The notes beneath the pieces were generated by a model. That model was not told the DNA's origin. It did not search any database and saw only the letters and a list, made by a program, of their open reading frames with translations. The translations under genes and the position numbers were made by a program. A stretch of DNA of 42,068 nt, taken from positions 1 through 42,068 of the forward strand of contig JAJYEA010000015.1 of the NCBI GenBank assembly GCA_021790425.1, in the 5' to 3' direction. Position 1 is the first letter of the stretch. Every line of letters begins with the position of its first letter. The stretch comes from Thermoplasmata archaeon. Its GTDB lineage: Archaea > Thermoplasmatota > Thermoplasmata > Lutacidiplasmatales > UBA184. Shown one piece after another: positions 1-42,068 of the stretch.

Positions 1-11
1 TTCGTGAAAGC

Positions 12-965
12 TCACGCAACATTGGTAACAAACACCTCGCCTTTGACGCTGTCACATGCTACGCTGTCAGGATTGGAACCAACTGGGACAGAGGCAACCA
101 CACTGTTCGTAGTGTCGTTGATCACGCTCATATTGTTCGAGCCATAGTTGGCGACAAGGACCTCACCCTTACCACTGTCGTACGCGACGCCATGTGGGTA
201 GGAGCCAACAGGGATCGTGGCTACCACGCTGTTGCTCGTATCGCTAATCACGCTAGCATTGTACGAGCCAGTGTTGGCGACGAAGATTTCACCCTTACTT
301 CCGTCATACACCACACCAGCGGGCCACATCCCGATACCAACCGTGGCGATCACGGTGTTCGTCGTATCGTTCATCACGCTCACAGCGCTAGAGTCCCCGT
401 CGGCAACAAAAATCTCACCCTTACTACTATCATACGCAACTCCATCTGGGCCAGAACCAACAGCGACCGTGGCGACCACGATGTTCGTCGTGTCGTTGAT
501 TACGCTCACTGTGTTAGAGCCCTGGTTGGAAACAAAGACCTCACCCTTGCCGCTGTCATATGCCATGCCATCGGGTTGGGTCCCGACATCCACCGTGGTG
601 ACCACAGTGTTGCTGCTGTCTGAGACCACGCTCACATTGTTCGAGCCCGAGTTGGCGACAAATACCTCGTCCTTGGCATTATCATAAGTCACACGCCAGG
701 GTAGACTGCCTACCGAGATGTTCTTCACAGGAGAACTTTCCGCTTTGGCCCTACCATGCATGCAGTAGGGGGACGAGCACGTTGGAATATGGGTCGACGG
801 AACCACGTGAGTTGGGTTGGATGGCAGATGCAATCCACCACCCCAGGCCTCATAGGGGTCCTTCGTGGTTAGTGGTCGCTCCAAACTCATTGTGGGCACT
901 ACCATGGCTACCACCAGTGCCACGACCAACGCCGCTCTCCTCCACGGACTCCACCCTCGCGCCAT
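12..965 (-). CDS. YVTN beta-propeller surface protein, probably truncated
   Basis: A 317-residue secreted protein. Residues 1-27 form a signal peptide (MARGWSPWRR followed by a Val/Ala/Leu-rich core). From about residue 85 the protein is five full repeats of about 42 residues plus a partial sixth, each with the pattern G-x-x-P-x-G-x-x-Y-D, EVFVAN and SVI-D-T-N-VVAT, which is the YVTN propeller signature. Many N-x-S/T sites suggest a glycosylated cell-surface protein. The reading frame stops inside the sixth repeat, after FVTNVA, where the repeat should continue with G-S-N-x-V-S-V. Codons for V-S occur two bases out of frame just past the stop, so a frameshift is likely. The C-terminal membrane anchor of the larger paralogue at 7.5-11 kb is missing. 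A GGGAGGT ribosome site lies about 13 bases before the ATG. Ligand unknown. Confidence 0.8.
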   Translation of the reverse strand: MARGWSPWRRAALVVALVVAMVVPTMSLERPLTTKDPYEAWGGGLHLPSNPTHVVPSTHIPTCSSPYCMHGRAKAESSPVKNISVGSLPWRVTYDNAKDEVFVANSGSNNVSVVSDSSNTVVTTVDVGTQPDGMAYDSGKGEVFVSNQGSNTVSVINDTTNIVVATVAVGSGPDGVAYDSSKGEIFVADGDSSAVSVMNDTTNTVIATVGIGMWPAGVVYDGSKGEIFVANTGSYNASVISDTSNSVVATIPVGSYPHGVAYDSGKGEVLVANYGSNNMSVINDTTNSVVASVPVGSNPDSVACDSVKGEVFVTNVA

Positions 966-1076
966 GACTCATGTGAGGACCTCCCTACAGAAAGAGGTTG
1001 CGGGAGCCCGCCCAGACGCGTGCTACCCCTGCGGATTCAAGGTACCCGATTCCGCCGTTCGATCCAAGCGTGAGAT

Positions 1077-1107
1077 AACTTTATCTGCATACTTGCATAC
1101 TTGCATA
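1077..1107 (+). promoter_or_regulatory. vapBC promoter with tandem 8-bp repeats
   Basis: An AT-rich box (around CTTTAT, 1079-1084) lies 26-31 bases before the ATG at 1110, the spacing of a leaderless archaeal promoter. Between box and start codon are two exact copies of GCATACTT (1087-1094, 1095-1102) and a partial third (GCATA, 1103-1107). The repeats cover the presumed transcription start and are a good candidate operator for autorepression by the ribbon-helix-helix antitoxin. Binding is inferred. Confidence 0.55.
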
Positions 1108-1109
1108 TC

Positions 1110-1319
1110 ATGTCGGGAGCAAGCACCTCCGTCAGGGTTTCGGCAGAGACGCTTCATGAACTGGAGTACCTTCGCAAGACCTGGCATGTTACCAGTGCCG
1201 ATGAGACGATCAGGAAGCTCATCAAGGAGAGACGAGCCAAGGCACTAACTCGACTGCAGGGTAGTCAGAAGCACCTCCCCCCTTTCCAGGAGAAGGATCG
1301 ACTTGTTACTCACTATTGA
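1110..1319 (+). CDS. vapB: Ribbon-helix-helix antitoxin, VapB-like
   Basis: A 69-residue protein starting MSGASTSVRVSAETLHELEY. A beta strand (TSVRV) followed by two helices, the second beginning near SADETIRKLIKERR, fits a ribbon-helix-helix (CopG/MetJ) DNA-binding fold. The C-terminal tail is basic and then disordered, the usual place for toxin binding. The ATG at 1110 is preferred over the upstream in-frame TTG because it sits 26-31 bases after an AT-rich box. The gene overlaps the PIN-domain toxin by 17 bases, the typical antitoxin-first arrangement. It is expected to neutralise VapC and repress its own promoter through the 8-bp repeats upstream. The family assignment rests on fold pattern and context. 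Confidence 0.7.
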   Translation: MSGASTSVRVSAETLHELEYLRKTWHVTSADETIRKLIKERRAKALTRLQGSQKHLPPFQEKDRLVTHY

Positions 1320-1710
1320 CTCGTTTGCGTGGATCGAATTGCTCCGCGACTCACCTCTCGCACATTCAGTAAGGGCGAGAATGGGTGAGGCGGATTACTG
1401 CTTGACGCACGGCATCTGCCTTGCTGAGGTGGCTGCATTCGGTCTTAGACACGGCACTGAGAAGGACCGAGTGTTGGCGGATCTATTCGAGGTGACAGAG
1501 GCAGCTGAAGTAATCGACACGGATCCTGAGTTGGCTCTGGCTGCAGCCACAGCGACACTGGAATTGAAGAAACACGCTAAGGCCCTGGGGCTGCCCTCGC
1601 CTGGGACCGCCGACGGGCTGGTCCTAGCTACCGCGCGTAGATTCAAGTCGCAAGTTCTTACGGGAGATGCGCATTTCAAGGGGTTGCCCGAGACGTCGTG
1701 GCTTGAATGA
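1303..1710 (+). CDS. vapC: PIN-domain ribonuclease toxin, VapC-like
   Basis: A 135-residue PIN domain. The acidic residues expected for metal-dependent RNA cleavage are present: Asp6 in TIDSFAW, Glu42 in CLAEV, Asp104 in TADGLVLATARR and Asp122 in TGDAHF. Length and motif order match VapC toxins, which cut tRNA or rRNA when released from antitoxin. The start is a TTG inside the antitoxin gene, so translation is probably coupled. The actual RNA target cannot be seen from sequence. All four acidic positions are intact, so the toxin is probably active. Confidence 0.85.
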   Translation: MLLTIDSFAWIELLRDSPLAHSVRARMGEADYCLTHGICLAEVAAFGLRHGTEKDRVLADLFEVTEAAEVIDTDPELALAAATATLELKKHAKALGLPSPGTADGLVLATARRFKSQVLTGDAHFKGLPETSWLE

Positions 1711-1825
1711 TTGGACCCCACGACTCAACCATCCCCCTCCGGTAGGGGTCCTCCCCGAGAACCCCCTCCGACCGAAACCCTAGGAGGGGTGACCGTTTTG
1801 GTCGACAATTCCCCCCTCAAATACC

Positions 1826-2245
1826 GTGGCCTCACGGCAGGTATCCTTTCACACATTGGCTGATGCCTTCGCCCTATTGGATGACATCCTTGGAAGTGCT
1901 TCTGGCATCGTTTTGTCCCTTCTCTTGTTGAGCATCAGTGCCATTACGGGTGTCAAGTCTTTGACGTTGCTAGCTTCCTCGGCCATTCTCTCCCTGACAA
2001 TCTTGGTGTTCTTCTTCGACGCTGCATCGTTATTAAGTAGTGGGGAGGAGGCACTCGCCTTTGCTGATATAGGGTTGGTCTCTGGACTAATCGCCATGGT
2101 GATTGGCAAAGTCTCACCAGCCATCATAGACCTACCTGTTTTCGGTGAGTTCGACACAGTGATCAAATACATGGACTACGCGGCGACTGGTATGGGTGGT
2201 GCCGAGGCAATCACCGACACTCTCAACTATTGCCCTGGCACCTGA
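1826..2245 (+). CDS. Small membrane protein, unknown
   Basis: A 139-residue protein with a GTG start and three or four hydrophobic segments (about residues 25-48, 50-68, 78-95). The C-terminal part (about 105-139) is polar and contains DYAATGMGGAEAITDT. I do not recognise the family. It is followed 13 bases later by another membrane protein on the same strand, so the two may be co-transcribed. The interval 1711-1825 before it carries C- and G-rich tracts but no feature I can name. Confidence 0.55.
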   Translation: MASRQVSFHTLADAFALLDDILGSASGIVLSLLLLSISAITGVKSLTLLASSAILSLTILVFFFDAASLLSSGEEALAFADIGLVSGLIAMVIGKVSPAIIDLPVFGEFDTVIKYMDYAATGMGGAEAITDTLNYCPGT

Positions 2246-2258
2246 GCAATAAGATATC

Positions 2259-2849
2259 ATGTCTCAGAACGTTCCCTTGATGCCGAACTCAGGGACATCA
2301 GCGATAGAGCCTGTCGAAATTCTACTAGAACCAACTCCTGACGATTCGAGACTACATCGTGCGTGGCAGAAACGAAAGGACCGGAGTGGGGCCTACTTCA
2401 TGCTCCTGATTGGGATCCTTCTGCTGGCCGGCGGATCCTATGCGCTGTATGCTTTCACTGTTCTGCATCAGAACCAAGTGAGAGTGGAGGGGATTCCCTT
2501 CCTCGTTGGAGGCGGAGTCGTGGGACTCTGGTTCTTTGCCACTTGGAGCAGAAAGGGCGCAAGCAAGCTTAGGATCGGGAGCGATGGAGTGGAATTCTGG
2601 TACCCCGGGGGTTCTCAACCCCGCCGCCTTGCTTGGAGTTCACCAAATTTCTCGCTAAGACTCAGGAAGACGGAAAATGGACTTTGCTATGAGTCCAATT
2701 TTCTGTCCCCGAATACTCTGCTCCCCCTTGAAGCTTGGACGTCACTGATTGAAAATAGTCGCAACGCAGGCATGGATGTCCGAGAGTCCACCTCGTGGCA
2801 GGGATACATCACCACAGTAAGTATCGGTCCTCGCAAACTTGAGGCTTGA
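2259..2849 (+). CDS. Two-helix membrane protein with PH-like C-terminal domain
   Basis: A 196-residue protein. An acidic N-terminal tail of about 45 residues precedes two transmembrane helices (about 46-68 and 78-94). A soluble region follows with the pattern L-R-I-G-S-D-G-V-E-F-W-Y and then R-x-L-A-W-S, resembling the strands of bacterial PH-like membrane-associated domains. Similar layouts occur at 6851-7369 and, as a tandem duplication, at 13473-14558, so this looks like a local gene family. Function unknown; a membrane-bound binding module is the cautious inference. Confidence 0.65.
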   Translation: MSQNVPLMPNSGTSAIEPVEILLEPTPDDSRLHRAWQKRKDRSGAYFMLLIGILLLAGGSYALYAFTVLHQNQVRVEGIPFLVGGGVVGLWFFATWSRKGASKLRIGSDGVEFWYPGGSQPRRLAWSSPNFSLRLRKTENGLCYESNFLSPNTLLPLEAWTSLIENSRNAGMDVRESTSWQGYITTVSIGPRKLEA

Positions 2850-2933
2850 AAGGCTGAGTTTGGTAGCCAAGATTGGCAACACCCCATCCGCTCGATAACC
2901 ACACATTCCCGCCACGCCTAGGGGGCTGATCGT

Positions 2934-3506
2934 TCACGCCTTCGATGGCTGGTGGGAGCCTGCGCCCTCGGATAGAGTCGCACCACCAAATCCTCGGATG
3001 GTCGATTCGACAAGCACTGCCGCTTCCTGGAAGTCTGACCTCGTAGTGACCCAGAACCAAGCAGGATGCACCAAGGTCCACACCCGTTTGAGGGAGACAC
3101 CCGAGCTTTTCTCACTCGTGGGTTGGACTGAGATGGCCAGCCGCTCTCCCCAACGAAGGTGCTTCGTCTTGCCAGGCAAGAGCGTGGCTCGGCGATTGAC
3201 CTGATCTACCTCTGTGAGGACGAATGCGGAGTGACTGAACGTTGAGAGGATCCGCGACACGACCTCATCTGCTGGCGCTCCACAATCCCAAGTCAAGCCA
3301 AGGGTCGAATAGGCGTTGGCAACGCCAATGTAGAGTAGGAGTGCTCCGAGGACCGCTGGTCCTACAAGGGGGAATCCAGAGGACGACTCGATTGAGTAGT
3401 AGATACTGACCACCAAGAGGGCCGCTCCGATGAGAGCAACAGCCCATGAGGGTGCCCGATCCCAGCGACTGACCGAGTTGCTCCTGCGGATGGCAGCAAG
3501 CTCCAC
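2934..3506 (-). CDS. Two-helix membrane protein, unknown
   Basis: A 190-residue protein starting with GTG (VELAAIRRSN). Residues about 21-38 and 45-62 form two closely spaced transmembrane helices, followed by a soluble domain with DEVVSRILSTFSHSAFVL and alternating strands, ending in a Ser/Gly-rich tail. The architecture parallels the neighbouring PH-like membrane proteins but the soluble part is not clearly the same fold. No enzyme motif seen. The gene converges on the 2259-2849 gene across about 85 bases. Confidence 0.6.
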   Translation of the reverse strand: MELAAIRRSNSVSRWDRAPSWAVALIGAALLVVSIYYSIESSSGFPLVGPAVLGALLLYIGVANAYSTLGLTWDCGAPADEVVSRILSTFSHSAFVLTEVDQVNRRATLLPGKTKHLRWGERLAISVQPTSEKSSGVSLKRVWTLVHPAWFWVTTRSDFQEAAVLVESTIRGFGGATLSEGAGSHQPSKA

Positions 3507-3583
3507 ATCGAAATGCTATGCGCGAAAGGATTAGAGACCATCAGGGAGAGTCGTCTTCATAGGACCCTCACCGACGAGAAGGG

Positions 3584-3727
3584 ACCCGATTCGACGGGTC
3601 ACAAACCCCACTTTTACGCCGATGGATGGGGGGGTACCCCCAGTTGGGGGGTGTCGGGGTGGGGTGGCGATCACAATTCGGGGGGCGTAGACCTTTTTGA
3701 CCCCCCCGGGGTCCGCGGGATCTGGGC
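3584..3727 (-). repeat. Dispersed G/C-rich intergenic repeat, copy A
   Basis: About 144 bases that align almost without gaps with 14602-14750 and more loosely with 15109-15247. Shared blocks on the plus strand are CCCCACTTTT-x-CGCC, a GGGGG-TA-CCCCC inverted repeat, GACCTTTTTGACCCCC and CCGGGGTCCGCGGGATCTGGGC. The copy begins about 90 bases past the 3' end of the minus-strand gene at 3817-4437 and in the same orientation to it as the other copies are to theirs. The rest of 3507-3816 has no convincing gene. Possible roles are a transcription terminator, a 3'-UTR RNA element or a miniature mobile element. Confidence 0.7.
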
Positions 3728-3816
3728 CCGGTTTTTTGTGCAGGAATCTGCTCTACCCGTCTTCCCACGGTCTCGGCCGCGCGAATCGTAGGCGACGTGA
3801 CGCACAATTCATCCAG

Positions 3817-4437
3817 TTACAGGGAGACTTGTCCGTTGGCCTCGTAGGTTGGGCACCCCTGACCATTCCAGCCTCCGTGCGCTGCGAGGACATCTCCCGT
3901 CCCGTTGAGGACGTTCGCCGACACGAGGACCAGGCTCGCCCCGTTCAGGTCAGAGCCCAGACCTATCCATGCGCCACCCCCACTAGAGGCGGAGAAATTG
4001 GCCACCCACGCTCCTGTCGGTCCGTCGAGGATCCCGTACCATCCCTCGCTTGACCCGGAGCATCTCCAGTAGGCGGTAGATGGGAAGTTCGGGCACTGAG
4101 GGTTACCCATGGGGAGCTTGACACCGGTTCGATTCGTGATCGCAATGCTGAACGCGAGGGTCGAATTACTGCCTCCGGAAGCAAACAGATGGAGCTGCTC
4201 GAAGTAGGTCGAACCGTTGGCAGAATGGGAAGCGTTGGCCCACGTGAAGCCCACGGTATAGACCGTGAGGTGCTCGGCACAGAGGACCCCTTTCTCTACG
4301 ACAAAGTAGAGGGTCACTGCGATGAGGGTCACCGAGACCGTCAGGACCACCCCGAGAACGACGAGAGACTGACGGGAACGGAACCGGCCCGGTCGAGGAT
4401 TCGCAGATTTGATAGGAAGTCGAGCCTGTCCGCTCAT
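3817..4437 (-). CDS. Single-pass secreted or membrane-anchored protein, pilin-like layout
   Basis: A 206-residue protein if started at the ATG beginning MSGQARLPIK; the open frame extends further upstream but without protein-like character. A basic stretch (PRPGRFRSRQ) precedes one hydrophobic helix (about residues 23-45, LVVLGVVLTVSVTLIAVTLY), then an extracellular domain rich in Ser, Gly, Asn and aromatic residues with several N-x-S/T sites and four or more Cys. This layout resembles archaeal pilin-like or small surface proteins, but no class III signal-peptide cleavage motif is clear. Function unknown. It stands divergent to the peroxidase gene at 4599. Confidence 0.6.
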   Translation of the reverse strand: MSGQARLPIKSANPRPGRFRSRQSLVVLGVVLTVSVTLIAVTLYFVVEKGVLCAEHLTVYTVGFTWANASHSANGSTYFEQLHLFASGGSNSTLAFSIAITNRTGVKLPMGNPQCPNFPSTAYWRCSGSSEGWYGILDGPTGAWVANFSASSGGGAWIGLGSDLNGASLVLVSANVLNGTGDVLAAHGGWNGQGCPTYEANGQVSL

Positions 4438-4598
4438 CGTGGGGCCGGTCCGTGAAAGCTCACTCTGTCCATAGATTCGCTCGCGTATCGTTTGGGCGCC
4501 CAGACCGGCACATCTGTTTGGGGACCCGTAGCTTACGGAGGGAAAGATGGGGGGCCGTACTGTCTTTGCCCCGATCCCACATCTGAGGTGGACGAGAG

Positions 4599-5525
4599 AT
4601 GACGACAACTCACAACAGTCCGAAGCGCAGGCGTAAGTCCACCGGACAACCAGGGATCTTCGTATCGGGGGCTCGGGCGCACCAACTGTGCCTTTTCGAC
4701 CGGAAGAACGAAACATCGCCAAGAACCTTGATTACCCGCCTTGCCCGCAGTTACTTTTCGGCGAAGAGCAATACCGGAGTTCAGTTCGTGCTGGGATTTC
4801 GGCCCGAGCTCTGGCGTCAGGTCCTACCGCGAGATGCTCCGGCGGACATCCACGGATACGATGAGGATATCCGGGGTAGACGGGGGTTGAATTTCCCCGG
4901 CACTCAACACGACGCAGTGCTGTGGGTCCTAGGAGAACGACCCGACTTGGTATTCGATTTCGCCATGACGACGGTGCGTGCGTCGCGGGATGCCGCAAGA
5001 CTGGTGGAGGCGACCCAAGGTTGGTCGTACCATCAGAACCGTGACCTCATCGACTTCGTAGACGGGACCGAGAACCCTTCCTCCCGGGAAATCCCCGACG
5101 TTACCCTTATCCCGCCCCATCGCAGAGGAACGGGAGGGACGGTGCTCCTCGTGCAGAAGTGGAGACACAAGTCCGACATGTGGCGGGACCTCCCTACGGG
5201 CGACCAAGAGAAGGTGATTGGGCGCACCAAGTCCGACGACCGCGAGCTGACCCCGTTGCCCGTGAGTGCTCATGTGAGCCGAACGAACCAAGAGACCTTT
5301 GGAAAGATCCTCAGGAGAAACTTCCCGTACGGGACCGTGCTTGACCATGGGACGATGTTCGTCGGTTTCTGCGCCGAGCAAGCCGTCCTGGAGCGCATGC
5401 TACGGAACATGCTCGGGGAGTCCGATGGGATTCCAGATGCATTGACTCACTACTCTCGACCCAAGACCGGGGGATACTACTTCGTTCCGCCACCGGGGGC
5501 CTTGGCTAAGATTCTGCGCAGGTAA
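4599..5525 (+). CDS. DyP-type heme peroxidase
   Basis: A 308-residue protein with the marks of dye-decolourising peroxidases: the GxxDG-type motif at DFVDGTENPSS (Asp155, the catalytic acid), the presumed proximal heme ligand His225 in SAHVSRT, and the distal-side Arg in KILRRNFPYG (about 239-240). The end (GGYYFVPPP) is also typical. These enzymes use hydrogen peroxide to oxidise dyes, phenols or porphyrins. Length is normal for the family. No signal peptide, so probably cytoplasmic. The ATG follows GAGGTGGACGAGAG, giving a plausible ribosome site. A GGGGGA/TCCCCC hairpin occurs 43 bases downstream. No encapsulin gene is nearby, and the natural substrate cannot be predicted. Confidence 0.85.
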   Translation: MTTTHNSPKRRRKSTGQPGIFVSGARAHQLCLFDRKNETSPRTLITRLARSYFSAKSNTGVQFVLGFRPELWRQVLPRDAPADIHGYDEDIRGRRGLNFPGTQHDAVLWVLGERPDLVFDFAMTTVRASRDAARLVEATQGWSYHQNRDLIDFVDGTENPSSREIPDVTLIPPHRRGTGGTVLLVQKWRHKSDMWRDLPTGDQEKVIGRTKSDDRELTPLPVSAHVSRTNQETFGKILRRNFPYGTVLDHGTMFVGFCAEQAVLERMLRNMLGESDGIPDALTHYSRPKTGGYYFVPPPGALAKILRR

Positions 5526-5567
5526 GCCCCTCAAGGTCAGAGGGATCTTCCCGGAGTGGGATCGTCG

Positions 5568-5583
5568 GGGGGATCGCTCCCCC
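5568..5583 (+). terminator. Short hairpin after the peroxidase gene
   Basis: GGGGGA and TCCCCC pair perfectly across a four-base TCGC loop, 43 bases after the stop codon. There is no following T tract, so terminator function is only a suggestion. Confidence 0.25.
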
Positions 5584-5595
5584 GCATCCGGTTGA

Positions 5596-5874
5596 GTGGT
5601 CGACAGCCGAACGCGTCACGTATTGCTTCTGAGGAGGCAACAGGTTGTGCAACCTCACGTAGACGTCCCTTCGGTGCCCAAGGACCATCACCACTATCGC
5701 TTCACCATCGATCGCACAGGTGCATTTCCAGGGTGGCACGCTGAGAGTCCAAACGTTCGGGTACCCGCTGAGCTGGTGAATGTCCAGATCAGGTCTTGGG
5801 ACTCGGGGGTGCGGTTCGGGTGGATTGAAGGCCTCATTGAACGGCCCCCTGAGCCTTCCGAGGCAGGAGCTTGA
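5596..5874 (+). CDS. Possible small protein, unknown
   Basis: An open frame of 92 residues with GTG start. The stretch FTIDRTGAFPGWHAES and onward to RFGWIEGLIE looks protein-like and its third codon positions are reasonably mixed, unlike most shadow frames here. No family recognised. A shorter form from the GTG at 5647 (QPHVDVPSVPK) is equally possible. It may also be spurious. Confidence 0.3.
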   Translation: MVDSRTRHVLLLRRQQVVQPHVDVPSVPKDHHHYRFTIDRTGAFPGWHAESPNVRVPAELVNVQIRSWDSGVRFGWIEGLIERPPEPSEAGA

Positions 5875-6382
5875 AGCTCTTTCCCACGAGCGGTTTCGCG
5901 AAGACGAGTCGGTAGACTCAACGCTTGGAGGCTAGTCCGTGGGTTCGGCGAAGCTCGTCCAGTGACTCTCTGGGAAGAAGAAGCGCCTGCAGAGGGCCCC
6001 GTCTGAAGCTGTCGGGTGGGACTTCACCCAGGAGGGCCTCGATGCCCCCAGCGGCACTCTTCCCGCCGACTTGGTGGTCCCGAACCGATCCCCCACTTTT
6101 GAGGGCAAGGTGACAGTCGTGATCTTTCCGCTCGCGCTTGACAGCATTAGACCAGTTGTTTCAACAGCACTAGTGCTCCTACATCGGGAGAGTGGTCAAG
6201 GGGTACGCGAACCTTGGGGACTCAGAAGGCACGCATTTGCGACTCCCTCTCACCATGGGGATCGACCGTGTGGCATCTTTAGGGTCATGGAGAGCAGGGA
6301 AGGGCGCTGCGGGCACCCGAGGACCCTAGTCCAGGGGAACGAAGACTATGACCGAGAGAACACCCAGGGACTGTGCTTGATG
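5875..6382. other. Gene-poor stretch, possibly holding a decayed gene
   Basis: No intact gene is convincing in this 500-base stretch. On the minus strand, about 6147 down to 6040, one frame reads GKITTVTLPSKVGDRFGTTK then GRVPL, which resembles the start of DUF1905-type small beta-barrel proteins. The natural-looking continuation (IEALLGEVPPDSFRR to LDELRRTHGLASKR, ending near 5926) lies in another frame. This fits a frameshifted remnant, but the similarity is weak. Confidence 0.3.
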
Positions 6383-6703
6383 TCACGCCGATGGTGCGCG
6401 GCTGGTCGCCAACGCTAGCTGCATGGCTACGGCACGTCGTTCCTCGGGAGAACCCAGTTTCTCGCTCATCAGGATCTGTGCCTGCTGACGTGCACCTGAT
6501 TCCGCAACAAGCTCGCTTAGAACTCCTGCTTGGCACGTGTACAGATGATCGGTCAGCCGCGCCCATCTCTTGACGAACTCCTTGGCCAGTTCGGCATCGC
6601 TCATACCGCGCGGATAGAGCAGGTCATAATCAATGTGCCGCAGGCGGGTCGGATCCAACCCGTGGTCGGAGGAGGTCTCGGAGCAAGGAAAAGGCGACCA
6701 CAA
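6383..6703 (-). CDS. Small helical protein, possibly frameshifted at its start
   Basis: About 106 residues from a TTG codon. The part from HIDYDLLYPRGMSDAELAKE onward is amphipathic and helical (EFVKRWARLTDHLYTC, SELVAESGARQQAQIL, SPEERRAVAMQLAL) and reads like a genuine protein; I do not recognise it. The first 20 residues look non-native. A better N-terminus, MTESVVVIDPNCGRLFLAP, starts at the ATG at 6737 in another frame, so a frameshift around 6655-6690 may have broken the gene. An internal ATG at MSDAELAKE is another possible start. Confidence 0.45.
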   Translation of the reverse strand: MWSPFPCSETSSDHGLDPTRLRHIDYDLLYPRGMSDAELAKEFVKRWARLTDHLYTCQAGVLSELVAESGARQQAQILMSEKLGSPEERRAVAMQLALATSRAPSA

Positions 6704-6850
6704 TTCGGGTCAATGACCACCACGCTCTCAGTCATTCTGTCGCCGCGCGAATCCCCCTTTGACCACCGTGGGGGCTGGAACCCTTCATCAGCACCCGGGT
6801 TGGGGCCACAGAGGGGTCATGACCTTTCTCGTCGAATGAGATGCAGTCTG

Positions 6851-7369
6851 TCATCTCTGTGGCTTCAGGCCCAAGCTGTCTCTCAGGTCGCTAGAAATGT
6901 TCCAGTACGGGTATCCCTGATGCTGGAAGACCTTCAGGGCATTCGCCTTTCTGAGGAACAAGCGGACCTTTTCGCCTTCAGGGGCATTTTTCGTGTTGAC
7001 GGTTAGGTCCAAACAGTACCTCCATCCTACCGGTCTTTCGTAGGGTAGTACGGCTTCCCAGCGGACGAGCATTTCGTGGTCTAGCCACCCAACTACGAGG
7101 CCTTCATCGGTAAGGCCAAGTCTACAAGGTTCGTGTTTCTGCCGGAGCCAACTCATTACAGTGACAAGCCCTCCCAGCGCTGCATAGAGAACGGCCACCC
7201 CAACCAAACCCCAAGCATCCTTGCGCGGGATGCGGAATCCCAATACGGCCAAAACAAGGGCAAGAAGGATGATGCCTGTCGCCGCAATGAGGGCCACAAT
7301 GATCGCAAGAGGTCTAGCGATTGGCCGCAAGGGAATCCACTCCACGTTGCGGTTGGAGAATTCTTCCAA
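6851..7369 (-). CDS. Two-helix membrane protein with PH-like domain
   Basis: A 172-residue protein with a TTG start seven bases after a GGAGGT ribosome site, which fixes the start. Two transmembrane helices (about 20-45 and 52-71) are followed by a soluble domain with CRLGLTDEGLVVGW, LVRWEAVLPYE and a C-terminal helix with conserved aromatics. The pattern of a strand with D-E-G-L followed by a Trp-containing strand is shared with 2259-2849 and 13473-14558. No catalytic motif. I regard it as a member of a local family of membrane-anchored PH-like proteins of unknown role. Confidence 0.65.
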   Translation of the reverse strand: MEEFSNRNVEWIPLRPIARPLAIIVALIAATGIILLALVLAVLGFRIPRKDAWGLVGVAVLYAALGGLVTVMSWLRQKHEPCRLGLTDEGLVVGWLDHEMLVRWEAVLPYERPVGWRYCLDLTVNTKNAPEGEKVRLFLRKANALKVFQHQGYPYWNISSDLRDSLGLKPQR

Positions 7370-7545
7370 GCGCGCGGACCTCCAAGGAAGAATGTCCCTC
7401 CTCCCTAATAGGTCAATCTAAGGGAGTGATACGGACGCTCGAGAATCCCAGGAAGTGGCCAGTCATTTGCTCCGGTAGAAGAGAGATGCGTGACCTCGTT
7501 TTTTCCGGACCACGAGGGAGGAAACAAAGAACAGGTTACGTCAGG

Positions 7546-10500
7546 TCAGGGAGAAGGTGGATAGGGACCGGGATACATTTCGGGTTGATAGTTTTCCGCT
7601 GGCGGGGGAGTAGAAACGGCCTCGCCCTCCTTCCTCCTCTTGCGCACGACGAACAAGAAGGCAGTGACAGCCACCAGCAGCACTCCGATCATCACGTACC
7701 CAATACTGCCCGACAAACCGGGTGAAGCGGTACTTGGTGGAGGAGAACCAGCCTGGATGGTGATCACGACGGGGTGACTCGGCACCGTCCACCCTTGCAA
7801 GGTGGCATTTACGAAGAGTCTCACGGTTCCGACCGTGCTACCAGCGGTGAAAGTGACAGACGCCCCAGTCCCGCTGATAGAACCCATGGCAGTGGAGGAG
7901 AGGCTCCACGAGTACGAGGTCCCGGTGGGGCAGGCGGTAGTGCACTCTGGGGTGGCCGTGAAGATGACGGCCGCCCCCGTGACTACGGTACCTGACGCGG
8001 GAGAGATGGCAACGGACATCAGTGCGTCCTGAGGAACGCTCACGACCAGGGTGGTGTTGGCGGTCGCCGAGTGGCTCGATGAGTCGTTGACGAAGACTCG
8101 TACCGTGAAGTTCCCTACAGACGTGGGGGCGCAGGCAAGCGAGGAAGTGTTGGCGGTAACGCAACCTGCGGGCAGGCCACTGAAGGCGAAGGAGAGGGTC
8201 CCGGTGCCGCCAGACGCGGTGACATTGAGGAAGGTGACGTTGCCGGTTGCTACGGGGTTGGGGGAGGCGCCGAAAGCCAAAATAACTGGAGAAGGGAGAG
8301 GGCGGACGGTGAGCAGCGTGGTGTCAGTCACGGAGTGACGCGCTGAGTCGTTGACGAAGACACGAACAGTGAAGGAACCAGACACCGTAGATGTGCACTC
8401 GAGCACGGAGACGTTCAGAGTCGTGCAACCGCCAGGCAGGCCCGAGTAGGCATAGCTGAGCGGGGCAGTCCCTCCGGAGGCAACCACGGACAGGTTGGTC
8501 GTGGAACCCAACGTGATAGGGGAGGGGTTGGCATTGAACGAGAAGATGCTGGGATAGCCGCTCGGGACCACGGTGAGGGTCGCGGTTGCGTTGGCGCTGT
8601 GACCCGCCGTGTCGTTCGCGTACGCTCGGATCGTAAAAGTTCCTGTCGTGGTCGGCGTGCAGGACACGGCAGCCTGGTCCGAAGAGACGCATCCCGTGGG
8701 CAGCCCGCTGTAGGTGAAGGCATAGACCCCGGTTCCCCCAGCGACCGACACGATGAACTGCGTCGACTGGCCAAGGGATATGGAAGCGGGGTAGACGACG
8801 AACGAGGAGATCGTTGGGGGGGGGATGGGCGTTCCGAACGACAAAATGGACACGGTGCCCTGATAGAAGTTGGTCGCATAGATGTCGCCGCTGGCGGCAT
8901 CATAGGCCACCCCATCCGTACCCGATCCCAGGGGGAGCACCGCCACGAGACTGTTCGTAGCGTCCGAGTACACGTCCAGCTTGCTGTCGCACTCATCTGC
9001 GACAAGGACCTCGCCCGTGGCTCCATCGTAGGCGATCCCTGCGAAAGGGCCCATTCCTTGCCCCGGGGTTGCCACGACGGAGTCGTTCGCGGCCGATAGG
9101 ACCATCACCGACCCGAAACCGCAGCCTGGGGGAGGAGGGGGCCCACCTGGCTCGGCGGTGAGAAACAGCTCACCCGCACCGCTGTCATATGCCAGCTCCT
9201 CTGCGGTGGCCCCCACAGGGATCGTGGCGACCACGTTGTCCGTGGTGTCCGATATCACGCTGACATTGACCCCATTCGCAACGAAGACCTCACCCTGGGT
9301 GGGGTCGTAGGCCACGCCAGAGGGGGATGCACCCAACGGGATCGTAGCGATCACCGAGTCCGTGGCATCCGAGATGACATCCACCGCCTCCACATCTACC
9401 GACGCGAAGACCTCGCCTCGGGCGGGATCGTAGACCAGCCCTTGCGGATGGCCACCGACCGTCACCGTGGCCGTAACGGTGTTGGTAGCGTCCGAGATAA
9501 CGTTCACGGTGTCTACGCTTCCGTCCGCTTCGAAGACCTCTCCCTTGCCACTGTCGTAGGCAAGAGCATACGGCAATTCGGTCCTCGGGACATCTGTGGA
9601 AAGGTTGTTGGACGTACCCGAGAGGATGCACAGGCACGTGGACACTCCGGCAGGGGAAGCTGCGTTCTGCCCCGCGAGATAGAGGTCGGCCCTACCGGAA
9701 TCGTAGGCAACCGTTCCCGCGTTGGCCCCGATCGGTACGGTCGCCACGGAACTGTCCGACGTATCCGAAACGACACTCAGGTTCTCGGAACTTGGGAGGG
9801 TAGCGTAGACCATCCCTCTCGCGCTGTCGTAGGCGAGCCATGATACCCCGGTCTGGCCGCTGAGGGTGGCCACCACCTTGTTCGTAGCGGACGAAAGCAC
9901 GCTGATGTTGCCGGAGACCTGGTTGGCCACGAATATGTCCGCCCGGGAGGTATCGTCAGCAACCCCCCACGGGGTGCTCCCCACGGGGATGCTCGTTACC
10001 ACGACATCGGACCTCGCGGAGATCACGCTCACATCATCGGACCCAGAGTTCGCGACGAAGACTTCCCCGCTCGCTGGGTCGTACGCCACCCCTACGGGAC
10101 CCTGGCCCACGGGGATCGTAGCGACCACGGTGTTGGAGACGTCCGAGATCACGCTCACGTTCCCCGTACCCTCGTTGGCCACGAAAACCTCCTTCTGGGC
10201 GTAGTCGTACGCCAACCCCGAGGGGGAAGTGCCGACCGGGATCCCCGTGAGCAAGCGGTTCGACGTCGCGGAGATCACGCTCACATTGTTTTCGTTCGCG
10301 ACAAAGACCTCGCCCGTGCCATTGTCGAAGACCGCACTGCCTGGGAAAGAGCGATCGTTAACCGAGGTTACGAGGGTGTTGGTGGCGTCGGAAATCACGC
10401 TCACGTTGCCAGACAACGGGTTACAGATGCCACCACCGCAGGGCAGGTCGGTGTTGGAGACAAAGACCTCCCCGTTCGAGGGATCCACGGCAACTCCATC

Positions 10501-10977
10501 GGCTATCCCTTCGATGGGGATGGTGGCCACGACCGTCCCGGTCAGGTCGGAGACCACGCTCACGGTCTGGGTCCCGATGTCCGTGACGAAGATCTCGGAA
10601 GCATGGCTGTCGTAGGCCACCGCATAAGGTTGCTGCGAGTTGATCCCAAGACCGTTGCCCGACTGAAGAGTGTCGTTCACAAGATAGAGCGTCTTTGACA
10701 CCGTGGGGATCGAGGGGGGGCTAGAAGGCGCCGCCCGGTCGGAGGCCACTCCCTCCGAGGGGGTGCCCGATGGATTGTCCCGGGGCCCACAATCGGAACA
10801 GTGCGCGGGTGACAAGCGGCCGGATGGTGGCGCAAATGAGGCCCTGCCGGCCACCGTCAAGTGCGGAGAGGTTGCCGGATTCGTCCCGATTGCCATCTGG
10901 CCCAAGAACCCCGGTACAGGGAGGAGCATCATGACCACGACAGGCAGTACACGAATCCATCCACCCCCCCTTGCCAT
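7546..10977 (-). CDS. Large surface protein: YVTN propeller, PKD-like repeats, membrane anchor
   Basis: About 1,143 residues from the ATG beginning MARGGGWIRV, matching the signal peptide of the paralogue at 12-965; in-frame ATGs at 10998 and 11109 are alternatives. After the signal peptide and a Pro/Ser-rich linker come about a dozen YVTN propeller repeats (EVFVAN, SVISD-T-N-VVATI). Then come three PKD/Ig-like domains of about 90 residues with the signature Y-S-G-L-P-x-G-C and a second Cys 9-11 residues on, suggesting a disulfide in each. A fourth Ig-like domain, one transmembrane helix (GYVMIGVLLVAVTAFLFVV) and a basic then Pro/Tyr-rich cytoplasmic tail finish the protein. It is probably a glycosylated cell-surface adhesin or S-layer-associated protein. 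It is intact, unlike its two relatives in this window. Confidence 0.85.
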   Translation of the reverse strand: MARGGGWIRVLPVVVMMLLPVPGFLGQMAIGTNPATSPHLTVAGRASFAPPSGRLSPAHCSDCGPRDNPSGTPSEGVASDRAAPSSPPSIPTVSKTLYLVNDTLQSGNGLGINSQQPYAVAYDSHASEIFVTDIGTQTVSVVSDLTGTVVATIPIEGIADGVAVDPSNGEVFVSNTDLPCGGGICNPLSGNVSVISDATNTLVTSVNDRSFPGSAVFDNGTGEVFVANENNVSVISATSNRLLTGIPVGTSPSGLAYDYAQKEVFVANEGTGNVSVISDVSNTVVATIPVGQGPVGVAYDPASGEVFVANSGSDDVSVISARSDVVVTSIPVGSTPWGVADDTSRADIFVANQVSGNISVLSSATNKVVATLSGQTGVSWLAYDSARGMVYATLPSSENLSVVSDTSDSSVATVPIGANAGTVAYDSGRADLYLAGQNAASPAGVSTCLCILSGTSNNLSTDVPRTELPYALAYDSGKGEVFEADGSVDTVNVISDATNTVTATVTVGGHPQGLVYDPARGEVFASVDVEAVDVISDATDSVIATIPLGASPSGVAYDPTQGEVFVANGVNVSVISDTTDNVVATIPVGATAEELAYDSGAGELFLTAEPGGPPPPPGCGFGSVMVLSAANDSVVATPGQGMGPFAGIAYDGATGEVLVADECDSKLDVYSDATNSLVAVLPLGSGTDGVAYDAASGDIYATNFYQGTVSILSFGTPIPPPTISSFVVYPASISLGQSTQFIVSVAGGTGVYAFTYSGLPTGCVSSDQAAVSCTPTTTGTFTIRAYANDTAGHSANATATLTVVPSGYPSIFSFNANPSPITLGSTTNLSVVASGGTAPLSYAYSGLPGGCTTLNVSVLECTSTVSGSFTVRVFVNDSARHSVTDTTLLTVRPLPSPVILAFGASPNPVATGNVTFLNVTASGGTGTLSFAFSGLPAGCVTANTSSLACAPTSVGNFTVRVFVNDSSSHSATANTTLVVSVPQDALMSVAISPASGTVVTGAAVIFTATPECTTACPTGTSYSWSLSSTAMGSISGTGASVTFTAGSTVGTVRLFVNATLQGWTVPSHPVVITIQAGSPPPSTASPGLSGSIGYVMIGVLLVAVTAFLFVVRKRRKEGEAVSTPPPAENYQPEMYPGPYPPSP

Positions 10978-11301
10978 GCGACCAGTGAAGATTCCCATAT
11001 TGAAAGAGATTGTGGTTGTGCGGGTAGCGCCCCCCCACGCCCAAGAGGCACCCGACTCAGACACTTTCCTCCTCGTGGGGACCTCAAGGGAGGTCTTGTA
11101 GCTCGGCATGGAGGGTGGGCGACCCTTCGGGTCGATTCAAATCCGATAGCCTCAGCGCAAGAATGTCTCTCGGCACCGATCCAGGGGAGGGATGTCCGTG
11201 GTCACCAGGGACGATGGGGGACATTTCCGACCACAGTGGGTGTAGGGTCCCTGCGGAGTCCAGTGGCCACGGGTTACTCCCGCTCGGCGTCGGCGGACCG
11301 T

Positions 11302-12147
11302 TCAGGCGACCGGCTGAGTGTCCTGTACGACCGCACAGGAGAGCGCGCCGGTTCCCCCTATGCTGTATCCTCCCTGTTGGTTCACCACGGCGCCCATATA
11401 GACCCCGGTGCCGATGGCCATGACCGCCTTCACCTCGAGAAGCACCGACACCAAGTGGATGATGTGGGGGAAAGGAGAGGCGCGGGAGACCATCGATATG
11501 TCGTAGGTCATCCCGGCGAACCCGTCGTGCTTCGCTTGGAGGACCGGCCTCCCGGAGCCATCCAGCAGTCCAAGTGCGTGGGTAACCAAGACCGAGGAGA
11601 TCGAGGGAGGGGTGACGCGGCTGACCAGGGTTCCGGCGGGGAACGTCAGACCCTCGTCCGTGAGAGGGTAGTGGGGAGAGACCGGGAAACCCACCGCGGT
11701 CCGGGTGACCAAAAGGGGTTGCCCCGTGAGGCTCAAGAAGGTGGAGACGGAGTGGCGTAAGCCACGCGGGGGATCAGACCACCCTGCGCGGGGGGAGAGG
11801 GGAAAATTCGGCACCGGGTTCCCCGAAAGGTCGGTCATGAGAACATCGCGGGAGAGGGTGCCGAGGTCCCTCCCCGCGGGTCCGACCACCCGGTAGGCTC
11901 CCGAGGAGTGGACCGGGAACCCCGAGGCGTTGGTGAGGCCCCAATATCCGACCGACAACGGCTGGATGGTCAGTTGGGGGACCTTCTTCCCGTCCAACAG
12001 TTCGTATTGGAACCCCGAATGCCGGAAGAGGGGTGCCGCAAGCCGGAACGCGGGAGTCTGCCCGAGAAGATTGTCGTAGGGGGAAATGTCGGGGAGGTTT
12101 CCTCCCGACGGAAGCGGGCCCGGTCCACCCATGCTCTCCCGATGCAC
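11302..12147 (-). CDS. Protein of unknown function
   Basis: A 281-residue frame with GTG start (an ATG, MGGPGPLPSGG, follows five codons later). It reads as protein throughout: many beta-strand stretches such as GLTNASGFPVHSSGAYRVVG and VLMTDLSGNPVPNFPL, and a hydrophobic C-terminal part (HIIHLVSVLLEVKAVMAIGTG) that could pack as a helix. Two N-x-S sites occur, but there is no signal peptide. I recognise no family. The 190 bases between its end and the start of the 7546-10977 gene region hold nothing I can identify. Confidence 0.55.
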   Translation of the reverse strand: MHRESMGGPGPLPSGGNLPDISPYDNLLGQTPAFRLAAPLFRHSGFQYELLDGKKVPQLTIQPLSVGYWGLTNASGFPVHSSGAYRVVGPAGRDLGTLSRDVLMTDLSGNPVPNFPLSPRAGWSDPPRGLRHSVSTFLSLTGQPLLVTRTAVGFPVSPHYPLTDEGLTFPAGTLVSRVTPPSISSVLVTHALGLLDGSGRPVLQAKHDGFAGMTYDISMVSRASPFPHIIHLVSVLLEVKAVMAIGTGVYMGAVVNQQGGYSIGGTGALSCAVVQDTQPVA

Positions 12148-12266
12148 GGGACCGCCTTAACGTTGGAGGTCTCCGAGGGGCGAGTCTCACGTCAGGCAGG
12201 GCCACGATGGCGTTCCCGGCCAACTATCTAGTCCATTCCTGAAAGGGCATAGGTTCCTCGCGGACC

Positions 12267-12515
12267 CTATGCGACCCACATCTGCCCAAGTCGGCCCGCC
12301 AATGACCCTGCCTTTTCACCAACGGATAGGGGGTGCCCTCCCACCCAATAAGTCTTGAGGTAGGGGTCCACCCGGTCGAAACGAGGGTCTCGGACCAACG
12401 TGATCGTTTCACCTGCCCTAGTCACGGCGTAGGCACACGTTGGGTGCGGCCAGGGCGTCACCCCATCCACCATACCGCCTATGCCCAGTGATGGACCCCT
12501 TCGGGGGGATTTCAT
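12267..12515 (-). CDS. Possible small protein, unknown
   Basis: An 82-residue frame, ATG start, reading VTRAGETITLVRDPRFDRVD and KTYWVGGHPLSVGEKAGS, which looks protein-like. It has no recognisable family and may be the remnant of a longer gene. The rest of 12148-12544 shows no other candidate. Confidence 0.35.
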   Translation of the reverse strand: MKSPRRGPSLGIGGMVDGVTPWPHPTCAYAVTRAGETITLVRDPRFDRVDPYLKTYWVGGHPLSVGEKAGSLAGRLGQMWVA

Positions 12516-12544
12516 CGAGCCAAAGGGTCGGAACGTCTTTCTTC

Positions 12545-13109
12545 ATGCACGCCATCCTTGGGTCCGTGGTTTATTCCCAGGAACGGCCGGGTAGACTACT
12601 CATTGCAGTCGCAATCGCCATCCTGTTCCTCCTGCCGGGATTGGGCCCCGAGAAGGGGAAAGTCTACACCACCTGCAACGAACCCATGGCACCAGAACAA
12701 TGTCGGGGCGTTGGCAAGCCTCTCCCCCAACGTGCCTTCTTCGCAGACTGCGACAACCTGCCTGGGTCAGGCGAACGCGACCCTCTGTTTGCAAGACGGC
12801 ACATTCCTGTCAGGTAACAACTCGGACCTATGCGAAGGATCGCAACCCTTTCCTGGGGTCGCGATCTACGACCCAGCCAGCGGCGACGTCTACGTAACCA
12901 ACTCGGGCAACAACGTCAGGGTGATCTCCGGTACCACGGGTCGGCGGATAACCAACATAACCGTTCCCGTCCCTCCGATGGACTCTCCCATCGTCTCGTT
13001 GGCCTACGATTCCGCCAACGACGACATCTACGTTAGCCAGTTCGGTGGAGCCAATGTCAGCGTAATTTCGGGGGCAAGCAACACGGTGGAGTGTGTTGTC
13101 CTAAATTGA
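12545..13109 (+). pseudogene. Broken YVTN propeller surface protein
   Basis: Two frames must be joined to read this gene. The ATG at 12545 opens MHAILGSVVYSQERPGRLLI and a hydrophobic signal peptide (IAVAIAILFLLPGL), followed by about 20 residues up to MAPEQ. From about 12690 the sensible sequence moves to the next frame (NNVGALASLSPN, then IYDPASGDVYVTNSGNNVRV and AYDSANDDIYVSQFGGANVS, two propeller repeats). The frame then stops at 13109, after only about two of the usual several repeats and without any membrane anchor. A frameshift plus 3' truncation indicates a pseudogene related to the proteins at 12-965 and 7546-10977. Confidence 0.65.
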
Positions 13110-13121
13110 AGTGGGCGACTT

Positions 13122-13346
13122 GTGCCTCGAGCCGTTGGTGACATGGGTGCACTGGGCGTCTCGGTGGGGTTACTCTCGTTTGGGTTACTGCTCTACGCCC
13201 TGGAGCGTCGCTACCCGCGGCCTCCGGAGAGTCTTGGTGCACCCCGGGTATGGAGGTGGTCTCTCCCGCCTCCTCTTGGACCAGAAGATCGTCGTGCCCT
13301 TCTGGGCTTGGCCCGGACTGGAGCGAGTGTCCTCGCCACCCTCTGA
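13122..13346 (+). CDS. Possible small single-pass membrane protein
   Basis: A 74-residue frame with GTG start (ATG at 13143 also possible). One hydrophobic helix (GALGVSVGLLSFGLLLYAL) is followed by a basic, Pro-rich tail. It starts 13 bases after the broken propeller gene. No family recognised and it may not be expressed. Confidence 0.35.
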   Translation: MPRAVGDMGALGVSVGLLSFGLLLYALERRYPRPPESLGAPRVWRWSLPPPLGPEDRRALLGLARTGASVLATL

Positions 13347-13472
13347 TGGCTGTGGCTCAATCCGGCGAAGACGTAACTGCGGAGGGCAGGCATGGTCATG
13401 CCGCTATCCCTGGGCCGGGATCGGGTACGCAAAGTCTTTTCGGCATTGGGACCTTTATCACCTTCAAGCCCT

Positions 13473-14558
13473 ATGGCGACCTACGCGAACGACACAGTAC
13501 CGGGGACAACTAGGTTCTATCTCGTAAGGGCAGGCCCCGCCGTTGCCGTGGTCTACGCGGTGTATGCATGGTTGACTCGCCCTTTGTACCCCAACGTCGC
13601 AATGTGGTCCACCTACGCCGTGGTAGTGGGGGTTTCCCTGATCCTTATGCTCTTGGTAGGAAGTCGCACTGCAGTTGCCAGCTCTCGACGCAGGACGGGC
13701 GACCCTCTCGAAATCGAGGCGGACCACCTCGCCTTCTGGGGTGAGCCCACTCCGCCATCTTCCGTGAAGGAGCGAACAGTCGTGATGTTTTCCCAGATCT
13801 TGGCGGTGAATCCCGGTGGCCTATCCAAACCCAATGTGGTCTGGCATGAGGGAAAGTCACCACCCCACGGACTCAAAGGATACCGGGCGACCCTCCTGAC
13901 CCCGGAAAATGCCCGGATGCTCCGTCATGCGTGGGAGAACTGGAAGACAGGGCAGGATCTGCCATCGCTCTCAGGGACGCCCCTTCCTGGCACAATCACC
14001 TACAATCTTGCGACAAGCTCGGGTGGGACACCGCACTCGCTCCGGTTAAATGTCGGGCGGGCGATCATGGTTGGAATGGGTTTGGCGGTGATTGCACTTT
14101 GGCCAGCGCTAGTGGGGCCCTCTCGCTTCCTCCTTTGGAATGGGGATGCATTGAGCCTGGGAATGCTGTTCCTCGGCCAGGGAATCCTCACCGCGATAGG
14201 CGTTCTTATCATCTGGATGTTTGGGGTACGAATGAGACAAGGTGCCGGGATTCTCGAGGTCCGGGACGACGGCATTCGTTTGCTCTACTCGCACGGAAAG
14301 GTTCAGTGGATTCCCTGGGCGAGTGAGGGTACACTATTCACACTGAAGGACGGGCGAAAGATGCCCTTCCATGTTGGTAGCGGCTTCATGATTGAGACGA
14401 CCGCAAGCCCCGAAACCGGGATTCCAGAGCAGGCCTTTGAGACCATTCTCCAACGGGCCACTTCCAAGGGGTGCACGGTGATGCGACGTGTTCACACCGC
14501 ATCGGATGAGAATGGCAACAAGTGGGGCGAGTGGACATCACTAACTGTCGAACGGTAG
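13473..14558 (+). CDS. Membrane protein with duplicated two-helix plus PH-like modules
   Basis: A 361-residue protein from the ATG beginning MATYANDTVPG; the frame is open further upstream without protein-like sequence. Two modules in tandem: helices at about 20-37 and 48-65 with a soluble region (PLEIEADHLAFWGEP, NVVWHEGK), then helices at about 200-218 and 232-255 with a second soluble region (ILEVRDDGIRLLYSHGKVQW, WASEGTLFTL). Each soluble region carries the strand-D-G-strand-W pattern seen in 2259-2849 and 6851-7369, so this is probably a fusion or internal duplication within that family. Function unknown. Confidence 0.65.
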   Translation: MATYANDTVPGTTRFYLVRAGPAVAVVYAVYAWLTRPLYPNVAMWSTYAVVVGVSLILMLLVGSRTAVASSRRRTGDPLEIEADHLAFWGEPTPPSSVKERTVVMFSQILAVNPGGLSKPNVVWHEGKSPPHGLKGYRATLLTPENARMLRHAWENWKTGQDLPSLSGTPLPGTITYNLATSSGGTPHSLRLNVGRAIMVGMGLAVIALWPALVGPSRFLLWNGDALSLGMLFLGQGILTAIGVLIIWMFGVRMRQGAGILEVRDDGIRLLYSHGKVQWIPWASEGTLFTLKDGRKMPFHVGSGFMIETTASPETGIPEQAFETILQRATSKGCTVMRRVHTASDENGNKWGEWTSLTVER

Positions 14559-14601
14559 GCAGTGGCAGGGCTGGCGGACCTGCCCCGATCGCTTGAAAAC
14601 T

Positions 14602-14750
14602 ACCCGATTCGGCCCGTCAAAACCCCCACTTTTGCGCCGGTGAGTTGGGGGGGGTACCCCCAGCAAGGGGGTCGTCGGGGAGGGGGGGTGGCGCTCACAA
14701 GTCCGGGAGTGTCGACCTTTTTGACCCCCCGGGGTCCGCGGGATCTGGGC
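14602..14750 (-). repeat. Dispersed G/C-rich intergenic repeat, copy B
   Basis: The longest copy and very close to copy A at 3584-3727: both contain CCCCACTTTT, a G8-TA-C5 inverted repeat, GACCTTTTTGACCCCC and CCGGGGTCCGCGGGATCTGGGC in the same order and spacing. It lies between two convergent genes and ends eight bases before the 3' end of the minus-strand gene at 14758. Copies A, B and C all sit just past the 3' end of a minus-strand gene. Confidence 0.75.
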
Positions 14751-14757
14751 ATGCCTT

Positions 14758-15024
14758 TCAGTCAGTTTGCCGGTGACGCTCTCGGGTGCTCAATCCGTAG
14801 GCGGCGGCCAAGACGACAACACCGCCCACGATGAGGACCAACTCTGCTGCCCAGGGTAGCAAGCAAGTCGAGTTGCAGACTGCCCCGTGGGTGGAGGTGC
14901 CACCGACAGTGAGGTAGGAAACAAGGAATGCCCCAAGGAACGCCGTCGCGATGAGTATCACTCCAACAACTGTCAATGGGGCATCCATCCGGCGGGTGGC
15001 CTTGACAGTCGTCAGCTTTGACAT
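14758..15024 (-). CDS. Small two-helix membrane protein, unknown
   Basis: An 88-residue protein from the ATG beginning MSKLTTVKATRRMDAP. Two hydrophobic segments (VVGVILIATAFLGAFLVSYL and LVLIVGGVVVLAAAYGL) flank an extracellular loop with two Cys and N-S-T. A charged tail ends the protein. No family recognised. Its 3' end abuts repeat copy B. Confidence 0.5.
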   Translation of the reverse strand: MSKLTTVKATRRMDAPLTVVGVILIATAFLGAFLVSYLTVGGTSTHGAVCNSTCLLPWAAELVLIVGGVVVLAAAYGLSTRERHRQTD

Positions 15025-15108
15025 TGGGCGTAGAATACCATCGAAACACAAAAAGCACTCCTAATGCGGAGGGCCTCGTCCTCGATGAGCCCCATTGTGC
15101 TCAAGGGG

Positions 15109-15247
15109 CCGAATATGGCCGGTCGCAAACCTCTCTTTTGCGCCGGCGGAAGAGATGTCACCTTGGTTGGGGGCTCGACGGCGAAAAAGAGGCTATCCCG
15201 GTTAGAAGGGTGTCGATCGCTTTGAGCTCCCCCGGGGTCCTAGGGAG
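15109..15247 (-). repeat. Dispersed G/C-rich intergenic repeat, degenerate copy C
   Basis: Only the two ends match copies A and B well: CCGAAT-x-GGCCGGTCG followed by CTTTTGCGCCGG, and later GGGTGTCGA-x-CGCTTTGA followed by CCCCCGGGGTCC. The middle, including the G/C inverted repeat, has diverged. It lies 40 bases beyond the 3' end of the minus-strand gene at 15287-16213, in the same orientation as the other copies. Confidence 0.5.
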
Positions 15248-15286
15248 CAGGTCAGGGGTTTCGGACGATCCAGCTATTCCGGACCG

Positions 15287-16213
15287 TCATGGCAATGGAT
15301 TCGAGATTACTGCCCAGAATGCGTAGAGGGCCAGACCGGCGAGGACGAGCCATACCATCGTTGCCGCAAAGAATGTAGCAGGAACCCGCTCTCTCCGCGA
15401 TCGGGATCTGAGCAGCAATACGCAGCAAGTTACGAGGTCGACAGCAGCGATACCTAGGGGGAGTATCAAGGCACTGAGAAGGGTGACGTCTCCCCATCCA
15501 GGCGGGGAACAAGGGGCTAGACACCCTGACACCTGCCCGTACAGGGCTCCGACAAAGAGAATGGACTCCGCCGTTAGAGAGTACCACCAGAACCTTTCGA
15601 ACCATAGAAAGTTGAGTGAGGAGTGCCAGAGCCCCTCGAAAGAATAGAGCGGAAAGTCCGGTTTCCTCCACTCGGCGTATGCGGTCACGGCGATCGCACC
15701 CCCCAAGAGTGTCCCCGAAACGACGAGTAGCGGTTCGGAGGATGCGATCACACGCTTCACCGCAATCGTAGATGCCCACGCCCCCCACATGACCGTGTTC
15801 GCGTCGAGAAACGCGATGAAGCTGAGGAGCCATGCGAGCCACATTCCGAGGAAAAGGACACCAACCACTTTCGAGTGGGCATCCGCCCGCGTTGGCGGGG
15901 TGCTGGGCACGCTTGAGTTTTGGTCGCCATCAGGCTGCGCCGCGGCCACGCCCTCTGCCAAGCCAGAACCGCGGTCGACCCTTGACTGACTCGACCTCTT
16001 CAGTTCAGGTCGCACCTCCGTAAGGTAGATGTAAGACAAGAACGCGGCCACACCAAGGACAGGTGCCAAGGCCACCGCCAAGGGTGTGTCGGAAAGAATG
16101 AAAAAGAAGGTCAGTACAAACGCGGCAGACAGCAGAACGGCCGCGAAGCTGTTGTAGGCCTTCACGAGTGGCCGGGTCTCTTGTCTTCTCCAAACCGGAA
16201 AATCACTGGTCAT
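15287..16213 (-). CDS. Multi-pass membrane protein, unknown
   Basis: A 308-residue protein with ATG start and about seven transmembrane helices: two at about 22-42 and 44-65, a polar Ser/Pro-rich linker (75-112), then helices around 116-137, 155-175, 195-215, 232-258 and 280-300. Loops contain several Cys (GCLAPCSPPG) and aromatic runs (FERFWWYSL). No transporter or enzyme signature seen. It has no close neighbour in operon distance, so context gives no clue. Confidence 0.6.
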   Translation of the reverse strand: MTSDFPVWRRQETRPLVKAYNSFAAVLLSAAFVLTFFFILSDTPLAVALAPVLGVAAFLSYIYLTEVRPELKRSSQSRVDRGSGLAEGVAAAQPDGDQNSSVPSTPPTRADAHSKVVGVLFLGMWLAWLLSFIAFLDANTVMWGAWASTIAVKRVIASSEPLLVVSGTLLGGAIAVTAYAEWRKPDFPLYSFEGLWHSSLNFLWFERFWWYSLTAESILFVGALYGQVSGCLAPCSPPGWGDVTLLSALILPLGIAAVDLVTCCVLLLRSRSRRERVPATFFAATMVWLVLAGLALYAFWAVISNPLP

Positions 16214-16661
16214 GATTCCGCCTCAGGTGACTTGGTCCCCCACGACGACAGTCTACGGCGACATCCCCTTCCGTACAATTCCCTGGATGTACAATCCATT
16301 TGGAAGAGAAAAACATGTTGGGGCCACTCCTTGATCCGTAACCACCCAAGTCGACCCTCCAGAGAGGTTCAGCATGCGGCGCTGACCGACTGAAACTTGG
16401 AGGTGGTGCGAAAGGCTTGACGAGTCCGTGACCCATCAAGATTCTTGGCCCCGGGCAGGCTAGTCATTCTGCCGGGGCAAGGCTAGCAACAGAGTCACTT
16501 CTTTTACAGTCGCACCGTGGATGGGGAACCACTGGAGTTCATGCGGCCTCGAACTCTTGTATGGATGACTCTCCGAGTTATCCGTCCAAGACGCCGCCCC
16601 GAGCATGACTCCCCCGTTCCTTCGCGACCGCTTATGGGCGAGCGAGCATTCGCGCCCCCAG
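16214..16661. other. Gene-free stretch with one hairpin
   Basis: No convincing gene in 448 bases. A GCCCCGG(G)CAG / CTGCCGGGGC stem of ten pairs with one bulged base and a ten-base loop lies at 16448-16478 but lacks a T tract. GTACAAT occurs twice, at about 16274 and 16290. A CTTATG box at 16631-16636 fits a leaderless promoter for the gene starting at 16662. Confidence 0.35.
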
Positions 16662-17363
16662 ATGCGACCTCGAATCATCTTCTTTGACTGGGGGGGAACC
16701 CTTGCCACGCGCCCGCCAGAGGTGCGGAGCCCTGAGGCGGTCTGGGTCCTCGTCGCACACGAACTCGGCGTGGCGGATCTGACCGAGGACGAGGTGCGGT
16801 CGAAGACTGCCACGATTGACGGAACTTGGCAAGAGAAGATGTACGGATACCTGGGGAGGTCTGACGAGTTCTGGCGCGAGTACAACACCGCCGTGATGGA
16901 TGCGCTTGACATCCATGTGCGGAGAGAAGAGGTGTCTCGTCGGGTCAACGAAATCGCTGACGACCCCGCCTCACACCAACTCTTCCCCGAGGTCAGAGAG
17001 GTGCTGGACGGGTTGCGGGCGGCAGGGTTTCGACTGGGGGTCATCTCGAACCACAGCGAGCGGCTCCTCCGAATCGTCCACCACATGGGCCTCGACCGGG
17101 ACCTTGACCCGGTGGTCTTCTCCCAAGAAGCAGGGGCCCAGAAGCCGGACGCTCGAGTCTTCGAGTTCGCCTTGAGACGGGCGGGCTGTACCGCAACCGA
17201 GGCTATCCACGTCGGCGACACCTTCGAGGCGGACTATCTTGGCGCCCTGCGAGCGGGCTTGCGGGCCGTTTGGCTGAACCGCAGGGGCGCTGTTCCTCCC
17301 CAGCCCTGTGAGTCGGTTCGAGACCTGCGTGAGGTCCTCGGACTGCTCCGTTCCTCGCCCTGA
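16662..17363 (+). CDS. HAD-superfamily hydrolase
   Basis: A 233-residue protein from the ATG beginning MRPRIIFFDWGGTL. HAD motif I has nucleophile Asp9, with Gly in place of the usual second Asp (DWGGT), as in several HAD subfamilies. Motif II is the Ser of GVISNHSE, motif III the Lys of AQKPDARVF, and motif IV HVGDTFEADYLGA. A helical cap lies between motifs I and II, so this is a class with small-molecule phosphatase or dehalogenase-like activity; substrate unknown. An in-frame ATG at 16605 exists, but the chosen start lies about 28 bases after a TATA-like CTTATG. Confidence 0.8.
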   Translation: MRPRIIFFDWGGTLATRPPEVRSPEAVWVLVAHELGVADLTEDEVRSKTATIDGTWQEKMYGYLGRSDEFWREYNTAVMDALDIHVRREEVSRRVNEIADDPASHQLFPEVREVLDGLRAAGFRLGVISNHSERLLRIVHHMGLDRDLDPVVFSQEAGAQKPDARVFEFALRRAGCTATEAIHVGDTFEADYLGALRAGLRAVWLNRRGAVPPQPCESVRDLREVLGLLRSSP

Positions 17364-17455
17364 ACACACTTGGCTTACCCATTCTAACTCCCTCCCGGAA
17401 GGGTCACCTTGTTCGCGGGCCAAGACTCAAGACACGGCACTCCCTACCGCAGGAC

Positions 17456-18337
17456 ATGCCTTCCGATCGGTACAAGGTCTTGGTGGAGCGCTTCCGAGCT
17501 TGGGCCTCGAACGAACCCATGGTTCGGGGAGCCCTCATCGTGGGCTCCCAGGCGAGGATTGAGTCGCCCGCGGACGAGTGGTCTGACCTCGACGTGACGC
17601 TCTTTGTGACCGATCCGCCAAAGCTCCTCGACTCCCCCGAGTGGTTGGGGCACTGCGGTAACGTCGTGCTGACCACCGTGGAGAAGACAGGCGTGGGGGA
17701 GGGATGGGAGCGTCGGGTGGTCTACGCGGACGGCCTCGATGTGGACTTTGCCATCTTCCCGAGCGCCATTCAGGAATTCCTTGGGTGGAGCCCGGAAGCC
17801 GTGCAGGTTCTTCGACGCGGGTTCGAGGTGCTCCTCGACAAGGACGGCCACCTTGCGAAGCTCGGTGGACAGTTGGACGAGGTGGGCGAGCTGCCGCATC
17901 CACACCCCACGGCCCCCGAGTTCGAGGCTTGCGTGGGGGACTTCTGGTATCACATTCTTTGGGCGACAAGGAAGCTTCGCCGAGGAGAGCTCTGGGCCGC
18001 GAAGATGGTGTGCGACGGCTACCTCAAGAGACTCCTCCTGCAGATGGTGGAGTGGAGCACGCTGGTTCAGGCAGGAGGGAAGGTGGACGTCTGGCATAAT
18101 GGACGCTTTCTGGACTCATGGGCACCGCCGGAAGTGAAGGAACAGCTTCCCTCGCTCTTCGCCCGTTATGATCCCGTCGACATTGCGAGAGCCCTCGAGT
18201 CCACCGAACGGGTCTTTTCAGAACAATCACGCAAGGTGGCCAAGTCGCTCGGGGTAGACTACCCCGTCGCGATGCAGTCCGCGATCACAGAGCTCGCGAA
18301 GAAGACACTAGAGATGGCGCCTCCTCCCGGCCGATAG
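17456..18337 (+). CDS. Aminoglycoside 6-adenylyltransferase-like nucleotidyltransferase
   Basis: A 293-residue protein resembling the AadK/AadE (streptomycin adenylyltransferase) family. The N-terminal nucleotidyltransferase core has Gly30-Ser31 (VGSQAR) and the metal-binding pair Asp44-x-Asp46 in EWSDLDVTLFV, with DVDFAIF as the likely third acidic site. The C-terminal half is helical (HILWATRKLRRGELWAAKMV), as in these enzymes. Family members transfer AMP to small hydroxylated compounds such as aminoglycosides; in archaea the natural substrate is usually unknown. It is flanked by a HAD hydrolase and a GNAT acetyltransferase on the same strand, but at distances of about 100 bases rather than operon-like overlap. 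Confidence 0.75.
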   Translation: MPSDRYKVLVERFRAWASNEPMVRGALIVGSQARIESPADEWSDLDVTLFVTDPPKLLDSPEWLGHCGNVVLTTVEKTGVGEGWERRVVYADGLDVDFAIFPSAIQEFLGWSPEAVQVLRRGFEVLLDKDGHLAKLGGQLDEVGELPHPHPTAPEFEACVGDFWYHILWATRKLRRGELWAAKMVCDGYLKRLLLQMVEWSTLVQAGGKVDVWHNGRFLDSWAPPEVKEQLPSLFARYDPVDIARALESTERVFSEQSRKVAKSLGVDYPVAMQSAITELAKKTLEMAPPPGR

Positions 18338-18443
18338 ACCCCGGGGGAAGCGGGCCTGTTGACCGCTCGTCAAGGGCGGTCCTTGGTGCGGAGATCCCTT
18401 TCCGCACCCCGTATCCAACGCAACGGTTGTTACCATTCGCGCC

Positions 18444-19439
18444 ATGACCCGTGGCATGGCCCCCCGGCTGGTTGCCTGGAAGGAGCTTCCTTTCGAGGCC
18501 GAACGACTCGAGGGCCTGCGTCTCAAGGAACAGTCCCGGCTCGACGGCAAGGTGGCGGAGAGACAGCACGAGCGACTTAGGGCTGACCGGGAGTCGGAAC
18601 GCATCGTGGTCCAGTTGCTTACCCCCGCCGGACGGAAGGCCAGGGGCTTCGTGGCCTGGCGGCCCATCGCTGGTCGGGGTCGCCGAATCGAGTTCCTGTA
18701 TCTCGAGCCTCGCTATCGAAGCGCTACGCGACTTCAGGCGCTCTTCACCCTGATACGGGAGCAGGATCCAGCGTCTGGTCCCGTCCTGGCCTCCACGGAC
18801 CTCTGCTTGGGCATCGCAGTCGGGAAGCAAGCCGGGGTACTCGTCTCCCAGGGATATGTCCATGTCGACCACGCTTGGATGGTGCTCGCTCCAAACCGAA
18901 GTGTCGCCGTTCCCGGGAAGCTTGCGCTCGGAACGATACGTCATGCGAAGCCCCAGGATGCGAGCGCGCTGATCCGCCTCTATGTCCGAGCCTACGCGAG
19001 ATCGGAGGATCAGCTCTTATGGCCCACAATGGACCTGGAGCGAGACGCTTCCACCTTCATCCGGGGCGTCTTCTCGGGCAAGATCTACTCGTTGGACAAC
19101 GAGTCCTCGTTTGTCCTCGAGTGGGGAGGGAAGCTTATCGGCGCGATACTCACGACCGTCGATCCAGGCACCGGCCCCTTCATTGGTGACCTGATGATCG
19201 ATCCCGCATTCCAAGGAAGGGGGCTGGGGAGGCACCTCCTTGCCCGGTCGGTGGCGGCTTTCCGAGTCCGAGCACCTTCGGCGCCGGTGGGGCTCCAGGT
19301 GGAAGTGCAGAACCGTAGCGCATTCGCGCTCTACCGCTCCTTCGGGTTTCGTTCTCGCCCCCACCCACCGGGAATGCGACACGGGGCGTGGCTCCGCAAG
19401 CTCGACGTGGAGCGGATCAAGGCGCAGCCTGTCGCGTAG
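18444..19439 (+). CDS. GNAT N-acetyltransferase with degenerate N-terminal GNAT-like half
   Basis: A 331-residue protein. The C-terminal half (about 175-315) is a complete GNAT domain: TIRHAKPQDASALIRLYVRA opens it, acetyl-CoA motif A is DLMIDPAFQGRGLGRHLLAR (the Q-G-R-G-L-G loop), and motif B is NRSAFALYRSFGF. The N-terminal half has GNAT-like strands (ARGFVAWRP, IEFLYLEPRYR) but lacks a clear acetyl-CoA loop, so it is probably a degenerate second domain, as in tandem-GNAT enzymes. It acetylates an unknown amine. It follows the nucleotidyltransferase by about 105 bases. Confidence 0.75.
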   Translation: MTRGMAPRLVAWKELPFEAERLEGLRLKEQSRLDGKVAERQHERLRADRESERIVVQLLTPAGRKARGFVAWRPIAGRGRRIEFLYLEPRYRSATRLQALFTLIREQDPASGPVLASTDLCLGIAVGKQAGVLVSQGYVHVDHAWMVLAPNRSVAVPGKLALGTIRHAKPQDASALIRLYVRAYARSEDQLLWPTMDLERDASTFIRGVFSGKIYSLDNESSFVLEWGGKLIGAILTTVDPGTGPFIGDLMIDPAFQGRGLGRHLLARSVAAFRVRAPSAPVGLQVEVQNRSAFALYRSFGFRSRPHPPGMRHGAWLRKLDVERIKAQPVA

Positions 19440-19647
19440 CCTGCGAGCGTGCAGATTCACTCCACTCTTGGGCCCGGTGACCGAGAGGGCTCGGGGAGTC
19501 TCTGTTAGAACCGGGCGTAGTGATCTACGACCACGCGACGGCTCGCGCATTCAGTAGACAACTCCGCACAGCGGCGCCGCCCATACCCAGGAGGAGCCTC
19601 TCGGACAGCGATCCGCGGAAGAATGAGAAAAGCACCCGTGTGCTAGG

Positions 19648-19684
19648 AAAAAAAAGGGTTGGCCGGGGCCCTCAGGCCCCGGGC
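19648..19684 (-). terminator. Terminator of the ribosomal stalk operon
   Basis: Read on the minus strand, 13 bases after the P1 stop codon, GGGGCC and GGCCCC pair around a TGAG loop and are followed, after a short CAACCC spacer, by eight T residues. This is the clearest terminator in the window. The rest of 19440-19647 has no recognisable gene. Confidence 0.7.
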
Positions 19685-19697
19685 ATAGACAGAGCGC

Positions 19698-20009
19698 TTA
19701 GCCGAAGAGGGCCGAAAGTCCAGCGGCTGCCTCCTCCTCGGAGACACCCTTCTCTTCCTTCTTTTCCTCTTTCTTGGCTTCCTTCTCGGCTGGCGCAGCG
19801 GGCGCTGCGGCCGCGACCGCGGCGACCGGGGCGGCCTCCGCCTTCGCGAGAACCTCGGCCACGTTGATGCCCTGGAGCGAGGCGATGAGCGCCTTCACCT
19901 GGGCCGCGTCGGGCTCCACTCCGGCCGACTTCAGCACGGCCGTCACTCCCTTTTCGTCGATGTCCTTTCCCGCCGAGTGCAACAGCATGGCACCGTAGAC
20001 GTACTGCAT
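19698..20009 (-). CDS. rpl12: Large-subunit ribosomal stalk protein P1 (L12)
   Basis: A 103-residue archaeal P1/L12 protein. Residues 1-57 form the helical dimerisation domain ([38 protein letters not shown]), then an Ala/Pro hinge, a charged EKKEEKK segment and the conserved GLSALFG end that recruits GTPase translation factors. Several copies bind P0 on the 50S subunit. Start 13 bases after the P0 stop codon; it is the last gene of the operon and is followed by a strong terminator. Confidence 0.97.
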
Positions 20010-20021
20010 CTTCGTTTCCTC

Positions 20022-20921
20022 TCAGTTGGTTAGACCTTTGATTGCGGAGCCCTGCCTTGCGGCCTTCGAGAGCAGGGGGGTGATTGTGTCTGGGGAGATA
20101 AAGCCTCTCTCCAACGCGAGCGCGAGCGCCTGGCGCTTGGCCTTGGCCAGGAGCCGGGGGATCGTCTGCGGGGTGGGGAAGGCCACATGGGTCGCGAGCC
20201 CGAGGGCTTGGGCCTGGGCGAGGACCATGTTCTGGAGCATGGCATCGAAGTCGACCGCCAGCACATCGGACGCGTAGAGGGTCTCGCCGTCCATGGCGAC
20301 GCGGAGCATGAGCCCGACCGTGAGGGGCTTGACCTCGAGGCGGGCCAGCATCTGGGCGACCTCGCGGTGGATGACCGCCCCTTTCTTGACAATGAGGGTG
20401 TCCTTCTTCAGGACGACCTTGCCCTTCTCGATCGCGGCGGGGAACCCGGCGTGCTGCATCTCACCCACGATCGGGCCGGGCTTGAAACTCGTCTCGCCGG
20501 CGTAGACCCAGACGTCCTCGGGAGCGATCTCGCCCCCCTTGGGGGGCACCTTGCTCCGGGTCTTCTCGAGCTCCTTGTAGAGGAGGAACGGGTTCGCATC
20601 GGTCAGGACCACGGCGGTCTGGTCCGAGACGTGCTTCTCGAGCTGCTTGAGGTGGGGCCGCTCCTTGCCGGCCGCCTCGAGGGCGTGCCGGATCCGGCTG
20701 TTGGGAACGACGTGGAAGCTGTGCTTGCGCTCCGCGAGGTCGCGGCGCATCGACTGGAGGTTGGAGGCGGGCACCCCTCGGAATCCCACGAGGCCGATCA
20801 CGGGGTGGGCGAGGATCTCCTTCTCGAGTGCCTTCGCCAGCCGCTTCTTCTCCTTGCGGGAGGGCGAGTCCCCGGCGTGCTTGTGGTGCGGGGCGTTCTC
20901 CTCGACTGAAGCGGCCGCCAT
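20022..20921 (-). CDS. rpl10: Large-subunit ribosomal protein P0 (uL10)
   Basis: A 299-residue P0 protein that anchors the stalk to 23S rRNA and carries P1 dimers. The N-terminal rRNA-binding domain includes HPVIGLVGFRGVPASNLQSM and FHVVPNSRIRHALE. The archaeal insertion domain (EDVWVYAGETSFKPGPIVGE) follows, and the C-terminal helices bind P1. The usual acidic tail is short or absent here: the protein ends SAIKGLTN without the LFG-type end that many archaeal P0 proteins share with P1. This shortening is mildly unusual but occurs in some archaea. Confidence 0.95.
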   Translation of the reverse strand: MAAASVEENAPHHKHAGDSPSRKEKKRLAKALEKEILAHPVIGLVGFRGVPASNLQSMRRDLAERKHSFHVVPNSRIRHALEAAGKERPHLKQLEKHVSDQTAVVLTDANPFLLYKELEKTRSKVPPKGGEIAPEDVWVYAGETSFKPGPIVGEMQHAGFPAAIEKGKVVLKKDTLIVKKGAVIHREVAQMLARLEVKPLTVGLMLRVAMDGETLYASDVLAVDFDAMLQNMVLAQAQALGLATHVAFPTPQTIPRLLAKAKRQALALALERGFISPDTITPLLSKAARQGSAIKGLTN

Positions 20922-20932
20922 TTCGAACTACC

Positions 20933-21571
20933 TCACCACATCCGTACCGAGGCGCCCATCGTGGTCTTCACGTAGACGCTGGAGATGTTGCTGCGCCCGC
21001 GCTCGAGCTTGCTCACGACCCGGTCGAGAACGACCTGCAGGTTCGTGGCCAGGTCGGCGGGCGACATGTCCCGGGTGCCGATGGGGACATGGAAGGTCCG
21101 CTTTCCCTTGTTGCGCATCCGTACGGTGCGCTTGAGCGAGGCGATCATCGCGGAGGGATCCGAACCGGGGGCCACGGGCTTGGGCATCTTCCCGCGCGGT
21201 CCCAGGACGGTTCCGAGCCGCTTACCGATCATCGGCATGAGGGGGGCCTCGGCCACGAAGAACTCGTACCCGCCCACCCGCTTCCGGCTGGCGCGCTTGT
21301 CCTTGAAGTACTCGTCCATCTGGTCCGCGAGCACCGTGAGGTCGGCGGCTCCCTTGATCTTCGTGACGAGCTCCGGGGATCCGAAGACGGCCACGCGGAT
21401 GGGTCGGCCACGGCCCTTCGGGAGGATGACCTCCTCCTCGATCCGGTTCTTGGGGAGCGTGAGGTCGAGGTCCTTGAGGTTGATGGATACCTCGAGCGTC
21501 TCCTTGAAGGGGCGTTCCCCTGCGCTCTTCAGCGCTTCCTGTACTGCTTGTTCAGCGGTGAGGTCAGGCAT
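20933..21571 (-). CDS. rpl1: Large-subunit ribosomal protein L1 (uL1)
   Basis: A 212-residue L1 protein from the ATG beginning MPDLTAEQAVQ; a few upstream codons are open but lie over the promoter. Hallmarks include KGRGRPIRVAVFGSPEL, the domain-II motif GKRLGTVLGPRGKMPKP, and the C-terminal VPIGTRDM. L1 binds 23S rRNA at the E-site stalk and in archaea often represses its own mRNA. An AT-rich box (CTTAATAAT on the minus strand, 21602-21610) lies about 31-39 bases before the start. The gene is followed by P0 after 11 bases. L11 is not in the operon. Confidence 0.96.
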   Translation of the reverse strand: MPDLTAEQAVQEALKSAGERPFKETLEVSINLKDLDLTLPKNRIEEEVILPKGRGRPIRVAVFGSPELVTKIKGAADLTVLADQMDEYFKDKRASRKRVGGYEFFVAEAPLMPMIGKRLGTVLGPRGKMPKPVAPGSDPSAMIASLKRTVRMRNKGKRTFHVPIGTRDMSPADLATNLQVVLDRVVSKLERGRSNISSVYVKTTMGASVRMW

Positions 21572-21671
21572 AATCAGGGCGGGGCCGACCACACCGGATG
21601 ACATTATTAAGCTTTATCCTCGAAAAGCGGCAAAAAGCTTGAAGTGAGTCCGCGGGGTAGTCCGATATGCC

Positions 21672-24600
21672 GTGAGGAGGGGTACCCGAGCCGTCCACGC
21701 CGTCGGCAGTTCCCTCGTGCTCGCTCTCCTCGTGCTTTCCTCCTTCTTCCCGGGGTCCGGCGCCCTCGGCGAAGGGACGGGCGGACTGCCGTCGATTCCG
21801 GGGCACGAGACGGCGGGGTCCGCCGCCGCTCCCGCCAGCACGGCTTCCAACGATTTCGTCTGGGACGGGGCCTCGGCGGCCGCGTCTGGCGTTGTCCTCC
21901 AGGAGACCGGAGGGATCGGGCTGCAGGGGATGGCCTCCAACGGGACGACCGCGCTCCTCTTCGGCAGCTTCTACGATGGAGGGACCTCGTACTTGACCTA
22001 CACGGTCCTCTACAACGAGACCACCAATTCCTGGAGCACGGTCTCGGGCTCCATGCCGCCGCCCCTCGGGAACTTCTCGCTGGCCTCGGACCCCGCGTTC
22101 CGCGGCGGCTCCGCCGTGCTCTTCGGCGGGTCCAATCTCACCTTCCCCGCCGCTCCGACCCCGTCGAACGCCACCTGGGTCTTCTCCTTTCGAACCGAGG
22201 CGTGGTCCAAGCTCGCCACGGTGAACGCCCCCCCCGCCCGGGACGATGTCGCGCTCGCGACCGACCCCGTCTCGGGGAACCTGGTCGCCGTGGGGGGCTG
22301 GAACGACACGAGCGGGACCCCGGACCACGACGTCTGGGTGTTGAACGTCTCGACCGTTCCTGCGACCTGGACGAACCCCGGGAGCGCACCGCAGATCGTT
22401 CCCTCGCACCCCGGGGTCTTCGGGGCGGGGCTGGTCGCGACGGCTCCGGGCCGCTTCCTGATGGCCGACGGGTGCACCGACACCCCCACGCTGGTGTGCA
22501 CGAACGAGACGTATTCCCTGCATGTCACCCCGGCGAGCGTCTCGAGCTCCGCGAACGTCACGAAGGGCCCGAGCGCACGAGGGTTCGCGAGCTTCGCCTG
22601 GGACCCCGCCCAGCGCGTGGCCCTCCTGTACGGAGGCGCCACGGTGGTCAGTGGAACCCCCACGCTCCTGCGCGACACGTGGGAGTACTTCCCGTCGACC
22701 AACCAATGGACCTCCACCTCGAACCCGGCGACCAATCCGACTCCCGGGAACCGCTACCTTGCCCCGTGTGCCTGGATCAACGCCTCGGGGAACGAGACGT
22801 TGCTGCTTGCTGGCGGCCAGCTGGCCCTGCGCTACGTCCCGGACCCGGCCCTCTGGCGCCTCAGCCCCAGCGTGGACATCGAGGTTGGCATCACCCTGAG
22901 CGATGGCGCTCCCGCCTACCCGGGCAACGCGACGGTCTGGGTCGACAACTACCGCTGGAACACGTCGACGAACATCAACGGGACCGGCCTCTTAACGGTG
23001 GGCTCGGGCGCCACGCGGGTCGGCGGCAACGCGTCGCACTACTACAACACCACGACGTCCCTCGTCACGATCCCCGGGGAGAGCACGAAAGTGGACCTGG
23101 TGCTCAACCCGCTCCCCGTCCTCGCGGTCCGCACGTGGAGCAACGCCACGGGGACCCCCGTCCCCCTCGGCGGGGTGGCCCTCACCTGGAACCGGTCCGT
23201 TTCCTCCCTCGGCGACACCAATGCCAAGGGCTGGGGCAACGAGACCGCCCTCCACGGGGGGGCCGTCCAGGTGAACGCGAGCGCTTTCGGATTCGTGTCT
23301 GCGAGCGGCACCGCGAACATCGCCTACCTCGGGGTGACGTTCCTCAATATCACCCTCCGTTCCGCCCCGCCCGCGAACCTCTCCGTGCAGGTCTGGAACC
23401 GCGCCGGCAAGCCGGTCGCAGGAGCGGTCGTGGCGCCCACCAACTACAGCGGGGTCACGGCGACGACCGACGCGAAAGGGTTCGCGAACTTCACCGGGCT
23501 CGACCCCGGCAACATCCTGGCCGGGGTCCAGACCACGCACTCCGCCGACTACCCGAACGACACGAGCGTCTACCTTCCCCCCAACCGCACCACCCATCTC
23601 AACGTCACGCTGACCCCGCTCCCCGTCCTGACCGTTCGCGCCTGGGCGAACGTCAGCGGGAAGATCGTGCCGCTCCCGCTGGTCGACCTCTACTGGAACT
23701 CCACGCCGGGAGGCACCCCCACGGGGGTGACCGCGACGGGAGGATGGTGGAACCACACGATGCCGCACGGCGGTGGCGCGTACTTCTACGGCACCCGTGC
23801 CGGCTACGGGCGCGCCTTCAACTACACCAACCTTCCCTACACGGGTCACGCCTTCCTCAACCTCACGCTGGTGGCCATCCTCGTCACCCTCATCGTCCAC
23901 GTCACCGACCGGTCCACCGCCCTCGGGATCGCCGGGGCCACCGTGGAGGTCACCGACTCGCAAGGGCGGGTGGTGAACCAGACCAATGCGACCGGCACGA
24001 CGCTCCTCCCGGGGGTGATCCCCGGGAACGACAGCCTCGCGACGACGGCCCCGACCTACTACGGGAACCTTACGAACCTCACCGTATCCGACGGGTCCCC
24101 CTCCTGGTTCAACGTCTCCCTCGTGCCCTGGCCCTCGCTCCACGTCGACGTGCGTTCCGCCCTCATCAACGGTACGGGAGGGGCGGGACTGGGAGCGGCC
24201 CAGGTCTTCCGGAACGTGTCGCTCATCGGGTTCACCGGCGCGACCGGATGGTTCAATGCCACCCGGGTCCTCCCGGGCGCGGCCAACGTCTCGGGCCAGG
24301 AGCCCGGCTACCACCCGTCGTGGCAGAACGTGGTCCTGAACCACACCGGAGTACTGAACGTGACCCTAACCCTCTGGCCGGTGAACGGCACGCTCCGCGT
24401 CCATGCGCTGGGGGCGGGGCGTTCCGGTACCACGGGCGGAACCGTGCCCCGACCTCTCTTCCTCGCGGAGGTCAATGTCACGTCCCAGGAGACGGGAACG
24501 AAGTACTTCGGCTACACGAGCGCGACGGGGTGGGCCAACCTGACGCTCCCCGAGGGGAACTACACCTTCGATGCCTGGATCTACGCCTACTACCCCCTCG

Positions 24601-25100
24601 CGACCCAGGGGCCGTACTCCGTGGGCGACCCCACGGTCAACGTCACGCTCTTGCCGCTGCCCGGGGCGAACGTGAGCGTGCTCGTGCTCGACCGCAACAC
24701 CTCGGCCCCGATCGGAGGCGCCCAGGTGGTCTTCCAGTACGGGGCCCTTCCCACGAACGAGAGCACCGACTCCCAGGGGTGGGCCCCCTTCACCGACCTC
24801 TGGCCCGCCGGGTACTGGACCGTCACCGGTGCCGCCCCGGGGTACGAGACCAACACGACACCGATCGCGCTCGAGTTCCGCGAGACCCTCCCCCGGTACG
24901 TGGTCCTGCTGACGCCCATCTCCCCGTCCGCCGTTCACAACACCACCACAAACACCAGCGCCCCCTTCTCCCTCGTCCCGCCGCAGGAGCACAACCTCTG
25001 GTGGCCCTTCCTCATCCTCCCCCTCCTCTTCATGGCGGGGGCCGCCGCGGTCGTCCTCTCCCAGCGCTCGCGCCGGAGCGAACCGTCAGACGAGGCGTAG
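21672..25100 (+). CDS. Large surface protein: Kelch-like region, carboxypeptidase-regulatory-like repeats, membrane anchor
   Basis: A 1,142-residue protein with GTG start. Residues 1-32 are a signal peptide (SSLVLALLVLSSFFPGSGAL). Residues about 50-390 contain Kelch-like repeats (GGSAVLFGGSNL, NLVAVGGWND, RVALLYGGATVV, NETLLLAGGQL). The rest is a chain of about eight carboxypeptidase-regulatory-like beta domains with the pattern V-x-V-x-x-x-x-x-G-x-P-V-x-G-A-x-V and D-x-x-G-W-x-N-x-T. Dozens of N-x-S/T sites occur. One C-terminal helix (WWPFLILPLLFMAGAAAVVL) and a basic tail anchor it. It is probably a glycosylated cell-surface protein for binding or stalk formation. It diverges from rpl1 and its last 15 bases overlap the convergent gene at 25086. 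Confidence 0.85.
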   Translation: MRRGTRAVHAVGSSLVLALLVLSSFFPGSGALGEGTGGLPSIPGHETAGSAAAPASTASNDFVWDGASAAASGVVLQETGGIGLQGMASNGTTALLFGSFYDGGTSYLTYTVLYNETTNSWSTVSGSMPPPLGNFSLASDPAFRGGSAVLFGGSNLTFPAAPTPSNATWVFSFRTEAWSKLATVNAPPARDDVALATDPVSGNLVAVGGWNDTSGTPDHDVWVLNVSTVPATWTNPGSAPQIVPSHPGVFGAGLVATAPGRFLMADGCTDTPTLVCTNETYSLHVTPASVSSSANVTKGPSARGFASFAWDPAQRVALLYGGATVVSGTPTLLRDTWEYFPSTNQWTSTSNPATNPTPGNRYLAPCAWINASGNETLLLAGGQLALRYVPDPALWRLSPSVDIEVGITLSDGAPAYPGNATVWVDNYRWNTSTNINGTGLLTVGSGATRVGGNASHYYNTTTSLVTIPGESTKVDLVLNPLPVLAVRTWSNATGTPVPLGGVALTWNRSVSSLGDTNAKGWGNETALHGGAVQVNASAFGFVSASGTANIAYLGVTFLNITLRSAPPANLSVQVWNRAGKPVAGAVVAPTNYSGVTATTDAKGFANFTGLDPGNILAGVQTTHSADYPNDTSVYLPPNRTTHLNVTLTPLPVLTVRAWANVSGKIVPLPLVDLYWNSTPGGTPTGVTATGGWWNHTMPHGGGAYFYGTRAGYGRAFNYTNLPYTGHAFLNLTLVAILVTLIVHVTDRSTALGIAGATVEVTDSQGRVVNQTNATGTTLLPGVIPGNDSLATTAPTYYGNLTNLTVSDGSPSWFNVSLVPWPSLHVDVRSALINGTGGAGLGAAQVFRNVSLIGFTGATGWFNATRVLPGAANVSGQEPGYHPSWQNVVLNHTGVLNVTLTLWPVNGTLRVHALGAGRSGTTGGTVPRPLFLAEVNVTSQETGTKYFGYTSATGWANLTLPEGNYTFDAWIYAYYPLATQGPYSVGDPTVNVTLLPLPGANVSVLVLDRNTSAPIGGAQVVFQYGALPTNESTDSQGWAPFTDLWPAGYWTVTGAAPGYETNTTPIALEFRETLPRYVVLLTPISPSAVHNTTTNTSAPFSLVPPQEHNLWWPFLILPLLFMAGAAAVVLSQRSRRSEPSDEA

Positions 25101-26078
25101 CGGACGCACCACGGGGGGCGCGGGCTCTCCCGGGGCCTGCACCGGCCGGGGCGGGGCGGGAGCGATCCGCGGGACCCGGATCGAGAGCCGGGTCATGATG
25201 AGGATCGCGACGAGGAAGCCCCCGAGCACGAGGAAGGACGGAAGGAGCGACTGGGTCGGCCACTCGAGGGAGACGACCACGAAGAGCAGGGTCACCGTCC
25301 CGCTCGCCACGAGCGCCCAGATCCCGGGCAGCTTCGAGTAGGGAGGGGGCCGGGGGGCGCTCCGTCGCCGGAGGAGCGCCAGCGTCTCGCCCCGGGCCAT
25401 CTCGAGCTCCGGGGAGTAGGCGACCGTCACCGGCCCCCGGTCGGCGTCCCCGATCGGGAGCGCGTACCCGCTCCCGGTCTGGGGCTCGAGCAGGGGAACG
25501 AAGACCCCGAGGAGGGCGACCCCGCCGAGCACCACGAACGCCGCGTCCATGGCGCTCTGGAGCGGGAGCGCCCCGACCGGGAGGCCGACGAGGAGGTTGT
25601 AGAGCCCCCGGAGCTGCTCCACGTTCACGGCCCCGAAGGAGTAGATGAGGGGGCCCGAGGTCGCGGGGACCCCGCTCGCCGAGAGCGTGTCGAGGGCGGC
25701 GACGATCATCACGCCGTCGAGGAAAGCGAGCTGGAGCGCGAGCAACGCACGCCCGGGGTTCGAGTCCCCCTGCCATATCCAGGATTCCAGAAGGAACGGG
25801 GAGGCGAGGAGCATCGCGGCGGCGATGTCCAGCCCCACGCCCCCGGCGAGCCCCAGGGAGAGCCCGGCCAGGAGGATGAGGACCACGACCGACCAGATCC
25901 CCGACAGGCTGACCCACCGTCCCCGCCACGGGACCATCTGCGAGACGTTGAAGACGACGAGGACGGCGAACGTGACCACCGTGATCGCGTCCCAGCCGCG
26001 GAAGGCGCTGATGAGGCGGTATCCGAGGTAGCCGAAGAGCGGGAGCACGAGGACGAGCGAGAGCCATCGGAGCCTCAT
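25086..26078 (-). CDS. Multi-pass membrane protein of the MoxR/DUF58 operon
   Basis: A 330-residue protein with about eight transmembrane helices, starting MRLRWLSLVLVLPLFGYLGY. The ATG overlaps the DUF58 stop codon as ATGA, which fixes the start and indicates translational coupling. A cytoplasmic loop (about 225-265) includes PIGDADRGPVTVAYSPELEM and RRRSAPRPPPYSK, and the C-terminal tail is Pro-rich. No family name recognised; membrane proteins with transglutaminase-like or DUF4129 parts often accompany MoxR/DUF58 but no such domain is visible here. Confidence 0.7.
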   Translation of the reverse strand: MRLRWLSLVLVLPLFGYLGYRLISAFRGWDAITVVTFAVLVVFNVSQMVPWRGRWVSLSGIWSVVVLILLAGLSLGLAGGVGLDIAAAMLLASPFLLESWIWQGDSNPGRALLALQLAFLDGVMIVAALDTLSASGVPATSGPLIYSFGAVNVEQLRGLYNLLVGLPVGALPLQSAMDAAFVVLGGVALLGVFVPLLEPQTGSGYALPIGDADRGPVTVAYSPELEMARGETLALLRRRSAPRPPPYSKLPGIWALVASGTVTLLFVVVSLEWPTQSLLPSFLVLGGFLVAILIMTRLSIRVPRIAPAPPRPVQAPGEPAPPVVRPLRLV

Positions 26079-27406
26079 CGTGCCCACCCCCACGTCCGGA
26101 GGGTGGAGTAGAGCCCCACCACCTTGCTGACCGCCCCTTTCCGGTCGTAGACCATGACCGGCACCCCCGCCGCCCGGGCGGCCCGGACCCCCTCCGCCAT
26201 CCGGGCGCCCTCGGACCGCTGCGAGAGCGACAGGAGCCGCTGTCCGAGCGGGTCCTCGTAGGGGGGGTACATCGCGAAGGACTCCGGGGCGAAGAGGTAG
26301 AGGCGATGCCCCCGGGCCCGGAACCGGGCCACGACCTCGCGGAACTGCGGCGAGGGCTTTCCGACGGTGGTGAAGGCGAAGACGTGGGTGCGTTCCTTCA
26401 ACCGCCCGGCCAGAAGGTCCAGGGCGCCGGAGAGGTTGAACGCGGTCGCCTCCGCGTTCACGACGGCCATCGCCTCGAGCACGCGGGCCGCATGGGGCGC
26501 CCCCCGTCCGGGGGCGACGTAAGCGATCTCCCGGTCCGCAAAGGCGAGGAGCCCCAGGCGGTCATCCTTGCGGCCCACGTAGCTCGAGAGGACGGTCGCC
26601 GCGTCGACCGCGATGTCCAGGGCGTCCTCCCCGAGCCTTCCGGCCCCCATCGCGGCGCTCGCATCGAGCAACACGAGGAAGTCCTGGCGCATCTCCTGCT
26701 CGAACTCCTTGACGTAGAGCTTGCCGCGCGTCGAGCGTTTCCAGGCGATCGACCGGAAGTCGTCCTCCGGTGAGTACTCCCGGAGCGATCGGAACTCCGT
26801 CCCGTATCCCCGGCGCCGCAGGACCGTGGTCCCCAGGAACCGGGTGCGCAGGCGGGCGGCGAAGCTCCCCATCGGCAGCGAGGGGACCGACGGGACGACC
26901 GTGAGGTCGTGCTCGGTCCGGAGGTAGGTGAGGCGGAAGGCGAACCCGAAGGCGTCGTGCGCGAAGATGGCCGTGGGGCCGAGCGAGTACTTCCCCCGGC
27001 GGTACGGCCGGAAGGCGAAGGCGAGGGTGAGCGTCTCCCCCGGTGCCCACCACGTCACGAGCCGGGAGGACCCGTCCACGAGCCGGAGCGTCTCGGGGTA
27101 AGCGTCCCAGAGCTCGGCGTAGAACGCGGCCCGGCCGTAGTGCGTGACCCGGAGCCCGACGGTCCCGAGCCCCGTCCGGTTCACCTGGCGCGGGGCCTCG
27201 AAGCGCTCGGCCTGGAACCAGGTCGGGGAGAACCCCCGCGTGGACCAGGAGAAGCTGAGGTACTCCGCGGCCACGAAGGAGATAGCGAGCACGCCGAGCG
27301 TGAAGAGGAGGAGATGGAGGGTGTAGATCGCCACCAGGAGCGCGAGAAGCCCCGCGGCCACGATGCCGGTGCTGCGGGGGGTGAGGGTCGCCCAGGTCCC
27401 TGCCAT
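26075..27406 (-). CDS. DUF58 protein with von Willebrand A-like domain
   Basis: A 443-residue membrane-anchored protein. Two N-terminal helices (about 13-47) are followed by a beta-rich domain (APRQVNRTGLGTVGLRVTHY), the DUF58 signature LREYSPEDDFRSIAWKRS (208-225), and a von Willebrand A-like fold with a MIDAS-type D-x-S-x-x (FLVLLDASAAMG, Asp248 and Ser250). DUF58 proteins work with MoxR AAA ATPases, presumably in assembly or activation of membrane or secreted complexes. The gene follows moxR by 12 bases and overlaps the next gene by four. Confidence 0.9.
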   Translation of the reverse strand: MAGTWATLTPRSTGIVAAGLLALLVAIYTLHLLLFTLGVLAISFVAAEYLSFSWSTRGFSPTWFQAERFEAPRQVNRTGLGTVGLRVTHYGRAAFYAELWDAYPETLRLVDGSSRLVTWWAPGETLTLAFAFRPYRRGKYSLGPTAIFAHDAFGFAFRLTYLRTEHDLTVVPSVPSLPMGSFAARLRTRFLGTTVLRRRGYGTEFRSLREYSPEDDFRSIAWKRSTRGKLYVKEFEQEMRQDFLVLLDASAAMGAGRLGEDALDIAVDAATVLSSYVGRKDDRLGLLAFADREIAYVAPGRGAPHAARVLEAMAVVNAEATAFNLSGALDLLAGRLKERTHVFAFTTVGKPSPQFREVVARFRARGHRLYLFAPESFAMYPPYEDPLGQRLLSLSQRSEGARMAEGVRAARAAGVPVMVYDRKGAVSKVVGLYSTLRTWGWAR

Positions 27407-27418
27407 GTGCGGGACGCC

Positions 27419-28444
27419 TCAGCGGGGGACCGGGACCTTATCGAGGACGCCCTGGATCGCGCGCTGGTAGATCTGGCCCCCGTCGATCTGCGAGCCCTCG
27501 CTCTGGTGCATCGCCAGGATCTCCGCGCTCAGGATGAGGCGGTGGTTGAGGACCGGCACGACGAGCGACCGCACGTCGTCCGGAGTGACGTAGCTGCGTC
27601 CCTCGAACATCGCGAAGCTCTTGGCGGCGGAGAGGAACTGGACCCCCGCGCGCGGCGAGGCCCCCACGAGGATGCGCGGGTCCTTCCGGGTGCCCCGGAC
27701 GATGTTGGTCAGGTACTGCAGCACGTCCCGGCTCACGTAGACCGACTTGCGCTCTTCCTGGAGCGCCAGGATCTCCTGCCGGTCGACGATGCTCTGCGTC
27801 GGCTCGAGCACCGCCTCGCTCGCGCGCTGGTTCAGGAGCTGGAACTCGGCGTCCTCGGAGGGATATTCGACAATGAGGCGGAAGAGGAAGCGGTCGAGCT
27901 CCGCCTCCGGGAGGGGGTAGGTCCCCTCCTGCTCGACAGGGTTCTCGGTGGCGATGACGATGAACGGGTCGGGCAAGGGGTAGCTCCGCCCCTCGACGGT
28001 GACCTGGCGCTCCTGCATCGCCTCGAGGAGCGCGGACTGCACCTTCGGGGGGGCGCGGTTGATCTCGTCCGCCAGGATCACGTTCGCGAAGATGGGGCCC
28101 GGCCGGAACTCGAAGCTCTGGGAGTGCGGGTTCAGGGCCACGACCCCCATGATGTCCGACGGGAGCATGTCCGGGGTGAACTGGATGCGACGGAACTCGA
28201 GGTCCAGCGTCTTCGAGAACGTCCGGACGAGGTAGGTCTTCGCGAGGCCGGGAACCCCCTCGAGCAGGACGTGGCCCCCCGAGACGAGCGCGATGACGAG
28301 GTAGCGCACGAGGTGGTCGTACCCGACGACCGCGCCGCCGATCGTGTGCTGGAGGTTCTTCAGGATCTCCTCCGGCGAGACCGCCCGGGCGTCGCCCGCC
28401 GGGGCAGGGGTGTGCTGCGGGACCGGTCCCTGTTCGATCGCCAT
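27419..28444 (-). CDS. MoxR-family AAA+ ATPase
   Basis: A 341-residue ATPase from the ATG beginning MAIEQGPVPQ. Walker A is LEGVPGLAKTYL (62-73), Walker B NVILADEINRAPPKVQSAL, sensor 1 FIVIATENPVEQEGTYPLPE, and the C-terminal lid has GASPRAGVQFLSAAK and YVTPDDVRSL. MoxR proteins act as chaperone-like ATPases on partners with von Willebrand A domains, matching the DUF58 gene downstream. Two bases separate it from the upstream membrane-protein gene. Confidence 0.93.
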   Translation of the reverse strand: MAIEQGPVPQHTPAPAGDARAVSPEEILKNLQHTIGGAVVGYDHLVRYLVIALVSGGHVLLEGVPGLAKTYLVRTFSKTLDLEFRRIQFTPDMLPSDIMGVVALNPHSQSFEFRPGPIFANVILADEINRAPPKVQSALLEAMQERQVTVEGRSYPLPDPFIVIATENPVEQEGTYPLPEAELDRFLFRLIVEYPSEDAEFQLLNQRASEAVLEPTQSIVDRQEILALQEERKSVYVSRDVLQYLTNIVRGTRKDPRILVGASPRAGVQFLSAAKSFAMFEGRSYVTPDDVRSLVVPVLNHRLILSAEILAMHQSEGSQIDGGQIYQRAIQGVLDKVPVPR

Positions 28445-28446
28445 CC

Positions 28447-28962
28447 TCACTCCCCCCAGATCTCCGGCATCCGCTGCGCCAGGGCGTCGACCACGTCCGC
28501 CAGCTTCTGCCGGTGGCGCCGGAGGCGGTGCTCCCAGACGGCCGTTCCGAAGAAGGAGACCGGGCCGCGCCGCTCGATGTCGAGCGCCTCGTTGTAGATC
28601 CGCAGGAGGCTCAGGTCCAGCTTCAGGAGGGCCTTCCGGTCGGTGATCCCGAGCTTCCGGAGCCTCGACTTCCGCCGCGGGATCTCCCAGGGAGCCACCC
28701 CGTAGCGGGCCCGCATCGCGGCGACGAAGCGGTAGTAGAGTCCCCCGACGGGCGTGGACCACTCGCCCATCGTGAGCGCCCAGTAGTTCCCCGAGACCGG
28801 GTCGGGGGGCATGGGTCGCAGTACGGGGCGGGGCGTGAAGATGGGAGGGTAGATCCGCGGGGCCGCGAGCGTCCACACGAGGAGCGCCACGAGAAGGATG
28901 AGGAGCGGGATGCCGACCGTGGCCTGGGACAGGAGCCCGTTGAGGAGAGCGACAGGGTCCAT
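28447..28962 (-). CDS. Single-pass membrane protein of the MoxR operon
   Basis: A 171-residue protein with ATG start. One transmembrane helix (about 16-34, VGIPLLILLVALLVWTLAA) is followed by a Pro-rich linker and a helical cytoplasmic domain with YYRFVAAMRARYGVAPWEIP, RLRKLGITDRKALLKLD and RLRRHRQKLADVVDAL. The soluble part resembles regions found in DUF4129-type proteins of MoxR clusters, but the match is loose. Six bases after the previous gene and two before moxR, so clearly an operon member. Confidence 0.75.
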   Translation of the reverse strand: MDPVALLNGLLSQATVGIPLLILLVALLVWTLAAPRIYPPIFTPRPVLRPMPPDPVSGNYWALTMGEWSTPVGGLYYRFVAAMRARYGVAPWEIPRRKSRLRKLGITDRKALLKLDLSLLRIYNEALDIERRGPVSFFGTAVWEHRLRRHRQKLADVVDALAQRMPEIWGE

Positions 28963-28968
28963 GGTCGC

Positions 28969-29556
28969 CTAGGCCCCCGGCTTGCGTGCCATGTCGGACT
29001 TTCGCCGTCGCGCCACGTAGAGGCGACTCTGCCCCAGGCGGATCTGCCCGGGGACCGCGGGGACCGCACCCTCGGACTGGTGCACGTACAGGTGACTCCC
29101 GCGGATGCGGTACGCCTGGTCGACGCCAGGGGCGGCCGACACGGCCCCGCCTGCCACCCGGTGGCTGTAGAGCCGCCACAGCCCTTCCTCGGCGTAGATG
29201 CTCTGCAAGATGCCCACGACATCCCCTTTCGTCCCGTCCGAGGCATCGGCGGCCCCGAACCGGACGGGTTCGTACAGCGCGTAGAGCTGGGCGAGCAGCT
29301 GGGGCATGATCCCCCGCTTGCCCACGAAGGTCTTCTCCAGGATGTCCTTGTTCGTCCACGTGGGGGGAAAGACCGTCTGCGAGGCACGCTGGATGTCGTA
29401 GACGGCGGCCTGGTACCCGTAGCGCACCGCCTCCCGGTAGTCGTTACGGGCGAGGCACTGCTTGACCGTGGTGATCACCGGGATCTCGATCGGCCGCACG
29501 GTCTCCACGACCGCGGGACCCTCGTCCACCGGCTTACCGAAGAGGCCAAGCCGCAC
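28969..29556 (-). CDS. First gene of the MoxR operon, DUF4129-like helical protein
   Basis: A 195-residue protein with GTG start. Residues about 30-105 are helical and follow the pattern of DUF4129-like domains: VKQCLARNDYREAVRYGYQA, PPTWTNKDILEK and LAQLYALYEPVRFG. The C-terminal third is beta-rich (YRIRGSHLYVHQSEG, LGQSRLYVARRRK) and unrecognised. No transmembrane helix is seen, so the membrane part may be provided by the next gene product. It diverges from the gene at 29608 with 51 bases between start codons. Confidence 0.65.
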   Translation of the reverse strand: MRLGLFGKPVDEGPAVVETVRPIEIPVITTVKQCLARNDYREAVRYGYQAAVYDIQRASQTVFPPTWTNKDILEKTFVGKRGIMPQLLAQLYALYEPVRFGAADASDGTKGDVVGILQSIYAEEGLWRLYSHRVAGGAVSAAPGVDQAYRIRGSHLYVHQSEGAVPAVPGQIRLGQSRLYVARRRKSDMARKPGA

Positions 29557-29607
29557 CTTCGCTACCCCAAATTGCTACATGCTGTCTCCGCATATGAACT
29601 TGCCAGT

Positions 29608-30363
29608 ATGTCGTGGAGCCACGTGCTCGACAACCTCGTAGCGGCCGTGCGTCGCGCGGCACCCGCGGAGGGCACCGCCACGCTGCTCTTCTCGGGCGGG
29701 ATCGACTCGTCGCTCCTCGCATGGATCGCTCAACGCGAGGCGGTCCCGCTGGAGCTCCTCACCATCGCCCTTCCCGGAGGGCCGGACGCCGAGCTCGCCC
29801 GGCGGTCTGCGAGCGCCATGGGGCTCTCCACCGTCGTGGCGCCGCTTACGGCAGAGGATGTGCGCGCGGCGGCCGTTCGGCTCCGCGAGGACCATCCGGG
29901 CCTCACTCTCACCGACCTCTCGGTCCAGACCGCGATGGCCCTGGCACTGCACCGGGCCCCCACCCGGGTAGTGTGGTGCGGGCAGGGGGCCGACGAGCTC
30001 TTCGTCGGCTATGCCCACTCCCGCGCACTGCAGGGAGAGGCGCTGGCCGCCCGGTGCGAGGCGGACCTCCGGAAGCTGGACCGAGTCGACCTCCCCATCT
30101 CCGAGGAACTGGCCCGGCGGGCCGGCAAGGTGTTGCGCTCCCCCTACCTCGACCCTGGGTTCGTCGAGGCGGTGGGACGCATCTCGTGGACGGACCGGTC
30201 CCGGGGGGGCGAGAGCAAGCCGCTCCTGCGTGAGATGGCCCGCTCCGCAGGCCTTCCTTCCGAGATCGTGGAGCGGCCCAAGAAGGCGTTCCAGTATGGG
30301 AGCGGGATCCACAGACTGTTGCGGAAGACCACGACCGACGAGCGACCCGTTGCCCGAGGCTAG
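29608..30363 (+). CDS. Asparagine-synthase-like PP-loop ATP-pyrophosphatase
   Basis: A 251-residue stand-alone version of the asparagine synthase C-terminal domain. The PP-loop is LLFSGGIDSSLLAW (about 27-40), and the second ATP-site region is VWCGQGADELFVGYAHSR. The C-terminal helices (KPLLREMARSAGLPSEIVER, PKKAFQYGSGI) match the synthase fold. The glutamine-hydrolysing N-terminal domain of AsnB is absent, so it would need free ammonia or act on another carboxylate or amine. Its stop overlaps that of the convergent carbamate kinase gene by four bases. Confidence 0.85.
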   Translation: MSWSHVLDNLVAAVRRAAPAEGTATLLFSGGIDSSLLAWIAQREAVPLELLTIALPGGPDAELARRSASAMGLSTVVAPLTAEDVRAAAVRLREDHPGLTLTDLSVQTAMALALHRAPTRVVWCGQGADELFVGYAHSRALQGEALAARCEADLRKLDRVDLPISEELARRAGKVLRSPYLDPGFVEAVGRISWTDRSRGGESKPLLREMARSAGLPSEIVERPKKAFQYGSGIHRLLRKTTTDERPVARG

Positions 30364-31361
30364 CCGGCCCTGGTCCGCGTCACGATCGTGCCGCGGGCCC
30401 CGGCGGAATCGCCGTCCCCGATCACATGGGTCAGGAACTCGGCGTTGGTGATGATCGCCCGATGACCGCCCCGCTCGACGAACTCGAGCGCGGCCTCGAT
30501 CTTGGGACGCATGCTTCCCTCTCCGAACTCCCCGTGCTCCAGGTGTTCCCGGAGCTCCCGGGCATCGACACGGCCCAGCATCCGCTCGCGGGAGGTCCGG
30601 AACCCGATGGCCGCGCCCGGGACATCGGTGACGATCGCGAGCGTAGTGGCGCGCAGGGTGCGAGCCAGGAGGGCCGCGGTACGGTCCTTGTCAATCACGG
30701 CCTCGACCCCCTCGATCCGGCCGCGGGCCCGGACCACCACGGGCACCCCACCGCCTCCCGAGACGACCGGGATCGCCCACTGCCCCACGCCGGCCCGGAG
30801 GAGACGCCGCAGCGGCTCCCCCTCCAGGATCTCCAGCGGGAGCGGGGAGGGTACCACGCGTCGCCACCCGCCCCGGGCGGCATCATGGACCATCACCCAT
30901 CCCTTCTGCTTCTTGAGCAGCCGGGCCTCGTTCTCCGAATAGTAGGGGCCCACCGGCTTGGTGGGACGCCGGAAGGAGCCATCGCGAGGATCGACCCGCA
31001 CGCGGGTGATGATGGGCAGCACCGAGCGGGGCCACGCCGCGCGGGCCTTCGACGGGCGGAGGGTCCGCATCGCTGCGGGGAGCGTCTGCTCCACGAGATA
31101 CCCGATCCATCCCTGGGTCATGGCGCCCACGGCGCTCATGGGCAGGGGAGGGACCTCGAGCTTGGCGGATTCCTGCTGGATCAGGAGGGAACCCACTTGC
31201 GGCCCGTTCCCGTGGGTGACGACGAGCTCCTCTCCCGAGGCGGCGATGCGGGCCAGGTGGAGGGCGGTCTCCTCCATGTTGGCGAGGGACTCCTCCCAGG
31301 TGCCCTTCTCCCCCGCCTTGGAGATCGCGTTGCCGCCGAGAGCTACGACCGTCAGCCCCAT
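30360..31361 (-). CDS. arcC: Carbamate kinase
   Basis: A 333-residue amino-acid-kinase-fold protein with carbamate kinase marks: VVALGGNAISKAGEKG at the N-terminus, VVTHGNGPQVGSLL, RVDPRDGSFRRPTKPVGPYY, the SGGGGVPV loop, AVIDKDRTAALLA and IVTDVPGA. It interconverts carbamoyl phosphate plus ADP with ATP and carbamate. Length is normal. In archaea it can make ATP from carbamoyl phosphate or feed carbamoyl phosphate to pyrimidine and arginine synthesis; no ornithine carbamoyltransferase or arginine deiminase gene is nearby. Confidence 0.93.
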   Translation of the reverse strand: MGLTVVALGGNAISKAGEKGTWEESLANMEETALHLARIAASGEELVVTHGNGPQVGSLLIQQESAKLEVPPLPMSAVGAMTQGWIGYLVEQTLPAAMRTLRPSKARAAWPRSVLPIITRVRVDPRDGSFRRPTKPVGPYYSENEARLLKKQKGWVMVHDAARGGWRRVVPSPLPLEILEGEPLRRLLRAGVGQWAIPVVSGGGGVPVVVRARGRIEGVEAVIDKDRTAALLARTLRATTLAIVTDVPGAAIGFRTSRERMLGRVDARELREHLEHGEFGEGSMRPKIEAALEFVERGGHRAIITNAEFLTHVIGDGDSAGARGTIVTRTRAG

Positions 31362-31474
31362 CGACAGAAAGGCTCCCAGCCCCAGACCGTATTATGGTTT
31401 CGCGGGCAAGCCGTAGCCCTCCCGTCTTGCATCGGCGACCGTCCGAGGGCCCGGGAGGCCGGGGCGCGGGTGGC

Positions 31475-32092
31475 TCACCGGGTGCCGCGCCGCACCTTGC
31501 GGACCAGCTCCAGGGTCCGGGGCGACAACGGCTTGGCACTCCCCTGCGGGGCCTTCCTGGGAATCGCGGGAGGCGTGGGCATCGCGGACCGGGGCGGTCG
31601 GCGCGTCACGGGAAGCGGGAGGATGGTGGCGGGTTCGACGCTCTCGTCCCACTCGGCCGGTGCGGCGGGGGCCGACGCGTCGCGCGGAGCCTTCTGGGCG
31701 GACCGTTCCTTCTCGGGGTACGGGCCCAGCCCGACGACCAGGGATCCATCGGGCCACACCCCGAAGCCGATCTTGCGACCCGAACGTCCGGTGAAAACCA
31801 GGCCGCGCGACCGGGAGGGTTCCTTCTTCTCCTCGGCCTTTCCCTCCCGGCCGACCACGATCCGGCCGTCCGTGTATCCGCCCAGGTAGATTCGTTTCCC
31901 CTCCGCGTCGAAGAGGACGATGGGCTTCACGCGTCGCGCCGGCGTGGAAGGCACGGGCGGGGTCGGCTCCTCCTCCGGTTCCGGCAGGGAGGGAGCCGCG
32001 GAGGGCGCGGGAAGTGCGGTCGGCGCCCGGGCGGCCTCGGCGGCGGGCTTCCGCCGGGGGCGGGTTCCGCTGTGGCCTTTGGTGACCGGCAC
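31475..32092 (-). CDS. Unknown protein with Pro/Ala-rich linkers
   Basis: A 205-residue protein from a GTG (VPVTKGHSGTRPRRK); the frame is open further upstream, into what looks like promoter (GTTTTTCAAG about 30 bases before the GTG). A central beta-rich domain (PIVLFDAEGKRIYLGGYTDG, GLVFTGRSGRKIGFGVWPDG) contains two similar halves, each ending G-G-x-x-D-G-R/S-hydrophobic-VVG, so it may be an internal repeat. Flanks are rich in Pro, Ala and charge. No family recognised. Confidence 0.6.
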   Translation of the reverse strand: MPVTKGHSGTRPRRKPAAEAARAPTALPAPSAAPSLPEPEEEPTPPVPSTPARRVKPIVLFDAEGKRIYLGGYTDGRIVVGREGKAEEKKEPSRSRGLVFTGRSGRKIGFGVWPDGSLVVGLGPYPEKERSAQKAPRDASAPAAPAEWDESVEPATILPLPVTRRPPRSAMPTPPAIPRKAPQGSAKPLSPRTLELVRKVRRGTR

Positions 32093-32220
32093 GAGGTGGG
32101 CGATAGGGCCAAGGCTTGAAAAACTTTGGGCCCGCCCGGGTTCCCGCGTGCTCGCGCGCCCCGTCTCCCTTCGCCCGCCCAGCAATCTTTAACAGGGGAC
32201 TCCCTCTCGGGACGCGCACC

Positions 32221-32643
32221 ATGGAAAGCTACGAGGCCCTCCTCGACCGGGCGTACTCGCTCCTGAAGCACGACACGAAGTCGACGGAGCGGTTCGTCGT
32301 CCCGCAGGCCGAGATCATGTACGACGGGCGCAACACCGTCGTCCGGAACCTCAAGGAGATCTCGGAGCGCCTGCGGCGGGAGCCGGGGCACATCCTCGGG
32401 TATCTCGCCAAGGAGCTCGGGTGCCCGGTGGTCATGGACGGCCCCCGCGGGGTGCTCAAGAGCAAGCTCAGCGGGGAGCAGGTGAACTCCCGCATCCAGG
32501 ATTACACCAACAAGTTCGTGATGTGCCTGGAGTGCCACCGGCCAGACACGCACATGGAGAAGGCGGGCCGCGTCACCATGCTCATCTGCGAGTCCTGCGG
32601 GGCCCAGCGGCCCGTCCACACCCTCCGCGTCGGACCGTCATGA
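32221..32643 (+). CDS. Translation initiation factor aIF2, beta subunit
   Basis: A 140-residue protein with the aIF2-beta layout: an N-terminal helix (YEALLDRAYSLL), the central alpha-beta domain (PQAEIMYDGRNTVVRNLKEI, YLAKELGCPVVMDGPRGVL), and a zinc ribbon with Cys102-x2-Cys105 and Cys123-x2-Cys126 (MCLECHRPDT, LICESCGAQRP). It is part of the heterotrimer that delivers initiator tRNA. An AT-rich TCTTTAACA lies 27-35 bases before the ATG, so the mRNA is probably nearly leaderless. Its stop codon overlaps the start of the next gene (ATGA). Confidence 0.95.
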   Translation: MESYEALLDRAYSLLKHDTKSTERFVVPQAEIMYDGRNTVVRNLKEISERLRREPGHILGYLAKELGCPVVMDGPRGVLKSKLSGEQVNSRIQDYTNKFVMCLECHRPDTHMEKAGRVTMLICESCGAQRPVHTLRVGPS

Positions 32644-33608
32644 AATACCTCAAGGGTGCCGGACTTCTCCTCATCTACTTGGGAGTCCAGGCCCTTGCCC
32701 TGGTCCTCGCCTACCCCTTCATCTCGGCGGGGCTCCAGCAGGCCGCCAACCCCTCCTCGGTCACGAGCATCATCCCGCTGCTCATCGCCATCATCGTCGC
32801 ACCCGTCGGCATCATCCTCTTCGCCCGGAAGGCGCCCGACAGCCTCTCCGTCATCCGGGTCGTCTTCCTCGGCGCGATCTCCATGTCCATGCTGGTCACG
32901 CTCCAGCCCGCCCTCTCCCTGGTCCTCCCCATCCCCCTCGGCTACGACACCGGGATGGCGCTCGACCCCAGCATCTACCTCGCGATCCTCGTCGCCGCGC
33001 TCGCCTTCCTGCTCCTCCTCCTCGAACCCCAGTGGTACATCGTGGACTCCTTCGGGATGCTCGCGGGAGGAAGCCTCACGGCGCTCCTCGGGATCTTCAT
33101 CGGGATACTTCCCGCGCTGATCTTCCTCAGCATCCTCATGGTCTACGACGCCGTGGCCGTCTACTGGACGAAGCACATGATCAGCCTCGCCGACGTGGTG
33201 AGCGACATGAAGCTCCCGATCCTGATGGTCATGCCCTCGCAGCCCTCCTTCGACTACACCCAGATGGGCTCGTTGAAGGAGCACCGGGACAGCGTCCAGA
33301 GCCACCCGGAGGACCGGGAGGCCACGTTCATGGGGCTCGGCGATGCCGTCATCCCTGGCATCCTGGTCGTGAGCTCGTACATCTTCCTTCCGACCCACGG
33401 CGCCGCTCTCGCCGTGGGCGCCAACCTCGTGACCGCGCTCGGCGTCATGATCGGTTCGCTCGTCGGGTACATGTTCCTGATGCGGGTAGTGGCGGGAGGC
33501 AACCCGCAGGCCGGGCTCCCCTTCCTGAACGGGGGCGCGATCGCGGGCTACCTGGTCACCTACTTCCTCGTCTTCCACTCGCTGACGTTCGGGATTACCT
33601 GGCCGTAG
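32640..33608 (+). CDS. Presenilin/signal-peptide-peptidase-like intramembrane aspartyl protease
   Basis: A 322-residue protein with about nine transmembrane helices. The two catalytic aspartates of the A22/presenilin-homologue family are present: Asp170 in ILMVYDAVAVYW (YD motif) and Asp235 in MGLGDAVIPG (GxGD motif). The PAL-type motif is replaced by GLPFLNGG (292-299), a variant position worth noting. These enzymes cut substrates inside the membrane. The ATG overlaps the aIF2-beta stop codon, so translation is coupled to it. Confidence 0.92.
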   Translation: MKYLKGAGLLLIYLGVQALALVLAYPFISAGLQQAANPSSVTSIIPLLIAIIVAPVGIILFARKAPDSLSVIRVVFLGAISMSMLVTLQPALSLVLPIPLGYDTGMALDPSIYLAILVAALAFLLLLLEPQWYIVDSFGMLAGGSLTALLGIFIGILPALIFLSILMVYDAVAVYWTKHMISLADVVSDMKLPILMVMPSQPSFDYTQMGSLKEHRDSVQSHPEDREATFMGLGDAVIPGILVVSSYIFLPTHGAALAVGANLVTALGVMIGSLVGYMFLMRVVAGGNPQAGLPFLNGGAIAGYLVTYFLVFHSLTFGITWP

Positions 33609-33711
33609 GGTTCACCCCGGGGGACGGGAGCGATCCGTACGGGGGGTTCGGGGTGACCGAAGCACAGGGTGTGAGCCATTACGGATCACACGACGGGGGC
33701 GGGTCGCCACC

Positions 33712-33725
33712 CCCTAGACCTAGGG
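33712..33725. other. Perfect palindrome between convergent genes
   Basis: CCCTAG and CTAGGG flank two bases, between the 3' ends of the protease gene and the HTH regulator gene. Its role is unknown; it could form a small hairpin. The rest of 33609-33805 holds no gene I can support. Confidence 0.35.
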
Positions 33726-33805
33726 AAGGACCGCGCGTATGCGCATGCTCTGTGGTGAAGCGTCGGCGGTTCCCCTGCGCCCTCGATCGTCTGCGTTCGC
33801 CCGAG

Positions 33806-34600
33806 TCATCCACCGCCCAAGGGGGCGAAGTAGACATCGGCCATCTCTCGAAGGAGCTTCGACTCGACCTGCGCAAGGAGCTTCGATGTGGTGGGCTTGG
33901 TGACGCCGAGCACCAGTGCGAGATCACCGAGGCCGATGCGCTTCGGGATATCCCAGTAGCCGGCATGGAGGGCAAGCTGGAAGGCCTCGCGTTGACGCGG
34001 GGAGAGCGTTTTCGTCGAACGTTGGGTAAGGCCGTGCCGGATCGATGCGATCTTCGTTTTGGGGTTGAGGTCCTGTATCCCGCAGATCAAGCGGTGGAAG
34101 CGGTTGGTCTCCGCGACGAGCAGAATGCTGACGGTCCCTCCCTGCACATGACAGGGGAGCTCCGGGAGGATTCCCGCGGCTTGAAAGACGCTGGCCAGGC
34201 AGGATACCGAGAGCGTGCAACGCACACGTAGGAACCCCGCCCCCTTGCCGGGCATGAAGCGCTCTACGTCGATCACATCCGGGGAGTCCACAACGGCAGG
34301 GACCAGAGACTCTAGGGAATCCGGCCCGATGGTATCGATGTCCAGCAGCAGGGTGTCCGCGGTGAACATGAAGTTCCGGACCAGCAGGTGATTCCGGGGA
34401 TGGAGTTTCGAGGCACGTTCTAGGAAAGAGGACCCCTCTCTTAGCGGGATTTCCAACCGGCACAGGAGGAAGTCCGGGGTACCCCGGGAGCCCTGCGGGG
34501 TACCCTCGGGAAGGTCCCCCGGGTGATCGACCCGCGGGATACCAAGGACGGCGTCCCCTCCACTGGAACCCCGCTGAGCGACGGGTCGCCCGGGATTCAC
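33806..34600 (-). CDS. Bat-type HTH transcriptional regulator of the peptide cluster
   Basis: A 264-residue protein. The GTG start has an ideal GGAGGT site seven bases or fewer upstream and overlaps the methyltransferase stop codon as GTGA, which argues strongly for translational coupling. Residues about 45-110 (CRLEIPLREGSSFLERASKL, LLLDIDTIGPDSLESL) resemble the N-terminal region of bacterio-opsin-activator-type regulators. The last 65 residues are the HTH_10 domain: LSPRQREAFQLALHAGYWDI, then LGDLALVLGVTKPTTSKLLA as the helix-turn-helix. Such proteins are usually archaeal activators. As the last gene of the peptide operon it is likely to regulate that operon or sense its product. Confidence 0.82.
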   Translation of the reverse strand: MNPGRPVAQRGSSGGDAVLGIPRVDHPGDLPEGTPQGSRGTPDFLLCRLEIPLREGSSFLERASKLHPRNHLLVRNFMFTADTLLLDIDTIGPDSLESLVPAVVDSPDVIDVERFMPGKGAGFLRVRCTLSVSCLASVFQAAGILPELPCHVQGGTVSILLVAETNRFHRLICGIQDLNPKTKIASIRHGLTQRSTKTLSPRQREAFQLALHAGYWDIPKRIGLGDLALVLGVTKPTTSKLLAQVESKLLREMADVYFAPLGGG

Positions 34601-35562
34601 GTCGACCTCCGCAGAGGGACCGACGGAAGTCCTGGCAAGGCCGGACTGACGTGAGTGGAACCCAAGGAGCCGTGTCCGAAGGGAGAGGCACCGAATGGAC
34701 GCCGGGGTCGGCACACGCAGAGGACCTGGTGGGCTGGGTGGGCCCGCTCCACTGGGCCCTGCCACGGCTGGGTGGCATCGTAAAAGCCCAGCACCTCGAA
34801 CCCTCCGCGCTCGACCAACGCCCCCATCGAGCGAATGGTGAGCATTCGGGACCGCACGGTGCTGACGCTGTGGGCTTCGAGCTTCCCTGCACCGAAGTCT
34901 AGGGCATAGAGCTCGGCCTCTCGGGTAAGAATTGAGCTCACCGGGTCATACCGGATGTTCTGGAGGTAGAGCACCTCTCGTTGGGGACCGGGGTGATGTT
35001 TCTCCCAGTACTCGACGTGCGGGCGGAGCCCAATATTCTGCCAGAACTCGAAAATGAAGACCCCCTTCGGGACATGCCGACGGACCGACCCCAGCATGCT
35101 CTCGAAGTCATCGTCACGGAGGAGATGGTCGACGGCTCCGCGCCAGCTGTACGCCACATCATAGGTGCGTCCCATGTCGAACGACCGCATGTCGCCCACC
35201 TCGAATCGGGGCGGAATGCGGAACCTCCCCGCACGGTTGCGGGCCACCTGGATCATGTCGGGTTCGCAGTCGATCCCGGTGACGTCGTACCCGCGGCTCG
35301 CCAAGATCGTCGCTTGGACTCCCGACCCACATCCGAGGTCCAGGAACGACTGCGACCGGGGGGCACCGTGCCGGCGGAGGAGCAACTCGAGATTGTCCAT
35401 TTCCGCTTCGTGGTCCGCATGGTCGCCCGTGATGAGCTCCCAGTAATCGGCCATTCCGCGGTACCCGCTGGGGCTCGCCGCTTCCTCCGTGGCCCGGTCG
35501 CTGGACGAGGGGATTTCTCTAGGGGCGGTTTCTGGCATCGCGCTGACGTTCCGTTCTTCCAC
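34597..35562 (-). CDS. SAM-dependent class I methyltransferase of the peptide cluster
   Basis: A 321-residue methyltransferase from the GTG at VEERNVSAMPE, which lies six bases after a GGGGGGT stretch and 22 bases past the radical SAM stop; ATG nine codons later is an alternative. SAM-binding motif I is FLDLGCGSGVQATILASRGY (73-92), the acidic end of strand 2 is Asp98 (VTGIDCEPDM), and later strands include RFEVGDMRSFDM and GVFIFEFWQ. The N-terminal WELITGDHADHEAEMDNLEL is common in small-molecule or peptide methyltransferases. The C-terminal about 35 residues are Pro/Ser/Gly-rich and look unstructured. Substrate unknown; modification of the cluster peptide is the obvious hypothesis. Confidence 0.88.
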   Translation of the reverse strand: MEERNVSAMPETAPREIPSSSDRATEEAASPSGYRGMADYWELITGDHADHEAEMDNLELLLRRHGAPRSQSFLDLGCGSGVQATILASRGYDVTGIDCEPDMIQVARNRAGRFRIPPRFEVGDMRSFDMGRTYDVAYSWRGAVDHLLRDDDFESMLGSVRRHVPKGVFIFEFWQNIGLRPHVEYWEKHHPGPQREVLYLQNIRYDPVSSILTREAELYALDFGAGKLEAHSVSTVRSRMLTIRSMGALVERGGFEVLGFYDATQPWQGPVERAHPAHQVLCVCRPRRPFGASPFGHGSLGSTHVSPALPGLPSVPLRRST

Positions 35563-35584
35563 GGTCGACCCCCCTAGAAGCGAC

Positions 35585-36739
35585 CTATCGCATTCCGCGC
35601 TCGTGCCGCAACCGCGTCCTTCGCGCGCACTCGGTCGTCGGACCGAAGAGGCCAGGGGGTTTCCCCGCCAGGGCCATGCTGTTGCCCCGACAGAATCCCC
35701 GGCACTGGGCAAAGTATTCGCAGTTGGAACACCCGGCCGGTACGGATCCTGCCGTGGCGAGCGCCCAGTACTGGAAGAGGGGAGATTGGTCAAAGATGGC
35801 GCGCAGGGATCCCCCGTCTAGGAGGGAGGGGACCGCGAACCCCTTGTGGAGATAGTCCCCAGGGTACCGAATGGAATCGCAGGGGACGACCCCCCCATCG
35901 TGTTTGACGACCGCTTTGACGTACCCGCAGTAACACGAACTACCACACCCCCTCTCTTGCCCGAACGTCTCGAAAAATGCGGGGTGGGGGGTAGCACTTG
36001 ACCGGATCTCGAACTGGGTGGAGAGGAGCTCGCGTCGCAAACGGTAGAGGTGGCGGATGGCTTGCTCCTGTTCATCGTAGGTAAGCGAGGACCGGGCGTA
36101 CATCCCCGAGTCGGTTGCCTCCCCCAGGTCGCTCAGCACGATGGCCTTCCAGATGGAGACCCCCAACTGGCGGAAGTGAGACGCGATCGCTTCGATATCC
36201 TGTACGTTCGCCCGCGTAACCACCGTGCTGACACCCACCTTGAGCCCGGCATCCACCAGACGGCGCACCGTCGCCAGCAGCGCTTCCGTGTCCGCTCCGA
36301 TGCGGGTGATCACGTTCTGTTCATGGCGAAAGTGGTCGATGCTGATCGAGATGAAAGCCTCACGATCCGCCAGGGCGCGAACGATCCGATCGGTGAGAAG
36401 CGAGCCGTTCGTGGCGACCCCCAATTTGATCTCGGACGAAAGCCGCCCCACGATGGCGAGAAAGTCGGGCCTGAGGAGGACCTCCCCCCCGGTGAGTTGC
36501 ACGGTGGCGACCCGGGCGTCGTTTATCGTGTCGGCGATAGCCAGCATCTGCTCCGTGGGCAAGTCGTTCTCGAAACGGTTCACCTTGACGTAGCAGTAGG
36601 AGCATGAGTAGTTGCATCGGTTGGTCAGATGCCAGATGAGCTTCAGGATCTTGCGCTGGCGCAGCACCTTCTCGAAGATCCCCTCGGGGTCGCGAGGGAG
36701 CGCGGCGTCAGAAATGGTTCGGGAGGACAGTTCGAGCAT
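35585..36739 (-). CDS. Radical SAM/SPASM peptide-maturase-like enzyme
   Basis: A 384-residue protein. The radical SAM cluster motif is Cys42-x3-Cys46-x2-Cys49 (LTNRCNYSCSYCYVKVN), followed by the GGE motif (TGGEVLL, 83-89) and an NGS loop (ATNGSLL). The C-terminal SPASM domain has Cys265, Cys269, Cys271, Cys287 (in the C-x15-C pattern CGYVKAV then GGVVPC), then C-x2-C-x5-C-x3-C at 337-350 (CSNCEYFAQCRGFC) and Cys371, enough for two auxiliary iron-sulfur clusters. Such enzymes cross-link or epimerise ribosomal peptides, or build peptide-derived cofactors. The ATG is preceded by GGGAGGAC six bases upstream. A peptide gene ends 24 bases before it. No peptide-recognition (RRE/PqqD-like) domain is apparent in the short N-terminus. 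Confidence 0.92.
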   Translation of the reverse strand: MLELSSRTISDAALPRDPEGIFEKVLRQRKILKLIWHLTNRCNYSCSYCYVKVNRFENDLPTEQMLAIADTINDARVATVQLTGGEVLLRPDFLAIVGRLSSEIKLGVATNGSLLTDRIVRALADREAFISISIDHFRHEQNVITRIGADTEALLATVRRLVDAGLKVGVSTVVTRANVQDIEAIASHFRQLGVSIWKAIVLSDLGEATDSGMYARSSLTYDEQEQAIRHLYRLRRELLSTQFEIRSSATPHPAFFETFGQERGCGSSCYCGYVKAVVKHDGGVVPCDSIRYPGDYLHKGFAVPSLLDGGSLRAIFDQSPLFQYWALATAGSVPAGCSNCEYFAQCRGFCRGNSMALAGKPPGLFGPTTECARRTRLRHERGMR

Positions 36740-36763
36740 CGTCTGTCCTCCCGGTGTGACGAC

Positions 36764-36898
36764 CTAGCCCCAACCCCTGTCGGGGCTGCTCGGCATGCCG
36801 AGATGTTCGAGTTCGTCCGGGGTGACCGCAGGGCTCGCCCGGAGTCGCGCCACGAAGGCATTCAACTCTTCCATCACGTCCGCCAGTGTGTCTTTCAC
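36764..36898 (-). CDS. Candidate precursor peptide, 44 residues
   Basis: A short gene read directly from sequence. The GTG start at 36896-36898 follows GGAGGTG by six bases, the best ribosome site in the region; a GTG three codons earlier would overlap that site. The stop TAG is at 36764-36766, 24 bases before the radical SAM gene. The N-terminal 34 residues are charged and helical (KDTLADVMEELNAFVARLRA, then VTPDELEHLG), as expected for a leader. The C-terminal MPSSPDRGWG is short, Pro/Ser/Gly-rich with one Arg and one Trp, as expected for a modified core. No Cys, so it is not a thioether-type substrate. Position, ribosome site and amino-acid pattern support it, but no homologue can be checked here. 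Confidence 0.72.
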   Translation of the reverse strand: MKDTLADVMEELNAFVARLRASPAVTPDELEHLGMPSSPDRGWG

Positions 36899-36950
36899 GC
36901 GCTCCACCTCCGTTGTTTGAATTGCACGGGGAGGTAATGCCATTTACTGC

Positions 36951-36985
36951 ATCCATTGGGTATCCGTCCCAATGTATTTATTAGG
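36951..36985. promoter_or_regulatory. Divergent promoter with inverted-repeat operator
   Basis: CATTGGG (36954-36960) and CCCAATG (36968-36974) form a perfect inverted repeat around a seven-base spacer; two of the next three base pairs outward also match. It abuts an AT-rich box TGTATTTATTAG (36974-36985), whose centre is 27 bases before the ATG at 37007, ideal for a leaderless transcript. Read the other way, the same AT-rich box would place the peptide operon's start near 36950, so a protein on the repeat would cover that start and the TATA edge of the other gene. The adjacent ribbon-helix-helix protein is the natural candidate to bind it. Confidence 0.65.
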
Positions 36986-37006
36986 GAGTCTGAGCGTAGC
37001 CATTTC

Positions 37007-37732
37007 ATGGTAGAGCTTCGAACCGTCATACCCGATGAGATCGACCGGTACCTGGACACGCTGGTGGGGACGGGGCCGTTCAACAACAAGGCGGAACTCG
37101 TCCGCGCGGCACTCGCCTCGTACACATCGATGGCCGGACCCATGGCGCAGGTCTTCGACAAGGAGAATATCTTCTCTCCCGACGGACGCATCTATCAAGC
37201 TGAGTACGCCCGGGAGTCCGCCCTGCGCGCCCTCCCGTCGGTCGGGGTGGTCTACCCCCGCGGGGTCGTGTTGGTGGCCCGCACCTCGTCAGTATTGCCC
37301 CGGGTGTGGTATCCACGTCTGCTGCAAGTGGGCGAACAGCTCGCCATCGGCATGACGGGTCTCGTGGCTGACGGCTACGTGACCGCCCACCGCATCAAGA
37401 AAACCAACCCACAGACGTTAGAGGACTTGGTCGACGAGCTGGCCGAATGGTACTGGGAGAACAACTCACGACGGGACCGGAGACCGCTCGGGGTGTTCTC
37501 CATGGTCGCGAGCACACTAAACGGCGATCCACACCTCCTCCTCTTCCAGCCAATTGGGGCGTGCACCGAGAGCGGAGCGGTGGCGGTCGGCAAGGACTAT
37601 GCCCGAATCCAGAGCATACTCGACCGGAGCCCCATTGCTAGGTCCGGGCCCCAGGCCGAGAAGATCGCCTTCGAAGCCCTCGGCAAGCTCGACAAGGGCC
37701 AGCGGAACGAGGTCCTGCATCTCCGGTGCTAA
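37007..37732 (+). CDS. Fusion of ribbon-helix-helix DNA-binding domain and proteasome alpha-like domain
   Basis: A 241-residue protein. Residues 2-41 are a textbook ribbon-helix-helix domain: strand ELRTVIP, helix DEIDRYLDTLV, the GPFNN turn and helix KAELVRAALASY. From residue 50 the sequence follows archaeal 20S proteasome alpha subunits end to end: FSPDGRIYQAEYARES (56-71) is the alpha-subunit signature, GVVLVARTS matches strand S2, GMTGLVADGYVTAHRIK (115-131) matches the GLVAD-R region, RRPLGVFSMVAS (158-169) matches the RPFGV strand, and AVAVGKDYARI (191-201) the GSG-type turn. No N-terminal catalytic Thr of a beta subunit. Counting back without gaps from GLVAD, the conserved ATPase-pocket Lys is Arg104. 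The ATG at 37007 is preferred over the TTG at 36956 because of the TATA spacing. Probably a transcription factor with a proteasome-fold sensor or oligomer domain. Confidence 0.88.
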   Translation: MVELRTVIPDEIDRYLDTLVGTGPFNNKAELVRAALASYTSMAGPMAQVFDKENIFSPDGRIYQAEYARESALRALPSVGVVYPRGVVLVARTSSVLPRVWYPRLLQVGEQLAIGMTGLVADGYVTAHRIKKTNPQTLEDLVDELAEWYWENNSRRDRRPLGVFSMVASTLNGDPHLLLFQPIGACTESGAVAVGKDYARIQSILDRSPIARSGPQAEKIAFEALGKLDKGQRNEVLHLRC

Positions 37733-39087
37733 CGCTCCGCCGGAATGGGACCGGGGAGGGCAGAGCGCAAGTGTCGTCGGAGCGAGCGCCCCCCAGCGCA
37801 TCTCCGCCCGGCGAGCCACCCCCAGCACGAAGCGTGTGGGACGCCGTCGCGCCACCGGGCAATCCCAGGGCGGTCGCAATCTCCGGGGTCTTCCTCACCA
37901 GCGGAACCGCTCTCTGGTGGTGGCTCTTCGCGATCCTGCTCCACGAGGGGGGTCTCAGCCTTCTTGAGATAGGGGTAGTCATCGCGGCGGGAACGGCAAC
38001 GTCACTCCTCTCTGCGATAGCGGGCGGATGGATAGCGGATATCGCGGGCCGCAAGCCCGTCATCCTGACGGCGACGCTCATGAACGCTGTCGGCACCTTC
38101 TTTCTCGCCGAAACCGTCGCGACCTCCGTCCTCTCCTTCGGCCTGGTGCTTGGGGTGTACGGTTTCGTCGCCTTCGGAGGAACCTTCGCCTCGGGCTCGC
38201 TGCGCGCGCTCCTCTTCGAATCTTCTACGGCGGACCGTCGGGGCGCCGCGATGTCTGCGCCCTATGTGCTACCCTCCCTAGTAGCCATTCCGATGCCATT
38301 CATCGGTTCGCTCCTGAGCCGGGCGATCGGCTGGCCGGTCGTATTCCTCGTATCCGGGGCCCTCTTGTGCGTCTCGTTCACCGTATACGCGCTTCTGCTG
38401 GAAGAGCCCAGGGGAACCCTGCAACGACCGGCCCCACGACGGGATCCCCGCCCCCGTCGATGGGCATGGTGGATGCTCGGTTCTCCCGTCGTGGCGCTCT
38501 TCGGCGTATACTCTTTCATCGGGTTCGGACAAGGAATCTGTGCCCCCTTCATGGGGCTCTACTTCACCCGATACCTCGGGGCGAGCGTCCCCTATTTCGG
38601 CCTGATCGCCTCCGTCGAGATGGCTCTTGTCGGTGGATTGGCATGGGTCTCCGGGAGGTTGGTCGACCGGATCGGAGCACTACCGACGATGAGCGCCAGC
38701 CTCGGTGGAGAAGCGGCCATCGTGATCGGCATGGTTTTCGTCCGGAACCTCCTCCTGGCCGGCGGGCTCTACGAGGCCTGGAGCGCGGTGGATTGGTTCG
38801 ACCTCACCGCGCCCTCGGTCTTCCTCGGAACGAACGTGACGACCGAACGGAGGGCCACCGTCATCGGTGCCTTCGGCACGGTGACCCGCCTTCCGACCCT
38901 GGTAGCGCCGGAGTTGGGGGGATACCTCTTCGGGATCTTCCCTCCACTGATCCTTGTCGCCTATGCGACGGTCGCTGCAACGTCCGCGGCGTTCCTGGTG
39001 TTCCTGCGCACCGTCTTCCCGAGTCCCCCGAGGACGCCCCTCGGACAGTCTACCCGTGGTCGAGACCCTGCCGCTGCTACGGAATGA
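37726..39087 (+). CDS. MFS transporter of the peptide cluster
   Basis: A 453-residue major-facilitator protein with about 12 transmembrane helices. Motif A is GGWIADIAGRKPVILTATLM between helices 2 and 3; a cytoplasmic linker (RGTLQRPAPRRDPRPRRWAW) separates the halves, and a motif A-like loop recurs in the second half (SGRLVDRIGALPTM). The N-terminal about 45 residues are polar and Pro-rich. A GTG start overlaps the upstream regulator's stop codon by seven bases; a GTG at 37771 after GGGGAGGGC is an alternative. The overlap makes co-expression with the RHH-proteasome fusion likely. Export of the mature peptide is inferred from context. Confidence 0.85.
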   Translation: MLTLRRNGTGEGRAQVSSERAPPSASPPGEPPPARSVWDAVAPPGNPRAVAISGVFLTSGTALWWWLFAILLHEGGLSLLEIGVVIAAGTATSLLSAIAGGWIADIAGRKPVILTATLMNAVGTFFLAETVATSVLSFGLVLGVYGFVAFGGTFASGSLRALLFESSTADRRGAAMSAPYVLPSLVAIPMPFIGSLLSRAIGWPVVFLVSGALLCVSFTVYALLLEEPRGTLQRPAPRRDPRPRRWAWWMLGSPVVALFGVYSFIGFGQGICAPFMGLYFTRYLGASVPYFGLIASVEMALVGGLAWVSGRLVDRIGALPTMSASLGGEAAIVIGMVFVRNLLLAGGLYEAWSAVDWFDLTAPSVFLGTNVTTERRATVIGAFGTVTRLPTLVAPELGGYLFGIFPPLILVAYATVAATSAAFLVFLRTVFPSPPRTPLGQSTRGRDPAAATE

Positions 39088-39162
39088 GGAGACTGTCCGA
39101 ACGAGCGGGAGAACGTACCCGAGGGGGGAAGGTCGTTCCTCCCGGCCCGAACGCCTTCGGCG

Positions 39163-39603
39163 TCAGCGACCCGTGCTCCCGAACCCGCCCTTGCGGTGCG
39201 GGGATTCCAGGACGGTCCCCCACGCGAACCGGGTCTCGACCTCGCCGACGAGCCGGCACTGGGCGATGCGGTCCCCGGCGTGGATCCGGTAGGTTTCCCC
39301 AAAGAGGAGGGTCAGGGGAACCCGCACCTCCTGGGCATAGTCGCTGTCGATGGTCCCGGGGGCGTTCACCATCAGCACCCCTTTCGTGGAGAGGCCGCTC
39401 CGGGGGCGCATCTCGAGGAACGTGCCCGGGGGCGCCTGCATCTTGAGCCCGGTGCGGACGAGCGTCACTTGTCCGTGCCGCAGGTCGGTCTCCTCGGCCG
39501 CATAGACGTCAAAACACGCGCTGCCAGGGGTGCCCTTCGTCGGTTCCCGGGCCGCAGGGGCGTCCGGAAGCCGTTCCACGACCACGACCAGGGGTTCCGC
39601 CAC
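39163..39603 (-). CDS. dut: dUTPase (trimeric type)
   Basis: A 146-residue protein with all five trimeric dUTPase motifs: SACFDVYAAEE (28-38), EMRPRSGLSTKG (64-75), GTIDSDYAQEV (83-93, with the catalytic Asp), DRIAQCRL (111-118) and KGGFGSTGR (138-146). It hydrolyses dUTP to dUMP. Motif 1 has Cys-Phe-Asp in place of the usual Gly-x-Asp-Leu. The GTG start (VAEPLVVVVE) lies 22-32 bases after the AT-rich box at 39625-39635, consistent with a leaderless mRNA. Confidence 0.93.
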   Translation of the reverse strand: MAEPLVVVVERLPDAPAAREPTKGTPGSACFDVYAAEETDLRHGQVTLVRTGLKMQAPPGTFLEMRPRSGLSTKGVLMVNAPGTIDSDYAQEVRVPLTLLFGETYRIHAGDRIAQCRLVGEVETRFAWGTVLESPHRKGGFGSTGR

Positions 39604-39623
39604 GGACCCCGCCACCGTCGCGG

Positions 39624-39635
39624 GCTTAAATAAGG
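39624..39635. promoter_or_regulatory. Shared AT-rich promoter element of dut and the ubiD-ubiA unit
   Basis: GCTTAAATAAGG is nearly palindromic and reads as a TATA-like box on both strands. It is 22-32 bases before the dut GTG on one side and 26-37 bases before the ubiD GTG on the other; only 57 bases separate the two start codons. One element therefore seems to serve two divergent leaderless genes. Confidence 0.6.
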
Positions 39636-39660
39636 TGGGAGCCGTGGGCGCGCGATTGCC

Positions 39661-41139
39661 GTGGCGTGGAAGAACCTGGGAGAATTCCTGACATCGTTGG
39701 AGGAGAAAGGGGACCTCGTCCGGGTCCGGTCCAAGGTGAGCCCTCGCCTCGAGATGACGGAACTCGCCCTGCGCGCCCTCCGGGCCGACGGGCCCGCGCT
39801 CCTCTTTGAGCAGGTCGAGGGGTCCGACTGGCCCGTGGCGATCAACGTCCTCGGCTCCGACCGGCGCATCGCCCAGGCGCTGGGGAGGCAAGACCTCGGG
39901 GAGGCGGCCGGCACCATCGCGGACCTCCTCGCGATGAAGCCCCCCTCCGGGATCGTGGCGATGATCCGGGAGCCGGGGAAGACGCTGGACCTGCTGCAAC
40001 AGCTCCGCTCGCTCGCCCCCAAGCGGGTCTCGACCGCGGCCTGCCAGAAGAACGAGACCGACCGGGTCGACCTCGGCCGGCTCCCGATCCTCACGTGCTG
40101 GCCCAAGGACGGCGGGCCCACGGTCACGTTCCCCCTGGTCATCACCAAGAACCCGGAGACCGGGGAGAGCCACACCGGCATCTACCGGCTCCAGCGCTAC
40201 GGCGCGGACACCCTCGGGATGCACTGGCAGACGCACCGCGTGGGGGCCGAGAACTTCCGGAGATGGTCCCGGGCCGGGAAGGACATGCCCGTCGCGGTCG
40301 TCATCGGAGCGGACCCGGCCTCGATCTTCTCGTCGCTTGCCCCCGTTCCCGAGGGGATCAGCAAGTTCGCGTTCTCGGGACTGATGCGCGGAAGACCCGT
40401 CGAGCTCGTCCCGTGCCGGACGGTGGACCTCGAGGTCCCGGCGGAGTCGGAGTTCGTCCTCGAGGGCTACGTCCGGCCCGGCGAGAGCCACGTCGAGGGA
40501 CCGTTCGGCGATCACACCGGCTACTACTCGCTGCCGGAACCGTTCCCGGTGATGCACGTGACCCACATGACGTGGCGGGACCGGCCGACCTACCTCGCCA
40601 CGGTGACGGGGAAGCCCCCGACGGAGGACGCGGTCCTCGGGCGGGCGATCACGCGCCTCTTCCTCCCCGTCATCCGGATGGTCCTGCCCGAGGTGAAGGA
40701 CATGGACCTCCCGATGGAGGGGCTCTTCATCAATCTCGCCGTCGTCTCCATCCGGAAGAGCTACCCGTACCACGCCCGCAAGGTCATGCACGCGCTCTGG
40801 GGGCTGGGCCAGATGATGTTCGTCCGGTACATCGTCGTCGTGGACGAGGACGTGAACCCCCACGACCTCCGGGAGGTGCTGTACCGGGTTTCCCTCCAGG
40901 CGGACCCCGCCGAGGACTTCGAGCTTGTCCGCGGCCCCGTGGACCAGCTCTCGGTGTCGAACCGGCTGGAGAACGTGGGCGGCAAGGTGGGCATCGACGC
41001 CACCAAGAAGTGGTCCGGGGAGGGCTACCCGCGTCCCTGGCCCGAGGAGGCGCGCATGGACCCGGCCGTCCAGGCCCGGATCGACGCCCTCCTCTCCGCG
41101 GAACCCCGGCTCGCCCAGGTCCTCTCGGCCCGACGATGA
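39661..41139 (+). CDS. ubiD: UbiD-family prenylated-FMN-dependent decarboxylase
   Basis: A 492-residue UbiD-family protein with GTG start. Characteristic regions include KNLGEFLTSLEEKGDLVRV at the N-terminus, the prFMN-binding stretch HTGIYRLQRYGADTLGMHWQ, and EGPFGDHTGYYSLPEPFPVM (about 278-297), which carries the acidic catalytic part of the family. These enzymes remove aromatic carboxylates using prenylated FMN. Its overlap with ubiA points to quinone ring processing (menaquinone-type or related), although other aromatic acids cannot be excluded. The ubiX-type flavin prenyltransferase is not in the window. Confidence 0.93.
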   Translation: MAWKNLGEFLTSLEEKGDLVRVRSKVSPRLEMTELALRALRADGPALLFEQVEGSDWPVAINVLGSDRRIAQALGRQDLGEAAGTIADLLAMKPPSGIVAMIREPGKTLDLLQQLRSLAPKRVSTAACQKNETDRVDLGRLPILTCWPKDGGPTVTFPLVITKNPETGESHTGIYRLQRYGADTLGMHWQTHRVGAENFRRWSRAGKDMPVAVVIGADPASIFSSLAPVPEGISKFAFSGLMRGRPVELVPCRTVDLEVPAESEFVLEGYVRPGESHVEGPFGDHTGYYSLPEPFPVMHVTHMTWRDRPTYLATVTGKPPTEDAVLGRAITRLFLPVIRMVLPEVKDMDLPMEGLFINLAVVSIRKSYPYHARKVMHALWGLGQMMFVRYIVVVDEDVNPHDLREVLYRVSLQADPAEDFELVRGPVDQLSVSNRLENVGGKVGIDATKKWSGEGYPRPWPEEARMDPAVQARIDALLSAEPRLAQVLSARR

Positions 41140-42020
41140 AGGGCGGGCTCTCGAGGCTCCTCCTCCTGCAGACGCTCGGGCTCAACGCCTTCCTCGTCGT
41201 CGGGTTCCTCGTCGCGGCGACCCGGCTCCACGTGGCGGTGGTCACGGTAGTCCTGATCTTCCTGGCGTTCTTCGGCGCGCGGAACGCCGGCCACGCCTTC
41301 AACCAGGTCGTGGACATTCGCTACGACCGGCTGAATCCCCGGACCCAGGACCGCCCGCTCGTCTCGGGAGGGATGTCGACCTCCACGGCGCTCCTCGTGG
41401 TCGCGGCGAACGTCGCCCTCGTGGTCGGGGCCGCCGCGCTCCTCAACCCGCTCGTCCTGCTCCTCGCCCCCGTGGGCCTCGCCCTGGCGTTGGGGTACTC
41501 CTACACGAAGCGCTACACCGCGGGGACGACCGTGCTGCTCGGGCTCGTGCAGTCCATCATCCCTGCCGGGGTCTACCTCGCCACCTGGGAGGCGCTCCCT
41601 CCGGCCGCCCTCGCGGGCGCCACGGCCGTGCTCCTCTTCGGGACCGGGTTCGAGACCATCCACAGCCTCGGCGACCTGGAGACGGACCGGCGGTTCGGTC
41701 TCCATTCGCTCCCGCTCGCGCTCGGCCCGCAACGGGCCGTGACGCTCGTCGGCGTGCTCTTCGGGGCGAGCATCGTCTTCTTCGGACTCTTCGGGTACCT
41801 CGCCTCCCTGGGAATCTTCTACTACGCGGCGCTCGTCGGCATGGCCATCTTCGCGGCGCTCGAGACGCGTTTCGTGGCCCGGTCCCTGGCACCGGAGGCC
41901 CCCCGGGAGACGCACAACCTCGAGGGGGGTTCCCCGCTCATTGCGAACCTCGCGATCGGCGCGTTCTTCTTCGTCGGCACCCTCCTCGGGGTGTTCCTCG
42001 GGCCCACCCTCGGACTATAG
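41136..42020 (+). CDS. ubiA: UbiA-family membrane prenyltransferase
   Basis: A 294-residue protein with about eight or nine transmembrane helices. Both aspartate-rich diphosphate motifs of the UbiA family are present: NQVVDIRYDRLNPRTQDRPL (Asp60, Asp64) and HSLGDLETDRRFGLHSLP (Asp180, Asp184). It attaches a polyprenyl chain to an aromatic ring in the membrane. The ATG overlaps the ubiD stop codon (ATGA), so the decarboxylase and prenyltransferase are made together and probably act in the same quinone pathway. The last 48 bases of the window include CTTAAGTAA, perhaps the promoter of the next gene. Confidence 0.93.
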   Translation: MKGGLSRLLLLQTLGLNAFLVVGFLVAATRLHVAVVTVVLIFLAFFGARNAGHAFNQVVDIRYDRLNPRTQDRPLVSGGMSTSTALLVVAANVALVVGAAALLNPLVLLLAPVGLALALGYSYTKRYTAGTTVLLGLVQSIIPAGVYLATWEALPPAALAGATAVLLFGTGFETIHSLGDLETDRRFGLHSLPLALGPQRAVTLVGVLFGASIVFFGLFGYLASLGIFYYAALVGMAIFAALETRFVARSLAPEAPRETHNLEGGSPLIANLAIGAFFFVGTLLGVFLGPTLGL

Positions 42021-42068
42021 ACCGCGGATGTGGCTCGTCCACGACATGGGTCTTAAGTAACGGGCCCC

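Follow-up and report, generated by a model that had tools for sequence, protein, structure and literature searches.

A proteasome alpha fold with an N-terminal RHH domain

The window analysed here, a 42,068-nucleotide stretch of DNA from a Thermoplasmata archaeon, contains on its forward strand (37007..37732) a gene for a 241-residue protein, RHH-alpha, in which a ribbon-helix-helix (RHH) domain is joined to a proteasome alpha fold. The reading frame is open throughout, from ATG at 37007 to the TAA ending at 37732, and the initiating methionine M1 is kept in 38 of 39 homologs. The predicted DNA-binding domain spans about residues 1-49 (37007..37153, forward strand), assigned by structure match and alignment to NikR, and the alpha-like domain spans residues 50-241 (37154..37729, forward strand), assigned by Pfam, structure match and alignment. 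An MFS transporter gene (37726..39087, forward strand; PF07690 E=1.8e-24) overlaps the RHH-alpha stop codon and likely belongs to the same operon. Divergent from RHH-alpha on the reverse strand lie a candidate precursor peptide of 44 amino acids (36764..36898; VKDT...SSPDRGWG), with a GTG start after GGAGGTG and no NCBIfam match, and a SPASM peptide-maturase-type radical SAM protein (35585..36739; PF04055 E=7.7e-25) whose best NCBIfam matches are peptide maturases, below cut-offs. An ORF with a SAM-methyltransferase motif (34597-35793, reverse strand) adjoins the radical SAM gene, and a further reverse-strand ORF (33806-34765) has an HTH_10 protein as its relative at the corresponding position in genome G004. 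Canonical PsmA and PsmB genes are present separately in the window's genome, on other contigs.

The original prediction had described this layout, with an alpha fold from residue 50 on, and Pfam matches, an AlphaFold model and structure matches of the RHH domain bear it out. Two Pfam models match the alpha part above their curated cut-offs, PF00227 (Proteasome, E=1.2e-12, residues 78-208) and PF10584 (the alpha N-terminal signature, E=4e-7, residues 54-70), and both are matched in all 17 RHH-alpha members scanned. The NCBIfam archaeal alpha model gives E=3.5e-20, yet scores 72 bits against a cut-off of 219, and the TIGR03633 equivalog cut-off of 287 bits is not reached (66 bits). The AlphaFold model has a pLDDT of 87, and a search of the PDB with it returned proteasome alpha subunits as the best matches (E ~1e-16, TM 0.65-0.69).

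The RHH domain of the window protein is weak by sequence, its NCBIfam match being to a ParD family at E=0.019, below cut-offs; PF01402 is matched in one of the 17 scanned members (E=6.8e-5). By fold, in contrast, the domain is clear. Modelled alone, residues 1-49 give a pLDDT of 86 and superpose on E. coli NikR with 0.9 A over 41 residues. The 13 best Foldseek matches are all NikR or ParD-type RHH proteins, with E-values of 0.4-2.6 that are poor because the domain is tiny (49 residues). The model has helices at residues 10-22 and 28-47 and an extended N-terminal segment, the ribbon strand being unassigned in the monomer. Residues E3 and R5, which align to NikR ribbon positions R3 and T5, are invariant in 39/39 proteins.

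The replacement of the alpha gate tail by a DNA-binding domain, as had been proposed, is real, although it is smaller than that wording implies. The retained alpha motif starts at residue 50 with FDKENIFSPDGR, equivalent to Y8-D9-R10... of T. acidophilum, and therefore just the first ~7 gate-tail residues were replaced by the RHH. All 39 RHH-alpha proteins lack the free N-terminal gate tail and have the RHH in its place.

Distribution and single origin of RHH-alpha

A profile built from 17 members was searched against 400 genomes of the class Thermoplasmata, and recovered 39 full-length RHH-alpha copies in 10 families, so that the fusion architecture is found in 39/400 sampled genomes. The family is cleanly separated by score, with at least 229 bits for its members and at most 165 bits for everything else, the top of the remainder being a contig-truncated second copy. 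Genome G328 has two copies (L102, L115), the second of which ends at the contig edge. A phylum sample of 390 genomes yielded no RHH-alpha beyond the class, and none turned up in the viral contigs searched.

In a maximum-likelihood tree of the alpha part all 39 proteins form one clade on a 100/100 branch, apart from the canonical alphas and from a second, RHH-less alpha paralog. This phylogeny places the family beside canonical alpha with a single origin. Branching inside the clade mostly follows family lines, and inheritance therefore looks mostly vertical, with losses. Three copies of the window type come from genomes placed in another genus (G189, G335, G370), where they lie on short contigs; this reflects either transfer or mis-binning. 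The RHH-less paralog (EYALQAIQMGGTAV...; L051-L057, genera g4, g5 and g6) forms a clade of its own (100/100); the genera carrying it belong to the same family and mostly lack RHH-alpha.

Features kept and lost by the alpha domain

Residues of the 39 RHH-alpha proteins were compared with those of 18 canonical alphas. The H1-H2 region of a 20S alpha subunit faces the beta ring, and here none of 21 canonical-invariant residues is kept, compared with 14 of 25 in the gate/H0 region; about 9 residues between H1 and H2 are deleted in 39/39, and the C-terminal strand/helix (H5) is absent. In the gate cluster D9, P17 and Y26 are unchanged in 39/39 and position 8 is F or Y in every protein. At the K66 position 32 proteins have K, one (the window protein) has R, and six from family f13 have C or G. 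In working proteasomes the Y8/D9/P17/Y26 cluster keeps the gate in its open state by intra- and intersubunit contacts, and the lysine K66 binds the carboxylate at the C-terminus of HbYX tails (PMC8907193). Retention of gate and pocket together with loss of H1-H2 would, on the simplest reading, mean that selection acts on the alpha-alpha/pocket side and not on docking to beta. Because the beta-facing H1-H2 and the C-terminal elements are lost, RHH-alpha is probably not a working 20S core subunit. Compared with archaeal PsmA, of which a canonical copy coexists with it, RHH-alpha shares the fold, the alpha N-terminal signature, the gate cluster, mostly K66, and the RPxG motif, and differs in the RHH that stands for the gate tail, the shortened H1-H2 and the missing C-terminal strand/H5. 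We infer that RHH-alpha has departed from the 20S core, still engages in contacts of the alpha type and may bind C-terminal tails. Retention of the gate and HbYX-pocket residues would be compatible with peptide sensing, with a ring of DNA-binding heads and with contact to the proteasome or its ATPase.

An 11-bp operator-like array at RHH-alpha promoters

Reading of the 39 upstream regions revealed a row of T(A/C)C(A/G)(T/C) units, TMCRY, spaced exactly 11 bp apart upstream of RHH-alpha genes, as in TACGTcaaacaTACGTgattaaTACGTtaaacaTACGTtaaaaaTACGT of genome G085. Pairs of units at 11 bp number 50, with a mean of 0.2 and a maximum of 3 in 300 shuffles, and pairs at 22 bp number 20, against 0.2, statistics that overstate independence since homologous upstream regions share descent. 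As a control free of shuffling, 309 further upstream regions from these loci together contain a single 11-bp pair. Counting both orientations, at least three units in one register occur at 33/39 RHH-alpha promoters and at 1/309 controls; the other six RHH-alpha promoters have two units only, and in genus g1 the operator is less regular than elsewhere, with 2-4 units. The array is still there in families whose flanking sequences have drifted apart. Most often, units stand at -46, -35 and -24 relative to the ATG, immediately behind a TATA-like block, and next come inverted units located in the ribosome-binding site and at the start codon; many arrays finish with such inverted units (AYGKA) in the same register. 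The invariance of E3 and R5 in the RHH is matched by an operator that has hardly changed.

In the window, direct units TCCAT (36952..36956, forward strand) and, 11 bp on, TCCGT (36963..36967, forward strand) are followed in the same register by the inverted units ATGTA (36972..36976, reverse strand) and GCGTA (36994..36998, reverse strand). The third unit overlaps a TATA-box-like element read from the sequence, TATTTATTA (36975..36983, forward strand), whose distance to the ATG at 37007 would fit an archaeal promoter. Positions 36951-36985, earlier suspected as a DNA site, are thus part of an 11-bp-period array that recurs at nearly all 39 homologous genes. The inverted repeat ATCCATTGGG/CCCAATGTAT seen there exists, but only as a consequence of the 11-bp register; as the operator, a simple perfect inverted repeat was rejected, since most relatives have none.

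The pattern TMCRTN6TMCRTN4RYGKA has its sole match in the window's 2.5-Mb genome at 36952-36976. In the 39 carrier genomes there are 37 matches, most of which lie at RHH-alpha promoters (mirror control 13), and in 39 non-carrier genomes 6 (mirror control 16). A pattern of three direct units gave many GC-rich background matches in carriers and non-carriers alike, so only AT-rich or TAC-type arrays are informative. No array was found at psmA, psmB or the other PAC2 genes examined, and a regulon including these genes was rejected. Family f13 has a second conserved array, located between the gene for a PKD-domain surface protein and gyrB in five genomes, about 300-600 bp upstream of gyrB (L178:3187-3255, L183:3227-3273, L221, L223 and L231). 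Where the PKD-domain gene is visible the array follows it directly, gyrB alone being visible in G129, and an Rfam search of this upstream region returned no match.

Varied neighbours of a constant gene and operator

A similar peptide gene of ~44-50 amino acids, with a conserved C-terminal SP..W, stands at the same place in 6/6 related loci, and the MFS gene lies beside RHH-alpha in five of the six window-type loci, the sixth ending with its contig. The peptide (36764-36898), the radical SAM protein and the MFS exporter are candidates for a new RiPP-like peptide-modification cluster. MFS genes also flank RHH-alpha in G021, G020, G142, G362 and G393. In genera g3 and g7 of family f1 the neighbours are TyrRS and ribosomal protein genes (L7Ae/S28e), in f15 TldD genes, and elsewhere PAC2/PurA and others.

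In f13 a PAC2 gene follows RHH-alpha in all six copies with downstream sequence (L046:8974-9759 and the genes of G117, G129, G105, G077 and G069), and the PAC2 proteins have a variable tail ending in (V/A)MYG, an HbYX motif, in 6/6. Of the known PAC2 homologs PbaA and PbaB, PbaB binds alpha rings via its HbYX tail (PMC3605417). The same six members carry C or G in place of the pocket lysine, and f13 is best taken as a caution: the HbYX-tailed putative chaperone is adjacent, yet the pocket lysine has been lost. The best-scoring PAC2 protein per genome (L118-L143) ends in YIG, not a strict HbYX, in 26/26 seen.

Since the neighbours vary and the operator is constant, we would say that self-control is the predicted ancestral and shared function of RHH-alpha, to which each lineage added other genes.

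Discussion

Genome comparison establishes that the fusion arose once and spread, that the predicted DNA-facing residues are invariant and that an operator-like array is conserved along with them. The array and these residues support the earlier reading of the protein as a transcription regulator. We consider it probable that RHH-alpha regulates itself by sequence-specific DNA binding, most likely by repressing its own promoter, and that it arose from a duplicated alpha subunit in which an RHH took the place of the gate tail. Autoregulation is the best reading because the array sits where a repressor would act, although a different regulator could bind it. Since 11 bp is one helical turn, the 5-bp half-sites would all lie on one DNA face, and RHH dimers may occupy neighbouring turns cooperatively along that face. 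The alpha domains would tie these dimers together, with the retained inter-subunit gate/pocket cluster as the multimerisation module, and the alpha domain is probably also a ligand-binding module, with a C-terminal HbYX-like tail as the obvious candidate. Presumably repression would work by occlusion, the operator starting right after the TATA box and reaching into the ribosome-binding site and the start codon. The predicted targets in the window's genome are RHH-alpha itself, the MFS gene that overlaps it, and the divergent peptide and radical SAM genes. Repression rather than activation, ring formation and ligand binding are what the retained residues and the position of the array suggest.

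A bolder form of this proposal, which we regard as possible though doubtful, is a ring-forming transcription factor, in which a heptameric (or other multimeric) ring or arc presents RHH heads to the multi-turn operator and an HbYX-type tail, from PAN, Cdc48, PAC2 or a peptide, switches DNA binding from the alpha pocket. If so, the status of proteasome activators or of peptides would be coupled to transcription. It is likewise conceivable, but rather unlikely, that RHH-alpha is mainly a local regulator specific to the gene cluster around it and senses the product of the peptide, radical SAM and MFS genes, with the peptide or its C-terminus (GWG, MWG, GWV...) bound as ligand in the alpha pocket. 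The short peptide, the SPASM radical SAM protein and, contig permitting, the MFS protein do flank RHH-alpha in six related loci, with the operator inside their shared divergent promoter region, and the five further MFS-flanked copies are in its favor. However, the other nine families have no peptide/radical SAM cluster beside RHH-alpha while their pocket residues are equally conserved, and so peptide sensing cannot be the ancestral role.

That RHH-alpha is instead a true proteasome component, joining PsmA in mixed alpha rings and anchoring the 20S, together with PAN or Cdc48, on DNA so that proteins bound there are degraded locally, appears improbable. The strong constraint on gate cluster, HbYX-pocket residues and alpha signature would be expected of such a component, as would the f13 operon that links RHH-alpha to a homolog of PAC2 assembly chaperones with an HbYX end ((V/A)MYG, 6/6). 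Against this stand the loss of ~9 H1-H2 residues and of the C-terminal strand/helix in 39/39, with 0/21 H1-H2 invariants kept, which argues against simple membership of the 20S core, the change of K66 to C or G in precisely the six f13 members with the PAC2 operon, and the lack of an operator at psmA, psmB and the other PAC2 genes examined. An antitoxin, or DNA-binding half of a toxin-antitoxin-like pair in which the alpha fold is a passive scaffold, would account for the RHH's best sequence match to ParD/VapB-type antitoxins and for autoregulation, which is typical of antitoxins; since no conserved small toxin-like gene adjoins RHH-alpha in any family, we give this explanation very little weight. 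Least credible is an artefact, whether a frameshift (named at the outset as a way in which two unrelated genes might have been joined), a misassembly or a chance fusion. Many of the source genomes are metagenome-assembled, but the same fusion occurs in 39 genomes, one of them a single-contig genome of 1.49 Mb, the RHH/alpha junction is conserved and the RHH is the best conserved part. Frameshift and misassembly were rejected on the strength of these 39 conserved copies. The other outcome named beforehand as refuting the prediction, the lack of a PF00227 match, is contradicted by the match at residues 78-208.

The autoregulator reading finds its closest parallel in NikR, which likewise combines an N-terminal RHH with a C-terminal ligand-binding, oligomerising domain and is the closest solved structure to the RHH of RHH-alpha. 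The C-terminal domain of NikR is metal-binding and ACT-like, whereas that of RHH-alpha has the proteasome alpha fold, and the NikR operator is a palindrome in contrast to the 11-bp array. By these comparisons RHH-alpha would work like NikR without being a NikR, and is an alpha homolog that lacks some of the alpha-subunit features tested. A regulatory link between RHH proteins and the proteasome has been described for CdrS, a stand-alone archaeal RHH regulator of Haloferax that binds upstream of psmB, panA and cdc48d (PMC8406309). Like RHH-alpha, CdrS is an archaeal RHH regulator; it is small and has no proteasome domain, and no RHH-alpha operator was found at the proteasome genes examined. CdrS is thus a precedent for RHH control of proteasome genes, not for the RHH-alpha architecture. 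Proteasome-fold proteins diverted from the 20S core were surveyed by Fuchs, Alva and Lupas in 2021, who listed Anbu, BPH, connectase and 22 further proteasome-like groups (PMC8665760). The text of that survey has no DNA-binding, helix-helix or Thermoplasmata group; its candidates were picked by active-site residues, which alpha-derived proteins lack. A search of the open-access literature turned up no RHH-proteasome fusion, in agreement with the original prediction, whose author knew of no described family with such a layout, although an unindexed description is possible. We would call RHH-alpha a predicted RHH one-component regulator with an unprecedented second domain.

In sum, RHH-alpha looks like a component of the cell's protein shredder that has become a DNA switch: a core proteasome part put to use as a predicted gene regulator, conserved across an archaeal class and previously undescribed in the literature searched. 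With one protein, a short operator and probably a host in culture, RHH-alpha offers a testable system for the alpha-ring interface and the HbYX pocket outside proteolysis, and for the question of a physical link between archaeal transcription and the proteasome.
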